Positions 1-64,000 of a stretch of DNA of 64,000 nucleotides are shown one piece after another. Each line of letters opens with the position of its first letter. The stretch's first letter is position 1. The notes under the pieces are model-generated. The model was not told the DNA's origin and did not search any database. It worked only from the letters and a program-made list of their open reading frames with translations. Both the position numbers and the translations under genes were made by a program. Location: positions 62,001 to 126,000 of the forward strand of contig NZ_PVBR01000012.1 in NCBI RefSeq assembly GCF_002980495.1, written 5' to 3'. This stretch comes from Phyllobacterium phragmitis. GTDB taxonomy: Bacteria; Pseudomonadota; Alphaproteobacteria; Rhizobiales; Rhizobiaceae.

Positions 1-61
1 GAAGAAGCAGAAGAATATCAAACCCGCTGCCGTCCCGGATCGTCCTGATGATGCCTTGCAT
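1..61 (-). CDS. ABC transporter permease, N-terminal 20 codons only (cut by window edge)
   Basis: An ATG at 61 on the minus strand is preceded by a GGGGAG ribosome-binding site and opens a frame that runs off the window start. The visible peptide begins MQGIIRTIRDGSGFD and turns hydrophobic (ILLLL), as expected before the first membrane helix of a sugar ABC permease. It lies directly downstream of the solute-binding protein gene at 294-1517, where a permease is normally found. The identity rests mostly on context, because only about 20 residues are visible. Confidence 0.55.
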   Translation of the reverse strand, partial: MQGIIRTIRDGSGFDILLLL

Positions 62-107
62 GTGGTCGTTCTCCCCGGTCTTTATTTTTTACGCTGGCGG
101 GGCACAG

Positions 108-269
108 CACCCCCCTCTGTCCTGCCGGACATCTCCCCCACAAGGGGGGAGATTGGCTGACATCAACAATGGCGCTTATCCTGCAAACGTCTGCGATTGG
201 TGCCGAACATCCATGAAGGCCAATCTCCCCCCTTGTGGGGGAGATGCCCGGCAGGGCAGAGGGGGGTTG
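108..269. repeat. Large intergenic inverted repeat (rhizobial mosaic/palindromic element type)
   Basis: Two arms of about 49 nt, at 108-156 and 220-269, are inverted copies with only two or three mismatches. Each arm carries its own small hairpin around the core CCCCCACAAGGGGGG. The centre (157-219) is unique. It sits between the binding-protein stop and the permease start, so it will be transcribed and may act as an intercistronic RNA hairpin. Elements of this build are common between genes in Rhizobiales. Confidence 0.8.
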
Positions 270-293
270 CCTCGCGCTTTCGTTACAACAGCC

Positions 294-1517
294 CTACTTC
301 CCCAACACCGCATCGATCTGCTTTTGCGCCGCCCCAAGCGCGGTCTTCGGATCGCTCTGGTGCGTCAGGGATGACTGGATCGCCGTGTAGATCGCCTTGG
401 AGATTTTCGGCCATTCGGGATGCGGGCCGCGGTTGCGGGCGTATTTCATGCTCTCTTCGAAGACAGCGTAGATTTCCGGCGACTGCGGATTGTCCACCTG
501 CACCTTGGACGCAGGCAGGAAACCGAAGCGGTTCCAGACTTCGGGCATTTTCGAATGGAGCCATTCGAGCAGGATGAAGGCTTCCTTCGGGTGCTTCGAG
601 TTGGCGAGGATGACATTGTCGCCTTCTCCCAGCGCCGATGCGCGCGGCGCACCATCGTGGGGAACGGGGAGCAATGTTGCGCGATAATCGAACTTGGCGT
701 CCGTCGCCATGCGCGGCAATTCCCACGGGCCGGAAATCGCCATGGCGGCATTGCCCGCATTGAAGGTGGCAAACGAATCGTACTGGCCGCGGATCAATGT
801 GTCGGGCGATGCCAGCTTTTCATCGAGCAGTTTGCCCCAGGCTTCCAGCACCTTGACGCCGCCTTCGGTATCGACCTTGTCATAATCGCCGCCGGTCATC
901 TGCAGCCAGGGCAGGAACTGGAACGTGCCCTCCTCCGTGGCGACAGCGGAAAAGGCGAGGCCGTAGACATTCTTCGCTGGATCGGTGAGCTTTTTCGCCG
1001 CCTCGTAAAGCTCGTCCCATGTCCTTGGCGGCTTGTCCGGATCGAGCCCCTTGGCCTTGAACATGTCGACATTATAGTAAAGGGCAATCGTATTGGCGCC
1101 GCGCGGAAGGCCATAGATCTTGCCGTCCCACGTCACCGAGGCGAGCGGTCCCGGAAAAATGTCGTCCTTCTTGACGATCTTCGATTCCGCAATCATCGGC
1201 GTCAGATCAAGCAGCAGCCCGCGCGAGGCGAAAAGCGCCACCTCCGGATTGTCGATATAGGTGACATCCGGTCCTTCCCCCGTCGCCGCAGCCCGCGCCA
1301 GATCGTTGACCATATTGCGGAACTCGATCGTCTTGAGATTGAGCTTGATATCCGGATGCGCCTTCTCGAACTCGTCCTTCAACAGGTAGATATACTGGTC
1401 CGCTCGGTCGATGGTCCAGATTTCCAGCGTTACCGGCTCGGCCTGTGCGGTCGCGGCGGTGAACAGCGCTCCCATAAAAGCTATTGGGCCTGCCATCCAT
1501 TTTACGATGCGTTTCAT
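294..1517 (-). CDS. Sugar ABC transporter substrate-binding protein
   Basis: This 407-residue periplasmic binding protein belongs to the family 1 (maltose/multiple sugar) solute-binding proteins. A signal peptide spans residues 1-26 (basic MKRIVKW, hydrophobic core, ATAQA cleavage site before EPVTLEIW). The mature part has the usual pattern of LEIWTIDR near the start, GLPRGANTIALYYN near residue 140 and AAMAISGPWE near 260. The ATG has a strong AGGAGGAGAA site upstream. Its neighbours are a permease (start at 61), a TIM-barrel isomerase and a Gfo/Idh oxidoreductase, so it most likely imports a sugar or polyol that those enzymes then process. The ligand cannot be read from the sequence. Confidence 0.9.
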   Translation of the reverse strand: MKRIVKWMAGPIAFMGALFTAATAQAEPVTLEIWTIDRADQYIYLLKDEFEKAHPDIKLNLKTIEFRNMVNDLARAAATGEGPDVTYIDNPEVALFASRGLLLDLTPMIAESKIVKKDDIFPGPLASVTWDGKIYGLPRGANTIALYYNVDMFKAKGLDPDKPPRTWDELYEAAKKLTDPAKNVYGLAFSAVATEEGTFQFLPWLQMTGGDYDKVDTEGGVKVLEAWGKLLDEKLASPDTLIRGQYDSFATFNAGNAAMAISGPWELPRMATDAKFDYRATLLPVPHDGAPRASALGEGDNVILANSKHPKEAFILLEWLHSKMPEVWNRFGFLPASKVQVDNPQSPEIYAVFEESMKYARNRGPHPEWPKISKAIYTAIQSSLTHQSDPKTALGAAQKQIDAVLGK

Positions 1518-1535
1518 GCCTTATTCTCCTCCTCA

Positions 1536-1578
1536 GCATGATCCCGAAAAGTTGCAGACTTTTCGGATAAGATCATGC
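1536..1578. repeat. Intercistronic hairpin, nested inverted repeat
   Basis: The outer arms GCATGATC (1536-1543) and GATCATGC (1571-1578) enclose the inner arms CGAAAAGT and ACTTTTCG. The structure lies between the isomerase stop and the binding-protein start. It probably forms an RNA hairpin in the operon mRNA that could stabilise the binding-protein message. A related CGAAAAT...ATTTTCG hairpin occurs at 31168-31192, which suggests a dispersed repeat family. Confidence 0.65.
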
Positions 1579-1624
1579 GGCTAAAATAATGCTATGAACC
1601 GGAATTCCCATCCGGCGCGGGTAA

Positions 1625-2539
1625 TCAGGGGTTGGCGATGAAATCACCGCCACGGCAATGCTTCAGATAATTGAGCGAGTGAACCTGCCCGGTCATCTCC
1701 AGATCATTGCGATAGACCGGATCGTGCCAGCCTTCGATATCGATGGAGCCGGGCCAGCCCGCCAGACGCAGTTCGGAGATCACGTCCGTCCAGTTGGTGT
1801 CGCCGAAACCCGGCGAGCGCATAAACACGAACTTCTCCTTGCCGAACACCCCATGCTCGCGGATCACCTCCCAGCGAATGGTCGCGTCCTTGCCATGCAC
1901 ATGGAAAATCTTCGAAACCCATTTGCGGATCTGCGGCATGGGATCGATCAGATAGACCATCTGGTGACAAGGCTCCCATTCAATGCCAAGATTATCGGCG
2001 GGAACCTCGTTGAAGATCATTTCCCAGGCATCCGGGTTATGCGCGATATTCCAGTCGCCGCTCGCCCAATTGCCATCCATGGCGCAATTCTCGAACGCCA
2101 GCCGAACGCCCTTGTCGGCGGCGCGTTTGGAAAGCTCGCTCCAGACCTTTTTAAATTGCGGCAGGCTGTCCTCGATGGGCTTGCCGCGCACCCGTCCGGT
2201 GAAGCCCGCAATCGTGGTTGCGCCGAAAAGATGCGCATGATCGATCAGCGCCTCCCAGCCTTTCAGCGTTTCCCGGTCGATCTCGGTATCTTCAAGCGGA
2301 TTGCCGAACATGCCGAGCGTCGAGATGGTGACATCCTCGTCACCAATCGCCTCCTTCAACTGCGCGGCCAACGTCGGCAAATCCTTGTTCATCACCTGCC
2401 AGAAGAACGGCTCGATGCTTTCGAACCCGTGGGGCAGGATGCTTTTCACAGTGCTGGCCGGATCGGGCGCATTGGCCTTGATCATCGTGCCGATGCGGAT
2501 GGATTTTGCCGGATTGCTCAATTCTGGGATTCCTTTCAA
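1625..2539 (-). CDS. Sugar phosphate isomerase/epimerase (TIM-barrel, AP-endonuclease-2 fold)
   Basis: The 304-residue protein has the xylose-isomerase-like TIM-barrel pattern. Likely metal ligands sit in AFENCAMDG (about residue 150), IEWEPCHQ (about 200), HVHGKD (about 225) and IDIEGWHDP near the end. Proteins of this family isomerise, epimerise or dehydrate sugars and inosose-type compounds in the cytoplasm. The start codon overlaps the stop of the upstream Gfo/Idh gene (ATGA), so the two are translationally coupled. Pairing with an NAD-dependent sugar dehydrogenase suggests a two-step oxidation and isomerisation of the imported sugar. The substrate is unknown. Confidence 0.85.
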   Translation of the reverse strand: MKGIPELSNPAKSIRIGTMIKANAPDPASTVKSILPHGFESIEPFFWQVMNKDLPTLAAQLKEAIGDEDVTISTLGMFGNPLEDTEIDRETLKGWEALIDHAHLFGATTIAGFTGRVRGKPIEDSLPQFKKVWSELSKRAADKGVRLAFENCAMDGNWASGDWNIAHNPDAWEMIFNEVPADNLGIEWEPCHQMVYLIDPMPQIRKWVSKIFHVHGKDATIRWEVIREHGVFGKEKFVFMRSPGFGDTNWTDVISELRLAGWPGSIDIEGWHDPVYRNDLEMTGQVHSLNYLKHCRGGDFIANP

Positions 2540-3558
2540 ATCGTTATTTCCACGCGTCGCCCGGTTTCAGCACTGTCAATCGCGCCGAACACCATTGCGA
2601 GGCTCTTGATGTTTTCCGCGCCCACCGTTTCGGGCGTCGGGCCGCCACGTGTGGCACTGATAAAATCCTGCATAACTCCGAGGTGGCCGCCCACGCGGTC
2701 GGGGGCATCGAGGGGAGGGATCTCGACGGCGGCCACCTCGGAAAACAGGCCGTCTAAGCCGCTAGCGACGGCTTCGGCCTGTATGTCGTCATGCCCGTCC
2801 CAGACGAGCGTGCCTTTGGTGCCAACGATGCGCCAGGCGCTTTCCCAGCTCGTTCGCAGGCCATCGGCGCACCAGCTGCCGCGATAGGTGAAAATCGCGC
2901 CATTGGAAAACTCGAAAATCGCCGCAGCGGATGAACCCTGGCTGTACCATGAATTAGCCGGCTCCCATTCCCGCGCATAGACGGCGCTTGCCGCATCATC
3001 GGCAAGCAGGCGGGCGGCATCGAAGGTGTGGATCGCCATGTCGTGGAAGAGCACATGGCGCATTTCCTCGCGAAACCCGCCGAAATGGGGGCCAAGGAAG
3101 AAATCGCAATGGAGGCTCGTCACCTCGCCGATTGCGCCTGAACGGATCAGCCTGGCGATGCGCCGGATCTGCTCGAGATAGCGCCGGTTCTGGACGACGG
3201 CATGGATGCGCCCTGCCGTCTGCGCCCGCCGGATCAAGTCGCGGGCCTCATCCAGCGTTTCGGCCATCGGCTTTTCCGTCAGCACATGACAACCGGCATC
3301 GAGGCCGGCGGCAACGGTGGCATGGCGAGCACTGGGAATAACGATATCGAAGAGGAGATCCGGTTTGGTTTTCGCCAGCACGGCTGAAAGATCATCGGAA
3401 ACCATAGCAGTTGGCAGATCGAATTCGCCGGCGCGTACGCGGGCCCTCTCAGCATCAAGATCGACGACCCCGACAATGTCGATATCGCCAATGGCGCGTG
3501 CTGCCTCGAACCATGCTTTGCTCATAGCTCCGCAGCCGACTAAAACGGCACGCTGCAT
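2536..3558 (-). CDS. Gfo/Idh/MocA family NAD(P)-dependent oxidoreductase
   Basis: This 340-residue protein starts with a Rossmann dinucleotide site (VGCGAMSKAW, residues 7-16) and has the family's EKPMAETLDEA motif near residue 95. The C-terminal half is the typical alpha/beta substrate domain. Relatives oxidise inositols, sugars or sugar derivatives with NAD(P). It is the first gene of the minus-strand operon, with GAGGAGAGGAA upstream of the ATG. The promoter region behind it holds two operator-like palindromes that face the LacI gene at 3872. The exact substrate is not predictable. Confidence 0.88.
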   Translation of the reverse strand: MQRAVLVGCGAMSKAWFEAARAIGDIDIVGVVDLDAERARVRAGEFDLPTAMVSDDLSAVLAKTKPDLLFDIVIPSARHATVAAGLDAGCHVLTEKPMAETLDEARDLIRRAQTAGRIHAVVQNRRYLEQIRRIARLIRSGAIGEVTSLHCDFFLGPHFGGFREEMRHVLFHDMAIHTFDAARLLADDAASAVYAREWEPANSWYSQGSSAAAIFEFSNGAIFTYRGSWCADGLRTSWESAWRIVGTKGTLVWDGHDDIQAEAVASGLDGLFSEVAAVEIPPLDAPDRVGGHLGVMQDFISATRGGPTPETVGAENIKSLAMVFGAIDSAETGRRVEITI

Positions 3559-3589
3559 TTTATTCCTCTCCTCCCAAGGAAGTCACTTA

Positions 3590-3606
3590 AACCGATTAAA
3601 TCGGTT
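3590..3606. promoter_or_regulatory. Candidate LacI-family operator 1
   Basis: The dyad AACCGAT-TAA-ATCGGTT has perfect 7-bp arms and lies 32 bp upstream of the oxidoreductase start, where it would block the minus-strand promoter. LacI/GalR regulators bind palindromes of this size, and a LacI gene is transcribed away from it on the other side. The assignment is by position and symmetry. Confidence 0.55.
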
Positions 3607-3618
3607 GCAAATGCTTTC

Positions 3619-3632
3619 CGTAAACGTTTACG
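3619..3632. promoter_or_regulatory. Candidate LacI-family operator 2 (CGTAAACGTTTACG)
   Basis: This perfect 14-bp palindrome with a central CG step matches the general form of LacI/GalR/CcpA-type operators (GTAAACGTTTAC). It is 13 bp from operator 1 in the same divergent region, and both are placed to control the ABC operon and possibly the regulator itself. Confidence 0.65.
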
Positions 3633-3702
3633 ATATCAATCTAACGGTTTGTTTTTGTCAATCCCTCTTTTTCGGTGTTAAAGATGACAGCTTCCCAACT
3701 GG

Positions 3703-3814
3703 GCCGTCATTCTCGGGCTTGTCCCGAGAATCTACGACGGAGCGCTCAATCAGGACGGTAATCACTTTCCTTCTTCTTATGGCAGATTCTCGGGACAAGC
3801 CCGAGAATGACGGC
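3703..3814. repeat. Palindromic repeat pair, 31-bp perfect inverted arms
   Basis: The arms at 3703-3733 and 3784-3814 are exact inverted copies of a sequence built around TCTCGGGCTTGTCCCGAGA, so each arm is itself close to a hairpin. The element ends 58 bp before the LacI start and lies in its leader. It resembles the Rhizobium/Brucella palindromic elements scattered between genes. A relative with a different core is at 5287-5309. Confidence 0.8.
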
Positions 3815-3871
3815 AGGACAAGGAGCGTTGCCCTGCCAGTGATGACAACTCTAGTAAGAAAGGAAAAAACC

Positions 3872-4921
3872 TTGAGCATTCGAGATCTTGCCCGCCATCT
3901 CGACATCTCGATCGGAACCGTCTCACGCGCCTTGAACGGCAAGGCGGACGTCAATCCGGAGACGCGCAAGCGCGTGCTGGAGGCGGCCAAGCGGCTTGGC
4001 TATGTGCCGAACCAGTCCGGGCGCAGTCTTCGCCAGGGAACGACGAACACGATCGGCTTCATGATCGAATCCACCATCGAGACCGCCGATACCGGCGGCA
4101 CCTTCTTCATGCCAGTGTTCGAAGGCGTGCAATCGGTCTTCCGCCGCCATCATCTCGATCTGGTCGCCCTTCTCTGCGGCACGGACGAAGACCCCGCCTC
4201 CTATCTCAACCGCGTGGTCACCCGGCGCTTCGTCGATGGACTGATCATTTCGGCAACGGCACGTAATGACCCGCGCATCGATTTTCTGCTCGAACGCAAC
4301 ATTCCCTTCGTGGCGCTGGGACGCAGTGCGACGGTGGGAGACTATCCCTGGATCGATCTCGATTTCGAAGGCGTCGCCGCCGCTGCCGTCGAGCGCTTAG
4401 CCGGCTTCGGACACCGGCGGATTGCGATCGGCACGCCGGCCAGCGATCTCAACCTCGGCTATGTCTTTCTTGGCGGTTATAAGCGCGCACTCGCAGACAA
4501 CGGCATTGGTTTCGATCCTGATCTCGTCCTGCCCGCTAATGGAAATGAAGAAGGCGGCTATCAGGTAGCGTGTGCGCTCCTGGCACAAAAGCCCATGCCG
4601 ACCGCGATCATTCTCGTCAACGAGAACATGGCGATTGGCCTTTATCGGCGCCTTTACGAAGCCGGAATTCATCCCGGACGCGATATTGCGGTCATCGGCT
4701 TTCGCGAGAGCACCCAAAGCCGGTTTCTGTCGCCAACGCTGACATGTTTCCGGATTTCGTTGCGCGAGCTCGGCATCAAATTGGCCGAGGCCCTGCTTTC
4801 AACCTTGCCGGCGTTTGCTGGCCAATATCCGCAGGAACGAACCAAGTTGGTCTGGCCGATGGAACTGGTGCCAGGTGAAAGTGATCGATTTTCATTGCCA
4901 AACAACATCGGCTCGGCCTGA
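3872..4921 (+). CDS. LacI family transcriptional regulator
   Basis: This 349-residue regulator has the N-terminal LacI helix-turn-helix (SIRDLARHLDISIGTVSRAL, residues 2-21, hinge VPNQSGRSLR) and a periplasmic-binding-protein-like effector domain. The TTG at 3872 is chosen because AAAGGA sits about 7 nt before it and the HTH then begins at residue 2. An in-frame ATG at 3842 would add 10 residues but has no ribosome-binding site. It is divergent from the sugar ABC operon, and the palindromes at 3590 and 3619 are the likely targets. The effector is probably the imported sugar or its phosphate. Confidence 0.88.
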   Translation: MSIRDLARHLDISIGTVSRALNGKADVNPETRKRVLEAAKRLGYVPNQSGRSLRQGTTNTIGFMIESTIETADTGGTFFMPVFEGVQSVFRRHHLDLVALLCGTDEDPASYLNRVVTRRFVDGLIISATARNDPRIDFLLERNIPFVALGRSATVGDYPWIDLDFEGVAAAAVERLAGFGHRRIAIGTPASDLNLGYVFLGGYKRALADNGIGFDPDLVLPANGNEEGGYQVACALLAQKPMPTAIILVNENMAIGLYRRLYEAGIHPGRDIAVIGFRESTQSRFLSPTLTCFRISLRELGIKLAEALLSTLPAFAGQYPQERTKLVWPMELVPGESDRFSLPNNIGSA

Positions 4922-5367
4922 TCCTGCACCCTCGGCCTTGATGGCAAAGGTCTGTTGCCAAATCATATGCTCATCGAGTGCGAGGAGATTGTTTGTCAGG
5001 CCGATCTCAATGCTGGCCCTGCTGTTTGACATGCTCCGCTCGCCGATCCTGCGCCTGACCGTGGCGCTAGTTTTCGCCGCCCTCGCCGCATCACCGGATA
5101 TGCGCTCGCCCACGGCGTCACCAAGGAAACGGCGCCTTGCGACATCTGACGGCAAATCTTCTACATCGCCGCCGGCGACACCGTGGAGGTTGCGGCGTTA
5201 TTGCAGCTAGAACGGTTCCTGTTTTGATGGAATCGTCTAGCCTTATCATTCTGCATCGCCGGAACTGTGGAGATGACGAGGCATGGATTCCTGTGACAAG
5301 CACAGGAATGACGGAGGATTGACTATTCTCGCCAATATTGGGCGTTTTCACCCCGCAGAACGATAGC
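4922..5367. other. Intergenic region with possible gene debris, no supportable gene
   Basis: These 446 bases lie between the LacI stop and the LysR stop. Short stretches read like protein in broken frames (for example TGYALAHGVTKE and FYIAAGDTVEVAAL on the plus strand), separated by stops, which suggests remains of an old gene. No family could be named. A palindromic repeat unit is at 5287-5309. Confidence 0.5.
5287..5309. repeat. Short palindromic repeat unit
   Basis: ATTCCTGTG-ACAAG-CACAGGAAT forms a 9-bp-arm hairpin and is followed by GACGG, the same edge as in the larger element at 3703-3814. This points to one repeat family with variable cores. It lies downstream of the LysR gene on its strand and could fold in the 3' end of that transcript. 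Confidence 0.6.
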
Positions 5368-6291
5368 TTATAGGAACGAAAACACCCCCAAATCGCGCAT
5401 TGGAATGGCTCGGGCAAGATCGAGGAAGGATTGTGCCGCTGGCGATAATGTGCGTCCGGAGCTCCAGACGAGGCCAATACGTCTTTTGGCACCGAAATCC
5501 GGGATTGGACGGAGAACAAGCCGGGTGGCGCCGAGGACCGGCAAGGTCAGCGTCGGCAGCGCCGTAACACCAAGTCCCTGCGCAACCAGTGCACCGGCAG
5601 TGGCGAGATGGGCGACCTCGAAACGCGGTTCGAGAACGCGGCCGATGCTCAGACAGGCCCCGTCCAGCAATTCGCGCACGCTGGTTCCCCGCGCCATTGC
5701 GATGAACGGCATGTCGAGGAGCTCTGACCAGGCGTAGCTGCGATCTTCGGCCAGAGGTCCGTCAGAAGTTCCTACGGCGACGAACTCGTCATCAAGGATG
5801 CGGTGGAAGGATAGCCGCGCGCGGGTGCCGACCGTTCCAGCGGTGAACCCGATATCCGCTTCACCCGACTCCACTGCATGCAGGACACTGTCGGATAATG
5901 TGTCGAGTATCCGTAAATCGACATTCGGATGTTCAAGTGTAAAGCGCTGAAGGAGACTTGGCAAAAGACTGGTCGTGACCGAGGGGAGGCCCGCGATGAC
6001 CAACCGGCCGTTGCGTACCGCAAGGTAGGATTCGAACTCGACCATTCCGTTGTCAGCGGTGTTGAGCATTCGCTCGGCGATGTCGGCAAGCAATAGGCCT
6101 TGGGCGGTCGGTACGACGTTGCGTGTGTCGCGGTCGAAAAGGCGGGTTCCCAGGCATTCCTCGATCGCACCAATCTGTCGTGACAGCGACGACGGAGAAA
6201 CTCCCAGATTCTCAGCCGCTGCCCGAAAGCTTCCGTTGCTGGTGAGGGCACGAACGGCTTGATAATCGTCGAGGGAGAGTTTGTTGCGCAT
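5368..6291 (-). CDS. LysR family transcriptional regulator
   Basis: The 307-residue regulator has a canonical N-terminal winged HTH (DYQAVRALTSNGSFRAAAENL, about residues 8-28, then SPSSLSRQI) and a LysR substrate-binding domain (GRLVIAGLPS from about residue 93). It is transcribed away from the TAXI-TRAP operon starting at 6388, so it is the likely activator of that operon. The 96-bp intergenic region carries an inverted repeat TTGCG-N15-CGCAA at 6305-6329, a plausible binding site. The inducer is probably the transported compound. Confidence 0.88.
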   Translation of the reverse strand: MRNKLSLDDYQAVRALTSNGSFRAAAENLGVSPSSLSRQIGAIEECLGTRLFDRDTRNVVPTAQGLLLADIAERMLNTADNGMVEFESYLAVRNGRLVIAGLPSVTTSLLPSLLQRFTLEHPNVDLRILDTLSDSVLHAVESGEADIGFTAGTVGTRARLSFHRILDDEFVAVGTSDGPLAEDRSYAWSELLDMPFIAMARGTSVRELLDGACLSIGRVLEPRFEVAHLATAGALVAQGLGVTALPTLTLPVLGATRLVLRPIPDFGAKRRIGLVWSSGRTLSPAAQSFLDLARAIPMRDLGVFSFL

Positions 6292-6304
6292 CCTGCGTTA
6301 ATTA

Positions 6305-6329
6305 TTGCGGTAGGCGCTATTTATCGCAA
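6305..6329. promoter_or_regulatory. Candidate LysR binding site
   Basis: The inverted repeat TTGCG (6305-6309) and CGCAA (6325-6329), with a 15-bp spacer, lies in the 96-bp gap between the LysR gene and the TAXI operon. Spacer and symmetry fit a LysR recognition site, although the arms are short. Confidence 0.4.
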
Positions 6330-6387
6330 CAGATTTTTCGGGAAGACTGTAACAGGACCCCTATGCGGTTCGTGAGGGAGGAAAATC

Positions 6388-7356
6388 ATGAACACGACTT
6401 TGCGTGCCCTGATGGGCGCATCCTTGTTGACTCTGCCCATAGCGGCGATGGCACAGGATACCGATATTCTGATCGGATCGACCTCTGCTTCGTCGAGTCA
6501 TTACGGATATTTCGTGGCGGTTGGCCAGCTCATCAATGAGAAGGCTGACGGGCTCAGCGCTTCGGTGGTGGAGACCGGTGCGACGATGGACAACATTCGC
6601 CGAATGGAACGGGACCAAGTGGACCTTGGACTTGTGACGACGAATGTCGCTCAGCATGCCGTGGCTGGCACGAAAGAGTTCGACGGCAAGGCGCGGGACC
6701 TGACGCTTCTGTGGGTCTACACAGGCGCACCGCAGAACGTGGTGATTCGCGCCGATGCTGGGGTGGACAGTCTCAAAGGTCTGGAAGATGTGCGTTTCAA
6801 CCCGGGAATCCGGGGATCCGCCACGGAAACGACGACAGAGGCGGTATTCGACACGCTGGGTCTCAGCGCCGACTACGTCCGCGGTTCGACCACTGATATC
6901 GTTGACGCCATCAAGGACAACCGGGTCGCAGGCTACGTGAAGTCCGGCGCGGGGCAGAAGCTCGACGCCTCGACGATGGACATCGCGACGTTCACGGACA
7001 TCCGGGTTCTCGGCCTGACGCCCGAGCAGGCCGATACGTTGCGCGCCGAAATGCCCGACATCTCGGTTGTCGACATTCCTGAAGGCGCGGCGAAAGGCAT
7101 CCCTGCCTACACGACGTGGAGTTTTGGCGTTGGCGTCGGCGCACCCTCAACTCTGGACGAGGAAACCGCCTATAAGATCGTCAAGGCGGTGATGGAGGAT
7201 GACACGGCACAGGCGAACGCGATGGCCAGCCTCAAGGAGGATGACATTTCCGAATTGACGCTGACCTATGGAACGGTCCCTCTTCACCCCGGCGCGGCGC
7301 GCTGGTTCAAAGAGCAGGGTATTGACCTGCCTGAAAAGCTGCGGCCTGCCGAGTAA
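6388..7356 (+). CDS. TAXI family TRAP transporter solute-binding protein
   Basis: This 322-residue periplasmic protein has a signal peptide (residues 1-22, ending AAMA before QDTD) and the TAXI pattern: GSTSASSSHYGYFVAVGQLIN at the mature start, TDIVDAIKDNRVAGY in the middle and WSFGVGVGAPS near the C terminus. TAXI proteins bind organic acids or amino acids and hand them to a TRAP permease, which is the next gene 3 bp downstream. GAGGGAGGAAAA precedes the ATG. The operon continues with an AtuA-family protein and a 3-hydroxybutyrate-oligomer hydrolase, so the ligand may be a hydroxy or branched acid. Confidence 0.88.
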   Translation: MNTTLRALMGASLLTLPIAAMAQDTDILIGSTSASSSHYGYFVAVGQLINEKADGLSASVVETGATMDNIRRMERDQVDLGLVTTNVAQHAVAGTKEFDGKARDLTLLWVYTGAPQNVVIRADAGVDSLKGLEDVRFNPGIRGSATETTTEAVFDTLGLSADYVRGSTTDIVDAIKDNRVAGYVKSGAGQKLDASTMDIATFTDIRVLGLTPEQADTLRAEMPDISVVDIPEGAAKGIPAYTTWSFGVGVGAPSTLDEETAYKIVKAVMEDDTAQANAMASLKEDDISELTLTYGTVPLHPGAARWFKEQGIDLPEKLRPAE

Positions 7357-7359
7357 GCC

Positions 7360-9219
7360 ATGACACTCGAGCGCATGCAAAACGGGCTGGCACTGCTGGT
7401 CGGGGCGTTCGTCTTCTGGACAGCCGCCACCGGGCCCTTCGAAGGGCTGGTCCAGCGGGCCCTGTTTCTCGCACTGGTGGTGGCGCTCGGGTTTGCCCTT
7501 TACCCGCTGGGCACCGGCACCCGCTGGCGGCCCGTCGGGCTGGCCATCGACCTTGCGCTGACTGCGGTAACGGCCATCGCCTGCGGCTATATCGTCTGGA
7601 ACTACGAGACGATCATGGGCTCACTGCCCTGGGCCACCGGATGGGACATGGCGATGACTGGAGGCTTGATCCTGGCCGTGCTGGAACTGGGACGGAGAAC
7701 CGTCGGGATCATCTTTCCGGCGCTGGTCGTGGCGGGGTTGGCCTATGCCCTGCTCGGAGAACATATTCCAGGATCACTTGGTCACCGTGGGTTCGATCCA
7801 GCCTTCGTGACCGAGACGATTTTTCTTGGCGATCTCGGAATCTGGGGAATGTTGACCGGAGTCGCGGCAACGGTCATCGCGGCATTCGTGCTGTTCGGTG
7901 CGCTGTTGCTGCATTCGGGTGGAGGCCAGGCCTTCATGGACCTGGCCATGCGTCTTGGCGGTCGCCAACCGGGCGGAGCGGCCAAGATCGCCACGATCGC
8001 CAGTGGTCTGTTCGGCATGATTTCCGGTTCCGCTGTCGCCAATGTCGCGACGACAGGCAATTTCACCATCCCGATGATGATCCGGCTTGGCTATCCCAGA
8101 CCGTTCGCGGCGGCGGTCGAGGCGGTGGCGTCGACCGGTGGCCAGATCGCACCTCCGATCATGGGAGCCGCGGCTTTCGTCATGGCCGAGATTCTCGGGG
8201 TTTCGTATCTCACCATCATTGTCGCAGCGATCATTCCGGCTGCGCTATTCTACCTGTCCGTCTTCGTCACCGTGCATATCGAGGCGCTGCGTCGCAACCT
8301 CGCCATCGTACCGGAGAACGACCTGCCAGCCTGGAGCATCATTGCCGCGCCGCGTCGGGTGCTGCCGATTCTTGCCGCGCTGACCGGGCTGGGCGTCGGC
8401 ATCTATCTAGGCCGATCCGTCGCCACGGCGGCGTTCTACGGCATTGTCGGACTTCTGGTTGCCTTTGTTGCGACCCAAGCCGGACGGCTGAGCCCGCGCG
8501 AGATGGCAGACCGCATCATAGAGGGACTTTCCGACGCGGGCAGAGGCATGGTCATCATCGGTGTCCTCCTCGCCGGAGCACAGGTCTTGGTGGCGATGAT
8601 TAACCTGACCGGCATCGGCGTGACATTGTCGTCGCTGATCGTGGCCATTGCCGGCGATTCCACAGCTCTGGTTGCATTGATCGTCGGACTCGTCTGCCTC
8701 ATCATGGGGATGGGACTGCCGACGACCGCGGCCTATGTCCTGGTCGCTGCGGTGCTGGCACCGGCGATGACTGCGGTCGGGGTCGACCCGCTGGTCGCAC
8801 ATCTCTTCGTGTTCTATTTCGCGACCATCTCTGTGATCACGCCACCGGTCTGCGTGGCGGTCTTCGTGGGCGCGGGGATCGCACGGACCAACTGGTTACC
8901 CGCCGCCTTTGAGGCAGTACGACTAGGTGCAGTGACCTATGTCGTGCCGTTCATGCTCCTGCTTTATCCGGGCATGACAATGCGCGGCGGTGTGCTGTCG
9001 GTCATCGAAGCGCTCGTCTCCGGTTTTGTCCTCGTGTTGGCGATCCCCGGCCTCCTTTCCGGCGCCCGCCTGACCGGAAAGCGGGCTGTTGATCTGGCCT
9101 TGATGATCACAGCGATCGGTCTTGCGATCTGGCCTCACCCAATCGCCCCCTTCGCGGCGCTGGCACTCCTGATCGGGGGACGGGTGATCGGGCGGCGGCA
9201 AGGCGAGGTGTTGGCATGA
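7360..9219 (+). CDS. TRAP transporter fused permease (DctQ-DctM, 4TM/12TM)
   Basis: This 619-residue protein is strongly hydrophobic from end to end. The first ~150 residues form the DctQ-like four-helix part and the rest the DctM large subunit. DctM signatures are clear: GGQIAPPIMGAAAFVMAEI around residue 260, GMGLPTTAAYVLVAAVLAPA around 450 and TPPVCVAVF around 495. The fused form is the usual partner of TAXI binding proteins, and the gene directly follows one. It drives sodium- or proton-coupled uptake across the inner membrane. Its stop overlaps the next start (ATGA at 9216). Confidence 0.9.
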   Translation: MTLERMQNGLALLVGAFVFWTAATGPFEGLVQRALFLALVVALGFALYPLGTGTRWRPVGLAIDLALTAVTAIACGYIVWNYETIMGSLPWATGWDMAMTGGLILAVLELGRRTVGIIFPALVVAGLAYALLGEHIPGSLGHRGFDPAFVTETIFLGDLGIWGMLTGVAATVIAAFVLFGALLLHSGGGQAFMDLAMRLGGRQPGGAAKIATIASGLFGMISGSAVANVATTGNFTIPMMIRLGYPRPFAAAVEAVASTGGQIAPPIMGAAAFVMAEILGVSYLTIIVAAIIPAALFYLSVFVTVHIEALRRNLAIVPENDLPAWSIIAAPRRVLPILAALTGLGVGIYLGRSVATAAFYGIVGLLVAFVATQAGRLSPREMADRIIEGLSDAGRGMVIIGVLLAGAQVLVAMINLTGIGVTLSSLIVAIAGDSTALVALIVGLVCLIMGMGLPTTAAYVLVAAVLAPAMTAVGVDPLVAHLFVFYFATISVITPPVCVAVFVGAGIARTNWLPAAFEAVRLGAVTYVVPFMLLLYPGMTMRGGVLSVIEALVSGFVLVLAIPGLLSGARLTGKRAVDLALMITAIGLAIWPHPIAPFAALALLIGGRVIGRRQGEVLA

Positions 9220-10553
9220 GGACGATTCGCGTCGGCGCAGGCGCGGGTTTTTCCGGTGACCGGATCGAGCCCGCGGTCGAACTTGCCGAGAAGGGAGAAC
9301 TCGATTTCCTCGTTTTCGAGTGCCTGGCGGAACGCACCATCGCGCTTGCCCAGTTGGCGCGGATGGCCGATCCGAATGCAGGCTACGACCCGATGCTCGA
9401 ACGGCGGATGCAGGCGGTACTTCCGGCCTGCGCTGCGCGCGGCACACGGATCATCTCGAATATGGGTGCGGCGAACCCGCTTGCCGCAGCAGAAAAGGTG
9501 CGTGAGATCGCCGACCAGCTTGGGCTTGGCAACCTCAAGATCGCGGCGGTGACGGGCGACGACGTGATCGACGCGGTGATCGACGGCAGTTTTGTCCTTG
9601 ACGAGACAGGCGCGCCCGCCTGTGCTTTGGGCGACCGTCTGATCTCGGCCAACGCTTATATCGGTGCTTCTCCAATCGTCTCGGCGCTGGAGGCTGGCGC
9701 AGATATCGTTCTGACCGGGCGCGCGTCGGATCCCGCCATGTTTCTTGCGCCCCTCGTCCACAGCTTTGGCTGGGCGATGGATGACTGGCACCGGCTGGGG
9801 TGTGGCACGGTCATTGGTCATCTGCTGGAATGCGCGGCACAGGTCACCGGGGGCTATTTCGCCGACCCGGAATATAAGGACGTGCCGAACCTCGCCCGAC
9901 TTGGCTTTCCGCTGGCCGAGGTCGCGAAAGACGGCGATGCCGTCATTACCAAGGTCGCCGGAACCGGCGGCCAGGTCACCCGCGCGACTTGTACCGAGCA
10001 GCTGCTCTACGAAATACACGATCCCTCCTGCTATGCGCAGCCGGATGTCATCGCGGATTTTTCCCGCGTGACTCTGGCTGAGGATGGCCCCGACCGCATC
10101 CGGGTATCGGGTGCAACCGGGACGCCGCGCACGGGCATGTTGAAGGTGTCGGTGGGTTATGACGACGGATGGCTGGGCGAGGGACAGATCTCTTATGCCG
10201 GACCAGGAGCCGAGGCGCGGGGGCGGCTGGCGATCGAACTGCTTCGAGAGCGTCTCGCGGCGAACGGACCCGCCGTCCGCGAAACCCGGGGCGAGCTGAT
10301 CGGCGTCGATGCCATTCTCGGAAATGACGGGGCGTATCCCTGCACCCCGCGCGAGGTTCGTGTCCGCTTCGCCGCGCGATGCGTCACGCGTGCTGATGCC
10401 GCCCGTATCGGCGAAGAAGTCGAAAGTCTTTATCTCAATGGTCCCTCGGGCGGAGGAGGCGCGACCCGCAGCGTTCGCCAGATTCTCGGCGTCGCCTCGA
10501 CATTGATCCCCGAGGAATTGGTGGAGACCCGCGTTCAGATGGTGGAGAGCTGA
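9216..10553 (+). CDS. Acyclic terpene utilization AtuA-family protein (DUF1446)
   Basis: The 445-residue protein begins with the family signature GAGAGFSGDRIEPAVELAEK and continues with LDFLVFECLAERTIAL, both hallmarks of the AtuA/DUF1446 family. AtuA was named for a cluster that degrades acyclic terpenes such as citronellol, but the family is broad and its reaction is poorly defined. It overlaps the permease stop by 4 bp and is followed 3 bp later by the small AtuA partner domain. In many relatives the two are one polypeptide; here they are split. It is probably a cytoplasmic enzyme acting on the imported acid or its CoA ester, which is inference. Confidence 0.85.
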   Translation: MRTIRVGAGAGFSGDRIEPAVELAEKGELDFLVFECLAERTIALAQLARMADPNAGYDPMLERRMQAVLPACAARGTRIISNMGAANPLAAAEKVREIADQLGLGNLKIAAVTGDDVIDAVIDGSFVLDETGAPACALGDRLISANAYIGASPIVSALEAGADIVLTGRASDPAMFLAPLVHSFGWAMDDWHRLGCGTVIGHLLECAAQVTGGYFADPEYKDVPNLARLGFPLAEVAKDGDAVITKVAGTGGQVTRATCTEQLLYEIHDPSCYAQPDVIADFSRVTLAEDGPDRIRVSGATGTPRTGMLKVSVGYDDGWLGEGQISYAGPGAEARGRLAIELLRERLAANGPAVRETRGELIGVDAILGNDGAYPCTPREVRVRFAARCVTRADAARIGEEVESLYLNGPSGGGGATRSVRQILGVASTLIPEELVETRVQMVES

Positions 10554-10556
10554 GAG

Positions 10557-10889
10557 ATGCGTCTGCGTGAACTGGCTCATTCCCGCACCGGCGACAAGGG
10601 AGACACCTCGAATATTTCCGTCATCGCCTACCGGGCCGAAGACTGGCCCCTGATCCGCGAAACCGTGACCGTCGCCAAGGTCACTGCGCTATTCGGCCCC
10701 CAGATCGCAGGCGAGGTCACACGCTATGAGTTGCCGCAGCTCTGCGCTCTGAATTTTGTCCTCAAGGGCGCGCTGAGGGGCGGCGTGACGCGATCGCTCG
10801 CGCTCGACGCCCATGGCAAATGCCTCGGCTCCGCCATTCTCGAGATGGAGGTTTCAGCCCACGACGGAGGAACCGGCGCGGGCCACTGA
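10557..10889 (+). CDS. AtuA-associated small domain protein
   Basis: This 110-residue protein carries the motif HSRTGDKGDTSNISVIAY near its start, which matches the small domain that follows or is fused to AtuA in DUF1446 proteins. It begins 3 bp after the AtuA stop, so the two very likely form one complex. No catalytic motif is recognised. About 30 bp separate it from the hydrolase start. Confidence 0.8.
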   Translation: MRLRELAHSRTGDKGDTSNISVIAYRAEDWPLIRETVTVAKVTALFGPQIAGEVTRYELPQLCALNFVLKGALRGGVTRSLALDAHGKCLGSAILEMEVSAHDGGTGAGH

Positions 10890-10918
10890 TCTTCAAGACC
10901 AACCCAGGGAGGGAAGCA

Positions 10919-12931
10919 ATGAAATGTGGCCTGAAAACCGGACTTATAGTCGGAACGGCTCTGGCGGGGCTGACGCTTTCTGTTCACGCAAATGAACACG
11001 ACGCTCCTGACTGGCTTCGTGTCATGTCCGAAACGACGTTCGATGGCGTCACCAATGACCTGGTAACCGGCGGTTTCGGTGTCAGCGGGATGATCGCGGG
11101 GCCGGATATTTCTTACGCCGACCCATTTGCGCCGACGGCCGATGAGCTTCGCCGTGCCTCAATCATTACCGATGGCTCAGCAGGCTTTGGAAAGATTTAC
11201 GGGCCGAATGTGGATGCGGCGAGTGGTGAGCCGATCCTGGGTGACGGCAAACTGGCCGGGACCGAGTACCTCGCATATGCGGATGACGGGAGTGGCCGCC
11301 AGAACGTGTCGTTCCTGCTTCAACTGCCAGAGACTTTCGATCGGGAAAGCCCTTGCATCCTCGCTGTTCCGGTAGGCGGCTCGGCCAGCCTTTATCGCAA
11401 TATCGGGAATATCGGCTACTGGGGTCTCCAGAAAAATTGCGCCGTTGTCTACACCGACAAGGGGCTCGGCAACGGGTTCCACGATCTCGCCAGCGATACG
11501 GTGACGCTGATTGACGGCACTCGAAGTTCGGCCGACGAGGCAGGTGCCGCTTCCCACTTCACGGCTGATCTCGATGTCCCGGCCCGCCAACAGTTCCTGA
11601 AGGAAACGCCGCACAGGATTGCCTTCAAGCATGCCCATTCCCGGCAGAATCCTGACTCCACATGGGGCCGGGACGTAGTGCGCTCGATAGAGTTCGCTCT
11701 GTATCAGCTCAACGCCGTAGCGCCTGCTGCTCCGCTGACGCCGGACGATACGCTTATCATGGTCGCGGGCAACTCCAATGGTGGCGGCGCGGCCCTTAAT
11801 GCCGGTGAAGAGGATACCGAAGGGTTGATCGACGGTATCGTCGCGGCACAACCCCAGGTGCAACTTAAACCCGATGACCGCGTGACCGTGGCACGCGGCG
11901 ACAACATTCGAAAGGGATCAGGCCGCCCTCTGCTCGACTACTTCACCTATGCCATCCTCTATCAGCCTTGCGCGGCAGCAGCGACACCGGATGCGCCTTG
12001 GGCGGACCGGGTTTCTTTCGCGGAAAACAGGTGTGAAAGCCTGATCGAACGCGGCCTGGTGGACAGCGAAACGGTCGCGGAGGCAGCCGGGGAGTCGCTT
12101 GAAAAGCTTCGCGCCTATGGCTGGGAGCCCGAATCCGACATGCTTCACGCCTCGCATTACGTGATTGCGCCGACGGCCACCGCGATGAAATACGCCAGTT
12201 CGCAGGGGCGGTTCGGGGTGGAAGATCGGCTTTGCGGCTACAGCATCGCCTCGGTGGATGAAAACGGGAAACCGCAGGCTGTTCCGGAAGAAGAGCTGGC
12301 CGTCATTTTCGCCAAGGCCCCGGGCGGCGCGCCCACAGGTTCCATCGATGTCGTCAACGACCGGGACCCGGAAGGGCCGACACGCGACTATGTCTCGCGC
12401 TCGCCGAGTAGCGGGCGGCAGGACTTCAATCTCGACGGCGCACTGTGCCTGCGAGGCCTTGTCACCGGCGAGTCCGAAAACGCGGCGCGCGTCCAGAAGG
12501 GGATCGACGAGGTTGCCGGCAACGCCGATCTGCATGGCACACCCACCATCATTGTCCACGGACGCGCCGATGCGCGGGTGCCGATCGGCTTCACCTCACG
12601 GCCTTATCTTGGTCTCAATGCACTGAATGACGGATCCGGCAACTTGAGGCTCTATGAGTTGACCAATGTCGAGCATTTCGGTGCCGGACTTCCGGGATAC
12701 GCGAAACACTTCGTGCCTATCGACCCCTACCACATCGCGGCGCTGGAGCTCATGTACGCGCATCTCACCGCAGGCGGTGATCTGCCCCCCAGCCAGGTCG
12801 TGCGCCCCGAGATTGGAACCGAAGGCGCGGGTGCGGGCGGCACCAATCTCGTCCTGCCGGAAATCGCCGCGACACCCGACACGGCCGACCTCATCGATGT
12901 CGCGAATGGAAAGGTGACCGTCCCCGATTGA
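10919..12931 (+). CDS. Secreted D-(-)-3-hydroxybutyrate oligomer hydrolase family protein
   Basis: The 670-residue protein starts at the ATG after GGGAGGGAAGCA, which gives a signal peptide (residues 1-23, ending SVHA). The nucleophile motif GNSNGGGAAL lies around residue 285 and fits the serine hydrolase site of 3HB-oligomer hydrolases, as do the overall length and the C-terminal block HGRADARVPIGFTSRPY. Such enzymes split soluble 3-hydroxybutyrate oligomers. A periplasmic or exported form next to a TAXI-TRAP importer suggests that oligoesters are cut outside and the monomer is taken up. The real substrate could be another short oligoester. Confidence 0.8.
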   Translation: MKCGLKTGLIVGTALAGLTLSVHANEHDAPDWLRVMSETTFDGVTNDLVTGGFGVSGMIAGPDISYADPFAPTADELRRASIITDGSAGFGKIYGPNVDAASGEPILGDGKLAGTEYLAYADDGSGRQNVSFLLQLPETFDRESPCILAVPVGGSASLYRNIGNIGYWGLQKNCAVVYTDKGLGNGFHDLASDTVTLIDGTRSSADEAGAASHFTADLDVPARQQFLKETPHRIAFKHAHSRQNPDSTWGRDVVRSIEFALYQLNAVAPAAPLTPDDTLIMVAGNSNGGGAALNAGEEDTEGLIDGIVAAQPQVQLKPDDRVTVARGDNIRKGSGRPLLDYFTYAILYQPCAAAATPDAPWADRVSFAENRCESLIERGLVDSETVAEAAGESLEKLRAYGWEPESDMLHASHYVIAPTATAMKYASSQGRFGVEDRLCGYSIASVDENGKPQAVPEEELAVIFAKAPGGAPTGSIDVVNDRDPEGPTRDYVSRSPSSGRQDFNLDGALCLRGLVTGESENAARVQKGIDEVAGNADLHGTPTIIVHGRADARVPIGFTSRPYLGLNALNDGSGNLRLYELTNVEHFGAGLPGYAKHFVPIDPYHIAALELMYAHLTAGGDLPPSQVVRPEIGTEGAGAGGTNLVLPEIAATPDTADLIDVANGKVTVPD

Positions 12932-12934
12932 TGA

Positions 12935-13225
12935 GCGCTTGGTGATGGGACCGGCCGGGATTCCGCTGCTATCGTCAGTCCCTCCGCGACCGCGCCGATC
13001 GTCTCCGAGTGGTGGACGAGTCCGCCGCCGGCAGCGGGGTGTGCAGTTCCGGGACGGACAGCGATCACCTGTTCGGATGTGGTCAAGGAAATTGGCAAAG
13101 AAGGAGCCGAAGTCACCGCCCGCGCTGCTTTGAAAACCATTCTTGGAGTGGCTGACGGCTATTTCAATATGACCGGTGACGCAAGTGACGGCTGCCTTGC
13201 TTCCGGCTTCGTGGTCAAGAAGTGA
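12935..13225 (+). pseudogene. 3' stump of an unidentified gene (no start codon)
   Basis: The plus-strand frame after the hydrolase stop is open for 96 codons to a TGA at 13223-13225 and reads like real protein: ITCSDVVKEIGKEGAEVTA, then ILGVADGYFNMTGDASDGCL. It has no ATG near its beginning and directly abuts the hydrolase gene in the same frame. The simplest reading is that the 5' part of an older gene was lost when the LysR/TAXI operon was inserted. I do not recognise the family. Confidence 0.5.
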
Positions 13226-13253
13226 GTGCCTACGATCGGGTTGATCCTGCAGC

Positions 13254-13997
13254 TCAAGCGAACTCATGCATGTGGACTATTATGTTCTCGCTGTCGGCGA
13301 GGATTACGCCATAGGCTGGCGGGTCGAAACTGACCTCATGCGGCCCGCTGAATGTCAGCGCCGACTGGAGACTGGTGGCGCGCATCGTCGTAAACGGAAT
13401 GCCGTTCCAACTGCCGGCGGCGAAGCGGTGCACATGGCCGGCGAATATGTGCCGCACATTGTCGTGGCGGGCCAGGATGTTGCGGAGAGGATCGCTGTCG
13501 GTCAGCCGGTATTTGTCGAGGGAAGGCATGCCGATCTGGAAGGGTGGATGATGCAGAAACAGCAGCGCGCCTTTCGCATCCGCCAGCGTTGCGTCCAGCC
13601 AGGCGAGCCGGGCATCGCACAGCCTGCCTTCGACATGGCCAGCTTCCAGCGTATCGAGAAGCAGGATCCTGCCCTCCGGCAGATCGACGAAAGACTGCAC
13701 GAAGCCGCCATCGCCCGGCGCGTCGGGAAAGGCGATACGGAAAGCGGCGCGATCGTCATGGTTGCCGAGCATGAGCCTGTAGGGCGCGGCAAGCTCGGCG
13801 AGCCGCTCCATCAGCGCGGCATAGGCCGAGGGCTCACCATTGTGGGTGAGATCGCCCGAGAAGACGACGAGATCGGCGTCGGCGTGATTGCGGTTGAGAT
13901 CGGCGATGCACTCGTCCAGCCGCGCCAGCGGGTCGATGCCAGACAGCATTTCACCGGGGGTGACAAGATGGAGATCGGAGACCTGTATGATTTTCAT
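13254..13997 (-). CDS. Metallophosphoesterase (class III phosphodiesterase, CpdA/GpdQ-like)
   Basis: The 247-residue protein has the complete calcineurin-type metal centre: QVSDLHL (residue 5 on), VFSGDLTHNG (about 53), MLGNHDD (about 85), FLHHPPF (about 155) and FAGHVHR (about 190). Such enzymes hydrolyse phosphodiesters or monoesters such as cAMP or glycerophosphodiesters. It starts at the ATG that overlaps the LacI stop by 4 bp and is the last gene of the ABC importer operon. It may therefore cleave an imported phosphodiester, or else act in signalling. Confidence 0.85.
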   Translation of the reverse strand: MKIIQVSDLHLVTPGEMLSGIDPLARLDECIADLNRNHADADLVVFSGDLTHNGEPSAYAALMERLAELAAPYRLMLGNHDDRAAFRIAFPDAPGDGGFVQSFVDLPEGRILLLDTLEAGHVEGRLCDARLAWLDATLADAKGALLFLHHPPFQIGMPSLDKYRLTDSDPLRNILARHDNVRHIFAGHVHRFAAGSWNGIPFTTMRATSLQSALTFSGPHEVSFDPPAYGVILADSENIIVHMHEFA

Positions 13998-15052
13998 GCA
14001 ACTGATTCTGTATCGGGGTTTTTGGCCAATGTGGACAGCGTGCTCTGCCGCTCGATATAGGCGGCGTAGAGATGCGATGTCGCTGGAGGTGCGTGTGGGG
14101 CGGCGAGGCGACGGTCGAGATGTTCGATGGCGCGGGCAGCGATCTCTTCTGGATCCTGTCGGAAGGTGCTGAGCCGATAGGCGTCCCATGCCGCTTCCGG
14201 GATATCGTCGAAGCCGATCACCTGGACATCGTCCGGCACTCGCAATCCGAATTGCCAGCGCAGGGCGTCGATGAGGCCGATGGCGATCAGATCGTTGACG
14301 CAGAACACCGCCTGTGGCCGGTCCGCGCGGGTGAACAACTGTCTCGCCGCTTCCTGCCCGCCGGCATAATCGGAATCGCTCCCGTATGATGCCATCACAC
14401 CCGAGCCGAGCCGCCGCGCCTCGTCGATAAAGGCGCGCTGGCGCTCGACAATGCTGGGTGTGCCCGAAGCCGATCCCGCGAGCCCGAGCCGCCGGTGTGC
14501 TTGCGCGGCGAACAAGCCGGCTGCTTTTCTCGCCGCCCCGGCATTGTCGATGCGCACATGGTCGCAATCGGGCTCCGAGCGTCCGATCATCACCAGCGGT
14601 TGGCCATTCTGTTTTGCAAGCTCGGCGAATGATGCGGGGGGAGAGCCGGTGAGGATAATCGTCGCCTCGGCACGGTAGCCGAACAGCGCTGTTTGCGCCG
14701 CCTGCAACTCCTGTTGCGAGCTCCCGGTATTGATGAGGAAGGGTAAATTGCCCCGCCGGATCAACGCCTGGCTAAGCGCCGCCACCAGATGCGCCCGAAA
14801 ACCAAGCTCCGGCTTGGTGACGACGAGACCGACAAGCCGGCTGCGGTTGGCAAGTAGCCCGCGCGCCAGATCGTTGACCTGATAGCCGAGTTCCGCCGCC
14901 GCCTGCATTATCTTTTCGCGCGTTTCCGCTGCGATGCTGGCCCCCGGCGTGAACGCGCGGGAAACCGCTGAACGGGATACCCCGGCAAGCTCCGCCACCT
15001 GCTGGGCGCTGACGAAACGGCGTGGGGCTTCTTCTTCCAATGGGATTCTCAA
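13994..15052 (-). CDS. LacI family transcriptional regulator
   Basis: This 352-residue regulator has a LacI HTH (VSAQQVAELAGVSRSAVSRA, about residues 14-33) and the usual hinge and effector domain (TIILTGSPPASFAEL, then GFDDIPEAAWDAYRLST). It overlaps the upstream permease stop by 4 bp and the phosphoesterase start by 4 bp, so it is translated with the ABC operon. That arrangement implies autoregulation. The perfect palindrome at 19249-19264, beside the first gene, is the likely operator. Confidence 0.88.
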   Translation of the reverse strand: MRIPLEEEAPRRFVSAQQVAELAGVSRSAVSRAFTPGASIAAETREKIMQAAAELGYQVNDLARGLLANRSRLVGLVVTKPELGFRAHLVAALSQALIRRGNLPFLINTGSSQQELQAAQTALFGYRAEATIILTGSPPASFAELAKQNGQPLVMIGRSEPDCDHVRIDNAGAARKAAGLFAAQAHRRLGLAGSASGTPSIVERQRAFIDEARRLGSGVMASYGSDSDYAGGQEAARQLFTRADRPQAVFCVNDLIAIGLIDALRWQFGLRVPDDVQVIGFDDIPEAAWDAYRLSTFRQDPEEIAARAIEHLDRRLAAPHAPPATSHLYAAYIERQSTLSTLAKNPDTESVA

Positions 15053-15894
15053 TGGCCAACCTTCGAAAGCACGTCGGATTTCAGGAAGCGCTCAACCACC
15101 AGCATGAAGGCGATCGACGGAATGAGCAGCAGAAGCGCGGTGATCGACGCCACCTGATAATTGCCGCCGGCGCTCGATGTATAGAGCAATAGTGGGAGCA
15201 GATTTACATCGGGTGCTCCGACGAAATAGCTGCCGGTGAATTCATCGAGCGATTCCAGAAAGACGAATATGGCGCTGGCGAGCAGGCCCGGCGCCGCGAG
15301 CGGCAATGTCACGTCGCGAAAGGCGCGCAATGCGCTTGCGCCCACCGAGCGGGCCGCTTGTTCGAGTTCCTCATCGACGGCGGCGAAAGCCGCTGTCGTG
15401 ATCCACACGGCATAGACGAGCCCATGCGTGACATGGACGAGCACGACGCCGGCGATCGTGCCATTGAGCCCGATCTGATAGAACAATCGCGCGACATTGA
15501 CGTAGACTGGCAGGTTGGGGAAGGCCTGCGGAATGAGGAAGGCCAGCAGGATCACCGCGCGAAACGGCAGCTTCAGCCGGGCCAGCGCGTAGCCTGCGGG
15601 GATGGCCAGCGCCGTTGCCACGATCACGGTAAGCATGGCGACGAAGACGCTGTTTGCCAGCGATTCCATCGCGTTGCCGCGCGGCGAGAACACCCGCGCC
15701 CAATAGCTGAAGCCATAGTCGAGCGGCAATGCGTGCGGGAAATACCAGCGCTCGGCCACCGCCCACAGCGCCAGATTGGCCAACGGTCCGAATATGACGA
15801 AGGCGAGCAGCCCGAGCACGGCGGCGCGCGGTATCCACCACAAATCCAGCCCTATGCCGGAGAGGCGTGGCGCAGAGGTCGAGAGGATGCTCAT
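15049..15894 (-). CDS. ABC transporter permease (second subunit)
   Basis: This 281-residue inner-membrane protein has six predicted helices and the binding-protein-dependent permease loop EQAARSVGASALRAFRDVTL near residue 190 (EAA motif, contact to the ATPase). The start at 15894 overlaps the stop of the first permease (ATGA). A longer upstream frame exists but only as a shadow of that gene. It pairs with 15891-16712 to form the channel of the importer. The architecture fits the iron/thiamine/polyamine/spermidine class of type I importers. Confidence 0.88.
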   Translation of the reverse strand: MSILSTSAPRLSGIGLDLWWIPRAAVLGLLAFVIFGPLANLALWAVAERWYFPHALPLDYGFSYWARVFSPRGNAMESLANSVFVAMLTVIVATALAIPAGYALARLKLPFRAVILLAFLIPQAFPNLPVYVNVARLFYQIGLNGTIAGVVLVHVTHGLVYAVWITTAAFAAVDEELEQAARSVGASALRAFRDVTLPLAAPGLLASAIFVFLESLDEFTGSYFVGAPDVNLLPLLLYTSSAGGNYQVASITALLLLIPSIAFMLVVERFLKSDVLSKVGH

Positions 15895-16712
15895 GTCTTC
15901 TCCTTCATGCTGTGGCGCAGGTAGAACCATGCGACGCAGGCCGTCACACCGAGGGAGATGAGGCCGAGTGCATTGGCGACGCCATAGTCGCCATAGGCAT
16001 TGATGCGAAAGGCAATGTCGGCGGTGAGCATGGTGGGCGACTGGGCGTTGATCATCAGCGGCACCGAGAGCACCGACATCATGGTGACGAAGGAAAGCAC
16101 CAGCCCGACCGTCAACGTCGCCGCCACTTGCGGCACGAGGATTTCGATGAGGATGCGCAGGCGCGAAGCCCCCAGATTGCGCGCGGCCTCGATGGTGCCG
16201 CGATCGACGGAGGCCATGGCGCCCGCCACCAGCAGGGTGACGAAGGGCGTCTGCTTCCAGACGAAGGCAATGACGATGCCGCGCCAGTCGAGAAAGCTGA
16301 TTGCCTGCAGCGGCGTGATGATGCCGCCGGCGACCAGCACATTGTTCATCAGCCCGTTCTTGGCGAGAAAGGTGCGCAGCACCTGGCCAACGACGATGAA
16401 CGGAATGAACAGCGGCCAGCGATAGAGCCAACGCAGGATGGCCACCGCGCGTGGATTTTCGCCCAGCGTCAGGTATCCGCCGATGGCGACGGAGAACAAG
16501 CCGATCAGGACGGTGGAGAGGCTGACGATCACGACGGTGAAAATGACGTCGGAGGTATAGAGCTCGAACGCTTTGGTGAAATTGCCCAGGCCGTAACCAT
16601 CGCCCGTGACGAAGGCGCCTACCACCGAGGCGCCGAGCGGCACGACGAAGAGCAGGACGACCACCGCGAGGGCAGGCAGGACGAGAAACAGTCCGAGCAG
16701 GTTTTTCGGCAT
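15891..16712 (-). CDS. ABC transporter permease (first subunit)
   Basis: The 273-residue permease begins MPKNLLGLFLVLPAL with a first helix immediately after the start. It has the EAA loop IEAARNLGASRLRILIEILV near residue 175 and six helices overall. A longer frame extends upstream to 16913, but that part translates the palindromic repeat at 16756-16867 and is not protein-like, so the ATG at 16712 is preferred even though its ribosome-binding site is weak. It lies downstream of the binding protein gene, with the repeat in between. Confidence 0.87.
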   Translation of the reverse strand: MPKNLLGLFLVLPALAVVVLLFVVPLGASVVGAFVTGDGYGLGNFTKAFELYTSDVIFTVVIVSLSTVLIGLFSVAIGGYLTLGENPRAVAILRWLYRWPLFIPFIVVGQVLRTFLAKNGLMNNVLVAGGIITPLQAISFLDWRGIVIAFVWKQTPFVTLLVAGAMASVDRGTIEAARNLGASRLRILIEILVPQVAATLTVGLVLSFVTMMSVLSVPLMINAQSPTMLTADIAFRINAYGDYGVANALGLISLGVTACVAWFYLRHSMKEKT

Positions 16713-16755
16713 AAGCGGATATTCCAGATGTTGGCCGCCGGGAGGCAGTGAAACG

Positions 16756-16867
16756 CCCCTCATCCGCCCTTCGGGCACCTTCTCCCCGCACGCGGGGAGA
16801 AGGAAGAGGCAGTGACGTGGATGCCCCCCTCTCCCCGTCCTTACGGGGAGAGGGTAAGGGTGAGGGG
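16756..16867. repeat. Paired palindromic repeat between binding-protein and permease genes
   Basis: Two GC-rich hairpins stand side by side, TCTCCCCGCACGCGGGGAGA (16790-16801 region) and CTCCCCGTCCTTACGGGGAG (16830-16850), and are flanked by CCCCTCATCC at one end and GGTGAGGGG at the other, which are inverted copies. This is a typical rhizobial intergenic element. Inside an operon it could lower permease expression relative to the binding protein by stabilising the upstream mRNA. Confidence 0.75.
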
Positions 16868-16922
16868 CATCTTCACCATATGCGATAGCCCCGCGCCCAG
16901 GCGGCCAGATCAACAGTTGAAA

Positions 16923-18059
16923 TCAGTTCGTGACCTGACGCTCATAGGCTTCCAGAATCGCCTTGTTATAGGGCGCAATCGGGAACGGCTTGCCATATTG
17001 GGCGAGGTCTTCGGGCGTGATGTCGACGAAGAGCTTGTTCCAGGTTGCCTCGTCAAGTTCCGCCTTCACATGGTCGGCGTCGATGCCCGGATACCAGTTG
17101 AAGCGCTTGACGATGCCTTCGGCCTGCACCTTCGGGCTGGTGGCTAATGCTACGAACTTTTCGGCCAGTTCCTTGTTGGGCGCATTGGCCGGGATCACAT
17201 AATGCATCGGCTGGCCGGGCATGCCCGGAGCAGGCAGCACCAGCTTGAATTCGGGTGGCAACTGGCCGTTGGCCTGCCAGGAATAGAACATATCGACCCA
17301 GACCGGACCCATGGCGATTTCACCGCGCGAGAGCAGATCGAGCGTACCGGCATTTCCCGGTGTCAGTGTCGCGTTCCGGGTAAATTCCTTGAGGCCGGTG
17401 AAGGCCTTGTTCCATTTGCCGGTCTCGGCTTCTTCGAAGGGGCCGTTCATCAGCTTCTTGGCGTCGCCCTCACCGAAGGCATAGATCCAGCCCATGACGA
17501 AGCTGACGCCCGACGCGCCGCCCTTGATGCCATTATAGCCGAACTGCTTGGGGTGCGCCTTCGCCCAGTCGGCCAGTTCCGCGTAGCTCTTCGGCGGATT
17601 GGGAACCAGCGCCGGGTTGTAGGCAATCGCCGTCTGGCTGTTGAACATCGGCATGACATAGCCGCTGACATTGGAACCAAGAGCCATATCGGCATTGGCG
17701 CGCGTCACCAGTTTGCCGGTGGCGAGCCGGTCGCGATAGGATTCCAGAAAGCCTGCTTCCACCATCGGGCCGATGAACTTCTCATGCGCCACGGCAATGT
17801 CGGTATCCCAGACTTTGCTGCCCGCCTGCTTCTGCGCCTCGAAGCGCTCGACGATTTTCTGCGAGCCGGCATCGCCCGGGCCCGTACCGACGGTGCGCAC
17901 GCTATCGCCAGGATTCTGCTTCTCGAAGAGCGGCCCGAGATATTCATTGATGTAATCGACCATGTTCTGGTCGCCGGCGGTGATGACGGTCAGTTCGGCT
18001 GCTGCGGCTGGCGTCGCCGCAAGGCCGAAGGCCAGTGTTGCCTGAAGGAGTATCTTCAT
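16923..18059 (-). CDS. ABC transporter substrate-binding protein
   Basis: This 378-residue protein starts at the ATG giving a clean signal peptide (MKILLQATLAFGLAATPAAA, cleavage before AELTVITAG). The mature part has VMPMFNSQTAIAYNPALVP near residue 130 and MHYVIPANAPNKELAEKF near 300, as in the spermidine/putrescine/iron/thiamine group of binding proteins. It is the second gene of the operon headed by the ATPase at 19239. The ligand is not evident. The linked phosphoesterase hints at a phosphorylated compound, but that is inference. Confidence 0.87.
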   Translation of the reverse strand: MKILLQATLAFGLAATPAAAAELTVITAGDQNMVDYINEYLGPLFEKQNPGDSVRTVGTGPGDAGSQKIVERFEAQKQAGSKVWDTDIAVAHEKFIGPMVEAGFLESYRDRLATGKLVTRANADMALGSNVSGYVMPMFNSQTAIAYNPALVPNPPKSYAELADWAKAHPKQFGYNGIKGGASGVSFVMGWIYAFGEGDAKKLMNGPFEEAETGKWNKAFTGLKEFTRNATLTPGNAGTLDLLSRGEIAMGPVWVDMFYSWQANGQLPPEFKLVLPAPGMPGQPMHYVIPANAPNKELAEKFVALATSPKVQAEGIVKRFNWYPGIDADHVKAELDEATWNKLFVDITPEDLAQYGKPFPIAPYNKAILEAYERQVTN

Positions 18060-18084
18060 CGGTGCTATCTCCGTTTGATGGATA

Positions 18085-19239
18085 TCAGGTCTCGGATGCT
18101 TCCAGCACATGGGCTTTATGACCGACATGCAGGGAGTTGGTCTGCGGGCGCGAGGCTACGTCCGCATTGAAGAGAAAGAGTTTTTCCGCAGGGATGCGCA
18201 CGCGAACGGCTGCACCGCGTTCGAACGGACGAGGCGCATCGACCAGCAATTCGCTTTGTCCCACGCGCACCGAATGCCGCCACGCGCCGCCGGGGTAGCT
18301 TGCCGCCTCGACATGGCCCGCAAGCTCCAGCGCATCGGTGAGCGTTTCGCCACGGGGTCCATCGTCGAGAAGTTCGGCTGCCTCGGCGCGGAACCTGACC
18401 TCGAAAGCGCCGTTGGTCAGTGTGCGCCCGTCGAGAGACAGCACGGCGCGGCAATTGTCCGGCCCGGCGTCGATCATCACCTGCCCGGCGCCGACGCTGC
18501 CGGAGAGTTCGAGCATATTTTCAGCTCCCATGAAGGCGGCGACGAATGGCGATGCGGGGCGGTTGTAGACCTCCTGCGGCGTGCCCTGCTGGGCGATGCG
18601 TCCGGCATTCATGATGACGATGCGGTCGGCCATCACCATGGCCTCCTCGCGATCATGGGTGACATGCACGGCGGTGATCCCGAGCCGCTTTTGCAGGGCG
18701 GTGATATCGTGACGCACCTTGAGGCGGATGCGTGCATCGAGATTGGAGAGCGGCTCGTCGAGCAGCAGGATCTGCGGGTCGATGGCGAGCGCCCGGCCGA
18801 GTGCTACGCGCTGGCGCTGCCCGCCGGAAAGCGCCAGCGGCTTGCGCTGGCCCAGCCCGGCAAGGCCGAGCAGGTCTTCGAGTTCGCCCACGCGCCGCGC
18901 GATCTCGGCGCGTGGCAGCCCCTTGAGCTTCAGCCCGTAGCCGATGTTCTGCGCCACTGTCATATGCGGCCACAGCGCATAGGACTGGAAGACGAGCGCC
19001 ATGCCACGGCGGTCCGGCGGAAGGGCTGTGACATCCCGGCCCGCAACGGTGATCCTACCGGCGGATGGCTGCACGAAGCCTGCGATGGATCGCAGCAGCG
19101 TGGTCTTGCCGCAGCCCGACGAGCCGAGCAGCGCCACGAACTCGCCCCTGCCGATCCCAAGATTGAGCGCATCGAAAACCCGCGTGGCGCCATATCCGGC
19201 TGACAGATCCGTGATGCTCAGAAAATCGTCTTCACGCAT
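18085..19239 (-). CDS. ABC transporter ATP-binding protein (PotA/UgpC type)
   Basis: The 384-residue ATPase has Walker A GSSGCGKTT (about residue 40), Q-loop VFQSYALWPHMT, signature LSGGQRQRVALGRALA (about 137), Walker B ILLLDEPLSNLDAR and H-loop HVTHDREEA, then a C-terminal TOBE-like regulatory domain. The ATG at 19239 follows AAGGG; a GTG 15 bp upstream lies inside the palindrome zone and is less likely. It is the first gene of the importer operon. A perfect palindrome (19249-19264) lies just ahead of its ribosome-binding site. Confidence 0.92.
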   Translation of the reverse strand: MREDDFLSITDLSAGYGATRVFDALNLGIGRGEFVALLGSSGCGKTTLLRSIAGFVQPSAGRITVAGRDVTALPPDRRGMALVFQSYALWPHMTVAQNIGYGLKLKGLPRAEIARRVGELEDLLGLAGLGQRKPLALSGGQRQRVALGRALAIDPQILLLDEPLSNLDARIRLKVRHDITALQKRLGITAVHVTHDREEAMVMADRIVIMNAGRIAQQGTPQEVYNRPASPFVAAFMGAENMLELSGSVGAGQVMIDAGPDNCRAVLSLDGRTLTNGAFEVRFRAEAAELLDDGPRGETLTDALELAGHVEAASYPGGAWRHSVRVGQSELLVDAPRPFERGAAVRVRIPAEKLFLFNADVASRPQTNSLHVGHKAHVLEASET

Positions 19240-19248
19240 TTTCGCCCT

Positions 19249-19264
19249 TTGCACAGCTGTGCAA
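19249..19264. promoter_or_regulatory. Candidate LacI operator (perfect 16-bp palindrome)
   Basis: TTGCACAGCTGTGCAA is a perfect palindrome centred about 17 bp upstream of the ATPase start and touching its ribosome-binding region. A LacI-type regulator is encoded as the fifth gene of the same operon. Binding here would block transcription, giving simple autorepression. Confidence 0.6.
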
Positions 19265-19656
19265 CACGGAGCACGTCCCGCCCCGGTTACTGTGCGAAGC
19301 TATAAGAGGCGTTCATAACGGATAGATGACGGTCGGCGGTGCGCTTCATTCAGAGCTGCCGCGCCGGAAGTGCGCCCGCGCGCGGCGGCAACGATGTCAT
19401 CTATGCGTTCGGACACGGTCATCTCGGCCTAACCTGGCACCGGTCACGGCGTGTCTCGTGCAACTGCCGCTCGCGGGTCGCAGCCTGTCCGGGCCTGCCG
19501 CCGTGGCGCCGCGCCGTTTCCGTTAGCTTCTCGATCTTGAGCAGATTCGAACCTCGGACCCCCTGCAATTTCCAGTTTCATGGGTGTAGAGGCCCGCCCA
19601 CATCGCTGGCGAAGTAGCACTCGCTTTCACGTCGGGGTACTCCCCGACCATCCGAA

Positions 19657-19685
19657 TTAATGTGCCGCACTGTTTGATTTATAAT
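19657..19685 (+). promoter_or_regulatory. Possible sigma-70 promoter for vapBC
   Basis: TTAATG (19657-19662) and TATAAT (19680-19685) are separated by 17 bp. The -10 is a perfect consensus in otherwise GC-rich DNA. It would give an ~80-nt leader before vapB. The -35 box is weak. Confidence 0.35.
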
Positions 19686-19729
19686 CCTGCACCGGACGTA
19701 ACAGAATGAAGAACAAGCGTAGATTTTAT

Positions 19730-19741
19730 CACCAAATGGTG
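19730..19741. promoter_or_regulatory. Possible VapB operator dyad
   Basis: CACCA-AA-TGGTG is a short inverted repeat 30 bp upstream of vapB. Type II antitoxins usually bind dyads near their own promoter. The arms are only 5 bp, so this is a weak candidate. Confidence 0.3.
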
Positions 19742-19770
19742 CTATTTATGATGCTTGGCAAGGAAACCAG

Positions 19771-19974
19771 ATGATGCGATCGACTATAAACCTCGATGAC
19801 ACTCTCATCGAAAGGGCTAGGTTCCTAACCGGCACAAAAGAAACCACCGCTTTAGTCCGCCAAGCGTTGGAGACGCTTGTTCGTGTGGAGTCGGGACGAC
19901 GGCTCATCGCGCTCGGAGGAACCATGCCCGATGCAGAGGCAGCCCCACGCCGCCGGAGCGCCGCAGTCGAGTGA
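19771..19974 (+). CDS. vapB: Type II toxin-antitoxin system antitoxin, VapB family
   Basis: This 67-residue protein opens with the VapB-type ribbon-helix-helix pattern RSTINLDDTLIERARFLTG and TALVRQALETLV. Its charged C-terminal tail should wrap around the toxin. AGGA stands 6 nt before the first of two adjacent ATG codons. Its stop overlaps the toxin start (GTGA), the normal arrangement for coupled antitoxin-toxin translation. The DNA-binding half would repress the pair's own promoter. Confidence 0.82.
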   Translation: MMRSTINLDDTLIERARFLTGTKETTALVRQALETLVRVESGRRLIALGGTMPDAEAAPRRRSAAVE

Positions 19975-20354
19975 TACTAGCAGACACTTCTATATGGATT
20001 GATCATTTCCGCCATGTCGATGCAGAGCTGCGCAGGATTATTGAGGACGATCGTCTACTCTGCCATCCCGCTGTGATCGGAGAGCTAGCGCTTGGCAGCC
20101 TTCGGGATCGTGGGAGCGTGATAGCTTTCCTAGCGGCTCAGCGTGAAGCGTTCGTCGCAACGCATGACGAAGTCATGACGATGATTGATCGCCATGGAAT
20201 TTTCAGTATGGGCATTGGCTCCACAGACGCTCACTTGCTGGCTTCGGTCCTCCTTGATCAGCGAGCGGCCTTATGGACCAGAGACAAGCGCCTGCGGGCA
20301 GCGGCAAAAAAGGCGGCCGCTCCACTGCACATGCCGGTAGACGCCCGCAACTAA
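19971..20354 (+). CDS. vapC: Type II toxin VapC, PIN-domain ribonuclease
   Basis: The 127-residue PIN-domain protein keeps the four acidic residues expected for the metal site: Asp5 (ILADTSIWIDHF), Glu38 (IGELALG), Asp86 (STDAHLL) and Asp105 (TRDKRL). VapC toxins are Mg-dependent RNases that cut tRNA or rRNA. The start is a GTG overlapping the vapB stop by 4 bp. All catalytic residues are present, so the toxin looks intact. Confidence 0.87.
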   Translation: MILADTSIWIDHFRHVDAELRRIIEDDRLLCHPAVIGELALGSLRDRGSVIAFLAAQREAFVATHDEVMTMIDRHGIFSMGIGSTDAHLLASVLLDQRAALWTRDKRLRAAAKKAAAPLHMPVDARN

Positions 20355-20605
20355 ACGCTCACACAATGCTGCTAAGGATTCGGACTTTATCCGATACTCG
20401 CCTTGAAAAGGAGGCAAACCCGCGACCTGTGATTGCCGGCCAGGGGGTAGAGGCGTAAATTATTGAATTAGCAGGATGGCGACGCCCTTACTTTGCCACC
20501 TGCCGAAAAGCAGCTGCGCTTCCACGATCTCAGAGTCCGTTTTGAAAATCAGGGATGAGCGGGTCTTCGGAGGAGGCCGCCGCCGACTGAGACAATTGTT
20601 CAATA

Positions 20606-22375
20606 TCAACCTCGACGGTGATCACCTTGGTGCCAATCCACTGCTTCCGCCATCGCCGCCAACATAGCACTGGCCGAGGCTGCGCCTGGATCGACGTGAC
20701 CAACAGATCTCACGCCAAGTTTTGCCGAACGTCCGCGGCAGCTCTCGAGTTGAGCGGTTTGTTCCATACCCGCTCGTGCTGCGTCACGCGCGGCCTGCAG
20801 GACCGCTGCTTCATCCAACCCCATACTCGCCGCCGTTGCCGCGGCAACAGACGCCGGCGCCCAGGCGTCAACCATTGTTTTGTCGCCAACCTTGGCACCG
20901 CCGCGGGCGAGAATTCCGTCGTTCATGCCTTTGATCCAGGCCGCCATTGCCGGTCCGTCAAGATTCAGGCGTCCTGAAACTGCCGCGCCCGCGCTGCGGA
21001 AGGCATCGGCATAAAGTGGACCCGACGAGGCTCCAACAGCGGTCAGGAACGCGTGAGCAATCGTCTCACATATCTCGGAAATGGTCATGTCCGCAGGCTT
21101 CTCATAGAGAATAGCGGTGACCGCGGTCCAGCCGATGTCCATGGTTATGCCATGATCACCATCGCCGATGACGCCATCAAGCTGCGACAGCCGGTCCTTC
21201 TCGCGCCGGATGGTTTCCGCGACGGCCCCCATCATCGTGCGAAAGATTGCTGGTGTTATCTGACCGCTCGCGTTCAGGGAAGCGCGATCGATCGCAGTGC
21301 CGGCTTTCGGTGCATGCACGTGTCGCGTCCTGCGCGGGGCATCGGCAACCGGAGCCAAAGCGTTTCCGACCGTCAGCGCAGGCGTTCGACACGGATGATC
21401 GAGCAGTGCAGTCAGTGTTTCGTCAAGTTTTAGCAGCGTGACTGAGGCACCCGCCATTTCGAGCGAGGTCGCATATTCGCCAACCCAGTTCGCGTGGATT
21501 TCTATCTTCTTTGCGTCAAGGATCTGACGCACGCGCCTGAAGAGCACGAAGAGTTCGAGCTGCGTCGTGGCACCGAGGCCGTTGACCAGCAATGCGACCC
21601 GGTCGCCCTCGGCCAGTTGGAGTTCCGAGATGATCGGCGCCATTAGCTCGTCGGTCACCGTATCGGCGGTCGCTAGCGGTTCGCGCCGCATGCCGGGCTC
21701 GCCATGCAGGCCCATGCCGATTTCCATGTCCTGCGGGCCGATTTCGAAATTCGGCGTGCCGGTCTGTGGCAGAGAGCAGGCGCCGAGCGCTACACCCATG
21801 GAGCGGCAATTGTCGTTCGCGAGACGGGCGAGTGCCTCGACGCGATCGAGCGGCTCACCACGATCGGCAGCCGCTCCGGCACATTTAAAGACGAAGAAAT
21901 CGCCAGCCACACCGCGTCGTTCGGCCCTTCGGTCATAGGACGCCGAGGCGACGTCGTCCGTCACGGCGACGTGGCGCACCGGCGTGCCTTCCGCCGCCAG
22001 TTCTTCGGCGGCCATCGTGAAATTCATAACGTCACCGGTATAGTTTCCGTAGAGGAACACTACGCCAGCACCGCCATCCGCAGCGCGTCCGGCGTCGAGT
22101 ATCTGCTGCGGTGAGGGGGACGCGAAGACGTTGCCGACGGCGGCCGCATCAGCGAGGCCTCGCCCGACATAACCAGCGAAGGCCGGCTCATGCCCCGATC
22201 CACCCCCGATGACGATGCCTACCTTGCCATCGCGCGGACCGTGGCGAGCAACGACTGCCCGTCCCGTGGAGCCTTCCACCGTCAACAGATCGCGATAGGC
22301 GCCGATCAAACCATCGATGAATTCGGGGATAATGTCATCCGGCGCATTGATGAGTTTCTTGGTCTTGATCGTCAT
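20606..22375 (-). CDS. Fused dihydroxyacetone/erythrulose-type kinase (DhaK-DhaL)
   Basis: The 589-residue protein fuses a DhaK domain (about 1-330; GGGSGHEPAFAGYVGRGL near residue 55 and GMGLHGEPGMRR near 220 with the substrate-binding His) to a DhaL domain (about 370-589; DGVIGDGDHGITMDIGW with Mg-binding Asp residues). This is the ATP-dependent form. Members phosphorylate dihydroxyacetone, erythrulose or other short ketoses. It is the last gene of the minus-strand operon with a split transketolase, an SDR and a TIM-barrel enzyme, so its substrate is likely a ketose made by them. The ATG at 22375 is about 12 nt after GGGAGG; the ATG at 22387 is too close to that site. Confidence 0.85.
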   Translation of the reverse strand: MTIKTKKLINAPDDIIPEFIDGLIGAYRDLLTVEGSTGRAVVARHGPRDGKVGIVIGGGSGHEPAFAGYVGRGLADAAAVGNVFASPSPQQILDAGRAADGGAGVVFLYGNYTGDVMNFTMAAEELAAEGTPVRHVAVTDDVASASYDRRAERRGVAGDFFVFKCAGAAADRGEPLDRVEALARLANDNCRSMGVALGACSLPQTGTPNFEIGPQDMEIGMGLHGEPGMRREPLATADTVTDELMAPIISELQLAEGDRVALLVNGLGATTQLELFVLFRRVRQILDAKKIEIHANWVGEYATSLEMAGASVTLLKLDETLTALLDHPCRTPALTVGNALAPVADAPRRTRHVHAPKAGTAIDRASLNASGQITPAIFRTMMGAVAETIRREKDRLSQLDGVIGDGDHGITMDIGWTAVTAILYEKPADMTISEICETIAHAFLTAVGASSGPLYADAFRSAGAAVSGRLNLDGPAMAAWIKGMNDGILARGGAKVGDKTMVDAWAPASVAAATAASMGLDEAAVLQAARDAARAGMEQTAQLESCRGRSAKLGVRSVGHVDPGAASASAMLAAMAEAVDWHQGDHRRG

Positions 22376-22459
22376 AGCGTTTTCCATCCTCCCGGACGTG
22401 TTGCGTCCGCCACAAGCTGGCATCAATCGTTATGATCCAGGGTGCCTCATTTTAAACAG

Positions 22460-23284
22460 TCAGGCGGCCTGATTGCCGGGCACCAACCGTTTGGCGGCCG
22501 TTACGGTGCGGGCAAGCCATTCGTGTTCCATCCGGCGCGTTTCCTCCATGTCTCCCATCAACGGCAACCAATGTTCGAGGATCACGCTCATATCGTCCGG
22601 GCAATGGGCGAGACAGGAAAGGATCTCCTCGATTTCTGCCCTCCCCTCACCGAGCGGCGTTCCAAGGATTCGAAACCCGACGCCGTAGGGATCGGGTGCG
22701 ATCCGGTAGTCCTTGAGATGCAGGTTGATCGTATAGGGTGCCAGTCTCGCCACGGTCGTCATCGGCCATTCACCGGCGCAGATCGAGTTCGCGACATCCA
22801 GGCAGACGCCGAGCGCGTCATCGGCCACAGCATCAAGCAGATCGACCATCCGCAGCGAGGGATAGTTGAAGTGGTTCTCGATCGCGAAGCGCAGTCCGGC
22901 ACGCTTGCCGTCCGGCAGCAGTTCGCGGATTTGAGCAGCAAGCTCGGGCACCGGGATCAGCGCATCCTCGGCGTCGAGCGCGACGCGCAGTATTTTTGAT
23001 CCGATCCGCTCACCGATCGGTATGTAGCGGGCGAGTTCCTCGGCGTCGAAAGACTGCGTGCCGAGTTCCAACGCCATGCCGTATTCGTCCGCGCGCCTCC
23101 TGAGCGCCCTGTGTTCATCCGCCGTCAAGCGGTCGAGCGGCAGATTGTCGGCATACTGAACCAGCGCAAGACCATGATCATGCGCGACTTCCAGTACCTC
23201 CATTGCCGTCATTGGCTTTGCCGGTCGCAGGTCCCCCAGACCGATCGACCAGCGGAAGGCATAGCTTCCCAAACCAAGTTTCAT
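22460..23284 (-). CDS. Sugar phosphate isomerase/epimerase-type TIM-barrel enzyme
   Basis: The 274-residue protein has the xylose-isomerase-like fold signature: LGLGSYAFRWSIGLG at the start, FAIENHFNYPS (about residue 135), GVCLDVANSICAG (about 165), NLHLKDYRI (about 190) and VILEHWLPL (about 235). Glu, Asp, His and Glu in these blocks are the probable metal ligands. Relatives include isomerases and metal-dependent decarboxylases of oxo-sugar acids. It lies between the SDR and the DhaKL kinase and may form the ketose that the kinase uses; this is inference. Confidence 0.82.
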   Translation of the reverse strand: MKLGLGSYAFRWSIGLGDLRPAKPMTAMEVLEVAHDHGLALVQYADNLPLDRLTADEHRALRRRADEYGMALELGTQSFDAEELARYIPIGERIGSKILRVALDAEDALIPVPELAAQIRELLPDGKRAGLRFAIENHFNYPSLRMVDLLDAVADDALGVCLDVANSICAGEWPMTTVARLAPYTINLHLKDYRIAPDPYGVGFRILGTPLGEGRAEIEEILSCLAHCPDDMSVILEHWLPLMGDMEETRRMEHEWLARTVTAAKRLVPGNQAA

Positions 23285-23305
23285 ACGTTTCTCCCGGACG
23301 TCCGG

Positions 23306-24064
23306 TCAATGGATCAGCGAGCCGCCATTCACGTCGACCTCGGAGCCAGTGACATAGGCGGAGAGGTCGGAAGCAAGGAAGAGCGCGCAACCAGCCACGT
23401 CCTCCGCCGTTCCCGGACGTCCCATCGGGATACCGGCCTTGATCTCCTCGAGTTTGTCGGGCGTCAGCATGCCGGCTGTGATGTCTGTTGCGATAAAGCC
23501 GGGGCAGATTGCGTTGACGCGCACATTGTCGGGCGCGAGTTCGCGCGCCATCGCCTTGGTGAGGCCGAGTACACCGGCTTTGGCCGCCGAATAATGCGGG
23601 CCGCCGAAGATGCCGCCGCCCCGCTGTGCCGACACCGACGACATGTTGACGATCTTGCCCTGCTTTTGCGCGCGCATGTGCGGGATTGCCGCCTGGCTGC
23701 AATAGAGCGTGCCGCGCAGGTTCACATCGAGAACCGCTTCGTAGTTCTTCGGTGCGATCTCCATGATCTTCAGCGGCTGGGTGATGCCGGCATTGTTGAC
23801 GAGGATGTCGATCCGGCCCCACTCGGCAGCCAATGCGTCGATCACGGTCTTCGCGCCGTCGTGGTCGGTCACGTCGCAGGCCATACCGACATGCTCAGGA
23901 CCAAGATCGGCGGCGGCTTCCTTCGCGGCCGCCTCATCGAGGTCGAGGATCGCGACCGTTGCGCCGTGTTCGGCAAAAAGCCTGGCCGTCGCCTTGCCGA
24001 GACCGCGTTTCGAGGCTGCGCCCGTGATCACGGCGAACTTGCCCTGGAGCAGAGCAGTGGTCAT
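23306..24064 (-). CDS. SDR family NAD(P)-dependent oxidoreductase
   Basis: This 252-residue short-chain dehydrogenase has the cofactor site TGAASKRGLGKATA (residues 13-26), DLDEAAAK for nucleotide choice, the NNAG block, catalytic SSVS and YSAAK (Tyr and Lys, about residue 156), and a C-terminal VDVNGGSLIH. It would oxidise or reduce a sugar hydroxyl or ketone in the same pathway as its operon partners. GGGAGAACACCA precedes the ATG. Confidence 0.88.
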   Translation of the reverse strand: MTTALLQGKFAVITGAASKRGLGKATARLFAEHGATVAILDLDEAAAKEAAADLGPEHVGMACDVTDHDGAKTVIDALAAEWGRIDILVNNAGITQPLKIMEIAPKNYEAVLDVNLRGTLYCSQAAIPHMRAQKQGKIVNMSSVSAQRGGGIFGGPHYSAAKAGVLGLTKAMARELAPDNVRVNAICPGFIATDITAGMLTPDKLEEIKAGIPMGRPGTAEDVAGCALFLASDLSAYVTGSEVDVNGGSLIH

Positions 24065-24131
24065 TGGTGTTCTCCCTTGGTCATTGCGCCGGCTGTCGTG
24101 CCGGGCATCCTGTTCGTTGAAACTTGCTTGT

Positions 24132-25178
24132 TCACAGCCAGCTGCGTATCTGATCCATCATGGCGATCGTCGAGATACCGTATCGGTCGTGCAGCGCCGG
24201 TAACGCCCCGGCGTCGAGGAACTGGTCCGGCAAGCCGATCATGCGGAAGGTGGGCGTCACGCCGTTGGTCAGAAGCGTCGAGGCCACGGCCTCTCCGAGC
24301 CCACCGACCCGCGTGTGGTTTTCCGCGGTCACGACCAACCGTTCGCCCTTGCGGGCCTCGGCGAGAATTGTCTCAGTGTCGAGCGGCTTGATCGTCGGGC
24401 AATGCAACACCGCGACCGAAATGCCTCCGCGCTCAAGTTCCTCGGCGGCGTCAAGTGCGCGCATCGTCATAAATCCTGAGGCAATGACGATGGCATCCTT
24501 GCCGTCGCGAAGCAGCTTCGCCTTGCCGAGCTCGAATTTATAGTCCGGACAATGGCGGCGTATGACCGATGCGACCTTGCCGCGCGGCAGCCGCATGTAC
24601 ACTGGTCCCGGATGGGCAGCGATCGCTGGCACAGCTTCAGCGACATCGATGGCATCACAAGGATCGACGATGGTGAGGTTTGGCAAGCCGCGGAAGATCG
24701 CGAGATCTTCCGTCGCCTGATGGCTTGGTCCGTAGCCAGTCGTCAGCCCCGGCAGGGCGCAGACGATCTTGACCGGCAGGTATTCTTCCGCGATCGCCAT
24801 GGCGATAAAGTCGTAAGCACGGCGGGAGGCGAAGACCGCATAGGTCGTCGCGAAGGGTATGAAGCCTTCGCGTGCCATGCCTGCCGCCGCTGAAATCATC
24901 ACCTGCTCGGCCATGCCCATCTGATAGAACCGGCCTGGGAAAGCTTCGGCGAAAATATGCAAGTCGGTGTATTTTGCGAGGTCAGCGGTCAGGCCGACAA
25001 TGCGGTCGTTCTTCTCCGCTTCGGCCACCAGCGCGTGGCCGAAGGGTGCAGAGACCGTTTCATAGCCTTCTGCTGCCAAGGAAGCGATCATCGCCGAGGT
25101 GCGGCCGCCTTCGCCCGGTTTCGGCGCGGCGCGCGGTTCCCATTTGCGATGCGGATCGTAGGCGCGGGTTGCGCTCAT
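24132..25178 (-). CDS. Transketolase-like C-terminal subunit (split transketolase)
   Basis: The 348-residue protein is the pyrimidine-binding plus C-terminal half of a transketolase: APFGHALVAEAEKND near residue 45, GRFYQMGMAEQVMISAAAGMA with the catalytic Glu (about 82), FATTYAVFASRRAYDF, and VVTAENHTRVGGLGEAV near 290. The start at 25178 follows AGGAAAGAA. It is encoded just after its N-terminal partner, with 14 bp between. Split pairs like this include the apulose-4-phosphate transketolases and other special-purpose enzymes that transfer a two-carbon unit from a ketose phosphate. Confidence 0.87.
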   Translation of the reverse strand: MSATRAYDPHRKWEPRAAPKPGEGGRTSAMIASLAAEGYETVSAPFGHALVAEAEKNDRIVGLTADLAKYTDLHIFAEAFPGRFYQMGMAEQVMISAAAGMAREGFIPFATTYAVFASRRAYDFIAMAIAEEYLPVKIVCALPGLTTGYGPSHQATEDLAIFRGLPNLTIVDPCDAIDVAEAVPAIAAHPGPVYMRLPRGKVASVIRRHCPDYKFELGKAKLLRDGKDAIVIASGFMTMRALDAAEELERGGISVAVLHCPTIKPLDTETILAEARKGERLVVTAENHTRVGGLGEAVASTLLTNGVTPTFRMIGLPDQFLDAGALPALHDRYGISTIAMMDQIRSWL

Positions 25179-25192
25179 GGTTCTTTCCTCCC

Positions 25193-26047
25193 TCACTCCG
25201 GCCGGTTCGCATCGAGAGCGGCAAGCGCTTTTTGCCATTCGTCCGCCTCGACGCGGACGAAATGGGTGATCTCGCGCGCTTCCAGGAAGGGCACGCCTTT
25301 GCACATAACCGTGTCGCAGATGATGACGCGCGGCTTCCGCTCGGCGCAGACGCGGGCGGCATCGAAGGCGGCGACCAGCGCGGACATGTCATTGCCATCG
25401 ACGCGCTGCACATGCCAGCCAAAGGCGGCCCATTTGTCGACAAGCGGCTCGGCGCTCAACGTCTCGGTCGACTTTCCGTCCGCCTGCTGATCATTGAAGT
25501 CGACGATACAGACGAGGTTGTCGAGCCTGTGATGGGCGGCGGACATGGCTGCTTCCCAAGTCGATCCCTCGCCCAGTTCCCCATCGGACATCAGATTATA
25601 TACGAAGGCCGGGTTCTTCTTCGCCTTCAGACCGAGCGCCATGCCGACACCTATGCCGAGCCCTTGCCCCAGTGATCCGCCGGTGATTTCCATACCCGGC
25701 GTGTAAGCGGCCATACCGGACATCGGCAGACGGCTGTCGTCGGTTCCGTAGGTTTCGAGTTCCTGTTCAGGAAGGATGCCTGCCTCGATCAGCGCGGCGT
25801 AAAGCGCAATTGCATAGTGGCCGATGGAGAGAAGAAATCTGTCGCGGCCTTCCCATTCCGGCTCCTCCGGGCGATAGGTCAGCGCATGAAAATAGGAAGC
25901 GGCGAGAACGTCGGCGATGCCCAGCCCCTGTCCGACATATCCCTGTCCTTGCACCTCGCCCATGCGAACAGCCTTGCGACGGATTTCCCACGCGCGGCGT
26001 GCAAGGCTCACGTTCGACAACTGAACTGCCGGGCTCTGGCTGGTCAT
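25193..26047 (-). CDS. Transketolase-like N-terminal subunit (TPP-binding, split transketolase)
   Basis: This 284-residue protein is the TPP/Mg-binding half: FLLSIGHYAIALYAALIEAG near residue 75, GGSLGQGLGIGVGMALG near 115 and the TPP motif LMSDGELGEGSTWEAAM followed by VDFNDQQADG near 150-180. The ATG at 26047 follows AGGAGGAGCC. It is the first gene of the minus-strand operon, back to back with the TRAP operon. Together with 24132-25178 it should form a heterotetramer that acts on the phosphorylated ketose made by the DhaKL kinase. Confidence 0.87.
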   Translation of the reverse strand: MTSQSPAVQLSNVSLARRAWEIRRKAVRMGEVQGQGYVGQGLGIADVLAASYFHALTYRPEEPEWEGRDRFLLSIGHYAIALYAALIEAGILPEQELETYGTDDSRLPMSGMAAYTPGMEITGGSLGQGLGIGVGMALGLKAKKNPAFVYNLMSDGELGEGSTWEAAMSAAHHRLDNLVCIVDFNDQQADGKSTETLSAEPLVDKWAAFGWHVQRVDGNDMSALVAAFDAARVCAERKPRVIICDTVMCKGVPFLEAREITHFVRVEADEWQKALAALDANRPE

Positions 26048-26352
26048 GGCTCCTCCTGTCTCATTGGGCAGCACCGCTGCACCATGGACCAACTACTGAC
26101 CGTGGACTGGGCGATTTGACAATTAAGATATTCGAACAAGTTGTTAAGAAAAACTTAGGTGACGCACTGCTTGAGATAAGCGACGGTCTGAAGAGGCGGG
26201 CGAGGAGGACGCTCCGCTGCATGAAAGGCGAAGCCCCTAAAGCCAAGAGGCTTTATCGCGGGATCAGCAGTGCGAAAAATCGTTCATGCAGCACCGGAGG
26301 AAGTCCCTTTCACTGGTCGAACACTGTACCTATGCTCTCAGGGAGGAGATTC
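26048..26352. other. Divergent control region between transketolase and TRAP operons
   Basis: No gene is seen in these 305 bases. An 11-bp dyad AACAA-G-TTGTT (26135-26145) within TTCG...AAGAA is a candidate site for the LysR protein at 30132. A hairpin TAAAGCC-AAGA-GGCTTTA occurs near 26236-26255. Both outer operons start here, so shared control is likely. Confidence 0.5.
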
Positions 26353-27330
26353 ATGAACATCCGTCATTTGATGGTCGCTGCTGCCATTGCACTTTGCGCC
26401 AGCCAGGCAAACGCGCAAACATTCCAGCTTTCGCACAATGCGGCGGCCGGCAATCCGAAAGACATCGCCTCGCTAAAATTCGCGGAGCTCGTTGAACAGA
26501 AGTCCGGCGGCCGGATGAAGGTCAATGTCGGCGGCGCAGCGCAGTTCGGCGACGACGCCGAGACTATTACCAACATTCGCCTCGGCACCATCGCCTTCTC
26601 GGCCAATTCGCAAGGCACGACGTCGGCCGTCGTGCCGGAGATCGCGCTTCTCGGCCTGCCCTTCCTGTTCCAGGACCTGAAACAAGCCGAAACCGTGATG
26701 GACGGTCCGGTCGGCGACAAAATCGCGGCTGCCGCTGAAGCGCAGGGCCTCGTCGTGCTCGGTTGGTGGAACAACGGCATCCGGGAAACGTCCAACTCCA
26801 AGAAGCCGATCACTGCGCCCGGCGACCTTGCCGGCATGAAGATCCGTACGCCGCCGGACCCGATGACGGTGGACATCTTTGAGGCGCTTGGCGCGTCACC
26901 GACGCCGATGGCCTTCTCGGAGCTCTACATTGCACTCCAGCAAGGTGTGGTCGACGGGCAGGAAAATCCGCTGATCAACATCTATTCGTCCAAGCTGCAT
27001 GAAGTGCAGCCCTTCATCTCGATGACCAACCACAAATACGAAGCGACGCCATTCCTCGCCTCCAAGATGATCTTCGACACGCTTTCGCCCGAAGATCAGC
27101 AAATCCTGCGGGACGCAGCGAAGGAGGCCGGCGATCTGAACCGTCAGATGGTGCGCGACCAGTCTGATGAACTGCTCGGCACGCTGAAGGATGCAGGAAT
27201 CAAGATCAATGACGTCGATCCGGCACCCTTCGTGGAGGCAACCCAGCCCGTTTACGACAAGTGGCGTGCGCAATATCCCCAGCTCGTCGATGAACTCGTT
27301 GCGGCTGCAAAGGAAGCGGCAACTAAATGA
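26353..27330 (+). CDS. TRAP transporter substrate-binding protein (DctP family)
   Basis: The 325-residue protein has a signal peptide (residues 1-21, ending ASQANA before QTFQLSHN). It carries DctP-family blocks: NIRLGTIAFSANSQ near residue 75, GMKIRTPPDPMTVDIFEALG (about 155-175, with the arginine that binds the substrate carboxylate) and LQQGVVDGQENPL near 195. The conserved Arg implies an acid ligand. GGGAGGAG precedes the ATG. Q and M subunits follow with overlapping starts, giving the canonical P-Q-M order. Confidence 0.9.
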   Translation: MNIRHLMVAAAIALCASQANAQTFQLSHNAAAGNPKDIASLKFAELVEQKSGGRMKVNVGGAAQFGDDAETITNIRLGTIAFSANSQGTTSAVVPEIALLGLPFLFQDLKQAETVMDGPVGDKIAAAAEAQGLVVLGWWNNGIRETSNSKKPITAPGDLAGMKIRTPPDPMTVDIFEALGASPTPMAFSELYIALQQGVVDGQENPLINIYSSKLHEVQPFISMTNHKYEATPFLASKMIFDTLSPEDQQILRDAAKEAGDLNRQMVRDQSDELLGTLKDAGIKINDVDPAPFVEATQPVYDKWRAQYPQLVDELVAAAKEAATK

Positions 27331-27896
27331 TGACGACGGGTAAGGTCGGGAAGACAGGTGCCAAGGCGGACTCCTCCGCCTTGCGCGCCGCCGACGCGAT
27401 CGGTTTTGTTCTGGATCGAACCGCCATGGTAATCGCGGTCGGTTCGGTCATCGCCATCTTCCTTGCGCTGATGGCGGAGGTGTTCGTTCGCTATCTGACG
27501 CAGGCAGGGCTCGGCTGGCCGAACGAAGTGCCCAATCTGCTGTTTCCCTGGTTGATCATGGGAGGCATCGTACTGGGAGCCCATCGGGGCGCGCATATAG
27601 CGGCTGAAGCCTTTCAGGCGCTGCTGAACACCAGGCAGCTCCGCATTTTGCTCGTTCTGATCCATCTCCTGGTGGCGGTGTCCTTCGCCTTCCTCGCCTA
27701 TCTCTCACTGCAAGTGATCTCGATCACCAAAGCGCAGGTATTCCCCATGACGGGCCTCGGCCAGGCCTGGGCCTATAGTTCCCTGCTCTTCGGTTTTGGC
27801 GGCATCACACTCGCCTCGCTCATCAATCTCGTGCGGGTCGCATGCTGCGACGATCCACGAACTCTCCATGAACCGGATACGGAGCACATGACATGA
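27327..27896 (+). CDS. TRAP transporter small permease (DctQ)
   Basis: The 189-residue protein has four membrane helices after a ~35-residue cytoplasmic start, and the DctQ-type stretch WPNEVPNLLFPWLIMGGIV around residue 70 followed by GAHRGAHIAAE. Both ends overlap neighbouring genes by 4 bp (ATGA at 27327 and 27893), so P, Q and M are translated together. Confidence 0.87.
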   Translation: MMTTGKVGKTGAKADSSALRAADAIGFVLDRTAMVIAVGSVIAIFLALMAEVFVRYLTQAGLGWPNEVPNLLFPWLIMGGIVLGAHRGAHIAAEAFQALLNTRQLRILLVLIHLLVAVSFAFLAYLSLQVISITKAQVFPMTGLGQAWAYSSLLFGFGGITLASLINLVRVACCDDPRTLHEPDTEHMT

Positions 27897-29152
27897 CCGC
27901 CATCATGACCGGTCTCTTCGCCGCTATGCTGGTGCTGTCGGTACCCGTCGGCTATGCGCTGATCATCGCCGCCGGTGCGGCGGTCCTCGTCAATGGCGGG
28001 ACGCCGGTTGTCGTTGCGGTCGTCAAGCTCTTCCAACCGACGCAGAGCTTTCCCCTGCTCGCAATCCCGTTCTTCATCCTGTCAGGCTCGCTGATGATGT
28101 CGGGAACGCTTGGCCAGAAGCTCATACAATTCGCCGCCTCCCTCGTCGGCCGCTTTCACGGCGGTATGGGACAGGTGACTGTCGTCGGCTCGACGATCTT
28201 CGGTGGTGTCTCCGGTTCTGCGGTAGCCGAGGCATCGGCGCTCGGCTCGATGCTGATCCCCTGGCAGAAGCGCGAAGGCTATCCGGCCGGCTTCGCTGCC
28301 GCCGTCACTGCTTCGTCCTCGACTATTGCTGGCCTCATCCCGCCGTCGATCCCGCTGATCCTGTATTCGACCGTGTCGAACACCTCGATTGCCGCGCTCT
28401 TCTCAGCGGCCATTCTGCCGGGCCTGATGCTCGCCGTTGGAATGATGACCGTCTGCTATTTTTCGGGGCGCATCCGGAATTTCCCGCGTCTGACCAACAC
28501 CGGAAATTTGAGCATCTTCGGAAAGTCCCTGATCTCGGCTCTGCCGGCGCTCCTGATGCCCTGCTTCATCGTCGTGCTGCTCAGGGCCGGTATCGCGACG
28601 CCGACGGAAGTCAGCGTCATCGCGGTCTTCTACGCGCTGGTCGTCAGCCTCTTCATTTATCGGGACCTGACCTGGCAGCGCATTCACGCCGCTCTCGTCG
28701 GCACGGTCATCACCACCGGCGTCGTCATGCTCGTCATCACGGCATCAAGCCTCGTCAGCCATGTGCTGATCACCGAGCGCATCCCGGTGTTGGTTGCTCA
28801 ATGGGCGCAGGAGACGCTGATCAACATCGTCCTGATCATTCTCATGATGAACCTCATCATGCTCGTCATCGGCATGTTCCTCGACCTGCCGGCCGCCATC
28901 CTTCTGCTTGGTCCAACCTTCGTGGCGATCGGTCATGCGATCGGCATGGACCCGATCCAGCTCGGCGTGATCATCTGCATCAACCTGTCGATCGGCCTCT
29001 TCACGCCGCCGATCGGTACGACACTCTTCATCGGCGCGGTCATCGCACGCGTGCCGATCGGCGCAGTGGTGAAGGAGCTCTGGCCCTTCTATCTGGTCGC
29101 CCTTACCGTGCTGGTGTTGATGTCCTATGTTCCCGCGTTGACAATTTACTGA
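27893..29152 (+). CDS. TRAP transporter large permease (DctM)
   Basis: This 419-residue membrane protein has the DctM signatures LLAIPFFILSGSLM near residue 60, GGVSGSAVAEASALGSMLIP near 105, SSSTIAGLIPPSIPLILY near 140 and the ending block GLFTPPIGTTLFIG near 365. It forms the main ion-coupled translocation path. It completes the importer that feeds the dehydrogenase encoded 8 bp downstream. Confidence 0.9.
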   Translation: MTAIMTGLFAAMLVLSVPVGYALIIAAGAAVLVNGGTPVVVAVVKLFQPTQSFPLLAIPFFILSGSLMMSGTLGQKLIQFAASLVGRFHGGMGQVTVVGSTIFGGVSGSAVAEASALGSMLIPWQKREGYPAGFAAAVTASSSTIAGLIPPSIPLILYSTVSNTSIAALFSAAILPGLMLAVGMMTVCYFSGRIRNFPRLTNTGNLSIFGKSLISALPALLMPCFIVVLLRAGIATPTEVSVIAVFYALVVSLFIYRDLTWQRIHAALVGTVITTGVVMLVITASSLVSHVLITERIPVLVAQWAQETLINIVLIILMMNLIMLVIGMFLDLPAAILLLGPTFVAIGHAIGMDPIQLGVIICINLSIGLFTPPIGTTLFIGAVIARVPIGAVVKELWPFYLVALTVLVLMSYVPALTIY

Positions 29153-29159
29153 GGACAAT

Positions 29160-30047
29160 ATGACAGTCACAAAGACAATCGCGTTCGTCGGACTCGGCTC
29201 CATGGGCCTTCCAATGGCCGGCAACCTCGTCAAGGCCGGCCATGCGGTGCGCGGTTTCGACACGCGCACTGAGGCCATGGATGCCCTGGCATCCACCGGC
29301 GGCGAGCGGCCTGCGACTTTATCGGCCGCTTGCGAAGGAGCCGACATCATCGTTCTCATGGTCGTCAATGCTGAACAGGCGCGCGCAGTGCTGGTCGATG
29401 CCGGCGCGCTCGCCTCGTTGGCGCCCGGCACCCATGTCTGCCTGATGGCGACGTGCCGGCCGGACGACGTGTCGGCCCTCGACGCCGAGGTCCAGGCGGC
29501 GGGAAAGGTCCTTGTCGACTGCCCGGTCTCCGGCGGCGTGGCTGGCGCGAAGACAGGCACCTTGACGATCATGGTGGGGGCGCCAAAAGACGCCTTCGAT
29601 GCTGTTGCCCCAGTCCTGCGCAGCATGGGTGACAAGCTTTATCACTGCGGACCGAGGGCTGGTCAGGGGGCCGTCGTCAAGGCGATCAACCAGCATCTCT
29701 GCGGCGTGCATTTGGCTGCTGCCGGCGAGGCGTTGGCGCTCGGCCAGAAAGCCGGCGTCGATGTGTCGACGCTGCTGGAGATCCTGTCGGGGTCGGCAGC
29801 ATCGAGCTGGATGCTGAAGGACCGTGGGCCGCGCATGCTCATGGAGACGCCGCCCGTCACCAGTGCCGTCGATATCTTCGTCAAGGATCTGGACATCGCC
29901 CTTTCCGTTGGCCGGTCTTACGGCACGGGCCTGCCACTTGCGGCCGCCGCGCACCAGATGTTCCTCGCCGAAAGTGGCAGTGGCAACGGAATTGCTGACG
30001 ACAGCCAGGTCGTCAACACCTATCGCCGCCTCAACGGCATCTCTTGA
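29160..30047 (+). CDS. NAD(P)-dependent beta-hydroxyacid dehydrogenase, L-threonate dehydrogenase (LtnD)-like
   Basis: The 295-residue protein has the Rossmann site FVGLGSMGLPMAGN (residues 10-23), substrate loop DCPVSGGVAGAKTG (about 120), the catalytic lysine in VVKAINQHLCGVH (about 172) and the LtnD-type C-terminal block SAVDIFVKDLDIAL (about 240). These fit L-threonate dehydrogenase more closely than generic 3-hydroxyisobutyrate dehydrogenase. LtnD oxidises C4 sugar acids at C2. It follows the TRAP genes and is probably the first enzyme acting on the imported acid. Confidence 0.82.
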   Translation: MTVTKTIAFVGLGSMGLPMAGNLVKAGHAVRGFDTRTEAMDALASTGGERPATLSAACEGADIIVLMVVNAEQARAVLVDAGALASLAPGTHVCLMATCRPDDVSALDAEVQAAGKVLVDCPVSGGVAGAKTGTLTIMVGAPKDAFDAVAPVLRSMGDKLYHCGPRAGQGAVVKAINQHLCGVHLAAAGEALALGQKAGVDVSTLLEILSGSAASSWMLKDRGPRMLMETPPVTSAVDIFVKDLDIALSVGRSYGTGLPLAAAAHQMFLAESGSGNGIADDSQVVNTYRRLNGIS

Positions 30048-30131
30048 CATAACCGGCACTCCGCCCCCCATTGAGGCATGGTGCGCCGGACCCTCTTGCC
30101 CGCGCGCTGCGTAGCCCGCGCGGAGGAATAT

Positions 30132-31106
30132 GTGCCGATCAATCCGAATCTCAATTCACTCGCCTATTTCGAGGCGGTCGCCCGCACCGGCCGGGTGTCG
30201 CTCGCGGCAGCCGAACTCGGCGTGTCGGCCGCAGCCGTCAGCCAGCAGCTGAAACAGCTGGAAGAGCAATGGGGTGTGCGCCTCTTCCGCCGCAAGGACC
30301 GACGCCTGTCGCTCACGATTGACGGTGAGATGCTCTACCAGACGACCACCACCGCCTTCCGCATGATTCGCGGCGCGCGTTCCGCTGTTCTCCGCCAGCG
30401 CAGCAGCCGGCAACTGACGATCCGCTCCAGTCCAAGCTTCGCCGTGCGCTGGCTGACGCCGCGTCTAAAGCACTTCCTCGACGCCAACCCCGAATGGGGG
30501 CTGAGGGTCGATGCGACACCGGATTTTTCCGATTTCGAGACGGAGGTCGTCGACCTCGACCTACGCTACGGCTCCGGCTCCTGGGAGGGCCTGCACACCG
30601 AATGCATCATTAACGATTTTGTCCTTCCGATGTGTAGCCCAGCCTACCGAGATCAAATGAAGGCGCTCAGCGACGATCCGACGGCGCTCTTTAATCAAGC
30701 CAGGCTGATCCATTCCGTCAAGGCGCTCTACCAGTGGGACGTCTGGCTGATCGTGCACGGCATCGACCCGCCGACCGAACAGGCGCCGCTGCGTTTCGAC
30801 CGTTCCTCGATGGCGATCCAGCTCGCGCGGGATGGTGCAGGGATCGTGCTCGATTCGGCAACGCTCGCGCAGGAGGATCTGGAACGGGGTACGCTCGTGC
30901 CCCTCTCCACAGTCTTCGACGTCGTTGAGTTTCCGGCATATTGGGTCGTGTGCCCGCCCCGCCACGCCAACCGGCGCACGGTGCGCCTCTTTACAGACTG
31001 GATTCGTGATGAAGGAAGCAAGTTCGATCGTTTGACCAGAACGATGCTTCATGATCTTGGGTGCCGCTTCCGCCATGCAAAGGACGAGGAACCAGGGCTA
31101 CGCTAG
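30132..31106 (+). CDS. LysR family transcriptional regulator (GcvA-like)
   Basis: The 324-residue regulator starts at a GTG after GGAGGA, giving MPINPNLNSLAYFEAVAR followed by the HTH VSLAAAELGVSAAAVSQQLK. Its effector domain has the GcvA-type pattern SSPSFAVRWLTPRL and DLDLRYGSGSWEGL. An ATG-led frame from 30078 is possible but its N terminus is not LysR-like. It lies at the end of the TRAP operon and may control both operons that diverge at 26048-26352. Confidence 0.85.
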   Translation: MPINPNLNSLAYFEAVARTGRVSLAAAELGVSAAAVSQQLKQLEEQWGVRLFRRKDRRLSLTIDGEMLYQTTTTAFRMIRGARSAVLRQRSSRQLTIRSSPSFAVRWLTPRLKHFLDANPEWGLRVDATPDFSDFETEVVDLDLRYGSGSWEGLHTECIINDFVLPMCSPAYRDQMKALSDDPTALFNQARLIHSVKALYQWDVWLIVHGIDPPTEQAPLRFDRSSMAIQLARDGAGIVLDSATLAQEDLERGTLVPLSTVFDVVEFPAYWVVCPPRHANRRTVRLFTDWIRDEGSKFDRLTRTMLHDLGCRFRHAKDEEPGLR

Positions 31107-31669
31107 AGTGCCGTGCGTCCAATTGGACGCACAAAGGACGCGTCTCAAGCCTTTAAATCCACGCATCGTGCTTTCCGAAAATCGATTCCGATTTTCGGGC
31201 CGATGCTGTAGGGCCAAGACTTCGGAGAAAGTGACAGCCGCAGCAGCGCCGTCATGCTGGCGGTGCGGTAATGTCGCTATCAAGCTTTCGCAGGATGACG
31301 TTCGCTGGCTGGAAAAGGGTGACAAATGAGGTCCGCCAACGGGATTGGCAAGCCTTGCTCATCTTCTTCGGCTATCTGCGCCGATGCGTAAGTAAAATCT
31401 GAAGGAGTCAAAATAAACGAGGCGCAACATAATAATACTTTAAACATATCACAAAAAATCATTTTAGTATATCGAATACACCGACAAAATATTTAGATAA
31501 ACTTAGTAATATTATTGGAAAATGGCCTGATACAAGGCCTGCATCCTTCTGACGTCACATCGGGTTTCAATTTTCCTTCCATTGATTCCCGTCAATTCAG
31601 ATCCCAATGACTTGTGCTTTTCTACGTTTGTTAAAGCCAAAATTGACCCTCGAACGAACGGAGGAGCAT
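31107..31669. other. Intergenic region: repeat unit, then AT-rich DNA
   Basis: The first 100 bases hold a repeat element (31113-31192). From about 31320 the base composition shifts to AT-rich, unlike the flanking operons, which hints at acquired DNA. A 60-codon minus-strand frame at 31280-31462 has a hydrophobic start but no ribosome-binding site, so it is not called. Confidence 0.5.
31113..31192. repeat. Intergenic repeat: 20-bp perfect palindrome plus downstream hairpin
   Basis: GTGCGTCCAATTGGACGCAC (31113-31132) is a perfect palindrome. It is followed by a stem CGAAAATCG...CGATTTTCG. The pair lies just after the LysR stop and may fold at the transcript end, although no T-run follows. Similar units are frequent in Rhizobiales intergenic DNA. 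Confidence 0.65.
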
Positions 31670-31846
31670 ATGAAGGACGTCTCCCATACATGCGATCGGC
31701 ACGCGAAGCCGGCTCCGAAGAAACGTCTCAAAGAGATCCGCGATAGCGTCGAGAAACAAGGAGCGGCACCATCCAAGCTATCTGAAGTCCTCCGGCGAAC
31801 CAAAGGCGGATATTCTCGATTTTGCCGCCGAACGGGAAAATGCTGA
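31670..31846 (+). CDS. Small hypothetical protein, possibly frameshifted
   Basis: An ATG with a strong GGAGGAGC site opens a 58-codon frame, charged and Lys/Arg-rich (KKRLKEIRDSVEKQG). Near 31780 the coding character passes to the +1 frame, which reads KADILDFAAERENADGAENI and ends SMPLPAGGG at 31898. The simplest explanation is one small gene of about 75 codons with a frameshift, or two overlapping small genes. No family is recognised. Confidence 0.35.
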   Translation: MKDVSHTCDRHAKPAPKKRLKEIRDSVEKQGAAPSKLSEVLRRTKGGYSRFCRRTGKC

Positions 31847-32051
31847 CGGGGCGGAGAACATCGTCTATTCAATGCCGCTTCCTGCAGGCGGCGGCTGACC
31901 TGTCATCCTCTGCCCTCTCATGATGGCCGGGGCATCTTTTGCGGATGAACGTATGAGCTCCCTATTTTTCACGAGAAAAACATAGCAATATAAATAGCCG
32001 CTCTTTTATGATATTCGTTAAGGATATTGGAATCCTTAAAAATTAGCGGGT

Positions 32052-32315
32052 ATGAGTATTCAAATGATCGATGTATTAGATAAGTTCAGCCTCAATTTAT
32101 TGAGTCATGAAGATCAGAAGATCGCCGTTTCTCATCTTGAAAGTATTATGGAGCAAGCCTTGAATGCTCGCCATGTATTCTTTGCTTATCTCTTGGGGAT
32201 GGCCGTTATAGAGTTACGCTCCATCATAAAGGAAGGGAGCAAGAGCCCGAAGTCGACCTCCTGCCGGGGCCATCGCAAAAGCGAAGAATTCTTCCGCCAT
32301 ATGCAACAGAAATAG
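32052..32315 (+). CDS. Small hypothetical protein (87 aa)
   Basis: This 87-residue frame lies in an AT-rich stretch and starts MSIQMIDVLDKFSLNLLSHE. It is amphipathic and probably mainly helical, with a basic C-terminal tail. The start has only a weak GCGGGT upstream; a second Met at residue 5 is possible. It converges on cysQ with 38 bp between stops. No family is recognised. The low GC suggests acquisition separate from the surrounding operons. Confidence 0.45.
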   Translation: MSIQMIDVLDKFSLNLLSHEDQKIAVSHLESIMEQALNARHVFFAYLLGMAVIELRSIIKEGSKSPKSTSCRGHRKSEEFFRHMQQK

Positions 32316-32353
32316 GCGCAGGTGATCGGGTTTCTATTGACCGGACCGGTCCA

Positions 32354-33190
32354 TCAGGATTGCGCCGGGCTCCATCTGCCACGGGCGATGAAAAACGGAT
32401 TTTCAAATTCACGGCTATCGGGTTGCATGCGCCTGCCGTAGGTGAGAAGCCTGCCCTCAGGCGTCCAGGTCCCACCGCCTGCGGCGCGCAGAACCGCATC
32501 GCCTGCTGCCGTATCCCATTCCATGGTCGGCCCGAAGCGCGGGTAGATATCCGCCTCGCCGCGCGCCAACAGACAGAATTTGAGCGACGAACCGACCGAA
32601 ACACATTCAGCGATATCGAAGCCGGCGAGGTAATCATCCGTCTCCGGCGTGCGGTGCGAGCGGCTGGCGACAGCAATCAACTGCGGTGGACGATCGCGCG
32701 CGGTAATAATGCGGTGCGCACTTGGCAGGCCCTGCGCATCGACCATGACTTCTCGTGCTCCGCCCGGACCGCCGGAAAAGAGCAACCCGCGCACCGGCGC
32801 ATAGACGACGCCGAGAACCGGGATCCCATGATCGATCAGGGCGATATTGACCGTGAAATCGCCGTTTCTTCCAACGAATTCTCGCGTTCCGTCCAGGGGA
32901 TCGACGAGATAGAAGCGGCTTCCCAGATGAGCAGGCGCCTGTCCCTCCGATACTTCTTCTTCGGCGACGATGGGAATATCCGGCGTCGCCTTGCGCAACG
33001 CCGCCAGGATCACCGCTTCCGCTGCCTTGTCGGCCTGCGTCACCGGCGAATTGTCATCCTTGAGGAGGACTTCGAAACCGGCGGCATAGATCTCCATGAT
33101 GGCGCGGCCAGCGGCAATGGCTGCCGTTTCCATGACGGAGAGCAGCGCATCGCCATCGATCGTCTCAGCAGCATCAGAAATACCATTCAT
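32354..33190 (-). CDS. cysQ: 3'(2'),5'-bisphosphate nucleotidase CysQ
   Basis: This 278-residue inositol-monophosphatase-fold enzyme has the metal-binding blocks VAEEEVSEG (about residue 75), LVDPLDGTREFVGRNG (about 95-110) and WDTAAGDAVLRAAGG (about 225). CysQ removes 3'-phosphoadenosine 5'-phosphate or PAPS and protects the sulfate assimilation route. Its start directly abuts the cysNC stop, so it is the third gene of the sulfate activation operon. Confidence 0.9.
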   Translation of the reverse strand: MNGISDAAETIDGDALLSVMETAAIAAGRAIMEIYAAGFEVLLKDDNSPVTQADKAAEAVILAALRKATPDIPIVAEEEVSEGQAPAHLGSRFYLVDPLDGTREFVGRNGDFTVNIALIDHGIPVLGVVYAPVRGLLFSGGPGGAREVMVDAQGLPSAHRIITARDRPPQLIAVASRSHRTPETDDYLAGFDIAECVSVGSSLKFCLLARGEADIYPRFGPTMEWDTAAGDAVLRAAGGGTWTPEGRLLTYGRRMQPDSREFENPFFIARGRWSPAQS

Positions 33191-35131
33191 TCAGATCGAC
33201 CAGGAATCAGCGTCGTAATTGCTGATAATGCCATGTTCGCCGAGATATTTCTCGACTTCCGCCGCCAGTTCCTCCGTCGAACGTCCGCTCGTCCTCAGAT
33301 GGATTTCCGGCTTCTCTGGCTTCTCATAAGGCGAATCCACGCCGGTGAAATTCTTGATCTCGCCGCGTAGCGCCTTGGCATAGAGCCCCTTCGGGTCGCG
33401 TTCGATACATTCTTCGATCGGCGTGTCGACGAAAATCTCGATGAATTCGCCCTCCGGAAGGAGTTCCCGCACCAACTGCCGCTCGGCCTGGAAAGGCGAG
33501 ATGAAGGACACCAGCACGATCAGCCCCGCATCCGCCATCAGCTTCGCCACTTCCCCGACGCGGCGAATGTTCTCCACCCTGTCCTCGGCGGTAAAACCCA
33601 GATCGCGATTGAGACCGTGACGGACATTGTCGCCATCGAGAATATAAGTGTGCTTGCCGAGCGAATGGAGATGCTTCTCCAGAAGGTTGGCGACCGTCGA
33701 TTTTCCCGAACCCGACAGCCCGGTAAACCAGAGAACCGCCGGGCGCTGATATTTCTGCTCGGCGCGGGCGTTCCTGTCGACATCGAGCGCCTGCCAGTGC
33801 ACGTTCGATGCACGCCGCAGCGCGAAATTGATCATGCCGGCACCCACCGTTGCATTCGTCATCCGGTCGATGAGAATGAACGAGCCCGTCGAGCGGTTCT
33901 CTTTATAGGAATCAAAGGCGATCGGTTCGCCAGTCGACAGATTGCAGACGCCGACCTCGTTCAGCGCCAGATGCTTTGCCGCTTCCTGAGCGAAACTGTT
34001 GATGTTGATGCGATGTTTCAGATCGGTGACCGTGACTGTCACCTGATCCGTTTCCGTGCGCAGCAGATAGGGACGGCCGGGCATCATCACCTCTTCGTCG
34101 AACCAGACGAGATGAGCGGCAAACTGGTCCGCGACCTCGGGGCGGGCGTCGGGCGCAACCAGCATGTTGCCGCGCGACACTTCGACCTCGTCATCCAGAA
34201 CGATGGTGATCGCCTGCCCCTCGAAAGCCTGCTCCAGATCGCCATCCTGCGTGACGATGCGCTTGACCCGCGATGCCTTGCCCGATTTGGCGACGACGAC
34301 GGGACTGCCCACCGCAATCGTGCCGGAAGCGACGGTTCCGGCGAAACCGCGAAAATTCTGGTTCGGACGGTTCACATATTGCACCGGAAAGCGGAACGGC
34401 CTGGCGGCGTCGGCTTCGTCCAGCGAGACGCTTTCGAGATGCGCCAGCAGCGTCGGTCCATCATACCAGCCGAGCTTTTCCGATTTCAGCGTGACATTAT
34501 CGCCGTAGCGGGCGGAAATCGGGATCGGCTGGATCGTCGCAAAGCCCAGATCACGGGCAAAACCCGTGTAATCGGCCACGATACGGTCGAACACGTCTCG
34601 CGAATAATCCACGAGGTCGATCTTGTTGACCGCCAGCACGATATGCCGGATGCCGAGCAGGGAAGCGATGAACGAGTGCCGCCGTGTCTGGGTCAATATG
34701 CCCTGACGGGCATCGACGAGCACGATGGCGAGATCCGCGGTGGAAGCGCCGGTCGCCATGTTGCGGGTATATTGTTCATGCCCTGGCGTATCGGCAACGA
34801 TGAACTTGCGCTTCGGCGTGGCAAAGAAGCGATAGGCGACATCGATGGTGATGCCCTGTTCGCGCTCGGCATCCAGCCCATCCACCAGAAGCGCGAAATC
34901 GATATCGTCGCCATTGGTGCCATGCTTGCGGCTGTCACTCTGCAAGGTGGCGAGCTGATCTTCGAAGATGAGCTTGGTATCGTAGAGAAGCCTGCCGATC
35001 AGGGTCGATTTCCCGTCATCCACCGAGCCGCAGGTCAGGAAACGCAGAAGCGATTTCCTTTCCTGATCGGCCATGAATGCGAGGACTTCATCCGCTTCGT
35101 CGGCGACAGCGGGTAGATCGATCCTGTTCAT
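33191..35131 (-). CDS. cysNC: Bifunctional sulfate adenylyltransferase subunit 1 / adenylylsulfate kinase
   Basis: The 646-residue protein joins CysN (GTPase that drives APS formation; [18 protein letters not shown] near residue 36, [11 protein letters not shown] near 115, NKIDL near 170) to a C-terminal CysC APS kinase ([17 protein letters not shown] near 465, ending ~ residue 640). Fusion of both is typical of rhizobia. It activates sulfate to APS and then PAPS in the cytoplasm. Its start overlaps the cysD stop by one base. Confidence 0.95.
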
Positions 35132-36036
35132 CAGAAATATCCCTCACGCTTCTTCTTCTCCATCGAGCCCGCCTCGTCCTTGTCGATAAGACGGCCTTGC
35201 CGTTCGGAGGTACGCGCGATCAGCATCTCGCCGACGATCTCGGGCAGGGTCGCCGCATCCGATTCGATCGCGCCGGTGAGCGGATAGCAGCCAAGCGTGC
35301 GGAAACGGACCATGCGCTCTTCGATCTTTTCACCGGCTCTCAATTTCATGCGGTCGTCATCGACCATGATCAACATCCCGTCGCGCTCGACGACCGGGCG
35401 CCTGGCCGCGAAATAGAGCGGCACGATGGGGATGTTCTCCTGCAGAATATATTGCCAGATGTCGAGTTCAGTCCAGTTCGACAGGGGAAATACGCGGATG
35501 GATTCACCCTTGGCGATGCGGGTATTATAGATCTTCCACATTTCCGGGCGCTGGTTTTTCGGATCCCAGGCATGCTGCGCATTGCGGAATGAGAAAATGC
35601 GCTCCTTGGCACGGGATTTTTCCTCGTCGCGCCGCGCCCCGCCGAAAGCCGCGTCGAAACCGTATTTGTCGAGTGCCTGGCGCAGACCGACGGTCTTCAT
35701 GACATGGGTGTGGGTGTTGGAGCCGTGTATGAAGGGGTTTATGCCCTGCTGCACGCCGTCTTCGTTGATATGCACGCGCAGTTCGAACCCCAGTTCCCGC
35801 GCCTGGGCATCGCGAAATGCGATCATTTCGCGGAATTTCCACGTCGTATCGACATGCAGGAACGGAAAGGGCGGCTTCGCCGGATAAAACGCCTTCATCG
35901 CCAGATGCAGCATGACGGAGGAGTCCTTGCCGACGGAATAAAGCATCACCGGGTTGGCGAATGTCGCCGCAACCTCGCGAAAAATATGGATGGCCTCGGC
36001 TTCAAGACGCTGCAGATGCGTCAAAATCTGATTCAT
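35131..36036 (-). CDS. cysD: Sulfate adenylyltransferase subunit 2
   Basis: This 301-residue PP-loop enzyme has the ATP pyrophosphatase motif [14 protein letters not shown] (about residue 33), [19 protein letters not shown] (about 145) and [14 protein letters not shown] (about 195), all diagnostic of CysD. The ATG at 36036 gives [16 protein letters not shown], the family's usual start. It heads the cysD-cysNC-cysQ operon. No cysH or cysG lies next to it in this window. Confidence 0.94.
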
Positions 36037-36390
36037 GACGGCTTGATTCCGTTTCGGTTTCACTTGACGACCATGATGACATACCGTGCCCAGATGGTAT
36101 GGATAAGGCAAGGGCTGATCGGTTTCCGGGGTCTTACTGCCTCAAACAGGGCTCCGCAACCGCCAGCAAATGGCTGGATTGAAGAAAAGGATGAAATCGC
36201 AGAATGGCTCTTCTACACGCCAAAAACGTGCTACCGGACAGCAGCCGGACAGAAGAATGTTCCCGCCTGATTATCACCTCGGCCAGCATCTCTAACCCTT
36301 CGGAAATCCTACTGATTTTATGAGCTACTGGTCAGCCCCCCGGCTTCTCCGGCAACCCGTTCGAACCGGCCGCACCTCCGGCAACGCCCG
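36037..36390. other. Intergenic region upstream of cysD
   Basis: These 354 bases separate cysD from the divergent epimerase gene. No gene, riboswitch or clear terminator was recognised. The promoters of both genes must lie here, but no confident -35/-10 pair could be picked. Confidence 0.4.
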
Positions 36391-37341
36391 ATGAACACCG
36401 GACGAGCCCGCATATTGGTGACGGGTGCGTCCGGCTTTGTCGGACGAGCCCTTGTCCCGCATCTGCTGAAAGCGGGCTATGCCGTCCGCGCGGCATCGAG
36501 AACGCCGGAGAACATTCGTTTGGAAGGCGTCGAGACGGCAATTCTTCCCTCCCCCGACGCCCCTTCGGCTGCCTTTGAGGCGCTTGTCGCCGGATGCGAT
36601 CATGTCGTTCATCTGGCGGCGATCGCCCATGCCCGACATCGGCAGGCGACGGCGGCTTATGAAGCCGTCAACCAGATATTGGCCGAAAGGCTGGCCGAGG
36701 CTGCACATGGTTCCACCAGCGGCAAATTCGTCTTCATCTCCTCCATCCGCGCGCAATGCGGGCCGGTGCGCGATGGCATCGTGCGTGAAACCGATCCGGC
36801 CATGCCGCAAGACGATTACGGGCGGGCGAAACTTGCCGCCGAAAAGACGATCGCATCGACATTCGCGGGCACCGGAAAGTTCACCATTCTGCGCCCGGTC
36901 CTGGTCTATGGTCCCGGCGTGCGCGGCAATATGGGAATGCTGATCCGCCTCGCGCGATTGCCCATTCCCCTGCCCTTCGCGGGGCTCGACGCCAGGCGCT
37001 CGCTTCTCGACCGCGAGGCGCTGTGCGACGCTATTCTGCATGCGATCCGCGAACCGCGCACGAATGGCGGCACCTATCTCGTGGCCGATGCGGCGCCGCT
37101 TTCCGTGGCGGAGATCATCGCCGCGGTCCGGATGGGGCTCGGCCGAAGGCCTGCTCTTTTCCCTCTCCCGCAAGCGTGGCTGGAGCGCCTGGCTAGCCTC
37201 ACCGGCCAGTCCAGGCGATGGCAAGCCGTCACCGGCGGCCTTGTCGCAAGTCCGCTTCTCCTCGAAGCCACAGGCTGGCATCCACCCAGCGATACCTTCC
37301 GGCGCATCGCCGAAAGCATCCGCCAGGACAGCAGGAACTGA
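36391..37341 (+). CDS. NAD-dependent epimerase/dehydratase (extended SDR)
   Basis: The 316-residue protein has the extended-SDR cofactor site VTGASGFVGRAL (residues 10-21), VVHLAAIAH near 70, FISSIRAQCG near 115 and the catalytic YGRAK (about 148). It resembles UDP-sugar 4-epimerases or NDP-sugar reductases that serve lipopolysaccharide synthesis. It stands alone, divergent from cysD. The exact sugar is not predictable. Confidence 0.83.
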   Translation: MNTGRARILVTGASGFVGRALVPHLLKAGYAVRAASRTPENIRLEGVETAILPSPDAPSAAFEALVAGCDHVVHLAAIAHARHRQATAAYEAVNQILAERLAEAAHGSTSGKFVFISSIRAQCGPVRDGIVRETDPAMPQDDYGRAKLAAEKTIASTFAGTGKFTILRPVLVYGPGVRGNMGMLIRLARLPIPLPFAGLDARRSLLDREALCDAILHAIREPRTNGGTYLVADAAPLSVAEIIAAVRMGLGRRPALFPLPQAWLERLASLTGQSRRWQAVTGGLVASPLLLEATGWHPPSDTFRRIAESIRQDSRN

Positions 37342-37359
37342 CACACCTGTCGGACGCTC

Positions 37360-37602
37360 TCAGATGTTGAAGGCCACGCCGATCAGCGCCTTCGTATAGG
37401 CGGCCGCCGGTGCATCGAAGATCGCATCCGTCTCGCCCTCCTCGACGATGCGCCCATTCTTCATCACCACCACATAATCCGCCATGGCTTTTACCACCGG
37501 AAGATCATGGCTGATGAAGATATAGGAAAGACCGTGCGCCTGCTGCAGATCGCGCAGGAGTGCTATCACATGGCCCTTGCACCGAGCGGTCGAGCGCCGC
37601 AC
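37360..37602 (-). pseudogene. C-terminal stump of a peptide-type ABC ATPase (YejF/DppF-like)
   Basis: The minus-strand frame reads HVIALLRDLQQAHGLSYIF, then ISHDLPVVKAMADYVVVMKN and ends in a typical oligopeptide ABC ATPase tail. Just upstream, AALDRSVQ (from SALDRSVQ) continues in another frame: one extra G in the GGG at about 37574-37576 breaks the gene. Walker A and signature motifs are absent. This is a decayed 3' end. Confidence 0.75.
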
Positions 37603-37623
37603 GTCTGTCCCGCTCTTGTTTGC

Positions 37624-37737
37624 TCAGTTGCGGTTCGTGGACGAATAGTCCTTCGGTTCGGCGAGCGCAGGACTGGCGCCGATCAGGAATGATCCAAGCA
37701 GGATGGCGGCGCGGAGATTGATTTTCGATAGTATCAT
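37624..37737 (-). CDS. Short secreted peptide or truncated gene start (37 aa)
   Basis: A good GAGGGAGAA site precedes an ATG that opens MILSKINLRAAILLGSFLIG and ASPALAEPKD, a clean signal peptide, but the frame stops after 37 codons. It abuts the broken ABC ATPase. It is probably the 5' end of a periplasmic protein gene joined to the stump by deletion. Confidence 0.35.
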   Translation of the reverse strand: MILSKINLRAAILLGSFLIGASPALAEPKDYSSTNRN

Positions 37738-37977
37738 TTTGTTCTCCCTCGTTTGGGTTGTACTGGGAGAGAAGGGCAAATTGCTTTCGAAGGCAAGATT
37801 GTTCCACACCTTGACCCCAGTTCTTCGGGCAGCCGAATTGCCTGGAGACAGCACCATGGTTCGTCTGCTTAATCGCTATGCTTTCATTGCATCCCATACT
37901 TTTTTTCCGATGCAGCACGGGGAATGATTTTGTGCAAATGTCGGAGTGAACCGGATGCAAGCGGTAAAGAGGATGTG

Positions 37978-39093
37978 ATGGACAGGATTGATTGCGTGAT
38001 TGCCGGTGCAGGCGTAGTCGGCCTGGCGGTGGCGCGGGAAATGGCCGGACGCGGTTTAGAGACGCTGGTCATCGAATCGGAAAACATGATCGGCGCCGGC
38101 ACGAGTTCGCGCAATTCGGAGGTCATCCACGCCGGCATCTATTATCCGACCGGAAGCCTCAAGGCGCGCCTTTGCGTCGAGGGCCGCGCCGCCCTTTATG
38201 CCTATGCCGAGGAACATGGCGTTCCCTTCTCGCGCTGCGGCAAGCTGATCGTCGCCTGCCATGAAGATCAGCACGGCAAGCTCGACATCATTGCCGGACA
38301 TGCGGCCGCCTGCGGCGTTCATGATCTCAGGCGTCTTTCCGCAGCCGAGGCGCGCGCGATGGAGCCGGAACTCGCCTGCACCTCGGCACTGTTTTCGCCT
38401 TCGACCGGCATCATCGACAGCCATGCCCTGATGCTGGCTCTGCAAGGGGATGCCGAACGCAATGGCGCTGCCGTCGCCTTCAACACCAGAATGCTTTCGG
38501 GCCAAGCGGAAACCGGAGGGATCGTGCTCAAGACAACGAACCTGGAAACCGGCGACGCCTACGAACTGATGGCCGATCGTTTCATCAATGCCGGCGGGCT
38601 TGGCGCACAGCATATCGCCGCCTCGATCAAAGGCATGCCTGCCGCCTACATTCCGGAACAGCGCCTCGCCAAGGGCAATTACTTCTCCGCGCTCGGCAAG
38701 ACCCCTTTCTCGCGCCTCATCTATCCGGTACCCGAAGATGGTGGTCTCGGCGTGCATCTGACGCTCGACCTTCACGGGCGGATGCGCTTCGGCCCTGACG
38801 TGGAATGGATCGAATCCATCGATTACGCAGTCGATCCCCGGCGGGCGGAGCGGTTCTATGCAGCCATTCGCTCCTATTGGCCGGCCTTGCCGGACGATTG
38901 TCTGCAATCCGCCTATAGCGGCATCCGCCCCAAACTTTCCGGCCTTGGAGAACCCGCCGCCGATTTCCTGATCCAAGGCCCGCAGACCCATGGAATAGCC
39001 GGGCTGGTCAATCTTTTCGGCATCGAGAGCCCGGGCCTCACCTCATGCCTGGCAATCGCGAAACATGTGGCCGACATGGTCGAGCCTGACTGA
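37978..39093 (+). CDS. FAD-dependent oxidoreductase, L-2-hydroxyglutarate oxidase (LhgO)-like
   Basis: This 371-residue flavoprotein starts with the FAD site [19 protein letters not shown] (residues 5-23) and has [16 protein letters not shown] near 44-59, a signature of the LhgO/YgaF group, and [15 protein letters not shown] near the C terminus. Such enzymes oxidise L-2-hydroxyglutarate to 2-oxoglutarate at the membrane. The ATG at 37978 follows AAGAGGA. It is a single-gene unit; the upstream frame to 37924 is not conserved-looking. Confidence 0.85.
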
Positions 39094-39265
39094 TGCGCAC
39101 GGTCTTTCCGGTGGCTTCAAACAGCATTTCCATGCTGTTGAACTTGTATGGCAATGCCGCTGATTTTACCTTTGTCGCAGGGCGAAAAATTGGATATGCC
39201 ACGCGTAAAATATACCACCTGCCGCATTCCCCATCCCATTGCATCCCCCTTCATTGGAACCCGTC

Positions 39266-40219
39266 ATGCTGAACGGAATCATTCTGGCTTTTGCCTCCTA
39301 TGCCGCGTTCGCGTTCAGCGATGCCTGCGTCAAATTCCTCGGCGGAAGCCTCTCGCCCTATGAAATCGCATTTTTCGGCGCGCTATTCGGGCTGACGGCC
39401 CTGCCCTTCATGAAACGCCAGGACGAGCGGTGGCGAGACATCTTCATCACCCGCAACAAGCCCATGTGGCTCCTGCGCACGATCATGGCCACGTCAGGCG
39501 TGATCGGCAGCGTCGTCGCCTTCACACATCTGTCGATGGCCGAGGCTTTTGCGCTGATCTTCCTGCTTCCCGCATTCGTGACGATCCTTTCCGTCATATT
39601 CCTGAAGGAACAGGTCGGATGGAAGAGATGGTCCGCCGTGCTGATCGGCTTCACCGGCGTGCTGATCGTGCTTCGTCCCGGTTTTCGCGAGCTTTCGCTC
39701 GGTCATCTCGGCGCCCTCTTCGCGGGGTTCAGCGGAGCGGTCGGCATCGTCATCTTTCGCGTCATGGGAAACCATGAAAAGCGCATCACGCTTTATGCGA
39801 GCGGGCTCTTCGGCCCCATCATCATCTGCGGCCTGCTGACCGCAGCGACCGACTATGCGAGCCCCACGGCCGAGCAGTGGCTCTACCTCGCCGGTTACGG
39901 CCTTCTCGCCGCACTGGCAAACATTCTGCTGATGACCGCCGCCCAGCGTGCACCCGCCAGCGCCATCGCCTCCCCGCAATATAGTCAGATGATCTGGGCC
40001 ATCCTGTTCGGCTATTTCGTCTTTAACGACACGATCGACCTGCCCATGCTGACCGGCATTATCCTGATCATTATTTCAGGGTTCTTCACCTTCATCCGCG
40101 AGGAAAAGAGAGGCGTCACGAAGCCGCTCTCGGTTGCGACATCCGAACCCAGCCCCGTTCTCGTGCCAGAAGAAACGCAAGCAGCATCTCTGGATAAATC
40201 TTCGCGTGAATCAACGTAG
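39266..40219 (+). CDS. DMT family transporter (EamA domains)
   Basis: The 317-residue membrane protein has ten predicted helices in two EamA repeats (AFSDACVKFLGG and MAEAFALIFLLPAFVTILSV in the first; AQRAPASAIASPQYSQMIWA in the second). It probably exports a metabolite, as other drug/metabolite transporters do. The start at 39266 gives helix one at once. It converges on pcm with no spacer, so transcript ends may overlap. Confidence 0.85.
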   Translation: MLNGIILAFASYAAFAFSDACVKFLGGSLSPYEIAFFGALFGLTALPFMKRQDERWRDIFITRNKPMWLLRTIMATSGVIGSVVAFTHLSMAEAFALIFLLPAFVTILSVIFLKEQVGWKRWSAVLIGFTGVLIVLRPGFRELSLGHLGALFAGFSGAVGIVIFRVMGNHEKRITLYASGLFGPIIICGLLTAATDYASPTAEQWLYLAGYGLLAALANILLMTAAQRAPASAIASPQYSQMIWAILFGYFVFNDTIDLPMLTGIILIIISGFFTFIREEKRGVTKPLSVATSEPSPVLVPEETQAASLDKSSREST

Positions 40220-40220
40220 A

Positions 40221-40871
40221 TCACACCGATGGAAGCCCCTCCCCGATGAGCGGCACGAACATGACGCCACCCAGATCCTCCTCCTCGAATTTCGTGCCGC
40301 TGATGCGGGTGATCTTCATGAGACGCTGACTGCTTACTTCAGGGCCGACCGGAATGATCAATAGCCCACCGACATCGAGCTGGTCCATCAGCATCTGCGG
40401 CGGCCCGGGCGCGCCGGCGGCGACTATGACGGCATCGAAGGGGGCGGCCTCAAGCCAACCTTTCGTGCCGTCGCCGACGCGCAGCTCGATATTGTCGAAG
40501 CCGAGCCTTTCGAGCCGCTCACGCGCCGAATGCCCCAGCGCCGCATGCCGCTCGATCGTGTAGACACGCCTGGCGATCCGCGCCATGACAGCAGCCGCAT
40601 AGCCTGAACCGGTTCCGACCTCCAGCACCTTGTCGCCGGGTTTCACCCCGGCCGCCTCGATCATCAACGCTACGATATAGGGCTGGGAGATCGTCTGGCC
40701 GTCGCCGATCGGCAGCGGCCCGTCCTCATAGGCGAATTCCTCGAAACCGGGATCGACGAACGCCTCGCGCGCAACATTACGCGCGGCATCAAGAACATTC
40801 CGGTCCTTGATGCCGCGCCGGGCCAGATCGATATCGACCATGCGGTTGCGGGCAGCAATCGGGTCAAACAC
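40221..40871 (-). CDS. pcm: Protein-L-isoaspartate O-methyltransferase
   Basis: The 216-residue enzyme has the PCMT blocks GPLPIGDGQTISQPYIVALM (about residue 55), the SAM site VLEVGTGSGYAAAVMA (about 85), and VGDGTKGW and DAVIVAAGAP near 135-155. It repairs isoaspartyl damage in proteins. A GTG start at 40871 after AGGAGAAGAACC gives the normal family length; longer frames upstream read through the inverted repeat at 40904-40944. Upstream DNA is LigD debris. Confidence 0.9.
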   Translation of the reverse strand: MFDPIAARNRMVDIDLARRGIKDRNVLDAARNVAREAFVDPGFEEFAYEDGPLPIGDGQTISQPYIVALMIEAAGVKPGDKVLEVGTGSGYAAAVMARIARRVYTIERHAALGHSARERLERLGFDNIELRVGDGTKGWLEAAPFDAVIVAAGAPGPPQMLMDQLDVGGLLIIPVGPEVSSQRLMKITRISGTKFEEEDLGGVMFVPLIGEGLPSV

Positions 40872-40903
40872 GGTTCTTCTCCTGCATTTAACGCCCAACT
40901 CAT

Positions 40904-40944
40904 CAGCAGGCCTATTGTTCCTACCCGGAACAATAGGCCTGCTG
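40904..40944. repeat. Perfect 18-bp inverted repeat upstream of pcm
   Basis: Arms 40904-40921 and 40927-40944 are exact inverted copies (CAGCAGGCCTATTGTTCC) with a 5-bp loop. The structure would be a very stable hairpin in the pcm leader. One arm belongs to the LigD remnant (reading NQQAYCSG), so the second may be a copy made by a template switch. It lacks a T-run. Confidence 0.8.
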
Positions 40945-41330
40945 GTTGCGCAGATAATCGGCAAGGATCTTCCCACGCCGCTTCGATTTGGTGATGGTCG
41001 AGGCATAGAGGTCGGGGCTGTCGGCGGCCATGGCATCGGCAATCGATTTCGTGAACGCCTTCACGGCGACCCAATCGGCTTTCGGCTGAAGCGGTGTGAC
41101 GACATGCAGCCCCTTCCCGCCCGAGGTCTTCACGAAGGCCGAGAGCCCCGCTTAGGTGAGCCGTTCACGCACCTCGCGCGCGGCGTCGGCCACCGCTTTC
41201 CCGGCAACGCCCTCACCCGGATCGAGATCCATTATAATCATGTCGGGGCGCTCCCAGTCGGTGGCCGCCCGGCAACGCGGTTCGATAGCCTTTGTTCCTG
41301 CCGTCAGGCGAGGTGGGCAGGTGGAATCGG
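40930..41330 (-). pseudogene. LigD polymerase-domain remnant
   Basis: Two minus-strand segments match the primase-polymerase domain of the NHEJ ligase LigD: RPDMIIMDLDPGEGVAGKAV then AREVRERLT, and after an in-frame TAA, AGLSAFVKTSGGKGLHVV then PKADWVAVKAF. They run in the same frame with one nonsense codon (at about 41153-41155), and both ends are missing. This is a dead fragment of a ligD gene. Confidence 0.8.
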
Positions 41331-41542
41331 CCTTCTCGCTGACATGAGATGATGAAATTCGAAATCGCTTCAGAAACAGTTCGGCGGAGACGCCACTTTC
41401 TTTACCGATCTTCAAGATCAGATGGCTGGAAAAGCCAAATGAGTTTTAATTATATTATATATATTCCAGTATATTATAGAATTTTCAACTTTATTCCTGA
41501 TAGTTTGTGTGCCTATTCGACTTGCTTTAGGAAGGAATAGGC

Positions 41543-42301
41543 ATGGCACAAGACACCTTCCCCAAATGTGTGCGATATGTTTTCGAGGAAGAAGGCGGGT
41601 ATGCTGATAATCCCGCCGACCCAGGCGGTCCCACCAATATGGGCATCACTCTGCGGACCCTCTCGGCGTGGAAGGGGCATACGGTCTCTCCGGACGAAGT
41701 CAAAGCTCTCAGTAAAGCAGAGGCAACGAAGATCTATAAAGTCCAATACTGGGATAAAGTAGACGGAGACGCATTGCCTGCGGGTCTGGATTACGCAGTA
41801 TTCGATTTTGCAGTCAATTCTGGTCCGGCGCGTGCAGCGATAACGTTGCAGGAGATTGTCGGCGCTGCGCCGGACGGCGTGATCGGCCTGCAGACGATCC
41901 GCGCCGTGGAAAGCCATAATGTTGCGGATGTCATCAATACGCTCTGCGACAAACGCCAAGCGTGGCTTCAAACATTGATGGGAGCAAGCACATTCGGAAC
42001 AGGCTGGAATTCACGTGTCGACCGTGTCCGGTCACGCGCTCTGGCACTTGTAAAAAGCGGAGGTCGTCATGCTGTTGCCGCTTCGGATGTGGCGACGGCA
42101 AAGGCCAACCAGAGCGACACCTCGGTTTCCTCGATCCTTACCAAGCCGGAAGCGTTGGGATCTCTTGGAAGCGTTGCTACAGGCCTGGCCGCGATAGCGA
42201 CTGGACGCGGCCCGGTGCAGTACGCACTTGCAGCCGTCATGATCGTTTTCGCGCTCGTTGGAGTCTGGTATTTCATTCGCCGTATCCGCAACGAACCCTA
42301 G
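41543..42301 (+). CDS. GH108 N-acetylmuramidase with C-terminal membrane anchor (SagA/TtsA-like)
   Basis: The 252-residue protein has the GH108 catalytic block FEEEGGYADNPADPGGPTNM (residues 14-33; Glu of EGGY is catalytic), then a PG_binding_3 domain (APDGVIGLQTIRAV, about 110). A ~45-residue linker leads to one membrane helix (about 226-245) and a basic end (RRIRNEP). There is no signal peptide. Relatives include phage endolysins, Brucella SagA and Salmonella TtsA, which remodel peptidoglycan for secretion. It precedes a LuxR gene and a leaderless lectin. AAGGA stands before the ATG. Confidence 0.85.
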   Translation: MAQDTFPKCVRYVFEEEGGYADNPADPGGPTNMGITLRTLSAWKGHTVSPDEVKALSKAEATKIYKVQYWDKVDGDALPAGLDYAVFDFAVNSGPARAAITLQEIVGAAPDGVIGLQTIRAVESHNVADVINTLCDKRQAWLQTLMGASTFGTGWNSRVDRVRSRALALVKSGGRHAVAASDVATAKANQSDTSVSSILTKPEALGSLGSVATGLAAIATGRGPVQYALAAVMIVFALVGVWYFIRRIRNEP

Positions 42302-42492
42302 TTCCATGTTTCTCAATGACCGCGACGCCTGGCAAGAGCGAGACCCGCAGATACGAGAACGGCCGGTACGGCTGCGCTATGAGATGGAGGATTTGCATGC
42401 ACTTCCGCCCGTTGTGCGGCTGTATTGTTGAACACGGCATCACAGCTGAAGAAGGGAGTGTCCATAGATGTTCATGGGCCCACTTGTAGTGT

Positions 42493-43236
42493 TTATAGGT
42501 CCACTGGAATGAACTGGCACTGCATTGCGCGCGCAACAGCCTGCGTCTTGTTGGCGGCGCCCAGCTTATTCATTGCGCTGACAGTATGCGCGGTGACGGT
42601 GCGCTCCGTGATATTCAGGATTTCGGCGACATCATTAGCTGTCTTGCCGACAGCGGCCCATCGCAGGACTTCCCTCTCGCGCATAGTTAGCGGTGACCGG
42701 ACGGGCGGGCGGGCGGCACCCACAACTTGCCGGACCTTCTCGGCAGTGTATATGGCAATGAATTGAAGAGCCGGTTTGGCACGCACCGGCAGCTCAGAGT
42801 GCCGCCCACTCATTGAAATGCAGGCCGTGCGATGCGCAAACCCCGGAACCGGCACGCAAAAGCCTCGCAACATGCCGAAATCCCGAGCCAACGCCATCAG
42901 TTCGCCAGCACGAGACTCCCGCTCTCGATCGTACGGCGCCTCCTTCCAGTCGAATGCCCGAAATGTGTTTCGACACATACGGGCCACAGGATCACAGCGT
43001 GCATATTTCCGTGTTGCGTAAAGCTCCGGCCACCCCTCAGGCAATTCATCAAAACAAATGACGTCTTCTATGTTCTCATACGACAATGGAAGATCAGAAA
43101 TGACCAGATTTGTAAATCCAAACGGCGATATCGTCTGCATAAATATTCGTATAATATCAATGCTATTCGTTGCTTTATCTATACTTTCAATAAAGTTTAA
43201 TAAAATTGTCACATAATAGAAATTCTCTCTGTTCAT
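42493..43236 (-). CDS. LuxR family quorum-sensing regulator with autoinducer-binding domain
   Basis: The 247-residue regulator has an acyl-homoserine-lactone-binding domain (about residues 15-165, with YATRKYARCDPVARM and FDWKEAPYDR carrying the conserved Tyr, Asp and Trp) and a LuxR HTH (LTMREREVLRWAAVGKTAND then ITERTVTAHTVSAMNKLGA, about 182-230). GAGGTG precedes the ATG. No luxI synthase gene is in the window, so it may be a solo receptor. It lies between the muramidase (convergent) and the lectin (divergent). Confidence 0.9.
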   Translation of the reverse strand: MNRENFYYVTILLNFIESIDKATNSIDIIRIFMQTISPFGFTNLVISDLPLSYENIEDVICFDELPEGWPELYATRKYARCDPVARMCRNTFRAFDWKEAPYDRERESRAGELMALARDFGMLRGFCVPVPGFAHRTACISMSGRHSELPVRAKPALQFIAIYTAEKVRQVVGAARPPVRSPLTMREREVLRWAAVGKTANDVAEILNITERTVTAHTVSAMNKLGAANKTQAVARAMQCQFIPVDL

Positions 43237-43618
43237 ATCGCCACCTCGATTAAATCTTTCTTATATATTAAAATCACTATTCTGAGAGAAATCCAACCCC
43301 ACTTGCTGTCGCGGTGTAGATTAGGTACATCAGCATCAAGAATTGACCGTATTGATAGTTTTCAAGGCGTCTGGCGCCCCCAAATTCAAAGCAAGCTGGG
43401 CGAGCGGATCGATGCCCGTGTGATTGCATCCAGCGGCTCGATGCAACTGCATGCCTGAGGCCGTGCGACGTGCCGTTCAGCACCGCTACGGTCCACGCGG
43501 CCTGTAGGAAACTACAATACCATTCTCTTGCTGTTTGCTTAGCCTTGGCACCTGGTGCGGTTCTCGGAGCATCGAGAGAAACACACCAGGTCACGTTATC
43601 TTTCGAAAGGAACAACCA
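43237..43618. other. Divergent region between LuxR and lectin genes
   Basis: These 382 bases contain no gene. The first part (to about 43340) is AT-rich and should hold the LuxR promoter. A dyad ACCTGGTG (43550-43557) ... CACCAGGT (43584-43591) flanks an internal TTCTCG...CGAGAGAA stem directly before the lectin. It could be an operator or an RNA hairpin in the lectin leader. No clear lux box was found. Confidence 0.45.
43550..43591. promoter_or_regulatory. Inverted repeat in the lectin leader
   Basis: The 8-bp arms ACCTGGTG and CACCAGGT are exact, and the inside partly pairs (TTCTCG with CGAGA). It ends 27 bp before the lectin ATG. It may bind the adjacent LuxR protein or act as an RNA structure. 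Neither is shown by sequence alone. Confidence 0.4.
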
Positions 43619-44374
43619 ATGGCTGAGCAAGAAAAATCTGTGCTGTGGACCGGCACGCTCGAGGCGACGAACGAACAGGGTGTGAAAACAGGTCTTACCC
43701 TTAACACGCGAGACCCAAAAATCACGATCACCGTCACAGGGTCTGCAAAGTATGCCCAGAGCAAACCGGCGTTCGGTCCAGACGGGGATACCAATTATCA
43801 AAACCCAAACACGCTGCTGCCCAGTGCAAATGTCGGTATGGCTTTGATGCGGATTGGCGGCGGACAGGCTGGCGGCGGCCCCTACAGACCCGTCGGCACG
43901 GGAATTTCCGATTGGACAATACGGGAGGACGGCGAACTCACGTTCTTTTATAATGATCAGCCAGGTGATTATGGCGACAATTCCGGCTCGTTCAACATCG
44001 CGGTGCTAAGACAACTCACATGGAACGGCAAGCTCCCGGCAAATGCGGCAGACGGCGTGAAAACGGGCATCGTCGTCAACACGAGAACGGACAAGATTTC
44101 GATCACCGTCACGGGCAAAGCAAGTTATGGGCCGGGGGGCCAGGAGTTCGGTCCCGATGGTAATCCGGGTGATGTTAATAACCCCGGGGCACTTCTGCCC
44201 AGTGCGAACTGCGCTTCATGTCTGATCAAGATCGGCAATGGCCCTTACAGGTTCGTCGGCACGGGGAAATCCGATTGGCCCGTACCAGAAGACGGCGAAA
44301 TCGCGTTCTTCTACAATGATGGGATTTTTGATGATAATTCCGGCTCCTTTGCGATAACGCTCACGGTGAACTGA
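43619..44374 (+). CDS. Tandem PA-IL (LecA)-like lectin
   Basis: The 251-residue protein consists of two repeats (about 9-130 and 134-251) that each match the Pseudomonas PA-I galactophilic lectin: W.G start, NTR..ITITVTG, then GPDG, TG..W and the Ca/sugar loop. Repeat 1 has YNDQPGDYGDNSGSF (residues 111-125), close to LecA YND..GTYGNNSGSF. Repeat 2 has the shorter YNDGIFDDNSGSF (232-244) and a Cys pair (198, 201). There is no signal peptide, as in LecA. AAAGGAAC precedes the ATG, and a terminator follows. LecA is quorum-controlled; a LuxR gene is divergent here. Confidence 0.85.
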   Translation: MAEQEKSVLWTGTLEATNEQGVKTGLTLNTRDPKITITVTGSAKYAQSKPAFGPDGDTNYQNPNTLLPSANVGMALMRIGGGQAGGGPYRPVGTGISDWTIREDGELTFFYNDQPGDYGDNSGSFNIAVLRQLTWNGKLPANAADGVKTGIVVNTRTDKISITVTGKASYGPGGQEFGPDGNPGDVNNPGALLPSANCASCLIKIGNGPYRFVGTGKSDWPVPEDGEIAFFYNDGIFDDNSGSFAITLTVN

Positions 44375-44467
44375 CCGCCGATCGGTGCGTCGGCATTCAT
44401 GACCGTCTGAGGGGATTCCCATGGCTTTGTTCCTGGCCCGGCGATCAGGCAAAGCCATCCTTCTCCT

Positions 44468-44498
44468 GCCGAGCCCGTTCACCGGGCTCGGCCCTTTT
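44468..44498 (+). terminator. Rho-independent terminator after the lectin gene
   Basis: The stem GCCGAGCCCG (44468-44477) with CGGGCTCGGC (44483-44492), loop TTCAC, is followed by CCTTTT. It is 94 bp past the lectin stop and defines a single-gene transcript. Confidence 0.8.
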
Positions 44499-45302
44499 CA
44501 CTGATAGAAAATGATCTTTCATGGTTGTCCGGTTTTGTGGCCCGACCGCGTGGTCTGTATAGTGAGTACGGATAGTGGCTCCCACCACACCCTACTGCGA
44601 CCTTCCTGTGCGCTGAACCGCGAGCGTGCACCGGACACCTCAGTTCACCTCTCTTCTGCGCGCTCCACTTCTGCATATGGCATCCCCAAGCTGGCCTATC
44701 ATATATCCGTGTCCGAACAGTGTACCGAGGCCATGGTGCTTGCCTTTCTCAAGAGCATCTCACCGGAAAAGCGCCGTACCGCGCCATCGAGATCGCCGCG
44801 CGTGCCAGGATGAAGCTGACGCTCGCGAAATCTTCGAGCGTGATTCGCGGACTTGATCCAAAGGCCGCTGCATCAGATCGCGACCGGCACTCACCTCGCA
44901 CCGTCGCCGTAAGGTGCTGCGTCGACCATTTGACGCGGCCGTTGAGAAGGCCGATGGATTGCTGCATTGCTCCTGCAGCGTGAAATAACTTCGCACGTGA
45001 AAGCACGGAGGCGGCGGAACTATTGCCGCAAGACAGTTGTTAGTAAACCGTCCCTGCATAGCAGCGGCTCTCCAGAGTCGATAGAGATATGTTTTTGCAG
45101 GAACGACATGAAAGCCCCCCGATAGCCGATCTTCCGTGGCAGGAACGTCGCGGATGGCTGACTTGTCGCCCGAGAGATGGCCGATCGAAGATCAGCAGAA
45201 TTTGCCTCTCCTTGACACCTTCTTGCCGAGCCGAAGGTGAAGTAGGTGTCATGCATCCGGGAAAATGGCCGTCGCAACCGACCCGACGAAAGGATCATCA
45301 TC
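44499..45302. other. Gene-poor stretch with a decayed glycosyltransferase
   Basis: These 804 bases carry no intact gene. A glycosyltransferase remnant is annotated at 44734-44860. The rest gives only short frames with unconvincing composition. Together with the LigD and ABC stumps it marks the region as a place where genes are being lost. Confidence 0.5.
44734..44860 (+). pseudogene. Glycosyltransferase family 4 remnant
   Basis: Three successive frames read LAFLKSISPEK, then KAPYRAIEIAARARMKLTLA, then REIFERDSR. Joined, they match the GT4 block that usually reads FLGRISPEKAPHRAI...AGMPLKIAAKV...YFE. At least two frameshifts and loss of both ends make it a pseudogene fragment. Confidence 0.6.
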
Positions 45303-45518
45303 ATGGAATCCGTGCTTGCAGTCGTCGCATGCCTCTCCACCGAGCCCTTGTGCCAAGTACATGTGCTCTCGGAGCCGCTTCCTCGCGTGCAATGCGTGTC
45401 CTTGTCCCAGCCCGTGGCGGCGCAATGGGCAGGTCAGCACCCGAATCAAAAGATCACCCGCGTCTTTTGCGCCGATCCGAAGGAACTCGGCAACATGCTA
45501 GGGCGCAGCCGGGCATGA
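45303..45518 (+). CDS. Small hypothetical protein (71 aa)
   Basis: AAAGGA about 8 nt upstream supports the ATG at 45303. The 71-residue product begins MESVLAVVACLSTEPLCQVH and has four cysteines (residues 10, 17, 30 and 54, approximate) and no signal peptide or membrane helix that is clear. No family is recognised. It is convergent with the TetR gene, 15 bp between stops. Confidence 0.5.
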   Translation: MESVLAVVACLSTEPLCQVHVLSEPLPRVQCVSLSQPVAAQWAGQHPNQKITRVFCADPKELGNMLGRSRA

Positions 45519-45533
45519 CATACGAGCCTGCAA

Positions 45534-46172
45534 TCAAATTGCAAGCATCTCCCTCAACACCATGCGCTTGTAGGCGTTGACGATGGCCTGGCCCTCGGCG
45601 CGTCCCACGGAAATGGCGAGCCGCATGGTCGCCTCGCCGAGCGACATGATCACGAAAGCGGTCGTTGCGATCTCTTCACGATCATCTTCCGGGTGCAGTC
45701 GCATCAGGACATCGGCCAGCATGCCGCCGATGATGCGGCTGTCGGCGAGTTCGCTGTCGCGCAGCGCCTTGTCGGCCTGCGTCCCCGACCAGATGTCGCG
45801 CATGACCGGCTCGGCCAGGAACAGTTCGTAATAGGTATCGACCAGCCCGGCGAAGGCACGCTCCAGCCCGGCCATGTCCTTCACATCCGCAAGACCTTCC
45901 CGGATGCATTCGCGGCCGAGCGCATTATAACGTTCGGCCAGCGTCACAATGATCGCACCCTTGTCGGGGAAGAATTGGTAGAGCGAGCCGATCGGCACCC
46001 CCGCGCGCTCGGCGACTTCGCTCATTTTCATCGCGTCGCTGCCCTTTTCCGCGATCAGCGCCGAGGCGGCCCCGAGCATGCGCTCGACCCGCTCCCGGCT
46101 GCGCTGTTGCGTGGGTTGCCTGCGCACCGCCGCCGGCGCCCCGACGGCCTTGGATTGAACAGTCTGGCTCAT
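45534..46172 (-). CDS. TetR/AcrR family transcriptional regulator
   Basis: The 212-residue repressor has a TetR HTH (IAEKGSDAMKMSEVAERAGVP followed by SLYQFFPDKGAI, about residues 40-75) and an all-helical ligand domain. It is divergent from a small operon of an NmrA-like remnant and a DUF1772 membrane protein. Two copies of ATGAGGRTTWATCA lie between the genes (46213-46251) and are the likely operator. Confidence 0.88.
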   Translation of the reverse strand: MSQTVQSKAVGAPAAVRRQPTQQRSRERVERMLGAASALIAEKGSDAMKMSEVAERAGVPIGSLYQFFPDKGAIIVTLAERYNALGRECIREGLADVKDMAGLERAFAGLVDTYYELFLAEPVMRDIWSGTQADKALRDSELADSRIIGGMLADVLMRLHPEDDREEIATTAFVIMSLGEATMRLAISVGRAEGQAIVNAYKRMVLREMLAI

Positions 46173-46212
46173 GTCGTCATCGATTCCCGAGGTTACGCTT
46201 GACAGACATAAT

Positions 46213-46251
46213 ATGAGGGTTTATCACTTTTGCAAACATGAGGATTAATCA
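46213..46251. promoter_or_regulatory. Candidate TetR operator: two direct 14-bp repeats
   Basis: ATGAGGGTTTATCA (46213-46226) and ATGAGGATTAATCA (46238-46251) match at 12 of 14 positions and start 25 bp apart. They fill the space between the TetR start (46172) and the next ATG (46267). The spacing of about two and a half helical turns and the position fit autoregulation. Confidence 0.55.
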
Positions 46252-46266
46252 TATTTTGGAGAGAGG

Positions 46267-46416
46267 ATGACGACGATGAACCACCATCATGACCCGATCC
46301 TGATCCTTGGCGGCACCGGCAAGACAGTGAGCCGGGCGCTCGGCAGACAGGCACGTGATTTTGCGGATTATGCGCGGCAGACGGCGGCGGCAGGCATTTG
46401 GGGAGGGAACAAATAA
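46267..46416 (+). pseudogene. NmrA/NAD(P)H-binding oxidoreductase with large internal deletion
   Basis: The 49-codon frame begins with the Rossmann start DPILILGGTGKTVSRAL and jumps directly to RDFADYARQTAAAGIW, which is the usual C-terminal end of NmrA-type NAD(P)H-binding proteins of about 280 residues. The middle ~230 codons are missing and the reading frame is kept. GGAGAGAGG precedes the ATG, and the TAA overlaps the next ATG. Enzymatic function is lost; the short peptide may only couple translation. Confidence 0.7.
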
Positions 46417-46901
46417 TGGACCGGATCATACCAGCAGTCATTTTTCTCGCCGCGATCGGCTCCGGCGTCATGGGCGGCTTCTTCTACGGCTTTTCCAATG
46501 TGGTGATGGCAGCACTTGGCCGCCTGACCCCGCAGGGCGGGATTGCCGCCATGCAATCGATCAATGTCACCGTGCTCAACCCGATCTTCTTCATTGCCTT
46601 TTTCGGAACGGCACTCCTTTCAGTCGTTCTGGCTGTCGCCGCTCTCTTGAGATTCGGCCAGCCCGGCACTTACGTGCTGCTTGCCGGCAGTGTGCTTTAT
46701 CTCGGCGGAATCATCCTGGTTACGATAGTCTTCAACGTGCCGATGAATGAAGCGCTTGCCGGGGTCGATCCATCGAGCCCCGCCGGCGCGGAACTCTGGG
46801 GCACCTATCTCCACCGCTGGACGACCTGGAACCATGTGCGGACGATCACCGGCATCTTGGCCGGCGCCTGCTTCGTCCTGGCCTTGAAGACGCCTGTGTA
46901 G
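46416..46901 (+). CDS. DUF1772 (anthrone oxygenase-like) membrane protein
   Basis: The 161-residue protein has four membrane helices and the DUF1772 features GVMGGFFYGFSNVVMAAL near the start, NVTVLNPIFFIAFFG, VPMNEAL and WTTWNHVRT near residue 140. Relatives in fungi act on anthrones; bacterial functions are unknown. It follows the NmrA remnant with a one-base overlap, a pairing common with TetR control. The ATG has GGGAGGGAAC upstream. Confidence 0.83.
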   Translation: MDRIIPAVIFLAAIGSGVMGGFFYGFSNVVMAALGRLTPQGGIAAMQSINVTVLNPIFFIAFFGTALLSVVLAVAALLRFGQPGTYVLLAGSVLYLGGIILVTIVFNVPMNEALAGVDPSSPAGAELWGTYLHRWTTWNHVRTITGILAGACFVLALKTPV

Positions 46902-46924
46902 AATGTCCCCACAATCATCCAGAT

Positions 46925-46952
46925 AAAAAAGGCCGGACTAAAAAGCCCGGCC
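46925..46952 (-). terminator. Rho-independent terminator (minus strand)
   Basis: Read on the minus strand, GGCCGG-GCTTTTTAGT-CCGGCC is followed by six T. It lies 290 bp beyond the stop of the acetolactate-synthase-like gene (47245) and also just after the DUF1772 gene, where it may work on the other strand less well. Confidence 0.6.
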
Positions 46953-47244
46953 AATGCTGAAGGTTATGACCTCCAGAGGGGAACAGTCGACGTGAAGAGT
47001 GGGAGGAGCGACCCGTCGACTAAGTGTTATGTAAGAGTGATTCGCGAAACTATTCAAGTTATATTTCTCTGCGTTCAGACTTATCCTGCGAAAACCAAAG
47101 TAAAGGATAATATTTCCTTTCGTTTTGGAAAAGCTGAATCTCCCAATTAATTGTTAGTCTAAAAATATCAGCGCGATAATTCCCACAACGGCACACTCAT
47201 GGGCCGTACCGATCTTGCATAGAACTTCTCATTCTCGGAATGCT
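46953..47244. other. Intergenic region, AT-rich in part
   Basis: These 292 bases between two convergent units hold no recognised gene. From about 47035 to 47165 they are AT-rich. A GTCGAC-containing short inverted repeat occurs near 46987-47022. They are the 3' region of the minus-strand operon. Confidence 0.4.
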
Positions 47245-48900
47245 TCAGAGGACGAGCCTCGGAGACAAGGCCTTGGGATCGATCCTGAGATCGAGAATGG
47301 CTGGCTTTCCTGCCTCTTGAGCGCGGGAAAACGCAGCCGGAAAATCGTCGTTGCGCAATACCGTTTCGCCATACGCGCCATAGCTTTGCGCCAAGGCAGC
47401 AAAATCGGGATTGAACATATTGGTCCCCGAAACGCGGCCGGGGTAGTGCCGCTCCTGATGCATTCTGATCGTGCCGTACATGCCGTTATTGGAGACGAGA
47501 ACGATGATGTTCGCCCCATACTGGCAGGCAGTGCCGAACTCCTGCATCGCCATCTGGAAACAGCCGTCGCCGGCGAAGCAGACGACATCGCGGTCGGGAT
47601 GCGCGATCTTGGCCGCCACAGCCGCCGGCAGGCCGTAGCCCATCGAACCAGACGTGGGTGCAAGCTGCGTCCGCCATTTCTTGTAGGCGAAATAGCGGTG
47701 GAGCCAGGCGGAATAATTGCCTGCGCCATTGGTGAGGATGGCATCTTCCGGCAGCATGTTTGAAAGATGCCGCACGACATATTCCATCTTCAGCGCGCCC
47801 GGCGTTTCAACGGGCAACTGCCAAGCCTCATAATCGGCGCGCGCGGCCTTGCGCCATTGGCTCCAGGCGGGCGGCGATGCGGGGCTGGTGCGGGCAAGCC
47901 TGCTCAAGAGCTGAGCCGGCGCCGCACTGATGGCCAGCGTCGGGCGGTAGACACGCCCCAACTCATCGGGATCAGGGTAGACGTGGATGAGATCCTGCGA
48001 GGGCTTCGGTATGTCGACGAGGCTGTAGCCGCTCGTCGTCATCTCGCCGAGCCGTGCACCCAGCACCAGAAGCAGATCGGCGTCTCGGACCCTTGCGGCG
48101 AGCTTCGGATTGATGCCGATGCCGACATCACCGACATAGGAGGGATGGCGGTTGTCGAGATAATCCTGACAGCGGAAGGATGCGCCGACGGGAAGGTCAT
48201 GCGCTTCGGCAAAACAAGCGAGTTCCACGGCGGCCTGTGCCGACCAGCCCCCGCCGCCCACGATCACCAGCGGGCGCGAGGCCTTCGACAAGGCGGCCAG
48301 GATATCGTCGATGGTTTCGGGCGAGGTCTCCATTCGCGGCGAGACTGCAACAGGCGTATCGGCGACAAGTGCCTCCGCCGACAGCATGTCTTCCGGCAGG
48401 GCCAGCACGACGGGCCCCGGACGGCCTGAGGTCGCGACATGAAACGCATGACTGATATATTCGGGAATGCGTTCGGTCGTGTCGATCTCGGCGACCCATT
48501 TGGCGAGCGGGCCGAACATCTGGCGATAATCGACCTCCTGAAACGCTTCGCGGTCGCGCTGATGCCTCGCCACCTGGCCGACGAACAGGATCATCGGCGT
48601 CGAATCCTGAAACGCGACATGCACACCGGCGGACGCGTTGGTCGCGCCTGGACCACGTGTGACGAAGGCGATACCGGGCTGTCCCGTCAGCTTGCCATGC
48701 GCTTCGGCCATTATCGCGGCGCCACCCTCCTGGCGGCAGACGATCGTATCGATGCCGCTTTCATAGAGGCCGTCGAGCGCGGCGAGGTAACTTTCACCGG
48801 GAATGCAGAACGCCCGTTCCACCCCCTGGATCTTCAATTGGTCGACAAGAATCCTGCCGCCATGGCGCAATGTGATTTTCGGATTGGTCTGGTTCAGCAT
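47245..48900 (-). CDS. Acetolactate synthase-like TPP-dependent enzyme
   Basis: The 551-residue enzyme has the three TPP-enzyme domains: N-terminal with the catalytic Glu (TIVCRQEGGAAIMAEAHG, about residue 50), central (LVIVGGGGWSAQAAVELA, about 205) and C-terminal TPP site (FAGDGCFQMAMQEFGTACQY then SNNGMYG, about 430-465). The retained Glu argues against glyoxylate carboligase. The ATG at 48900 gives the normal family length. It lies 4 bp after a FadR-type regulator and diverges from a dehydrogenase-TRAP operon, so it probably acts on a 2-oxo acid from that pathway rather than in valine synthesis. Confidence 0.86.
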   Translation of the reverse strand: MLNQTNPKITLRHGGRILVDQLKIQGVERAFCIPGESYLAALDGLYESGIDTIVCRQEGGAAIMAEAHGKLTGQPGIAFVTRGPGATNASAGVHVAFQDSTPMILFVGQVARHQRDREAFQEVDYRQMFGPLAKWVAEIDTTERIPEYISHAFHVATSGRPGPVVLALPEDMLSAEALVADTPVAVSPRMETSPETIDDILAALSKASRPLVIVGGGGWSAQAAVELACFAEAHDLPVGASFRCQDYLDNRHPSYVGDVGIGINPKLAARVRDADLLLVLGARLGEMTTSGYSLVDIPKPSQDLIHVYPDPDELGRVYRPTLAISAAPAQLLSRLARTSPASPPAWSQWRKAARADYEAWQLPVETPGALKMEYVVRHLSNMLPEDAILTNGAGNYSAWLHRYFAYKKWRTQLAPTSGSMGYGLPAAVAAKIAHPDRDVVCFAGDGCFQMAMQEFGTACQYGANIIVLVSNNGMYGTIRMHQERHYPGRVSGTNMFNPDFAALAQSYGAYGETVLRNDDFPAAFSRAQEAGKPAILDLRIDPKALSPRLVL

Positions 48901-48904
48901 CGTC

Positions 48905-49651
48905 TCACAAATCTGCAATATCGGCGCGGTCGGTAAGCCGCTGGGCCGCTCGTTCGAAATGGATGCGGGTCGCGATGCGGGCCGCTTCCGCATCGCGGGC
49001 GCTGATCGCATCGAACACGGTCTGGTGCTCGGCCAGAACATCCTCGCCCCATTCGGCGGCCCTGGCGTTTTTGATCGCGACGGAACGGAGGTTCTCGACG
49101 ATCTTCGATTCGATCATGCCGATGAACTCGACATAATAGTCATTGCCCGACGCTTCGGTGATCGCCCGATAGAATGCGAATTCGGCATCGACCCGCCTTT
49201 CGATCGCGTCGCCACCCTGCGCCACAGCCGAGATCATTTCCTGCAGGAACCCACCGATCCCGGCAAGCTGAAGATTGTTTCGTGCGGTTGCGGCAAGGGC
49301 GGAGGCATCCGTCTGAACCCCTGTGCGCAACTGAAGAAGTTGCACTAGCTGCTTTCGTTTTTCGAAGCAGGCCGGGCTGATCCGAAAGGCGCTGCGCCCG
49401 CCGGCTTGCGCGATGAACGCGCCGACACCCCGGCGGGACTGGATGACGCCATCATATTTCAGAAGTGAAATCGCCTCGCGCACCACGGTCCTTGCCACGC
49501 CGAACTGATCCGAAAGCGCCTGCTCGGTCGGCAGGCGATCGCCCGGCTTTAACTGGCCCGCCTCGATGGCAAAGGAGATATTCTTCGCAATCTCATCCGG
49601 CAGGCGGCGCGGACGATCGATCTTCATGAAGAGTTCTGGCTGTTGCGACAC
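48905..49651 (-). CDS. FadR-type GntR family transcriptional regulator
   Basis: The 248-residue regulator has a GntR winged HTH (IEAGQLKPGDRLPTEQALSD then ARTVVREAISLLKYDG, about residues 30-70) and an FCD effector domain (VDAEFAFYRAITEASGN and LAEHQTVFDAISARD with metal-binding Asp/His). A GTG at 49651 is used; an ATG eight codons on is possible. It is cotranscribed with the TPP enzyme. The dyad at 49775-49785 is the likely operator between it and the divergent operon. Confidence 0.88.
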   Translation of the reverse strand: MSQQPELFMKIDRPRRLPDEIAKNISFAIEAGQLKPGDRLPTEQALSDQFGVARTVVREAISLLKYDGVIQSRRGVGAFIAQAGGRSAFRISPACFEKRKQLVQLLQLRTGVQTDASALAATARNNLQLAGIGGFLQEMISAVAQGGDAIERRVDAEFAFYRAITEASGNDYYVEFIGMIESKIVENLRSVAIKNARAAEWGEDVLAEHQTVFDAISARDAEAARIATRIHFERAAQRLTDRADIADL

Positions 49652-49774
49652 GGCATCTCTTTCTCAATCTCGCCGGCCCATTCGGCCGGACCCGGCTCAC
49701 CACCGTTCGTAACGCCAATGCGCTTACTCGACAACAGGCAGCCGGACTTAATGAGACTGTTATCAATAAATCAG

Positions 49775-49785
49775 TTGTCTGACAA
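49775..49785. promoter_or_regulatory. Candidate GntR/FadR operator TTGTC-T-GACAA
   Basis: A perfect 5-bp-arm dyad of the form usual for FadR-type regulators (TTGTCNGACAA) lies between the regulator start (49651) and the dehydrogenase start (49848). It could control both directions. Confidence 0.65.
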
Positions 49786-49847
49786 TATGTTTTATGCTTT
49801 ATTCCGCGAAGTCAGACGTCCCCTGGCGGCATAATGGGAGGAAATTC

Positions 49848-50765
49848 ATGGGCGATCCTGCATTGGCACGCATCGGTTTTATCGGGCTTGGCGGAATGGG
49901 CCGCGGGCTGGTCAAGAACATGCTCAAGCACGGCCTGGGGGTTACCGTACATGACCTCGATAAGGAGGCTGTCGATCGCGCTGTCGATCAAGGCGCCCAT
50001 CGTGCCGAAGATCTGGCAGCGATGGCGAGGGACGTCGACGTGCTCGCCATCTGCATCACGACGGCGGAGGCCGTACGCGACCTTGCACTGTCGCCCGGCG
50101 GCCTTCTCGATTCGATGCGTGACGGGACCATTTTCCTCGATCACACAACGGTCTCGCCTCAGCACGTGGATATGATGCGACGTGAATGCGCTACGCGTGG
50201 CATCGCCTATGCGGAGGCGCCGATGACGCGCACCCCCGCCCATGCGGAACGCGGCGAGGTCAATATCCTGTTTGGCGGCGAGAGCGATCTTCTGGAGCGC
50301 CTGCGTCCGGTCTTCGACTGCTATGCCGAGAATGTCTTTCATGTCGGCCCCGCAGGCCACGCGATCCGCCTCAAGCTGATCCACAATTACATCGCCTTCG
50401 CCAATGTCGCTTCGTGGTGCGAAGGTTTTGCGCTGGCCGCGCGCGAAGGGCTCGATATGAGCAAGGTGATCGGCATCATTTCCGCCGCAGGAGGGCGGTC
50501 CGGAATGATGGATCTCTACGGCGAGATGACGCTACGGCGCGATTTCACGCCCCACATGTCGCTCGCCAATGCCCAGAAGGATGTCCGCTACTACGCTCAC
50601 TGGCTGGAGGAGGCCGGCCTGCCGGGCTTCATGGCCGAGGCAGTCCACCAGACCTATGCCCTCGCCTCGATCATGGGACACGCCGGAGAAAGCTGTACGG
50701 CGGTCATCAAAGCCTATGAGCAGCTGACGGGGATCGAAGCCAGACTGCCCGATACCAAAGCCTGA
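49848..50765 (+). CDS. NAD(P)-dependent beta-hydroxyacid dehydrogenase
   Basis: This 305-residue enzyme has GFIGLGGMGRGLVKN (residues 9-23), a substrate loop region EAPMTRTPAHAERGE (about 128, differing from the usual PVSGG) and the catalytic lysine in RLKLIHNYIAFANV (about 182). The family includes tartronate-semialdehyde and 3-hydroxyisobutyrate dehydrogenases. The changed loop suggests an unusual substrate. GGGAGGAAATTC precedes the ATG. It heads the plus-strand operon that includes a TRAP importer. Confidence 0.85.
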   Translation: MGDPALARIGFIGLGGMGRGLVKNMLKHGLGVTVHDLDKEAVDRAVDQGAHRAEDLAAMARDVDVLAICITTAEAVRDLALSPGGLLDSMRDGTIFLDHTTVSPQHVDMMRRECATRGIAYAEAPMTRTPAHAERGEVNILFGGESDLLERLRPVFDCYAENVFHVGPAGHAIRLKLIHNYIAFANVASWCEGFALAAREGLDMSKVIGIISAAGGRSGMMDLYGEMTLRRDFTPHMSLANAQKDVRYYAHWLEEAGLPGFMAEAVHQTYALASIMGHAGESCTAVIKAYEQLTGIEARLPDTKA

Positions 50766-50792
50766 TCAACAAGCATGCCAAGGGAGGAATTC

Positions 50793-51776
50793 ATGCTCAC
50801 ACGTCGTACATTACTAGGGGCGGTCGCGACCACCCCGATCATTTCCGCACTGCCGGCTCCAGCCGCAGCCGCCGATGTAACGCTTCGCCTCGCGCATTTT
50901 GCTGCCGAGAGCCATCCAGGCCACACCGCCGCGCTGCAATTTGCCAAGAACGTCGCCGAGCGGACCGGTGGTGCCGTTGCGATCGAGATCTATCCCGCAA
51001 ACGAACTCGGCTCGCCGCCCGAGCAGCTCGAGCAGACCGTGCTCGGCGCAATCGACATGAACCTGCCGACCCATGGCGCCCTTGATAAATACAACAAGGC
51101 GTTCGGCACGGTCATGACCCCCTTCGCATTTCGTGATTACGGGCACGCCCATCAGGTGCTCGACGGACCGTTCACGAAATGGGCGGCGCCGAAGATCGAG
51201 GATGACGGCCTGGTCATGCTCAGCCATTGGGAATACGGTTTCCGCAACATCACCAACAATGTCCGGCCGATCAACATGCCGGAAGATGCCGCGGGGATGA
51301 AGATCCGCACGCCGCCGGAGGTGCAGATCGTGGCGGCGATCGAAGGGCTTGGCGCAAGCGCCGTGCAGATCGCCTTCCCAGAGCTTCCGAACGCGCTCAA
51401 TCAGGGTGTCGTCGATGGCCAGGAAAACCCGATCGGCGTCATCTACCACTATAAGCTCAACGAGTTGCAGAAGCATCTGGCGCTCACCCGGCATGTCTAT
51501 AACAGCATGATCCATGTGGTCGCCAAGGGAAGCTGGGAAAAGCTGACGCCGGAGCAGCAGACCATTATCCGGGAGGAAAGTGCCGCGGCCGGCGCCCTGA
51601 TGCGCAAGCTCGTACTTAAACAAGAGCAGAAGGAAATCGCTGAACTCGAGGCATCGGGCATGAAAGTGACGCGGCCGGATATCACGGCCTTTGCCGCAAA
51701 GATGGGCCCGGCGCGCGAGCGCCTTGCCGCAGTTTCCGGCGAGGAGAACATGAAGACGTTCCTCGGCTTCCTCTAA
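50793..51776 (+). CDS. TRAP transporter substrate-binding protein (DctP family)
   Basis: The 327-residue protein has a twin-arginine-like leader (MLTRRTLLGAVATTPIISAL, cleavage near APAAAA). DctP blocks are clear: RLAHFAAESHPGHTAALQFA, GMKIRTPPEVQIVAAIEGLG (about 170, with the carboxylate-binding Arg) and LNQGVVDGQENPIG (about 205). AGGGAGGA precedes the ATG. The permease genes follow in the order M then Q. It imports an organic acid, and its neighbours suggest a hydroxy or oxo acid. Confidence 0.9.
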   Translation: MLTRRTLLGAVATTPIISALPAPAAAADVTLRLAHFAAESHPGHTAALQFAKNVAERTGGAVAIEIYPANELGSPPEQLEQTVLGAIDMNLPTHGALDKYNKAFGTVMTPFAFRDYGHAHQVLDGPFTKWAAPKIEDDGLVMLSHWEYGFRNITNNVRPINMPEDAAGMKIRTPPEVQIVAAIEGLGASAVQIAFPELPNALNQGVVDGQENPIGVIYHYKLNELQKHLALTRHVYNSMIHVVAKGSWEKLTPEQQTIIREESAAAGALMRKLVLKQEQKEIAELEASGMKVTRPDITAFAAKMGPARERLAAVSGEENMKTFLGFL

Positions 51777-51838
51777 AAGCAACAACCGGAGAAGAGGGCA
51801 AGCTGCGTCTTGCCTCCTTCTCTGCGGGATGATGGCTC

Positions 51839-53125
51839 ATGCTGGCGCTTGCTATTTTCGTTTGTCTCCTCGCTCTGATTTTCCTCGGAGTGCCCGTGGC
51901 CATAGCGCTCGGCGTGGTCGCCACCGGCTTTTATATCGCCATTGGCGATTTCGGCATCCTGTCAATGCTGCCGCAGCGAATGTTTTCGGCCACTACCGCA
52001 TTCACCCTGCTTGCCATCCCCTTCTTCATACTGGCGGGCAATCTCATGAACACCGGCGGCATAACCCGGCGCATCTTCCGTTTCGCAAATGCCTGCGTCG
52101 GACATATTCGCGGCGGGCTCGGTCAGGTGAACGTGTTTGCAAGCCTGATTTTTTCGGGAATGTCGGGTGCCGCCGTCGCCGATGCGGCCGGACTGGGTCA
52201 GGTCGAGATGAAGGCAATGACCGATCGGGGCTATGATCCAGAATTTTCCGCAGCGATCACAGCCGCCTCCTCAACCATCGGTCCCGTATTCCCGCCTTCC
52301 ATCCCGTTCGTGCTTTATTCGTCCATTACAGGTGTTTCCGTCACGAAGCTGTTCCTGGCGGGTGTCGTTCCCGGTCTTCTCATGGCCGCCGCGCTGATGG
52401 TTTCCGTCTATCTGGTCTCCGTCTTTACCCGGATGCCGTGCGAGCCGCGTGCTTCAGTCAGGGAAATAGCCGTCAGTTTTGCCGATTCCGCGCTTTCACT
52501 GTTCACGCCTGTCATCATCATCGCGGGAATTTTCGGCGGATTCTTCACCCCGACGGAAGCGGGCGTCGTCGCTTCGGCCTATGCGCTGGCAATCTCCATG
52601 TTTGTTTATCGCGAGATCACGCCATCCCATCTCCCGGCCATCCTGTGGGACACGCTTTTGCATACCGTGCGTGTGATGTTCGTCATCGCCTCGGCAGGCT
52701 TTTTCGGCTGGCTGCTCATCCACCAGCGGATCCCGAACCAGCTCATCGCGGGGATGCTCGATCTTTCGGACAATCCCACAATCATCATGGCCATCGTCGT
52801 CTTCGTGCTCCTGGTGCTTGGCATGTTCCTCGAAGGCATTGCGGTCATCGTCCTGTGCGTTCCGCTGTTTCTGCCTGTCGTCACCCAGGTCGGCATCGAC
52901 CCGGTGCAGTTTGGCGTCGTGATGATCATGTGTTCGATGTTCGGACTTTTGACGCCGCCTGTCGGCATGGTGCTGTTCGCCGTATCGAGCATCAGCAACC
53001 TTTCGGTCGGGCAGCTGAGCCGGGCGCTGTTTCCCTACCTCGTCGGTCTGGCACTCGTTCTGGCGGCCGTAGCCTTCATTCCGTCAGTATCTACCTGGCT
53101 CCCGACCATCATCATGGGGCAGTGA
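51839..53125 (+). CDS. TRAP transporter large permease (DctM)
   Basis: The 428-residue membrane protein has the DctM blocks LLAIPFFILAGNLMNTGGIT near residue 57, SGMSGAAVADAAGLGQVEMK near 105, AASSTIGPVFPPSIPFVLYS near 140 and GLLTPPVGMVLFA near 365. It precedes the small permease, which reverses the usual Q-M order. The ribosome-binding site is weak; upstream in-frame codons do not improve it. Confidence 0.88.
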   Translation: MLALAIFVCLLALIFLGVPVAIALGVVATGFYIAIGDFGILSMLPQRMFSATTAFTLLAIPFFILAGNLMNTGGITRRIFRFANACVGHIRGGLGQVNVFASLIFSGMSGAAVADAAGLGQVEMKAMTDRGYDPEFSAAITAASSTIGPVFPPSIPFVLYSSITGVSVTKLFLAGVVPGLLMAAALMVSVYLVSVFTRMPCEPRASVREIAVSFADSALSLFTPVIIIAGIFGGFFTPTEAGVVASAYALAISMFVYREITPSHLPAILWDTLLHTVRVMFVIASAGFFGWLLIHQRIPNQLIAGMLDLSDNPTIIMAIVVFVLLVLGMFLEGIAVIVLCVPLFLPVVTQVGIDPVQFGVVMIMCSMFGLLTPPVGMVLFAVSSISNLSVGQLSRALFPYLVGLALVLAAVAFIPSVSTWLPTIIMGQ

Positions 53126-53126
53126 T

Positions 53127-53639
53127 ATGAAGTCCCTCTATCTCGTCGACAAGATCATCGGCCGCTTGCTGCGTGCAATCGCCAGTTTTTGCCTCGCGGC
53201 GCTGTTCGTCATCGTCCTTGCAAATGTCGTGTCGCGCTATTTCCAGATATGGCCAATGGCATGGTTCGATGAAATCGTGCAGGCGCTGTTTGCCTGGATG
53301 GTGTTCATCGGCGCCGCCGCGCTGTGGCGGGAGAAGGAACATTTCTGTGTGGACTGGCTCGGCGCTATCCTTGGCGAAAGCCGTAGCGGCGTCCTGCTCC
53401 ACATCGTGGTCAACCTGCTTTCGACAGGTTTTCTTGCGCTGATGACCTGGAAAGGTCTCGACCTGACGCTGCGCAGCCGTGCCGTGACGCCCATCCTGAA
53501 TTTGCCGGTCGCCTTCCTCTACGCCTCGATTCCCATCGCCGGCGCGGTGATGACCGCCTACAGCCTGGCTGAGCTTTGCCGGAGCGAACGGACCTTGTTC
53601 AAACCCTTAAACGCAACAACACATGAGACGAAAACATGA
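53127..53639 (+). CDS. TRAP transporter small permease (DctQ)
   Basis: This 170-residue protein has four helices and the DctQ-like WFDEIVQALFAWMVFIGAAALW segment near residue 48 followed by REKEHFCVDWLG. It starts one base after the dctM stop and overlaps the next start by 4 bp. Confidence 0.85.
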   Translation: MKSLYLVDKIIGRLLRAIASFCLAALFVIVLANVVSRYFQIWPMAWFDEIVQALFAWMVFIGAAALWREKEHFCVDWLGAILGESRSGVLLHIVVNLLSTGFLALMTWKGLDLTLRSRAVTPILNLPVAFLYASIPIAGAVMTAYSLAELCRSERTLFKPLNATTHETKT

Positions 53640-53953
53640 TCTTCGACCACCGCACATACACCTGCCGTCCAGGCACCATCAGGAAACATCTGGCGCTTTA
53701 TGAAAAACATGGCTGGGCGATCCAGTCGCAACATCTGGGCAAACCGGTCGTATATGCGGCGACCGAGACCGGTGACGTCAACGCCTATATTCATATCTGG
53801 GTCTATGAGGACGCGGCCGACCGTGAAGCCAAGCGCGCGGCCCTCCAGGCCGATCCCGCCTGGGCGGAATATCTCAAATTGAGCGCGGAAGCGGGCTATC
53901 TCATCAGCCAGTGCAACCAGATCCTGAAGCCGGTGCCCTTTTTCAAGGCTTAG
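53636..53953 (+). CDS. NIPSNAP family protein
   Basis: The 105-residue protein has the NIPSNAP pattern: IFDHRTYTCRPGTIRKHLALY at the start, HIWVYEDAADREAKRAAL in the middle and a dimeric ferredoxin-like fold expected overall. Bacterial members often sit in catabolic operons, and their function is not known. It overlaps the dctQ stop (ATGA at 53636) and is the last gene of the TRAP operon. Confidence 0.82.
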   Translation: MIFDHRTYTCRPGTIRKHLALYEKHGWAIQSQHLGKPVVYAATETGDVNAYIHIWVYEDAADREAKRAALQADPAWAEYLKLSAEAGYLISQCNQILKPVPFFKA

Positions 53954-53974
53954 AGCCCATGCAGAATTGCACCA

Positions 53975-53990
53975 ACTCATCATATGAATT
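53975..53990. promoter_or_regulatory. Candidate operator A of the second FadR-type regulator
   Basis: ACTCATCATATGAATT forms an imperfect dyad (AACTCAT-CAT-ATGAATT) upstream of the regulator gene at 54112. A near copy (13 of 16 bases) lies at 54873-54888, ahead of the TTT transporter. The pair suggests one protein controls both. Confidence 0.5.
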
Positions 53991-54111
53991 ATCCAGGATA
54001 ATAGGACCACTTGCGCTCCGGCCTGCATGGTCTAAAACTCGGCATGCGGCCCGGGCCGGCATCCCGTCAGCCAGGGGTCATTCTGCGTGGGGACGAGGAG
54101 CACCGAAGCCA

Positions 54112-54861
54112 ATGGAGACCGTCGGATCGAAGCAGGTAAGGCGGAGCCTTTCCGCCGAGGTGGCCGAGGCACTGCGTGACGATATTTCCGGCGGCGCCTA
54201 CCGGATTGGCGACAAGCTGCCAACGGAGCCCGCGCTGATCGCACGCTTCGGCGTCAGCCGCACCGTCATCCGCGAGGCGATCGTGACCCTGCGCGCCGAT
54301 GGTCTGGTGCAATCGCGCCATGGCGTCGGGGTCTTCGTGACGCAGCCGCATAGGGCGGTTCCGGAGCTGCAGCTTCTGACCCAGGTGAATAAGAAAATAT
54401 CTGATATTATTGAGGAACTTGAGCTTCGTGCCTCGGTGGAGATCGAGGCGGCAGGCCTTGCGGCGGAACGCTGCGCGCCGGCCCAGGAGGCGGAAATCCA
54501 GGCGCAGCTCGATGCTTTCGAAACGCTGATGCGCGCCGGCGACCCTACCGCGCAGGCGGATTTCGAGTTTCACGTCGCAATTGCGCGCGCAACCAACAAC
54601 GCCCGGTTCGAGGAGTTCCTGGCCCATCTCGGCCGCCGCACCATCCCGCGCTCCAAACTCAGGGACATGGCCGGCACCGACAATATCGAGAACCGGGACG
54701 CCCAGCTTCACCGCGAGCACATGGCGGTGGCCGAGGCGATCTATGCGCGCGATTCGCAGGCGGCAAGGGAAGCGATGCGCGTGCATCTCGGCGGCTCATT
54801 GCGGCGCTACCGCGTGCTGACACAGCGCCAAAACATGCTGTCAGGCGACAAGTCATCTTGA
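54112..54861 (+). CDS. FadR-type GntR family transcriptional regulator
   Basis: The 249-residue regulator has a GntR HTH (ISGGAYRIGDKLPTEPALIA then SRTVIREAIVTLRADG, about residues 25-65) and an FCD domain with ADFEFHVAIARATNN and LHREHMAVAEAIYARD (Asp and His metal ligands). It stands between the TRAP operon and the TTT transporter genes. Matching dyads lie before its own gene and before the transporter, so autoregulation plus transporter control is likely. Confidence 0.88.
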   Translation: METVGSKQVRRSLSAEVAEALRDDISGGAYRIGDKLPTEPALIARFGVSRTVIREAIVTLRADGLVQSRHGVGVFVTQPHRAVPELQLLTQVNKKISDIIEELELRASVEIEAAGLAAERCAPAQEAEIQAQLDAFETLMRAGDPTAQADFEFHVAIARATNNARFEEFLAHLGRRTIPRSKLRDMAGTDNIENRDAQLHREHMAVAEAIYARDSQAAREAMRVHLGGSLRRYRVLTQRQNMLSGDKSS

Positions 54862-54872
54862 CGAATCCTGCA

Positions 54873-54888
54873 AGTCATCATACGACTT
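54873..54888. promoter_or_regulatory. Candidate operator B of the second FadR-type regulator
   Basis: AGTCATCATACGACTT lies inside a larger inverted repeat CTGCAAGTC-N7-GACTTGCAG (54868-54892), 12 bp after the regulator stop and 183 bp before tctC. It matches operator A at 13 of 16 positions. It could alternatively act as an RNA hairpin, but no T-run follows. Confidence 0.5.
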
Positions 54889-55074
54889 GCAGCTATAACG
54901 GATCAAGATCACCGTCGTGGCGCCTTGTGGGTGCCAGGGTATCATCGCATGCCGCCGGGTGTTGCACTTTCGGCGGGGAGGAAGGGAGCGGTCGTAAGGC
55001 AGACTGCCGACTTGAAAGCGCGTCCGCATGGACGCACGCGCAATAACTGGGAACCGCAATTCAGGGAGAGAGAA

Positions 55075-56052
55075 ATGCACAGGAAATTTTTGACACTGCT
55101 GGTGGCCGGCGCCATGGGCGCGCTCATGTCGTCGGCGGCACTGGCCGATTATCCGCAAAGAGATATCCGGGTCATCGTTCCCTGGGGTGCGGGCGGCGGC
55201 ACCGACGCCATCGTCCGCAAGCTGACGACGATTGCCGAAAAGAACATCGGCGCCTCCATGTACGTGGAGAATATCGAAGGCGGCATCAGCGCCACCGGCA
55301 TTTCGCAGGTCATGCAGGCCCGCCCAGATGGCTATACGATCGGCGCTCTGACCTATGACAGCGTCGTGACGGTTCCCTGGCAGGGCATGCTGCCGACCTA
55401 CAAGATGGACCAGCTCAAGCTCATTGCCCGCGTGACGAGCGAGCCAGACGCCATCATCGTCGATGCCGCCTCACCCTATAAGACCATCGGCGACCTCGTT
55501 GCCGATGCGAAGGCCAATCCCGGCAAGGTCAAGATCGGCATCCAGAATATCGGCTCGCGCCTGCACCTGGCGATCCTGCAGCTTCAGGACGAGACCGATA
55601 CGCAATTCAAGATCATCGCCTATCCCGGCGGCGCGGCACCGCAGAAGGAAGCGATCCTCTCCAATGAGGTGGCTGTGGTGGCGACCAGCCTCGGCGATTT
55701 TGCGCCGCTGCTGGAAAACGGCGATGTCCGCGGGCTCGTCGAGTTCACGGATGTCACCAACCCGACCTTCACGACCGTTCCGACCGCCAAGGACGAAGGC
55801 CTCAAATTGCGGATCGGCAGCTTCGTCGTGCTGGCCGCGCCGGCCGGAACCCCCGACGATGTGATCGCGACGATCGAGAGCGCCTACAAGAAAGCGCTCG
55901 AAAGCGAGGAATTCCAGACATGGACCTCCAAGGTTGGCGTCACGCCGAGCTGGCTTGGTTCGGGCGAAGTCACGCAATGGGCCGATGAGACGAGCAAGAC
56001 ACTCTTCCAGCAGATGGATGCGCTGGTGGAACAGGGTGTCTTGAAAAAGTAA
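55075..56052 (+). CDS. Tripartite tricarboxylate transporter substrate-binding protein (TctC/Bug family)
   Basis: This 325-residue periplasmic protein has a signal peptide (residues 1-24, ending SSAALA before DYPQRDIRV) and Bug-family blocks: VIVPWGAGGGTDAIVRKL (about 33), ARPDGYTIGALT (about 82) and IAYPGGAAPQKEAILSNEV (about 180). Bug proteins bind carboxylic acids or similar compounds. GGGAGAGAGAA precedes the ATG. TctB and TctA follow, completing the transporter. Confidence 0.9.
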   Translation: MHRKFLTLLVAGAMGALMSSAALADYPQRDIRVIVPWGAGGGTDAIVRKLTTIAEKNIGASMYVENIEGGISATGISQVMQARPDGYTIGALTYDSVVTVPWQGMLPTYKMDQLKLIARVTSEPDAIIVDAASPYKTIGDLVADAKANPGKVKIGIQNIGSRLHLAILQLQDETDTQFKIIAYPGGAAPQKEAILSNEVAVVATSLGDFAPLLENGDVRGLVEFTDVTNPTFTTVPTAKDEGLKLRIGSFVVLAAPAGTPDDVIATIESAYKKALESEEFQTWTSKVGVTPSWLGSGEVTQWADETSKTLFQQMDALVEQGVLKK

Positions 56053-56118
56053 CCATTCGCATGGGCCGGCGGGGTCAGCCCGCCGGTCTGCCAGGTTCAA
56101 GTCGTTGGGAGGACACCG

Positions 56119-56583
56119 ATGGCGATGCGTCGACTACAGTGGAAGAATCGTCTTCTCCTGCCCTTGTTCCTTTTCGTCCTGACCACCGTCTACATCGCGG
56201 CGGCGCTGCAGATCCAACCGCAGTTCAGCGAGGGGCTGGTCGGGCCCGGCTTCATGCCGCTTGTCACGGCGTTCATCATGTATGCGGCGCTCGCCCGCGT
56301 CATCTGGAACGACCTGGCGGAGGAGCGCGAAAAGCCGGAGGGCTCTCTCCTGCCGCCATTCCTGATCGTCCTTGCGACGATCCTCTACATCATCGCCTTC
56401 AAGCCGCTGGGCTATAGCGCGGCGACCTTCCTTTTCGTGCTGGCGCTGTTCCACCTCTTCCAATTCCAAGAGGGGCAAATGATCAAACGCCTGCTCTATG
56501 CGGTGGCGGTCACGGCCATCTTCTACGGCCTGTTCGCACTTGCCTTCGGTATTCGGCTGCCAACCCTGATAGGCGTGATCTGA
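56119..56583 (+). CDS. Tripartite tricarboxylate transporter small membrane protein (TctB)
   Basis: The 154-residue protein has four membrane helices with the TctB pattern LVGPGFMPLVTAFIMYAALA near residue 40 and FGIRLPTLIGVI at the end. Its stop overlaps the tctA start by one base (TGATG). It is the accessory membrane subunit of the transporter. Confidence 0.87.
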   Translation: MAMRRLQWKNRLLLPLFLFVLTTVYIAAALQIQPQFSEGLVGPGFMPLVTAFIMYAALARVIWNDLAEEREKPEGSLLPPFLIVLATILYIIAFKPLGYSAATFLFVLALFHLFQFQEGQMIKRLLYAVAVTAIFYGLFALAFGIRLPTLIGVI

Positions 56584-58097
56584 TGGATTTTCTTCTCGAA
56601 ATTCTCAAGGGCTTCGGTGCCCTCGCCCGGCCCGATGTCCTGATCGCCATGGTGGCGGGGTTCGCAGTGGGCACCTTCTTTGGCGCCGTGCCGGGGCTAA
56701 CGTCGGTCCTCGCGATCGCGCTGCTGCTGCCGATCACCTACAGCATGGATGTGATACCCGCACTCGTCATGTGCGCATCGATCTTCATGTCGGGCATGTA
56801 TGCCGGCAGCATCACGGCAACGACGATCAACATCCCCGGCGCGCCGTCTTCGATGATGACCTCCATCGAGGGCTATCCCTTGATGAAGAAGGGCCAGGGA
56901 GCCAATGCGCTCGGCCACGCGGCTCTTGGCTCCATGGTCGGCGGAAGCCTGGGCGCACTGATGCTCATGCTGCTGCTGCCGATCGCCGCCAAGCTCTCAC
57001 TGCTGATCCAGACGCCGGGCAAGTTCTCGCTCGTGCTCTTCGCGCTCGTGGTGATCATCATCATGCAGCGCGATACGATAGCCAAGGGCCTGGTCACCAC
57101 GCTTCTCGGCATCATGATCGCGACGGTCGGCATCGACGTCATGCAGCCGATCGCACGTTTCAGCTTCGGTACCGAGACGCTCGTCGAAGGCATAGACATG
57201 ATGCCGATCATCATCGGCACCTTCGCCATCAGCGAGGTTCTCTACCAGGCGCAACTGCATCGCGGCGATATCCAGGCAGCCGCCCTGCGCGCCGGGGCGG
57301 CGTTGATCCGCCGCCGGGATTTCCTGCCACCCCTGTCGGAACTCCGTGAGATCGGCTTCTACACCTATATCAAGAGCGGTCTGCTCGGCTACGGAATCGG
57401 CGTCCTGCCGGGTGTCGGCGGCTCGATGGCGGCATTCGTCGCCTACGCCGATGCCAAACGCCGCTCCAGACACCCGGAACAATACGGCCATGGCAGCCGC
57501 GAGGGCATTGCCGCTGCGGAAGCAGCCAACAACGCCATGTGCGGAGGCGCTTTCGTGCCGATGCTGATGTTCGGCATTCCCGGCGATCCGACGACGGCGA
57601 TCGTGCTCGGCGTCCTCGTCATCAACGGCCTTCAACCGGGCGCGCGTCTATTGGAGACCCAGACGGACCTCATTGCCCCTATGTTCGCATCGCTGTTCAT
57701 CAGCGCCCTCGTACTCGTTCCGCTGACGCTGTTCCTTCTTGGACCTTATTTCGTTCGCATCGTCTCGATCCCGAAAGGCCTCCTCTATGCCTGCATAGCC
57801 GTTGTCGCCCTTGTCGGCAGCTATGCCGCCACCTTCTCGATCTTCCAGATGGCGCTGGCAGTGGTTTTCGGCGTGCTCGCCTTCTTCCTGCGCCAACAGC
57901 ATTATCCGACCGTCCCGCTCCTCCTCGGCTTCATTCTCGGACCGGATCTCGAGCAATATCTTCGCCGGTCGCTATCCCTGAGCGATGGCAATCCCATTGT
58001 CTTCCTGACCAGCCCCGACAGCCTGTTCTTCCTCGTTCTGACCGCCCTTTTCTTCTATTTCATGGCCATCAAACCTTTGAAAGAAGCCAAAACCTGA
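56583..58097 (+). CDS. Tripartite tricarboxylate transporter permease (TctA)
   Basis: This 504-residue permease has about twelve helices and TctA signatures: GTFFGAVPGLTSVLAIALLL near residue 25, MYAGSITATTINIPGAPSSM near 75, and the second glycine-rich copy GIGVLPGVGGSMAAFVAYAD near 275. NAMCGGAFVPMLMFGIPGDP near 320 is the conserved pore motif. Length and motifs are complete. Confidence 0.92.
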   Translation: MDFLLEILKGFGALARPDVLIAMVAGFAVGTFFGAVPGLTSVLAIALLLPITYSMDVIPALVMCASIFMSGMYAGSITATTINIPGAPSSMMTSIEGYPLMKKGQGANALGHAALGSMVGGSLGALMLMLLLPIAAKLSLLIQTPGKFSLVLFALVVIIIMQRDTIAKGLVTTLLGIMIATVGIDVMQPIARFSFGTETLVEGIDMMPIIIGTFAISEVLYQAQLHRGDIQAAALRAGAALIRRRDFLPPLSELREIGFYTYIKSGLLGYGIGVLPGVGGSMAAFVAYADAKRRSRHPEQYGHGSREGIAAAEAANNAMCGGAFVPMLMFGIPGDPTTAIVLGVLVINGLQPGARLLETQTDLIAPMFASLFISALVLVPLTLFLLGPYFVRIVSIPKGLLYACIAVVALVGSYAATFSIFQMALAVVFGVLAFFLRQQHYPTVPLLLGFILGPDLEQYLRRSLSLSDGNPIVFLTSPDSLFFLVLTALFFYFMAIKPLKEAKT

Positions 58098-58277
58098 CCG
58101 GAAAGGTGGGGCACATCTGGTCAGAGAAAATGGGACGTGGCGGCGCCGTCGCCATTCATCGCCCATTTCATTACAAATATTTAACCAGAATATTCATTTT
58201 GTGTTCACATTGCAGGCTAAATATTACTCGCACGCCGTTTGACGGCGCCTTTAAATGAGTAATGGAGTTTTACCATC

Positions 58278-58760
58278 ATGAAAGCAATTCCGGTATATAT
58301 CGCCCTTTTAACGTCAGTTGTTCTTGCATCTCCAACGTTCGCACAAGAGGACAGCGAAACAGATGCCGGCAGTGCACAAGTTGAATCGTCCGACTCGGCA
58401 CATGAACGCTTTAAAAATGAGCCTGTTGATCTTGCGAAATTTGCGAAGACCGATGAGCTGAAAGCTGCCGACACAAACGGCGATGGCACGCTTTCCCACG
58501 ATGAGCTTGAAGCCATGGCCATGAAGCGCATCGCGTCTCGTGCTGCCGATCGCATGCAGCGCCGCCTTGATATCAACGGTGACGGCAAAGTGACCCTTGA
58601 AGAGATAGAGAAGCAGCGAGGCAAGGAATTCGCCGCTCTCGATCGCAACGAAGATGGCAAGCTCGACCGCAAGGAATTGCGCGCCGGCAAACGGTTCCAC
58701 CGTCATGGCGGCCACCACGGCGGTCATCACATGAAAAAGCGGATGCATCAGGCGCAATAG
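58278..58760 (+). CDS. Periplasmic EF-hand calcium-binding protein with His-rich tail
   Basis: The 160-residue protein has a signal peptide (residues 1-22, ending SPTFA/QEDS) and three EF-hand loops: DTNGDGTLSHDE (about 65), DINGDGKVTLEE (about 98) and DRNEDGKLDRKE (about 117). The C-terminal tail is rich in His (HRHGGHHGGHHMKK), suggesting metal binding too. It is a single-gene unit closed by a strong terminator. The role is probably Ca-dependent, but the partner is unknown. Confidence 0.85.
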   Translation: MKAIPVYIALLTSVVLASPTFAQEDSETDAGSAQVESSDSAHERFKNEPVDLAKFAKTDELKAADTNGDGTLSHDELEAMAMKRIASRAADRMQRRLDINGDGKVTLEEIEKQRGKEFAALDRNEDGKLDRKELRAGKRFHRHGGHHGGHHMKKRMHQAQ

Positions 58761-58771
58761 ACTGAAGAATG

Positions 58772-58801
58772 ACCCGGGCCTTTGTGCCCGGGTTTATTTT
58801 T
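58772..58801 (+). terminator. Rho-independent terminator after the EF-hand gene
   Basis: ACCCGGGC (58772-58779) pairs with GCCCGGGT (58786-58793), loop CTTTGT, followed by TTATTTTT. It lies 12 bp after the stop codon and closes the single-gene transcript. Confidence 0.88.
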
Positions 58802-59356
58802 GCCGGCAGCCGGGCAATCCCCCAACATCGCGAAATCCTTTCGCTTCCAGCTGGACATGGCCCCGGCTGGATACGGCATTGCCGGCAGATTTTGTTCAGG
58901 CTAATTTCGATGCGGGCTGTCAGCAGGGATCAGCTGCCACAACGGATCGGGAGCATGCAATGGCGGGTGCCAAGGCTGATCAAGTGCCGATCACCATGCT
59001 CGTACCCAGCACGCCGATAACACCGCCGCGCGACATTGGCAGCCTGCTGAATTTCCGGTTGATCCGGGCTATGCTGCTCGCCTATGTTATTGATGATGCG
59101 CGGGCATCCTAGCGGGGTCAGCGGGCAGTTTTTCTAGAACGATGATTTTGGTTTGTCGGCAACGCTCCGAGCGGCGCCAATATGTGGTGACAGACGTGCT
59201 GGTCGGAATCTACAAGCCCCCTTTATCTCCACCGCCTATGAATATACCGGGCTCGTATTGGCGTGGCCTGTGCGGTCCTGTCCCCGATTCAGTTTTTCGA
59301 AGCCGACGCGGCCGCTTGCGCGTTCCGAAGGCAGCAACTGCCAGAGAGGTCCGGCA
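58802..59356. other. Intergenic region before the polysaccharide cluster
   Basis: About 555 bases with no supportable gene. A 77-codon frame at 58879-59112 starts at a non-ATG codon and has no recognised features. The promoter of the glycosyltransferase operon should lie here, but no clear boxes were identified. Confidence 0.4.
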
Positions 59357-60571
59357 ATGATCCAGCGCTTCGACGACGCCCGCGTCCTCATGTACAGCCA
59401 CGACACGTTCGGGCTCGGCCATCTGCGCCGTTGCCGCACCATCGCTCATTCGCTGGTCGAGGATTTCCACGGGCTGCAGGTCCTCATCATCTCAGGCGCC
59501 ACCATTGCCGGCGCCTTCGACTACAGAACGCGGGTCGACTTCGTCAAAACGCCCAGTGTCATCAAGCTCAGGAATGGCGAATACACCTCGATGGAGCGCC
59601 ACATCGACCTGAACGAAACCTTGAGGATGCGACAGGCCATCATCCGCCGCACCGCCGAGACCTTCCAGCCCGACATTTTCATCGTCGACAAGGAGCCCCT
59701 CGGGCTGCACGGCGAGATCGAAGGCACGCTGTCCTATCTCAAAGCGCGCGGTACGACCCTGGTCCTCGGCCTGCGCGAGGTGATGGATGCTCCCGACCTC
59801 CTGGAGGCGGAGTGGCAAAAGAACGACGTCATGCGCAAGATCGGATTGTTCTACGACATGATCTGGGCCTATGGCCCGCCCGACTTCTACAATCCGTTGG
59901 TCGGTCTGGACGTACCGCCGTCCATTCAGGCCAAGATGAAATTCGTTGGCTTCCTGCAGCGACGCCTTGCACGTGAGGAACTGCCCGGCCATAAGCCCGA
60001 AGGCGACTACATCCTTGTCACCACCGGCGGCGGCGGCGACGGCGCCGAGCTCATCCACGATGTCATCCATGCCTATCAGCAGGATCCCACCCTCCAGCAC
60101 AAGGCACTGATCGTGCTCGGCCCTTACATGCCCGCCCGCAAGCGGCAGAAGCTGATCCGCAAGAGCGTCGGCATCCCCTTCATCAGGATGATCGAGTTCG
60201 ACAACCGGATGGAGGAACTGATCGCCGGCGCCCGCGGGGTGGTGGCGATGGGCGGTTACAACACCTATTGCGAGATCCTGTCCTTCGACAAGCCGGCGCT
60301 GATCGTGCCGCGGGTAAGGCCGCGCCAGGAACAGTTGATCCGGGCGCGCCGCGCCGCCGAGCTTGGCCTGGTGCAGATGCTGTTGCCCGAGGAAGCCGAG
60401 GACGCACTGCGTTTCGCCGCCGCGCTGAAGGCGCTGCCGGACCGCCCCCGTCCCTCGCAAAGCGCCCCCGATCTCCGCCTCGAAGGCCTCGTCCATATTT
60501 CCGAGATCGTCGGCGAATGGCTGGAACACAGATCGACACGCCATCTCGCCCTCGTCGAAAGCGGGAGCTGA
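59357..60571 (+). CDS. Glycosyltransferase, GT-B fold, MurG/GT28-like
   Basis: The 404-residue protein has the glycine-rich N-terminal block SHDTFGLGHLRRCRTIAHSL (residues 14-33), a second domain starting VTTGGGGDGAELI (about 220) and the nucleotide-sugar site MGGYNTYCEILSFDKPALIV (about 300), as in MurG-type GTs. It is likely cytoplasmic or membrane-associated. The ATG at 59357 follows AGAGGTCC. A second protein of the same type is two genes downstream. The target polymer is unknown. Confidence 0.83.
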   Translation: MIQRFDDARVLMYSHDTFGLGHLRRCRTIAHSLVEDFHGLQVLIISGATIAGAFDYRTRVDFVKTPSVIKLRNGEYTSMERHIDLNETLRMRQAIIRRTAETFQPDIFIVDKEPLGLHGEIEGTLSYLKARGTTLVLGLREVMDAPDLLEAEWQKNDVMRKIGLFYDMIWAYGPPDFYNPLVGLDVPPSIQAKMKFVGFLQRRLAREELPGHKPEGDYILVTTGGGGDGAELIHDVIHAYQQDPTLQHKALIVLGPYMPARKRQKLIRKSVGIPFIRMIEFDNRMEELIAGARGVVAMGGYNTYCEILSFDKPALIVPRVRPRQEQLIRARRAAELGLVQMLLPEEAEDALRFAAALKALPDRPRPSQSAPDLRLEGLVHISEIVGEWLEHRSTRHLALVESGS

Positions 60572-60577
60572 CCCCTC

Positions 60578-61825
60578 GTGAAACCCCGCCGGAAGATCGT
60601 GGTCGTCCTCAAAGGATATCCGCGCCTGTCCGAAACCTTCATCGCCCAGGAACTTCTCGGCCTGGAACGTGCGGGGATCGAACTGGTCATCGTTGCGCTC
60701 AGGCGGCCCACCGACGCCAAGCGCCACCCGGTGCATGACGAGATAAAGGCTGCCGTCCACTATCTGCCCGAATATCTGCATGAGGAGCCGCTGCGGGTCC
60801 TTCGCTCGGTTCTGATCTGCCTTCCACGACCCGACTTCCGGCGGGCGCTCGGCGCACTGATCGCAGATCTTCGCCGCGACCCGACGCGCAACCGCATCCG
60901 CCGCTTCGGACAGGCTCTCGTTCTGGCCGTGGAATGGCCCGATGGAGCCGGCTGGCTGCATGCACATTTCGCGCACACACCGGCATCCGTCACCCGCTAT
61001 ACGAGCCTTCTTCGCGGCCAGCCCTGGACGTGCTCCGCCCATGCCAAGGACATCTGGACATCGGCGGACTGGGACCTGGCGGACAAGCTTGGCTCCGCCC
61101 GCTGGATGGTCACCTGCACGAAGACCGGCTTCGACCATTTGAAGAGCCTGGCAAACGGCAGTTCCCGCGTGCATCTCAGCTATCACGGGCTCGATCTTGC
61201 CCGCTTCGGAAACTTCGAGGGGTGGCGCGCGGCGCACGACGGCTCGGCCCCCGAGGAACCCGTGGTCATTCTCAGCGTCGGTCGAGCGGTGGAGAAGAAG
61301 GGATATGGGACGCTCCTGCAGGCGCTCGCCCTGCTGCCCCGCGATCTGGCGTGGCGCTTCGAGCATATCGGCGGCGGCGATCAGCTCGACCGGCTCAAGG
61401 CACTGGCGGAGAAGCTCGGCATCTCCGCACGCGTCTCGTGGAAGGGAGCCCTTGCACAGGAGGAGGTGCTTCAGCTTTATCGGCGCGCGGATATATTCGC
61501 TCTGGCCTGCCGTATCGCCGCGGATGGGGACAGGGACGGTCTGCCCAATGTTCTGGTGGAAGCCGCAAGCCAGCGACTGATCTGCGTGTCGACCAATGTT
61601 TCAGGCGTTCCCGAACTTCTCACGGATGGCGAGACCGGCCTGCTCGTTCCGCCTGATGATCCCGCCGCACTTGCGCGGGCACTGGAACGGGCAATCCGCG
61701 ATCCGGCCCTTCGCACGCGCCTCGGCAATGCCGCGGAGCAGCACGTCCGTGAGCATTTCGATCACATGTCGAGCATCGGCCAATTGAAGGACCTGTTCGA
61801 ACAGGAGTGGCAGGCAGCAAGATGA
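60578..61825 (+). CDS. Glycosyltransferase family 4 protein
   Basis: The 415-residue GT-B enzyme has the GT4 pattern KGYPRLSETFIAQELLGLER near the start, LSVGRAVEKKGYGTLLQAL (about 232), and DGLPNVLVEAASQRLICVST (about 320, with the EX7E donor site). A GTG start 6 bp after the previous stop is used. The last 4 bases overlap the next start, so the three glycosyltransferase genes form one operon. It probably adds a sugar to a surface or secreted polymer. Confidence 0.87.
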   Translation: MKPRRKIVVVLKGYPRLSETFIAQELLGLERAGIELVIVALRRPTDAKRHPVHDEIKAAVHYLPEYLHEEPLRVLRSVLICLPRPDFRRALGALIADLRRDPTRNRIRRFGQALVLAVEWPDGAGWLHAHFAHTPASVTRYTSLLRGQPWTCSAHAKDIWTSADWDLADKLGSARWMVTCTKTGFDHLKSLANGSSRVHLSYHGLDLARFGNFEGWRAAHDGSAPEEPVVILSVGRAVEKKGYGTLLQALALLPRDLAWRFEHIGGGDQLDRLKALAEKLGISARVSWKGALAQEEVLQLYRRADIFALACRIAADGDRDGLPNVLVEAASQRLICVSTNVSGVPELLTDGETGLLVPPDDPAALARALERAIRDPALRTRLGNAAEQHVREHFDHMSSIGQLKDLFEQEWQAAR

Positions 61826-62973
61826 TGCGGCCGCGCGTCTTCTTCTACGTCCAGCACCTGCTCGGCATCGGGCACCTGGCGCGTGCCAGCCGCATCGCCA
61901 TGGCGCTGGTCGCGGACGGTTTCGATGTCACCGTGGCTATGGGGGGCGTGCCGGTCGCCGGTTTCCCGGGACCGGACATCCGGACCGTGCAGCTACCACC
62001 CGTCATCACAGCCGATCATGGGTTTTCCGGCCTGGCGGATATCCAGGGAAACCCTGTCGATGACGCATTCAAGGAAAAGCGCTGCCGGATACTGCTGGAG
62101 GCGTTCGACAGTTGCAGGCCGGATATCGTCATCCTGGAAGCCTTTCCCTTCGGCCGCCGCCAGATGCGTTTCGAGCTCCTTCCCTTGCTCGAATCCATCA
62201 GCGCCATGTCACCGAAGCCGTTCGTCGTGGCATCGATACGCGACATCCTTCAGGAACGAACCAAGCCGGGCCGGAGCGAGGAAACCATCGGCCTCATCAA
62301 TGGATATTTCGATCTGGTGATGGTTCATGGCGACCCGACCTTTGCGACGCTCGACCAGACATTTCCTCTTGCCCATGAGATCGAGGCGAAAATCGCCTAT
62401 ACCGGTCTGGTGGCCGCGCCGCCGCCACTGCCCGCTTCACGGCGATTCGACGTTCTGATTTCCGTCGGCGGTGGTGCTGCCGGGAAAAATCTCGTCAGGT
62501 CGGCGGTTGCGGCGGCACGAAATACCGCTGCAGAAAAAAAATGGTGCCTGATATCAGGCCCTAATTTCCCGAAGGAAGAAATCGAGGCGACGCTTCGTGA
62601 AGCCCCGTCGAATCTGTCCATCTTCAAGTTCCGCGAGGATTTTGCCAGCCTTTTGACCGGCGCGCGGCTTTCCGTTTCGCAAGCTGGTTACAACACGGTG
62701 TGCGACATCCTGCGCGCCGGATGCCGCTCGCTGCTCATCCCATTCGCGTCAGGCGGTGAAACCGAGCAGACCACACGCGCAACAGGCCTTGAAAGGCTCC
62801 GTCTGGCGAACGTGCTGAGGGAGGACGAATTGACCTCGGCCAGCCTGGCGGCGGCGATCGAACACACCTCCACGGGGGAGCGCCAAATCCACAGTCTCGA
62901 TCTTGAAGGCGCACATGGCACGGCACGGATCTTACGCGAGCTGCTGGGCGTCAAACGGTCCCTATCAGCATGA
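61822..62973 (+). CDS. Glycosyltransferase, MurG/GT28-like
   Basis: The 383-residue protein has VQHLLGIGHLARASRIAMAL (residues 9-28), a second domain start LISVGGGAAGKNLVRSA (about 212) and SQAGYNTVCDILRAGCRSLL (about 287) followed by a GGETEQTTRA donor-site block. The ATG at 61822 overlaps the previous stop (ATGA); the GTG at 61807 is too close to its ribosome-binding site. It resembles the protein at 59357 in domain order. Its end overlaps the convergent methyltransferase gene by 23 bp. Confidence 0.84.
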   Translation: MMRPRVFFYVQHLLGIGHLARASRIAMALVADGFDVTVAMGGVPVAGFPGPDIRTVQLPPVITADHGFSGLADIQGNPVDDAFKEKRCRILLEAFDSCRPDIVILEAFPFGRRQMRFELLPLLESISAMSPKPFVVASIRDILQERTKPGRSEETIGLINGYFDLVMVHGDPTFATLDQTFPLAHEIEAKIAYTGLVAAPPPLPASRRFDVLISVGGGAAGKNLVRSAVAAARNTAAEKKWCLISGPNFPKEEIEATLREAPSNLSIFKFREDFASLLTGARLSVSQAGYNTVCDILRAGCRSLLIPFASGGETEQTTRATGLERLRLANVLREDELTSASLAAAIEHTSTGERQIHSLDLEGAHGTARILRELLGVKRSLSA

Positions 62974-63625
62974 AGCGGGTGTAGTTCTTCGTCGGCAATT
63001 CGCCGGAAAACCGCACCTCCCGCAGCGCCGCCATCTCCTCGAAAGCCGTAAGCGAAGCCACGCAATTGATATGGGACGGTTCGCTGAAATAGTCGTTCGA
63101 CTGCAAAAGAACACGCGTGCCTTCAGGCAGGATATCGAGCCAGCCGCGCACATCCGCTATATGTTCGCAGCTCGAGTTGATGACGAGATCGGGCTTAGCC
63201 GCCGCATAGTCGAGCGCGTACATGTCGCTCGTCAGCGCCTTGAACCGCTCTCCCGCCGACCGGTTCAGCGTTTCCGCGATCGCTGCCACATCGGGATCGA
63301 TGTCTATGCTTTCGATCATATCCATGTCGAAACGGGCATCGTCGAAAAACATTGCAGGCAGCACGCCGTACCACCCGCCCAGCACCCATACCCGCCCGAA
63401 CCGGCCCCCGCAGCTTTCGAAAAGCTTGTCGCGCGCCCACATTTTGCAAGCGACCTGCTTGTGATTGAATGCATTGGCGATTTCGGCCTCGGGATGGCGA
63501 GCGACAACACGGGCCAGTCCTTCGATCAGCGGGCTGGCGGCATAGGCTGCGATTCCTCTTGTCAGGTCGTAAGCGCGTTCGTGCCAGTCCTCGGCGAGGC
63601 GGTCTGTCCGGGTAGCATCCATCAT
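62951..63625 (-). CDS. Class I SAM-dependent methyltransferase-like protein
   Basis: The 224-residue protein contains VWVLGGWYGVLPAMFF (about residue 80) and MIESIDIDPDVAAIAETLNR (about 103-122), which fit SAM motifs I and II, and INSSCEHIADVRGWLD (about 155) in the position of motif IV. There is no close named family. It overlaps the end of the glycosyltransferase gene tail to tail and diverges from another methyltransferase-like gene at 63696. It may modify a polysaccharide or a small metabolite. Confidence 0.65.
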   Translation of the reverse strand: MMDATRTDRLAEDWHERAYDLTRGIAAYAASPLIEGLARVVARHPEAEIANAFNHKQVACKMWARDKLFESCGGRFGRVWVLGGWYGVLPAMFFDDARFDMDMIESIDIDPDVAAIAETLNRSAGERFKALTSDMYALDYAAAKPDLVINSSCEHIADVRGWLDILPEGTRVLLQSNDYFSEPSHINCVASLTAFEEMAALREVRFSGELPTKNYTRFMLIGTV

Positions 63626-63695
63626 GTGCCTGTTGTATGTTCAGTTTTTGAACGGCACAACACAATCTCACCTCCAGAAAAGTAAAAACGCATCC

Positions 63696-64000
63696 ATGGA
63701 TTCGAACACACAGGAAGCTTCTGCGCCGTTGGCCGATGGGCGGGATCTGCCGCATCTTTCGGGACCGGCTGCGTTCATCCGCCAGGTTCTTGCCGCTCAT
63801 TTCGTGCGCGACTGCCCACATATCGTGGAGATTGGCGGCCATATCAGGCCGGTGACCGAATTTCTGACACACAAGCCGCTTTCCGTTCTTTCGGTCGATC
63901 CGAAAACCCCTGCCTATGAGGCGGATGCGCTCAACAGCCATCCCTGCCGGGTTCGCCACATCCCGCGGAAGTTCCAGGAAGTCGATTACGATTATGTCGC
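63696..64000 (+). CDS. Methyltransferase-like protein, N-terminal part (cut by window edge)
   Basis: An open frame from the ATG at 63696 runs to the window end (101 codons). The peptide has GPAAFIRQVLAAHF and then HIVEIGGHIRPVTEFL, which looks like SAM motif I, followed by VLSVDPKTP. It is divergent from the methyltransferase-like gene at 62951. The ribosome-binding site is not strong (AGAAAAGTAAAAA upstream). Family assignment is tentative. Confidence 0.55.
   Translation, partial: MDSNTQEASAPLADGRDLPHLSGPAAFIRQVLAAHFVRDCPHIVEIGGHIRPVTEFLTHKPLSVLSVDPKTPAYEADALNSHPCRVRHIPRKFQEVDYDYV

Follow-up and report, generated by a model that had tools for sequence, protein, structure and literature searches.

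The lectin locus of Phyllobacterium phragmitis described here is likely a small, lectin-dedicated LuxR-type regulon in its one-lectin form. The locus lies in a 64,000-nucleotide stretch of the genome, which was analysed as a whole (hereafter, the window). Four kinds of sequence evidence carry this reading: the gene families at the locus, the conservation and genomic rarity of a box upstream of the lectin genes, the adjacency of luxR and lectin genes, and the linkage of luxI to the lectin island of Chelativorans salis. Quorum control of the window lectin is well supported as a prediction.

Profile searches confirmed that a GH108 muramidase gene, a LuxR-type regulator gene, and a PA-IL lectin gene are all present at positions 41543-44374 (Table 1). 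The first-pass annotation had described a muramidase with a C-terminal membrane helix and no signal peptide, a LuxR-type receptor, and a lectin with two LecA-like repeats and no signal peptide. All three descriptions held, as judged from the family matches (PF05838; Autoind_bind and GerE, with the key residues placed; PA-IL in two stretches) and from hydropathy. That annotation was silent on the orientation of luxR, which is antiparallel to both neighbours. The trio does not form an operon, because its middle gene opposes the other two in direction. Direct GH108-luxR-lectin adjacency was confined to this genome in a comparison that covered the four intact-island genomes and 29 further GH108 loci.

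Table 1. Features of the lectin locus and its surroundings (window coordinates).
Feature	Position	Strand	Remarks
LigD remnant	40936..41286	-	78.6% identity to residues 662-778 of G206 LigD; in-frame stop
GH108 muramidase	41543..42301	+	252 aa; PF05838, E 2e-29
LuxR-type regulator (Autoind_bind + GerE), divergent from the lectin gene	42493..43236	-	247 aa
Apparent fossil of the luxR 3' end (...AVRRAVQHRYGPRGL then stop), running into the box	43436..43507	+	Score 38; equalled by 0/1000 dinucleotide shuffles
Lux-box-like dyad GCCTGTAGGAAACTACAATA, candidate LuxR operator of the lectin gene	43500..43519	+	
TAGCCT, candidate -10 element	43540..43545	+	Starts 30 bp past the dyad centre; putative promoter role
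Lectin with two PA-IL (LecA-type) domains, leaderless	43619..44374	+	251 aa

The lectin matched PA-IL with an E value of 5.4e-33 (114.1 bits against a cut-off of 22.5) and was also matched by the LecA chain 1l7l (E 1.4e-14). Translation is likelier to start at the ATG at 43619, which is preceded by a good ribosome site (GAAAGGAACAACCA), than at the TTG at 43535. Neither a leader nor a membrane helix was found in the protein by hydropathy. The calcium- and galactose-site residues of LecA are, in the roles and numbering that we take them to have, D100, N107, N108, H50, and Q53. Residues were matched by hand to these positions in the first domain. The D100 and N108 places correspond to Asp113 and Asn121, which are invariant in 10/10 lectins, and the N107 place is Asp or Asn among the ten. 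In the window lectin, the H50 place is Tyr and the Q53 place is Pro; therefore, its sugar specificity may differ from that of LecA. Two further candidates at the lectin gene were rejected. A glycosyltransferase remnant suspected behind the gene gave no match at E 0.01 and was dropped. For carriage of the lectin by a phage or plasmid, no match was found among viral contigs, and one weak match to a Streptomyces plasmid was obtained (32.4% over 41% of the query).

The regulator matched both Autoind_bind (PF03472, E 9.7e-28) and GerE (PF00196, E 4.8e-18). Nine residues are invariant in quorum-sensing LuxR proteins, namely W57, Y61, D70, P71, W85, G113, E178, L182, and G188 of TraR (PMC4338825). 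All nine, the six of the AHL domain among them, could be placed in 4/4 orthologues including the window LuxR; placement was made through a LasR alignment and residue spacing, not by direct alignment to TraR. At the G113 place there are two candidate glycines, both conserved. Since both domains and the key residues are present, the window LuxR probably binds an AHL. Its orthologues are 81% (genome G206), 70% (Mesorhizobium sp. RMAD-H1), and 57% (C. salis) identical to it, and each adjoins PA-IL lectins; pairwise identity among the four proteins is 51-81%.

PA-IL is rare in this part of the bacterial tree. It was matched in 2/297 genomes of the family (P. phragmitis and G206), in 1/397 of the order (P. 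phragmitis), and in 3/385 of the class (P. phragmitis and two distant genomes). Around the PA-IL genes of the two distant genomes, both the box and this LuxR were absent within 3.4 kb. A scan of genome contigs with the window lectin confirmed two more PA-IL loci, in RMAD-H1 and C. salis. Intact islands are hence known here from four Rhizobiaceae genomes, three of them from one genus; their intact PA-IL genes number one (the window), three (G206), four (RMAD-H1), and two (C. salis). In 4/4 of these genomes, luxR lies beside PA-IL lectins. One PA-IL gene of C. salis adjoins luxR and the other is about 6 kb further on. C. salis also carries two proteins of other families. The first, a 105-aa H-type-like protein, is encoded behind a box; it matched H_lectin at E 0.028, under the cut-off, and tail-fibre type families at E 0.0014-0.0073, so that its lectin identity rests on weak matches. 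The second, a 354-aa protein encoded on another contig, matched hemopexin and, over the cut-off, PA-IIL (LecB-type; PF07472, 24.3 bits against 21).

When the upstream regions were compared side by side, ACCTGTARGAAACTACAATA or a near form of it was found before each lectin gene. A near-invariant 20-bp dyad is located 113-122 bp upstream of the ATG in 10/10 intact PA-IL genes of the four genomes. Fourteen box sites were collected from the islands and two further loci: those of the ten PA-IL genes, those of the luxI, H-type-like, and LecB-type genes (all three in C. salis), and that of a broken lectin copy (genome G1083). Box positions 3-7 and 13-20 are identical at 14/14 sites. Among the ten PA-IL sites, mean identity is 92% in the box versus 39-41% in the flanks; part of this conservation could reflect recent duplication. 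Identity to the PA-IL sites is 80% for the luxI box and 76% for the LecB-type box, against only 26-38% in their flanks; these two promoters are therefore not copies of a lectin promoter. A hexamer begins 30 bp past the dyad centre (box positions 41-46). Its first T is common to 14/14 sites, and it reads TACAAT at the LecB-type gene. In LuxR class II promoters, the box is centred near -42, and the spacing of the hexamer fits a promoter of this class.

The box is also specific. Across 394 Rhizobiaceae genomes, the exact 21-mer CCTGTARNNNWCTACAATACC was found at 12 sites in 5 genomes, and its reversed control at none. The 12 sites precede eight PA-IL genes, one H-type-like gene, one luxI, one hemopexin/LecB-type gene, and one broken lectin gene. 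In this genome set, G1067 was taken to be RMAD-H1 and G1118 to be C. salis, since their contig coordinates agree. Within the window, the 20-mer matched once at up to three mismatches, and 0/100 shuffles matched. A looser search was made with a 17-mer core at up to two mismatches. Sites at island genes numbered three in G206, four in RMAD-H1, and three in C. salis (control, 0), and each of these genomes had one extra core site with one or two mismatches elsewhere. In C. salis, no intact lectin accompanies the extra site, which looks like a relic. In the P. phragmitis genome, the only exact site is that of this lectin, and a second site has two mismatches; loose matches in this genome are at chance level, because the reversed control also gave one site. 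Ten stretches of viral contigs contained the box, and 0/10 had a LuxR or lectin HMM match; by a rough estimate, we judge this count to be near chance. The right half of the box deviates from the CT-N12-AG rule. Compared with the lux box of Vibrio fischeri (PMC4444344), 12-14 of 20 positions agree. An agreement of 13 was also reached by 46/500 simple shuffles of the window intergenic region; therefore, this likeness was not used as support.

A signal synthase gene is linked to the regulator in one of the islands. The luxI of C. salis (PF00765, E 2.6e-25) adjoins luxR, is divergent from it, and has a box in front. As luxI lies in the same cluster with its own box, the circuit appears closed there. 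None of the other three intact-island genomes, the window's included, has a luxI adjacent to luxR. The P. phragmitis genome has two luxI genes elsewhere, which are 28-30% identical to that of C. salis; no box was found in the 13 kb around either. luxI was matched in all six further genomes examined, three with and three without intact lectin islands.

From these features we infer LuxR-box binding, activation, the ligand, the start site, sugar binding, and export as the parts of the following mechanism. AHL-bound LuxR would bind the 20-bp dyad, whose centre lies about 42 bp upstream of the presumed transcription start of each lectin gene, and would recruit RNA polymerase from there (class II activation). 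Neighbouring cells, or either of the two other luxI genes of its own genome, could supply the AHL to which the window LuxR would respond. Produced at high cell density, the leaderless lectin would then leave the cell, as is said of LecA, and would cross-link sugars of cells or matrix. By analogy with BclACB and LecA, a role in matrix or adhesion may be assumed.

Alternatively, like some LuxR solos, the regulator could work through the box by repression or by sensing a ligand other than an AHL, for example a signal from a plant or host. The position of luxI away from luxR in three of the four genomes would suit this reading, and a precedent exists in the orphan CepR2 of Burkholderia cenocepacia, a repressor of the lectin gene bclA that is able to function in the absence of an AHL (PMC2753556). 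It is nevertheless unlikely, given that the six AHL-domain residues are kept in 4/4 orthologues, that the C. salis island holds a box-bearing luxI, and that the position of the box suits activation.

The 20-mer could also belong to the core promoter or be bound by a different regulator, with luxR merely travelling with the lectins. The box contains TACAAT, which resembles a -10 hexamer, and binding of LuxR to the box is a prediction, with the likeness to the V. fischeri lux box within reach of chance. A housekeeping promoter, however, would be expected at many genes, whereas the 21-mer occurs in 5/394 genomes and stands before lectin-type genes and luxI. A separate -10-like hexamer lies outside the box at fixed spacing, and the box before the C. 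salis luxI, divergent from luxR, is placed as autoinduction would have it. These points make the explanation by a core promoter or another regulator very unlikely.

The remaining question is whether the muramidase belongs to the lectin system. The first-pass annotation had combined the three genes into a quorum-timed, type-10-like release system, in which the anchored muramidase would open the wall for the lectin. The quorum-control half of that proposal is strengthened by luxR beside lectins in 4/4 genomes and by the box at 10/10 PA-IL genes. The release half is not supported: GH108 shows no conserved linkage to the lectins and has no box, and no holin was recognised among the nearby ORFs scanned.

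The GH108 domain scored 102.4 bits against a curated cut-off of 21.2, and muramidase activity is predicted from this match. The N-terminus of the protein is not hydrophobic, and residues 227-245 make up its one predicted helix, at the C-terminal end (hydropathy 2.33 over 19 residues). Its best solved relative is 7dnp, named 'secretion activator protein' (E 2.4e-62). A Dinoroseobacter phage encodes a full-length relative (36.9% identity over 98%) that is annotated as acetylmuramidase or endolysin. The C-terminus scored 44.8 bits against the endolysin model of the Bartonella gene-transfer agent, far under the cut-off of 315.

Several points can be cited for the release module. The trio is adjacent in the window, GH108 is near lectins in two of the three genus members with intact islands, its best solved relative is a named secretion activator, the lectin is leaderless, and Salmonella needs a TtsA-like hydrolase together with a holin to secrete ChiA (PMC10109510).

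The distribution of GH108 argues the other way. It was matched in 35/199 genomes of the family, P. phragmitis included, and neither a lectin, this LuxR, nor the box was found within about 1.5 kb on either side of GH108 at any of the 29 other loci. In C. salis, GH108 was not matched at E 1e-5. In G206, it is on a different contig from the lectins, at least about 180 kb apart by the contig ends. In RMAD-H1, 6.4 kb lie between GH108 and the lectin island, their relative orientation matches that in the window, and four genes of the SDR, amylase, glycosyltransferase, and debranching-enzyme families separate GH108 from luxR. The distance between GH108 and lectin is thus up to 5 kb in 1/4 and up to 10 kb in 2/4 genomes with intact islands. 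The first-pass annotation had proposed to look for the three genes within 5 kb in other genomes; among the four intact-island genomes, only the window shows this spacing.

The customary neighbours of GH108 are of another kind. Genes for Ku and LigD adjoin it in G206 (Pfam) and likewise in genomes G142 and G050 (tblastx), and lie 3-4 kb from it in RMAD-H1 (tblastx); no PA-IL match was found in G142 or G050. The LigD remnant just upstream of the window GH108 is a relic of this usual neighbourhood. No box was found in front of the window GH108. Eight further ORFs at 44.2-45.6 kb (ORFs of at least 80 aa were covered) gave no Pfam match, and no holin was recognised among them; seven of these ORFs gave one weak PHROG match with function unassigned. 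Because GH108 accompanies Ku/LigD in relatives, two of them without a PA-IL match, it is an older neighbour. We judge it to be a neighbour beside which the lectin island lies, outside the lectin regulon, and the muramidase was rejected as a lectin partner on co-occurrence, synteny, and the box search. The 6.4-kb proximity in RMAD-H1 leans the opposite way; it may reflect a shared insertion place. Taken together, the missing box, the absent match in C. salis and separate contig in G206, the 0/29 count, the Ku/LigD company, the four intervening genes in RMAD-H1, and the failure to recognise a holin among the nearby ORFs scanned leave the release module as a highly improbable explanation.

The islands also preserve traces of their history. 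In C. salis, the stop codon of luxR lies inside the box and the lectin follows immediately. A reading frame resembling the luxR 3' end was equalled by 0/1000 shuffles at the true luxR end in C. salis, the window lectin, the H-type-like gene (L009:5176), and the G1083 relic (L077). The fossil is weaker at four sites (19-31/1000 shuffles; L008:8928, L008:9879, L009:9894, and L009:1623), and at the other six of the 14 sites 69-689/1000 shuffles equalled it; these counts are uncorrected for the number of sites (14). The ancestral order was likely luxR, box, and lectin, and cassettes of luxR tail, box, and lectin were likely duplicated from it. In the window's genus, luxR would then have become divergent from the lectins. 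A bolder reading is that a self-contained, lectin-only quorum-sensing regulon spreads through Rhizobiaceae as portable cassettes (luxR 3' end, operator, and lectin), gathering unrelated LecA-, LecB-, and H-type folds under one box for a density-timed lectin mixture that binds matrix, plant, or animal glycans. We put this forward tentatively, as a possibility that is less likely than not.

On sequence evidence, these results predict a LuxR regulon whose operator is so specific that its sites can be listed for each genome. They also add Rhizobiaceae to the bacteria in which LecA- and LecB-type lectins are likely under quorum control. Since unrelated lectin families share one box, it can be tested directly whether lectins form a group trait timed by cell density. 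A false lead is also removed, in that an adjoining muramidase need not be the exit route of a lectin. Among the matches listed, this LuxR-box-lectin arrangement was not found in the open-licence literature, and no open-licence paper joining PA-IL and Mesorhizobium was found. The word lectin is absent from the main text of two LuxR-solo surveys (PMC10134790; PMC4338825).

Three known systems can be compared with the locus. As in type 10 secretion (TtsA, Salmonella ChiA), a GH108-type muramidase is near a leaderless protein in the window; unlike that system, the window has no holin recognised nearby, no conserved cargo linkage, and no common promoter element. In Pseudomonas aeruginosa, the lectin genes are not linked to the gene for RhlR, a receptor with many targets. 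RhlR activates lecA and lecB (PMC7253366). The likeness lies in a LuxR-type receptor with PA-IL and PA-IIL targets, here LecA-type and, in C. salis, LecB-type genes under one box. The differences are that luxR here adjoins the lectins, that a presumed box precedes the lectins and luxI, and that the lectins are tandem two-domain or fused proteins in several copies with a box for each. In B. cenocepacia, the bclACB lectins are LecB-type, and cepR2 is close to the bcl genes. Several lectins are there under LuxR-type regulators (CepR and CepR2), as they appear to be here; unlike here, bclACB is one operon, and CepR and CepR2 have many other targets. Expression of bclACB requires CepR, and loss of BclACB leads to biofilms with hollow microcolonies (PMC3426421). 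The parts of two papers on that system that were available do not mention a box ahead of each lectin gene (PMC3426421; PMC2753556). Quorum control of LecA- and LecB-type lectins is therefore already known in Pseudomonas and Burkholderia, and the proposed dedicated, linked form described here is a variant of it.

The lectin islands, groups of lectin genes beside luxR, seem to shuffle binding domains, because the second PA-IL (LecA-type) domain is exchanged for a different C-terminal domain in some of their lectins. Three of these replaced-domain lectins gave a weak match to DUF4751, and one carries repeats that were judged trefoil-like by eye.

A near-box, resembling the 20-bp lux-box-like dyad before lectin genes, was located in Chelativorans salis and is accompanied by an apparent luxR 3' tail. 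No lectin HMM match was found downstream of it; it is probably another relic cassette.

In relatives, the end-joining genes Ku and LigD accompany the endolysin-like muramidase gene GH108. A like grouping was present in loci L074 and L075, and 3-4 kb separates GH108 from Ku/LigD in L073 (Mesorhizobium sp. RMAD-H1).

Feature coordinates
Feature	Coordinates	Source
Island lectins with other C-terminal domain	L008:8053-8802	
	L012:13627-14358	
	L009:3389-4090	C. salis
	L012:12405-13346	
Near-box	L034:6558	C. salis contig C3
GH108/Ku/LigD neighbourhood	L072:9301-14358	G206
Remnant of GH108's Ku/LigD neighbourhood	40936-41286	window
luxR/luxI pair and neighbours	L015:845-7171	G000 contig C6
Second luxI	L014:5829-6458	G000 contig C10

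In the window's own genome (G000), the second luxI lies close to flagellar-export-like genes (by eye), and LuxR was not recognised near it among the listed ORFs of at least 180 aa. The luxR/luxI pair adjoins two EPSP-synthase-like genes and one asparagine-synthetase-like gene, named by eye; this neighbourhood is perhaps a quorum-controlled small-molecule pathway.
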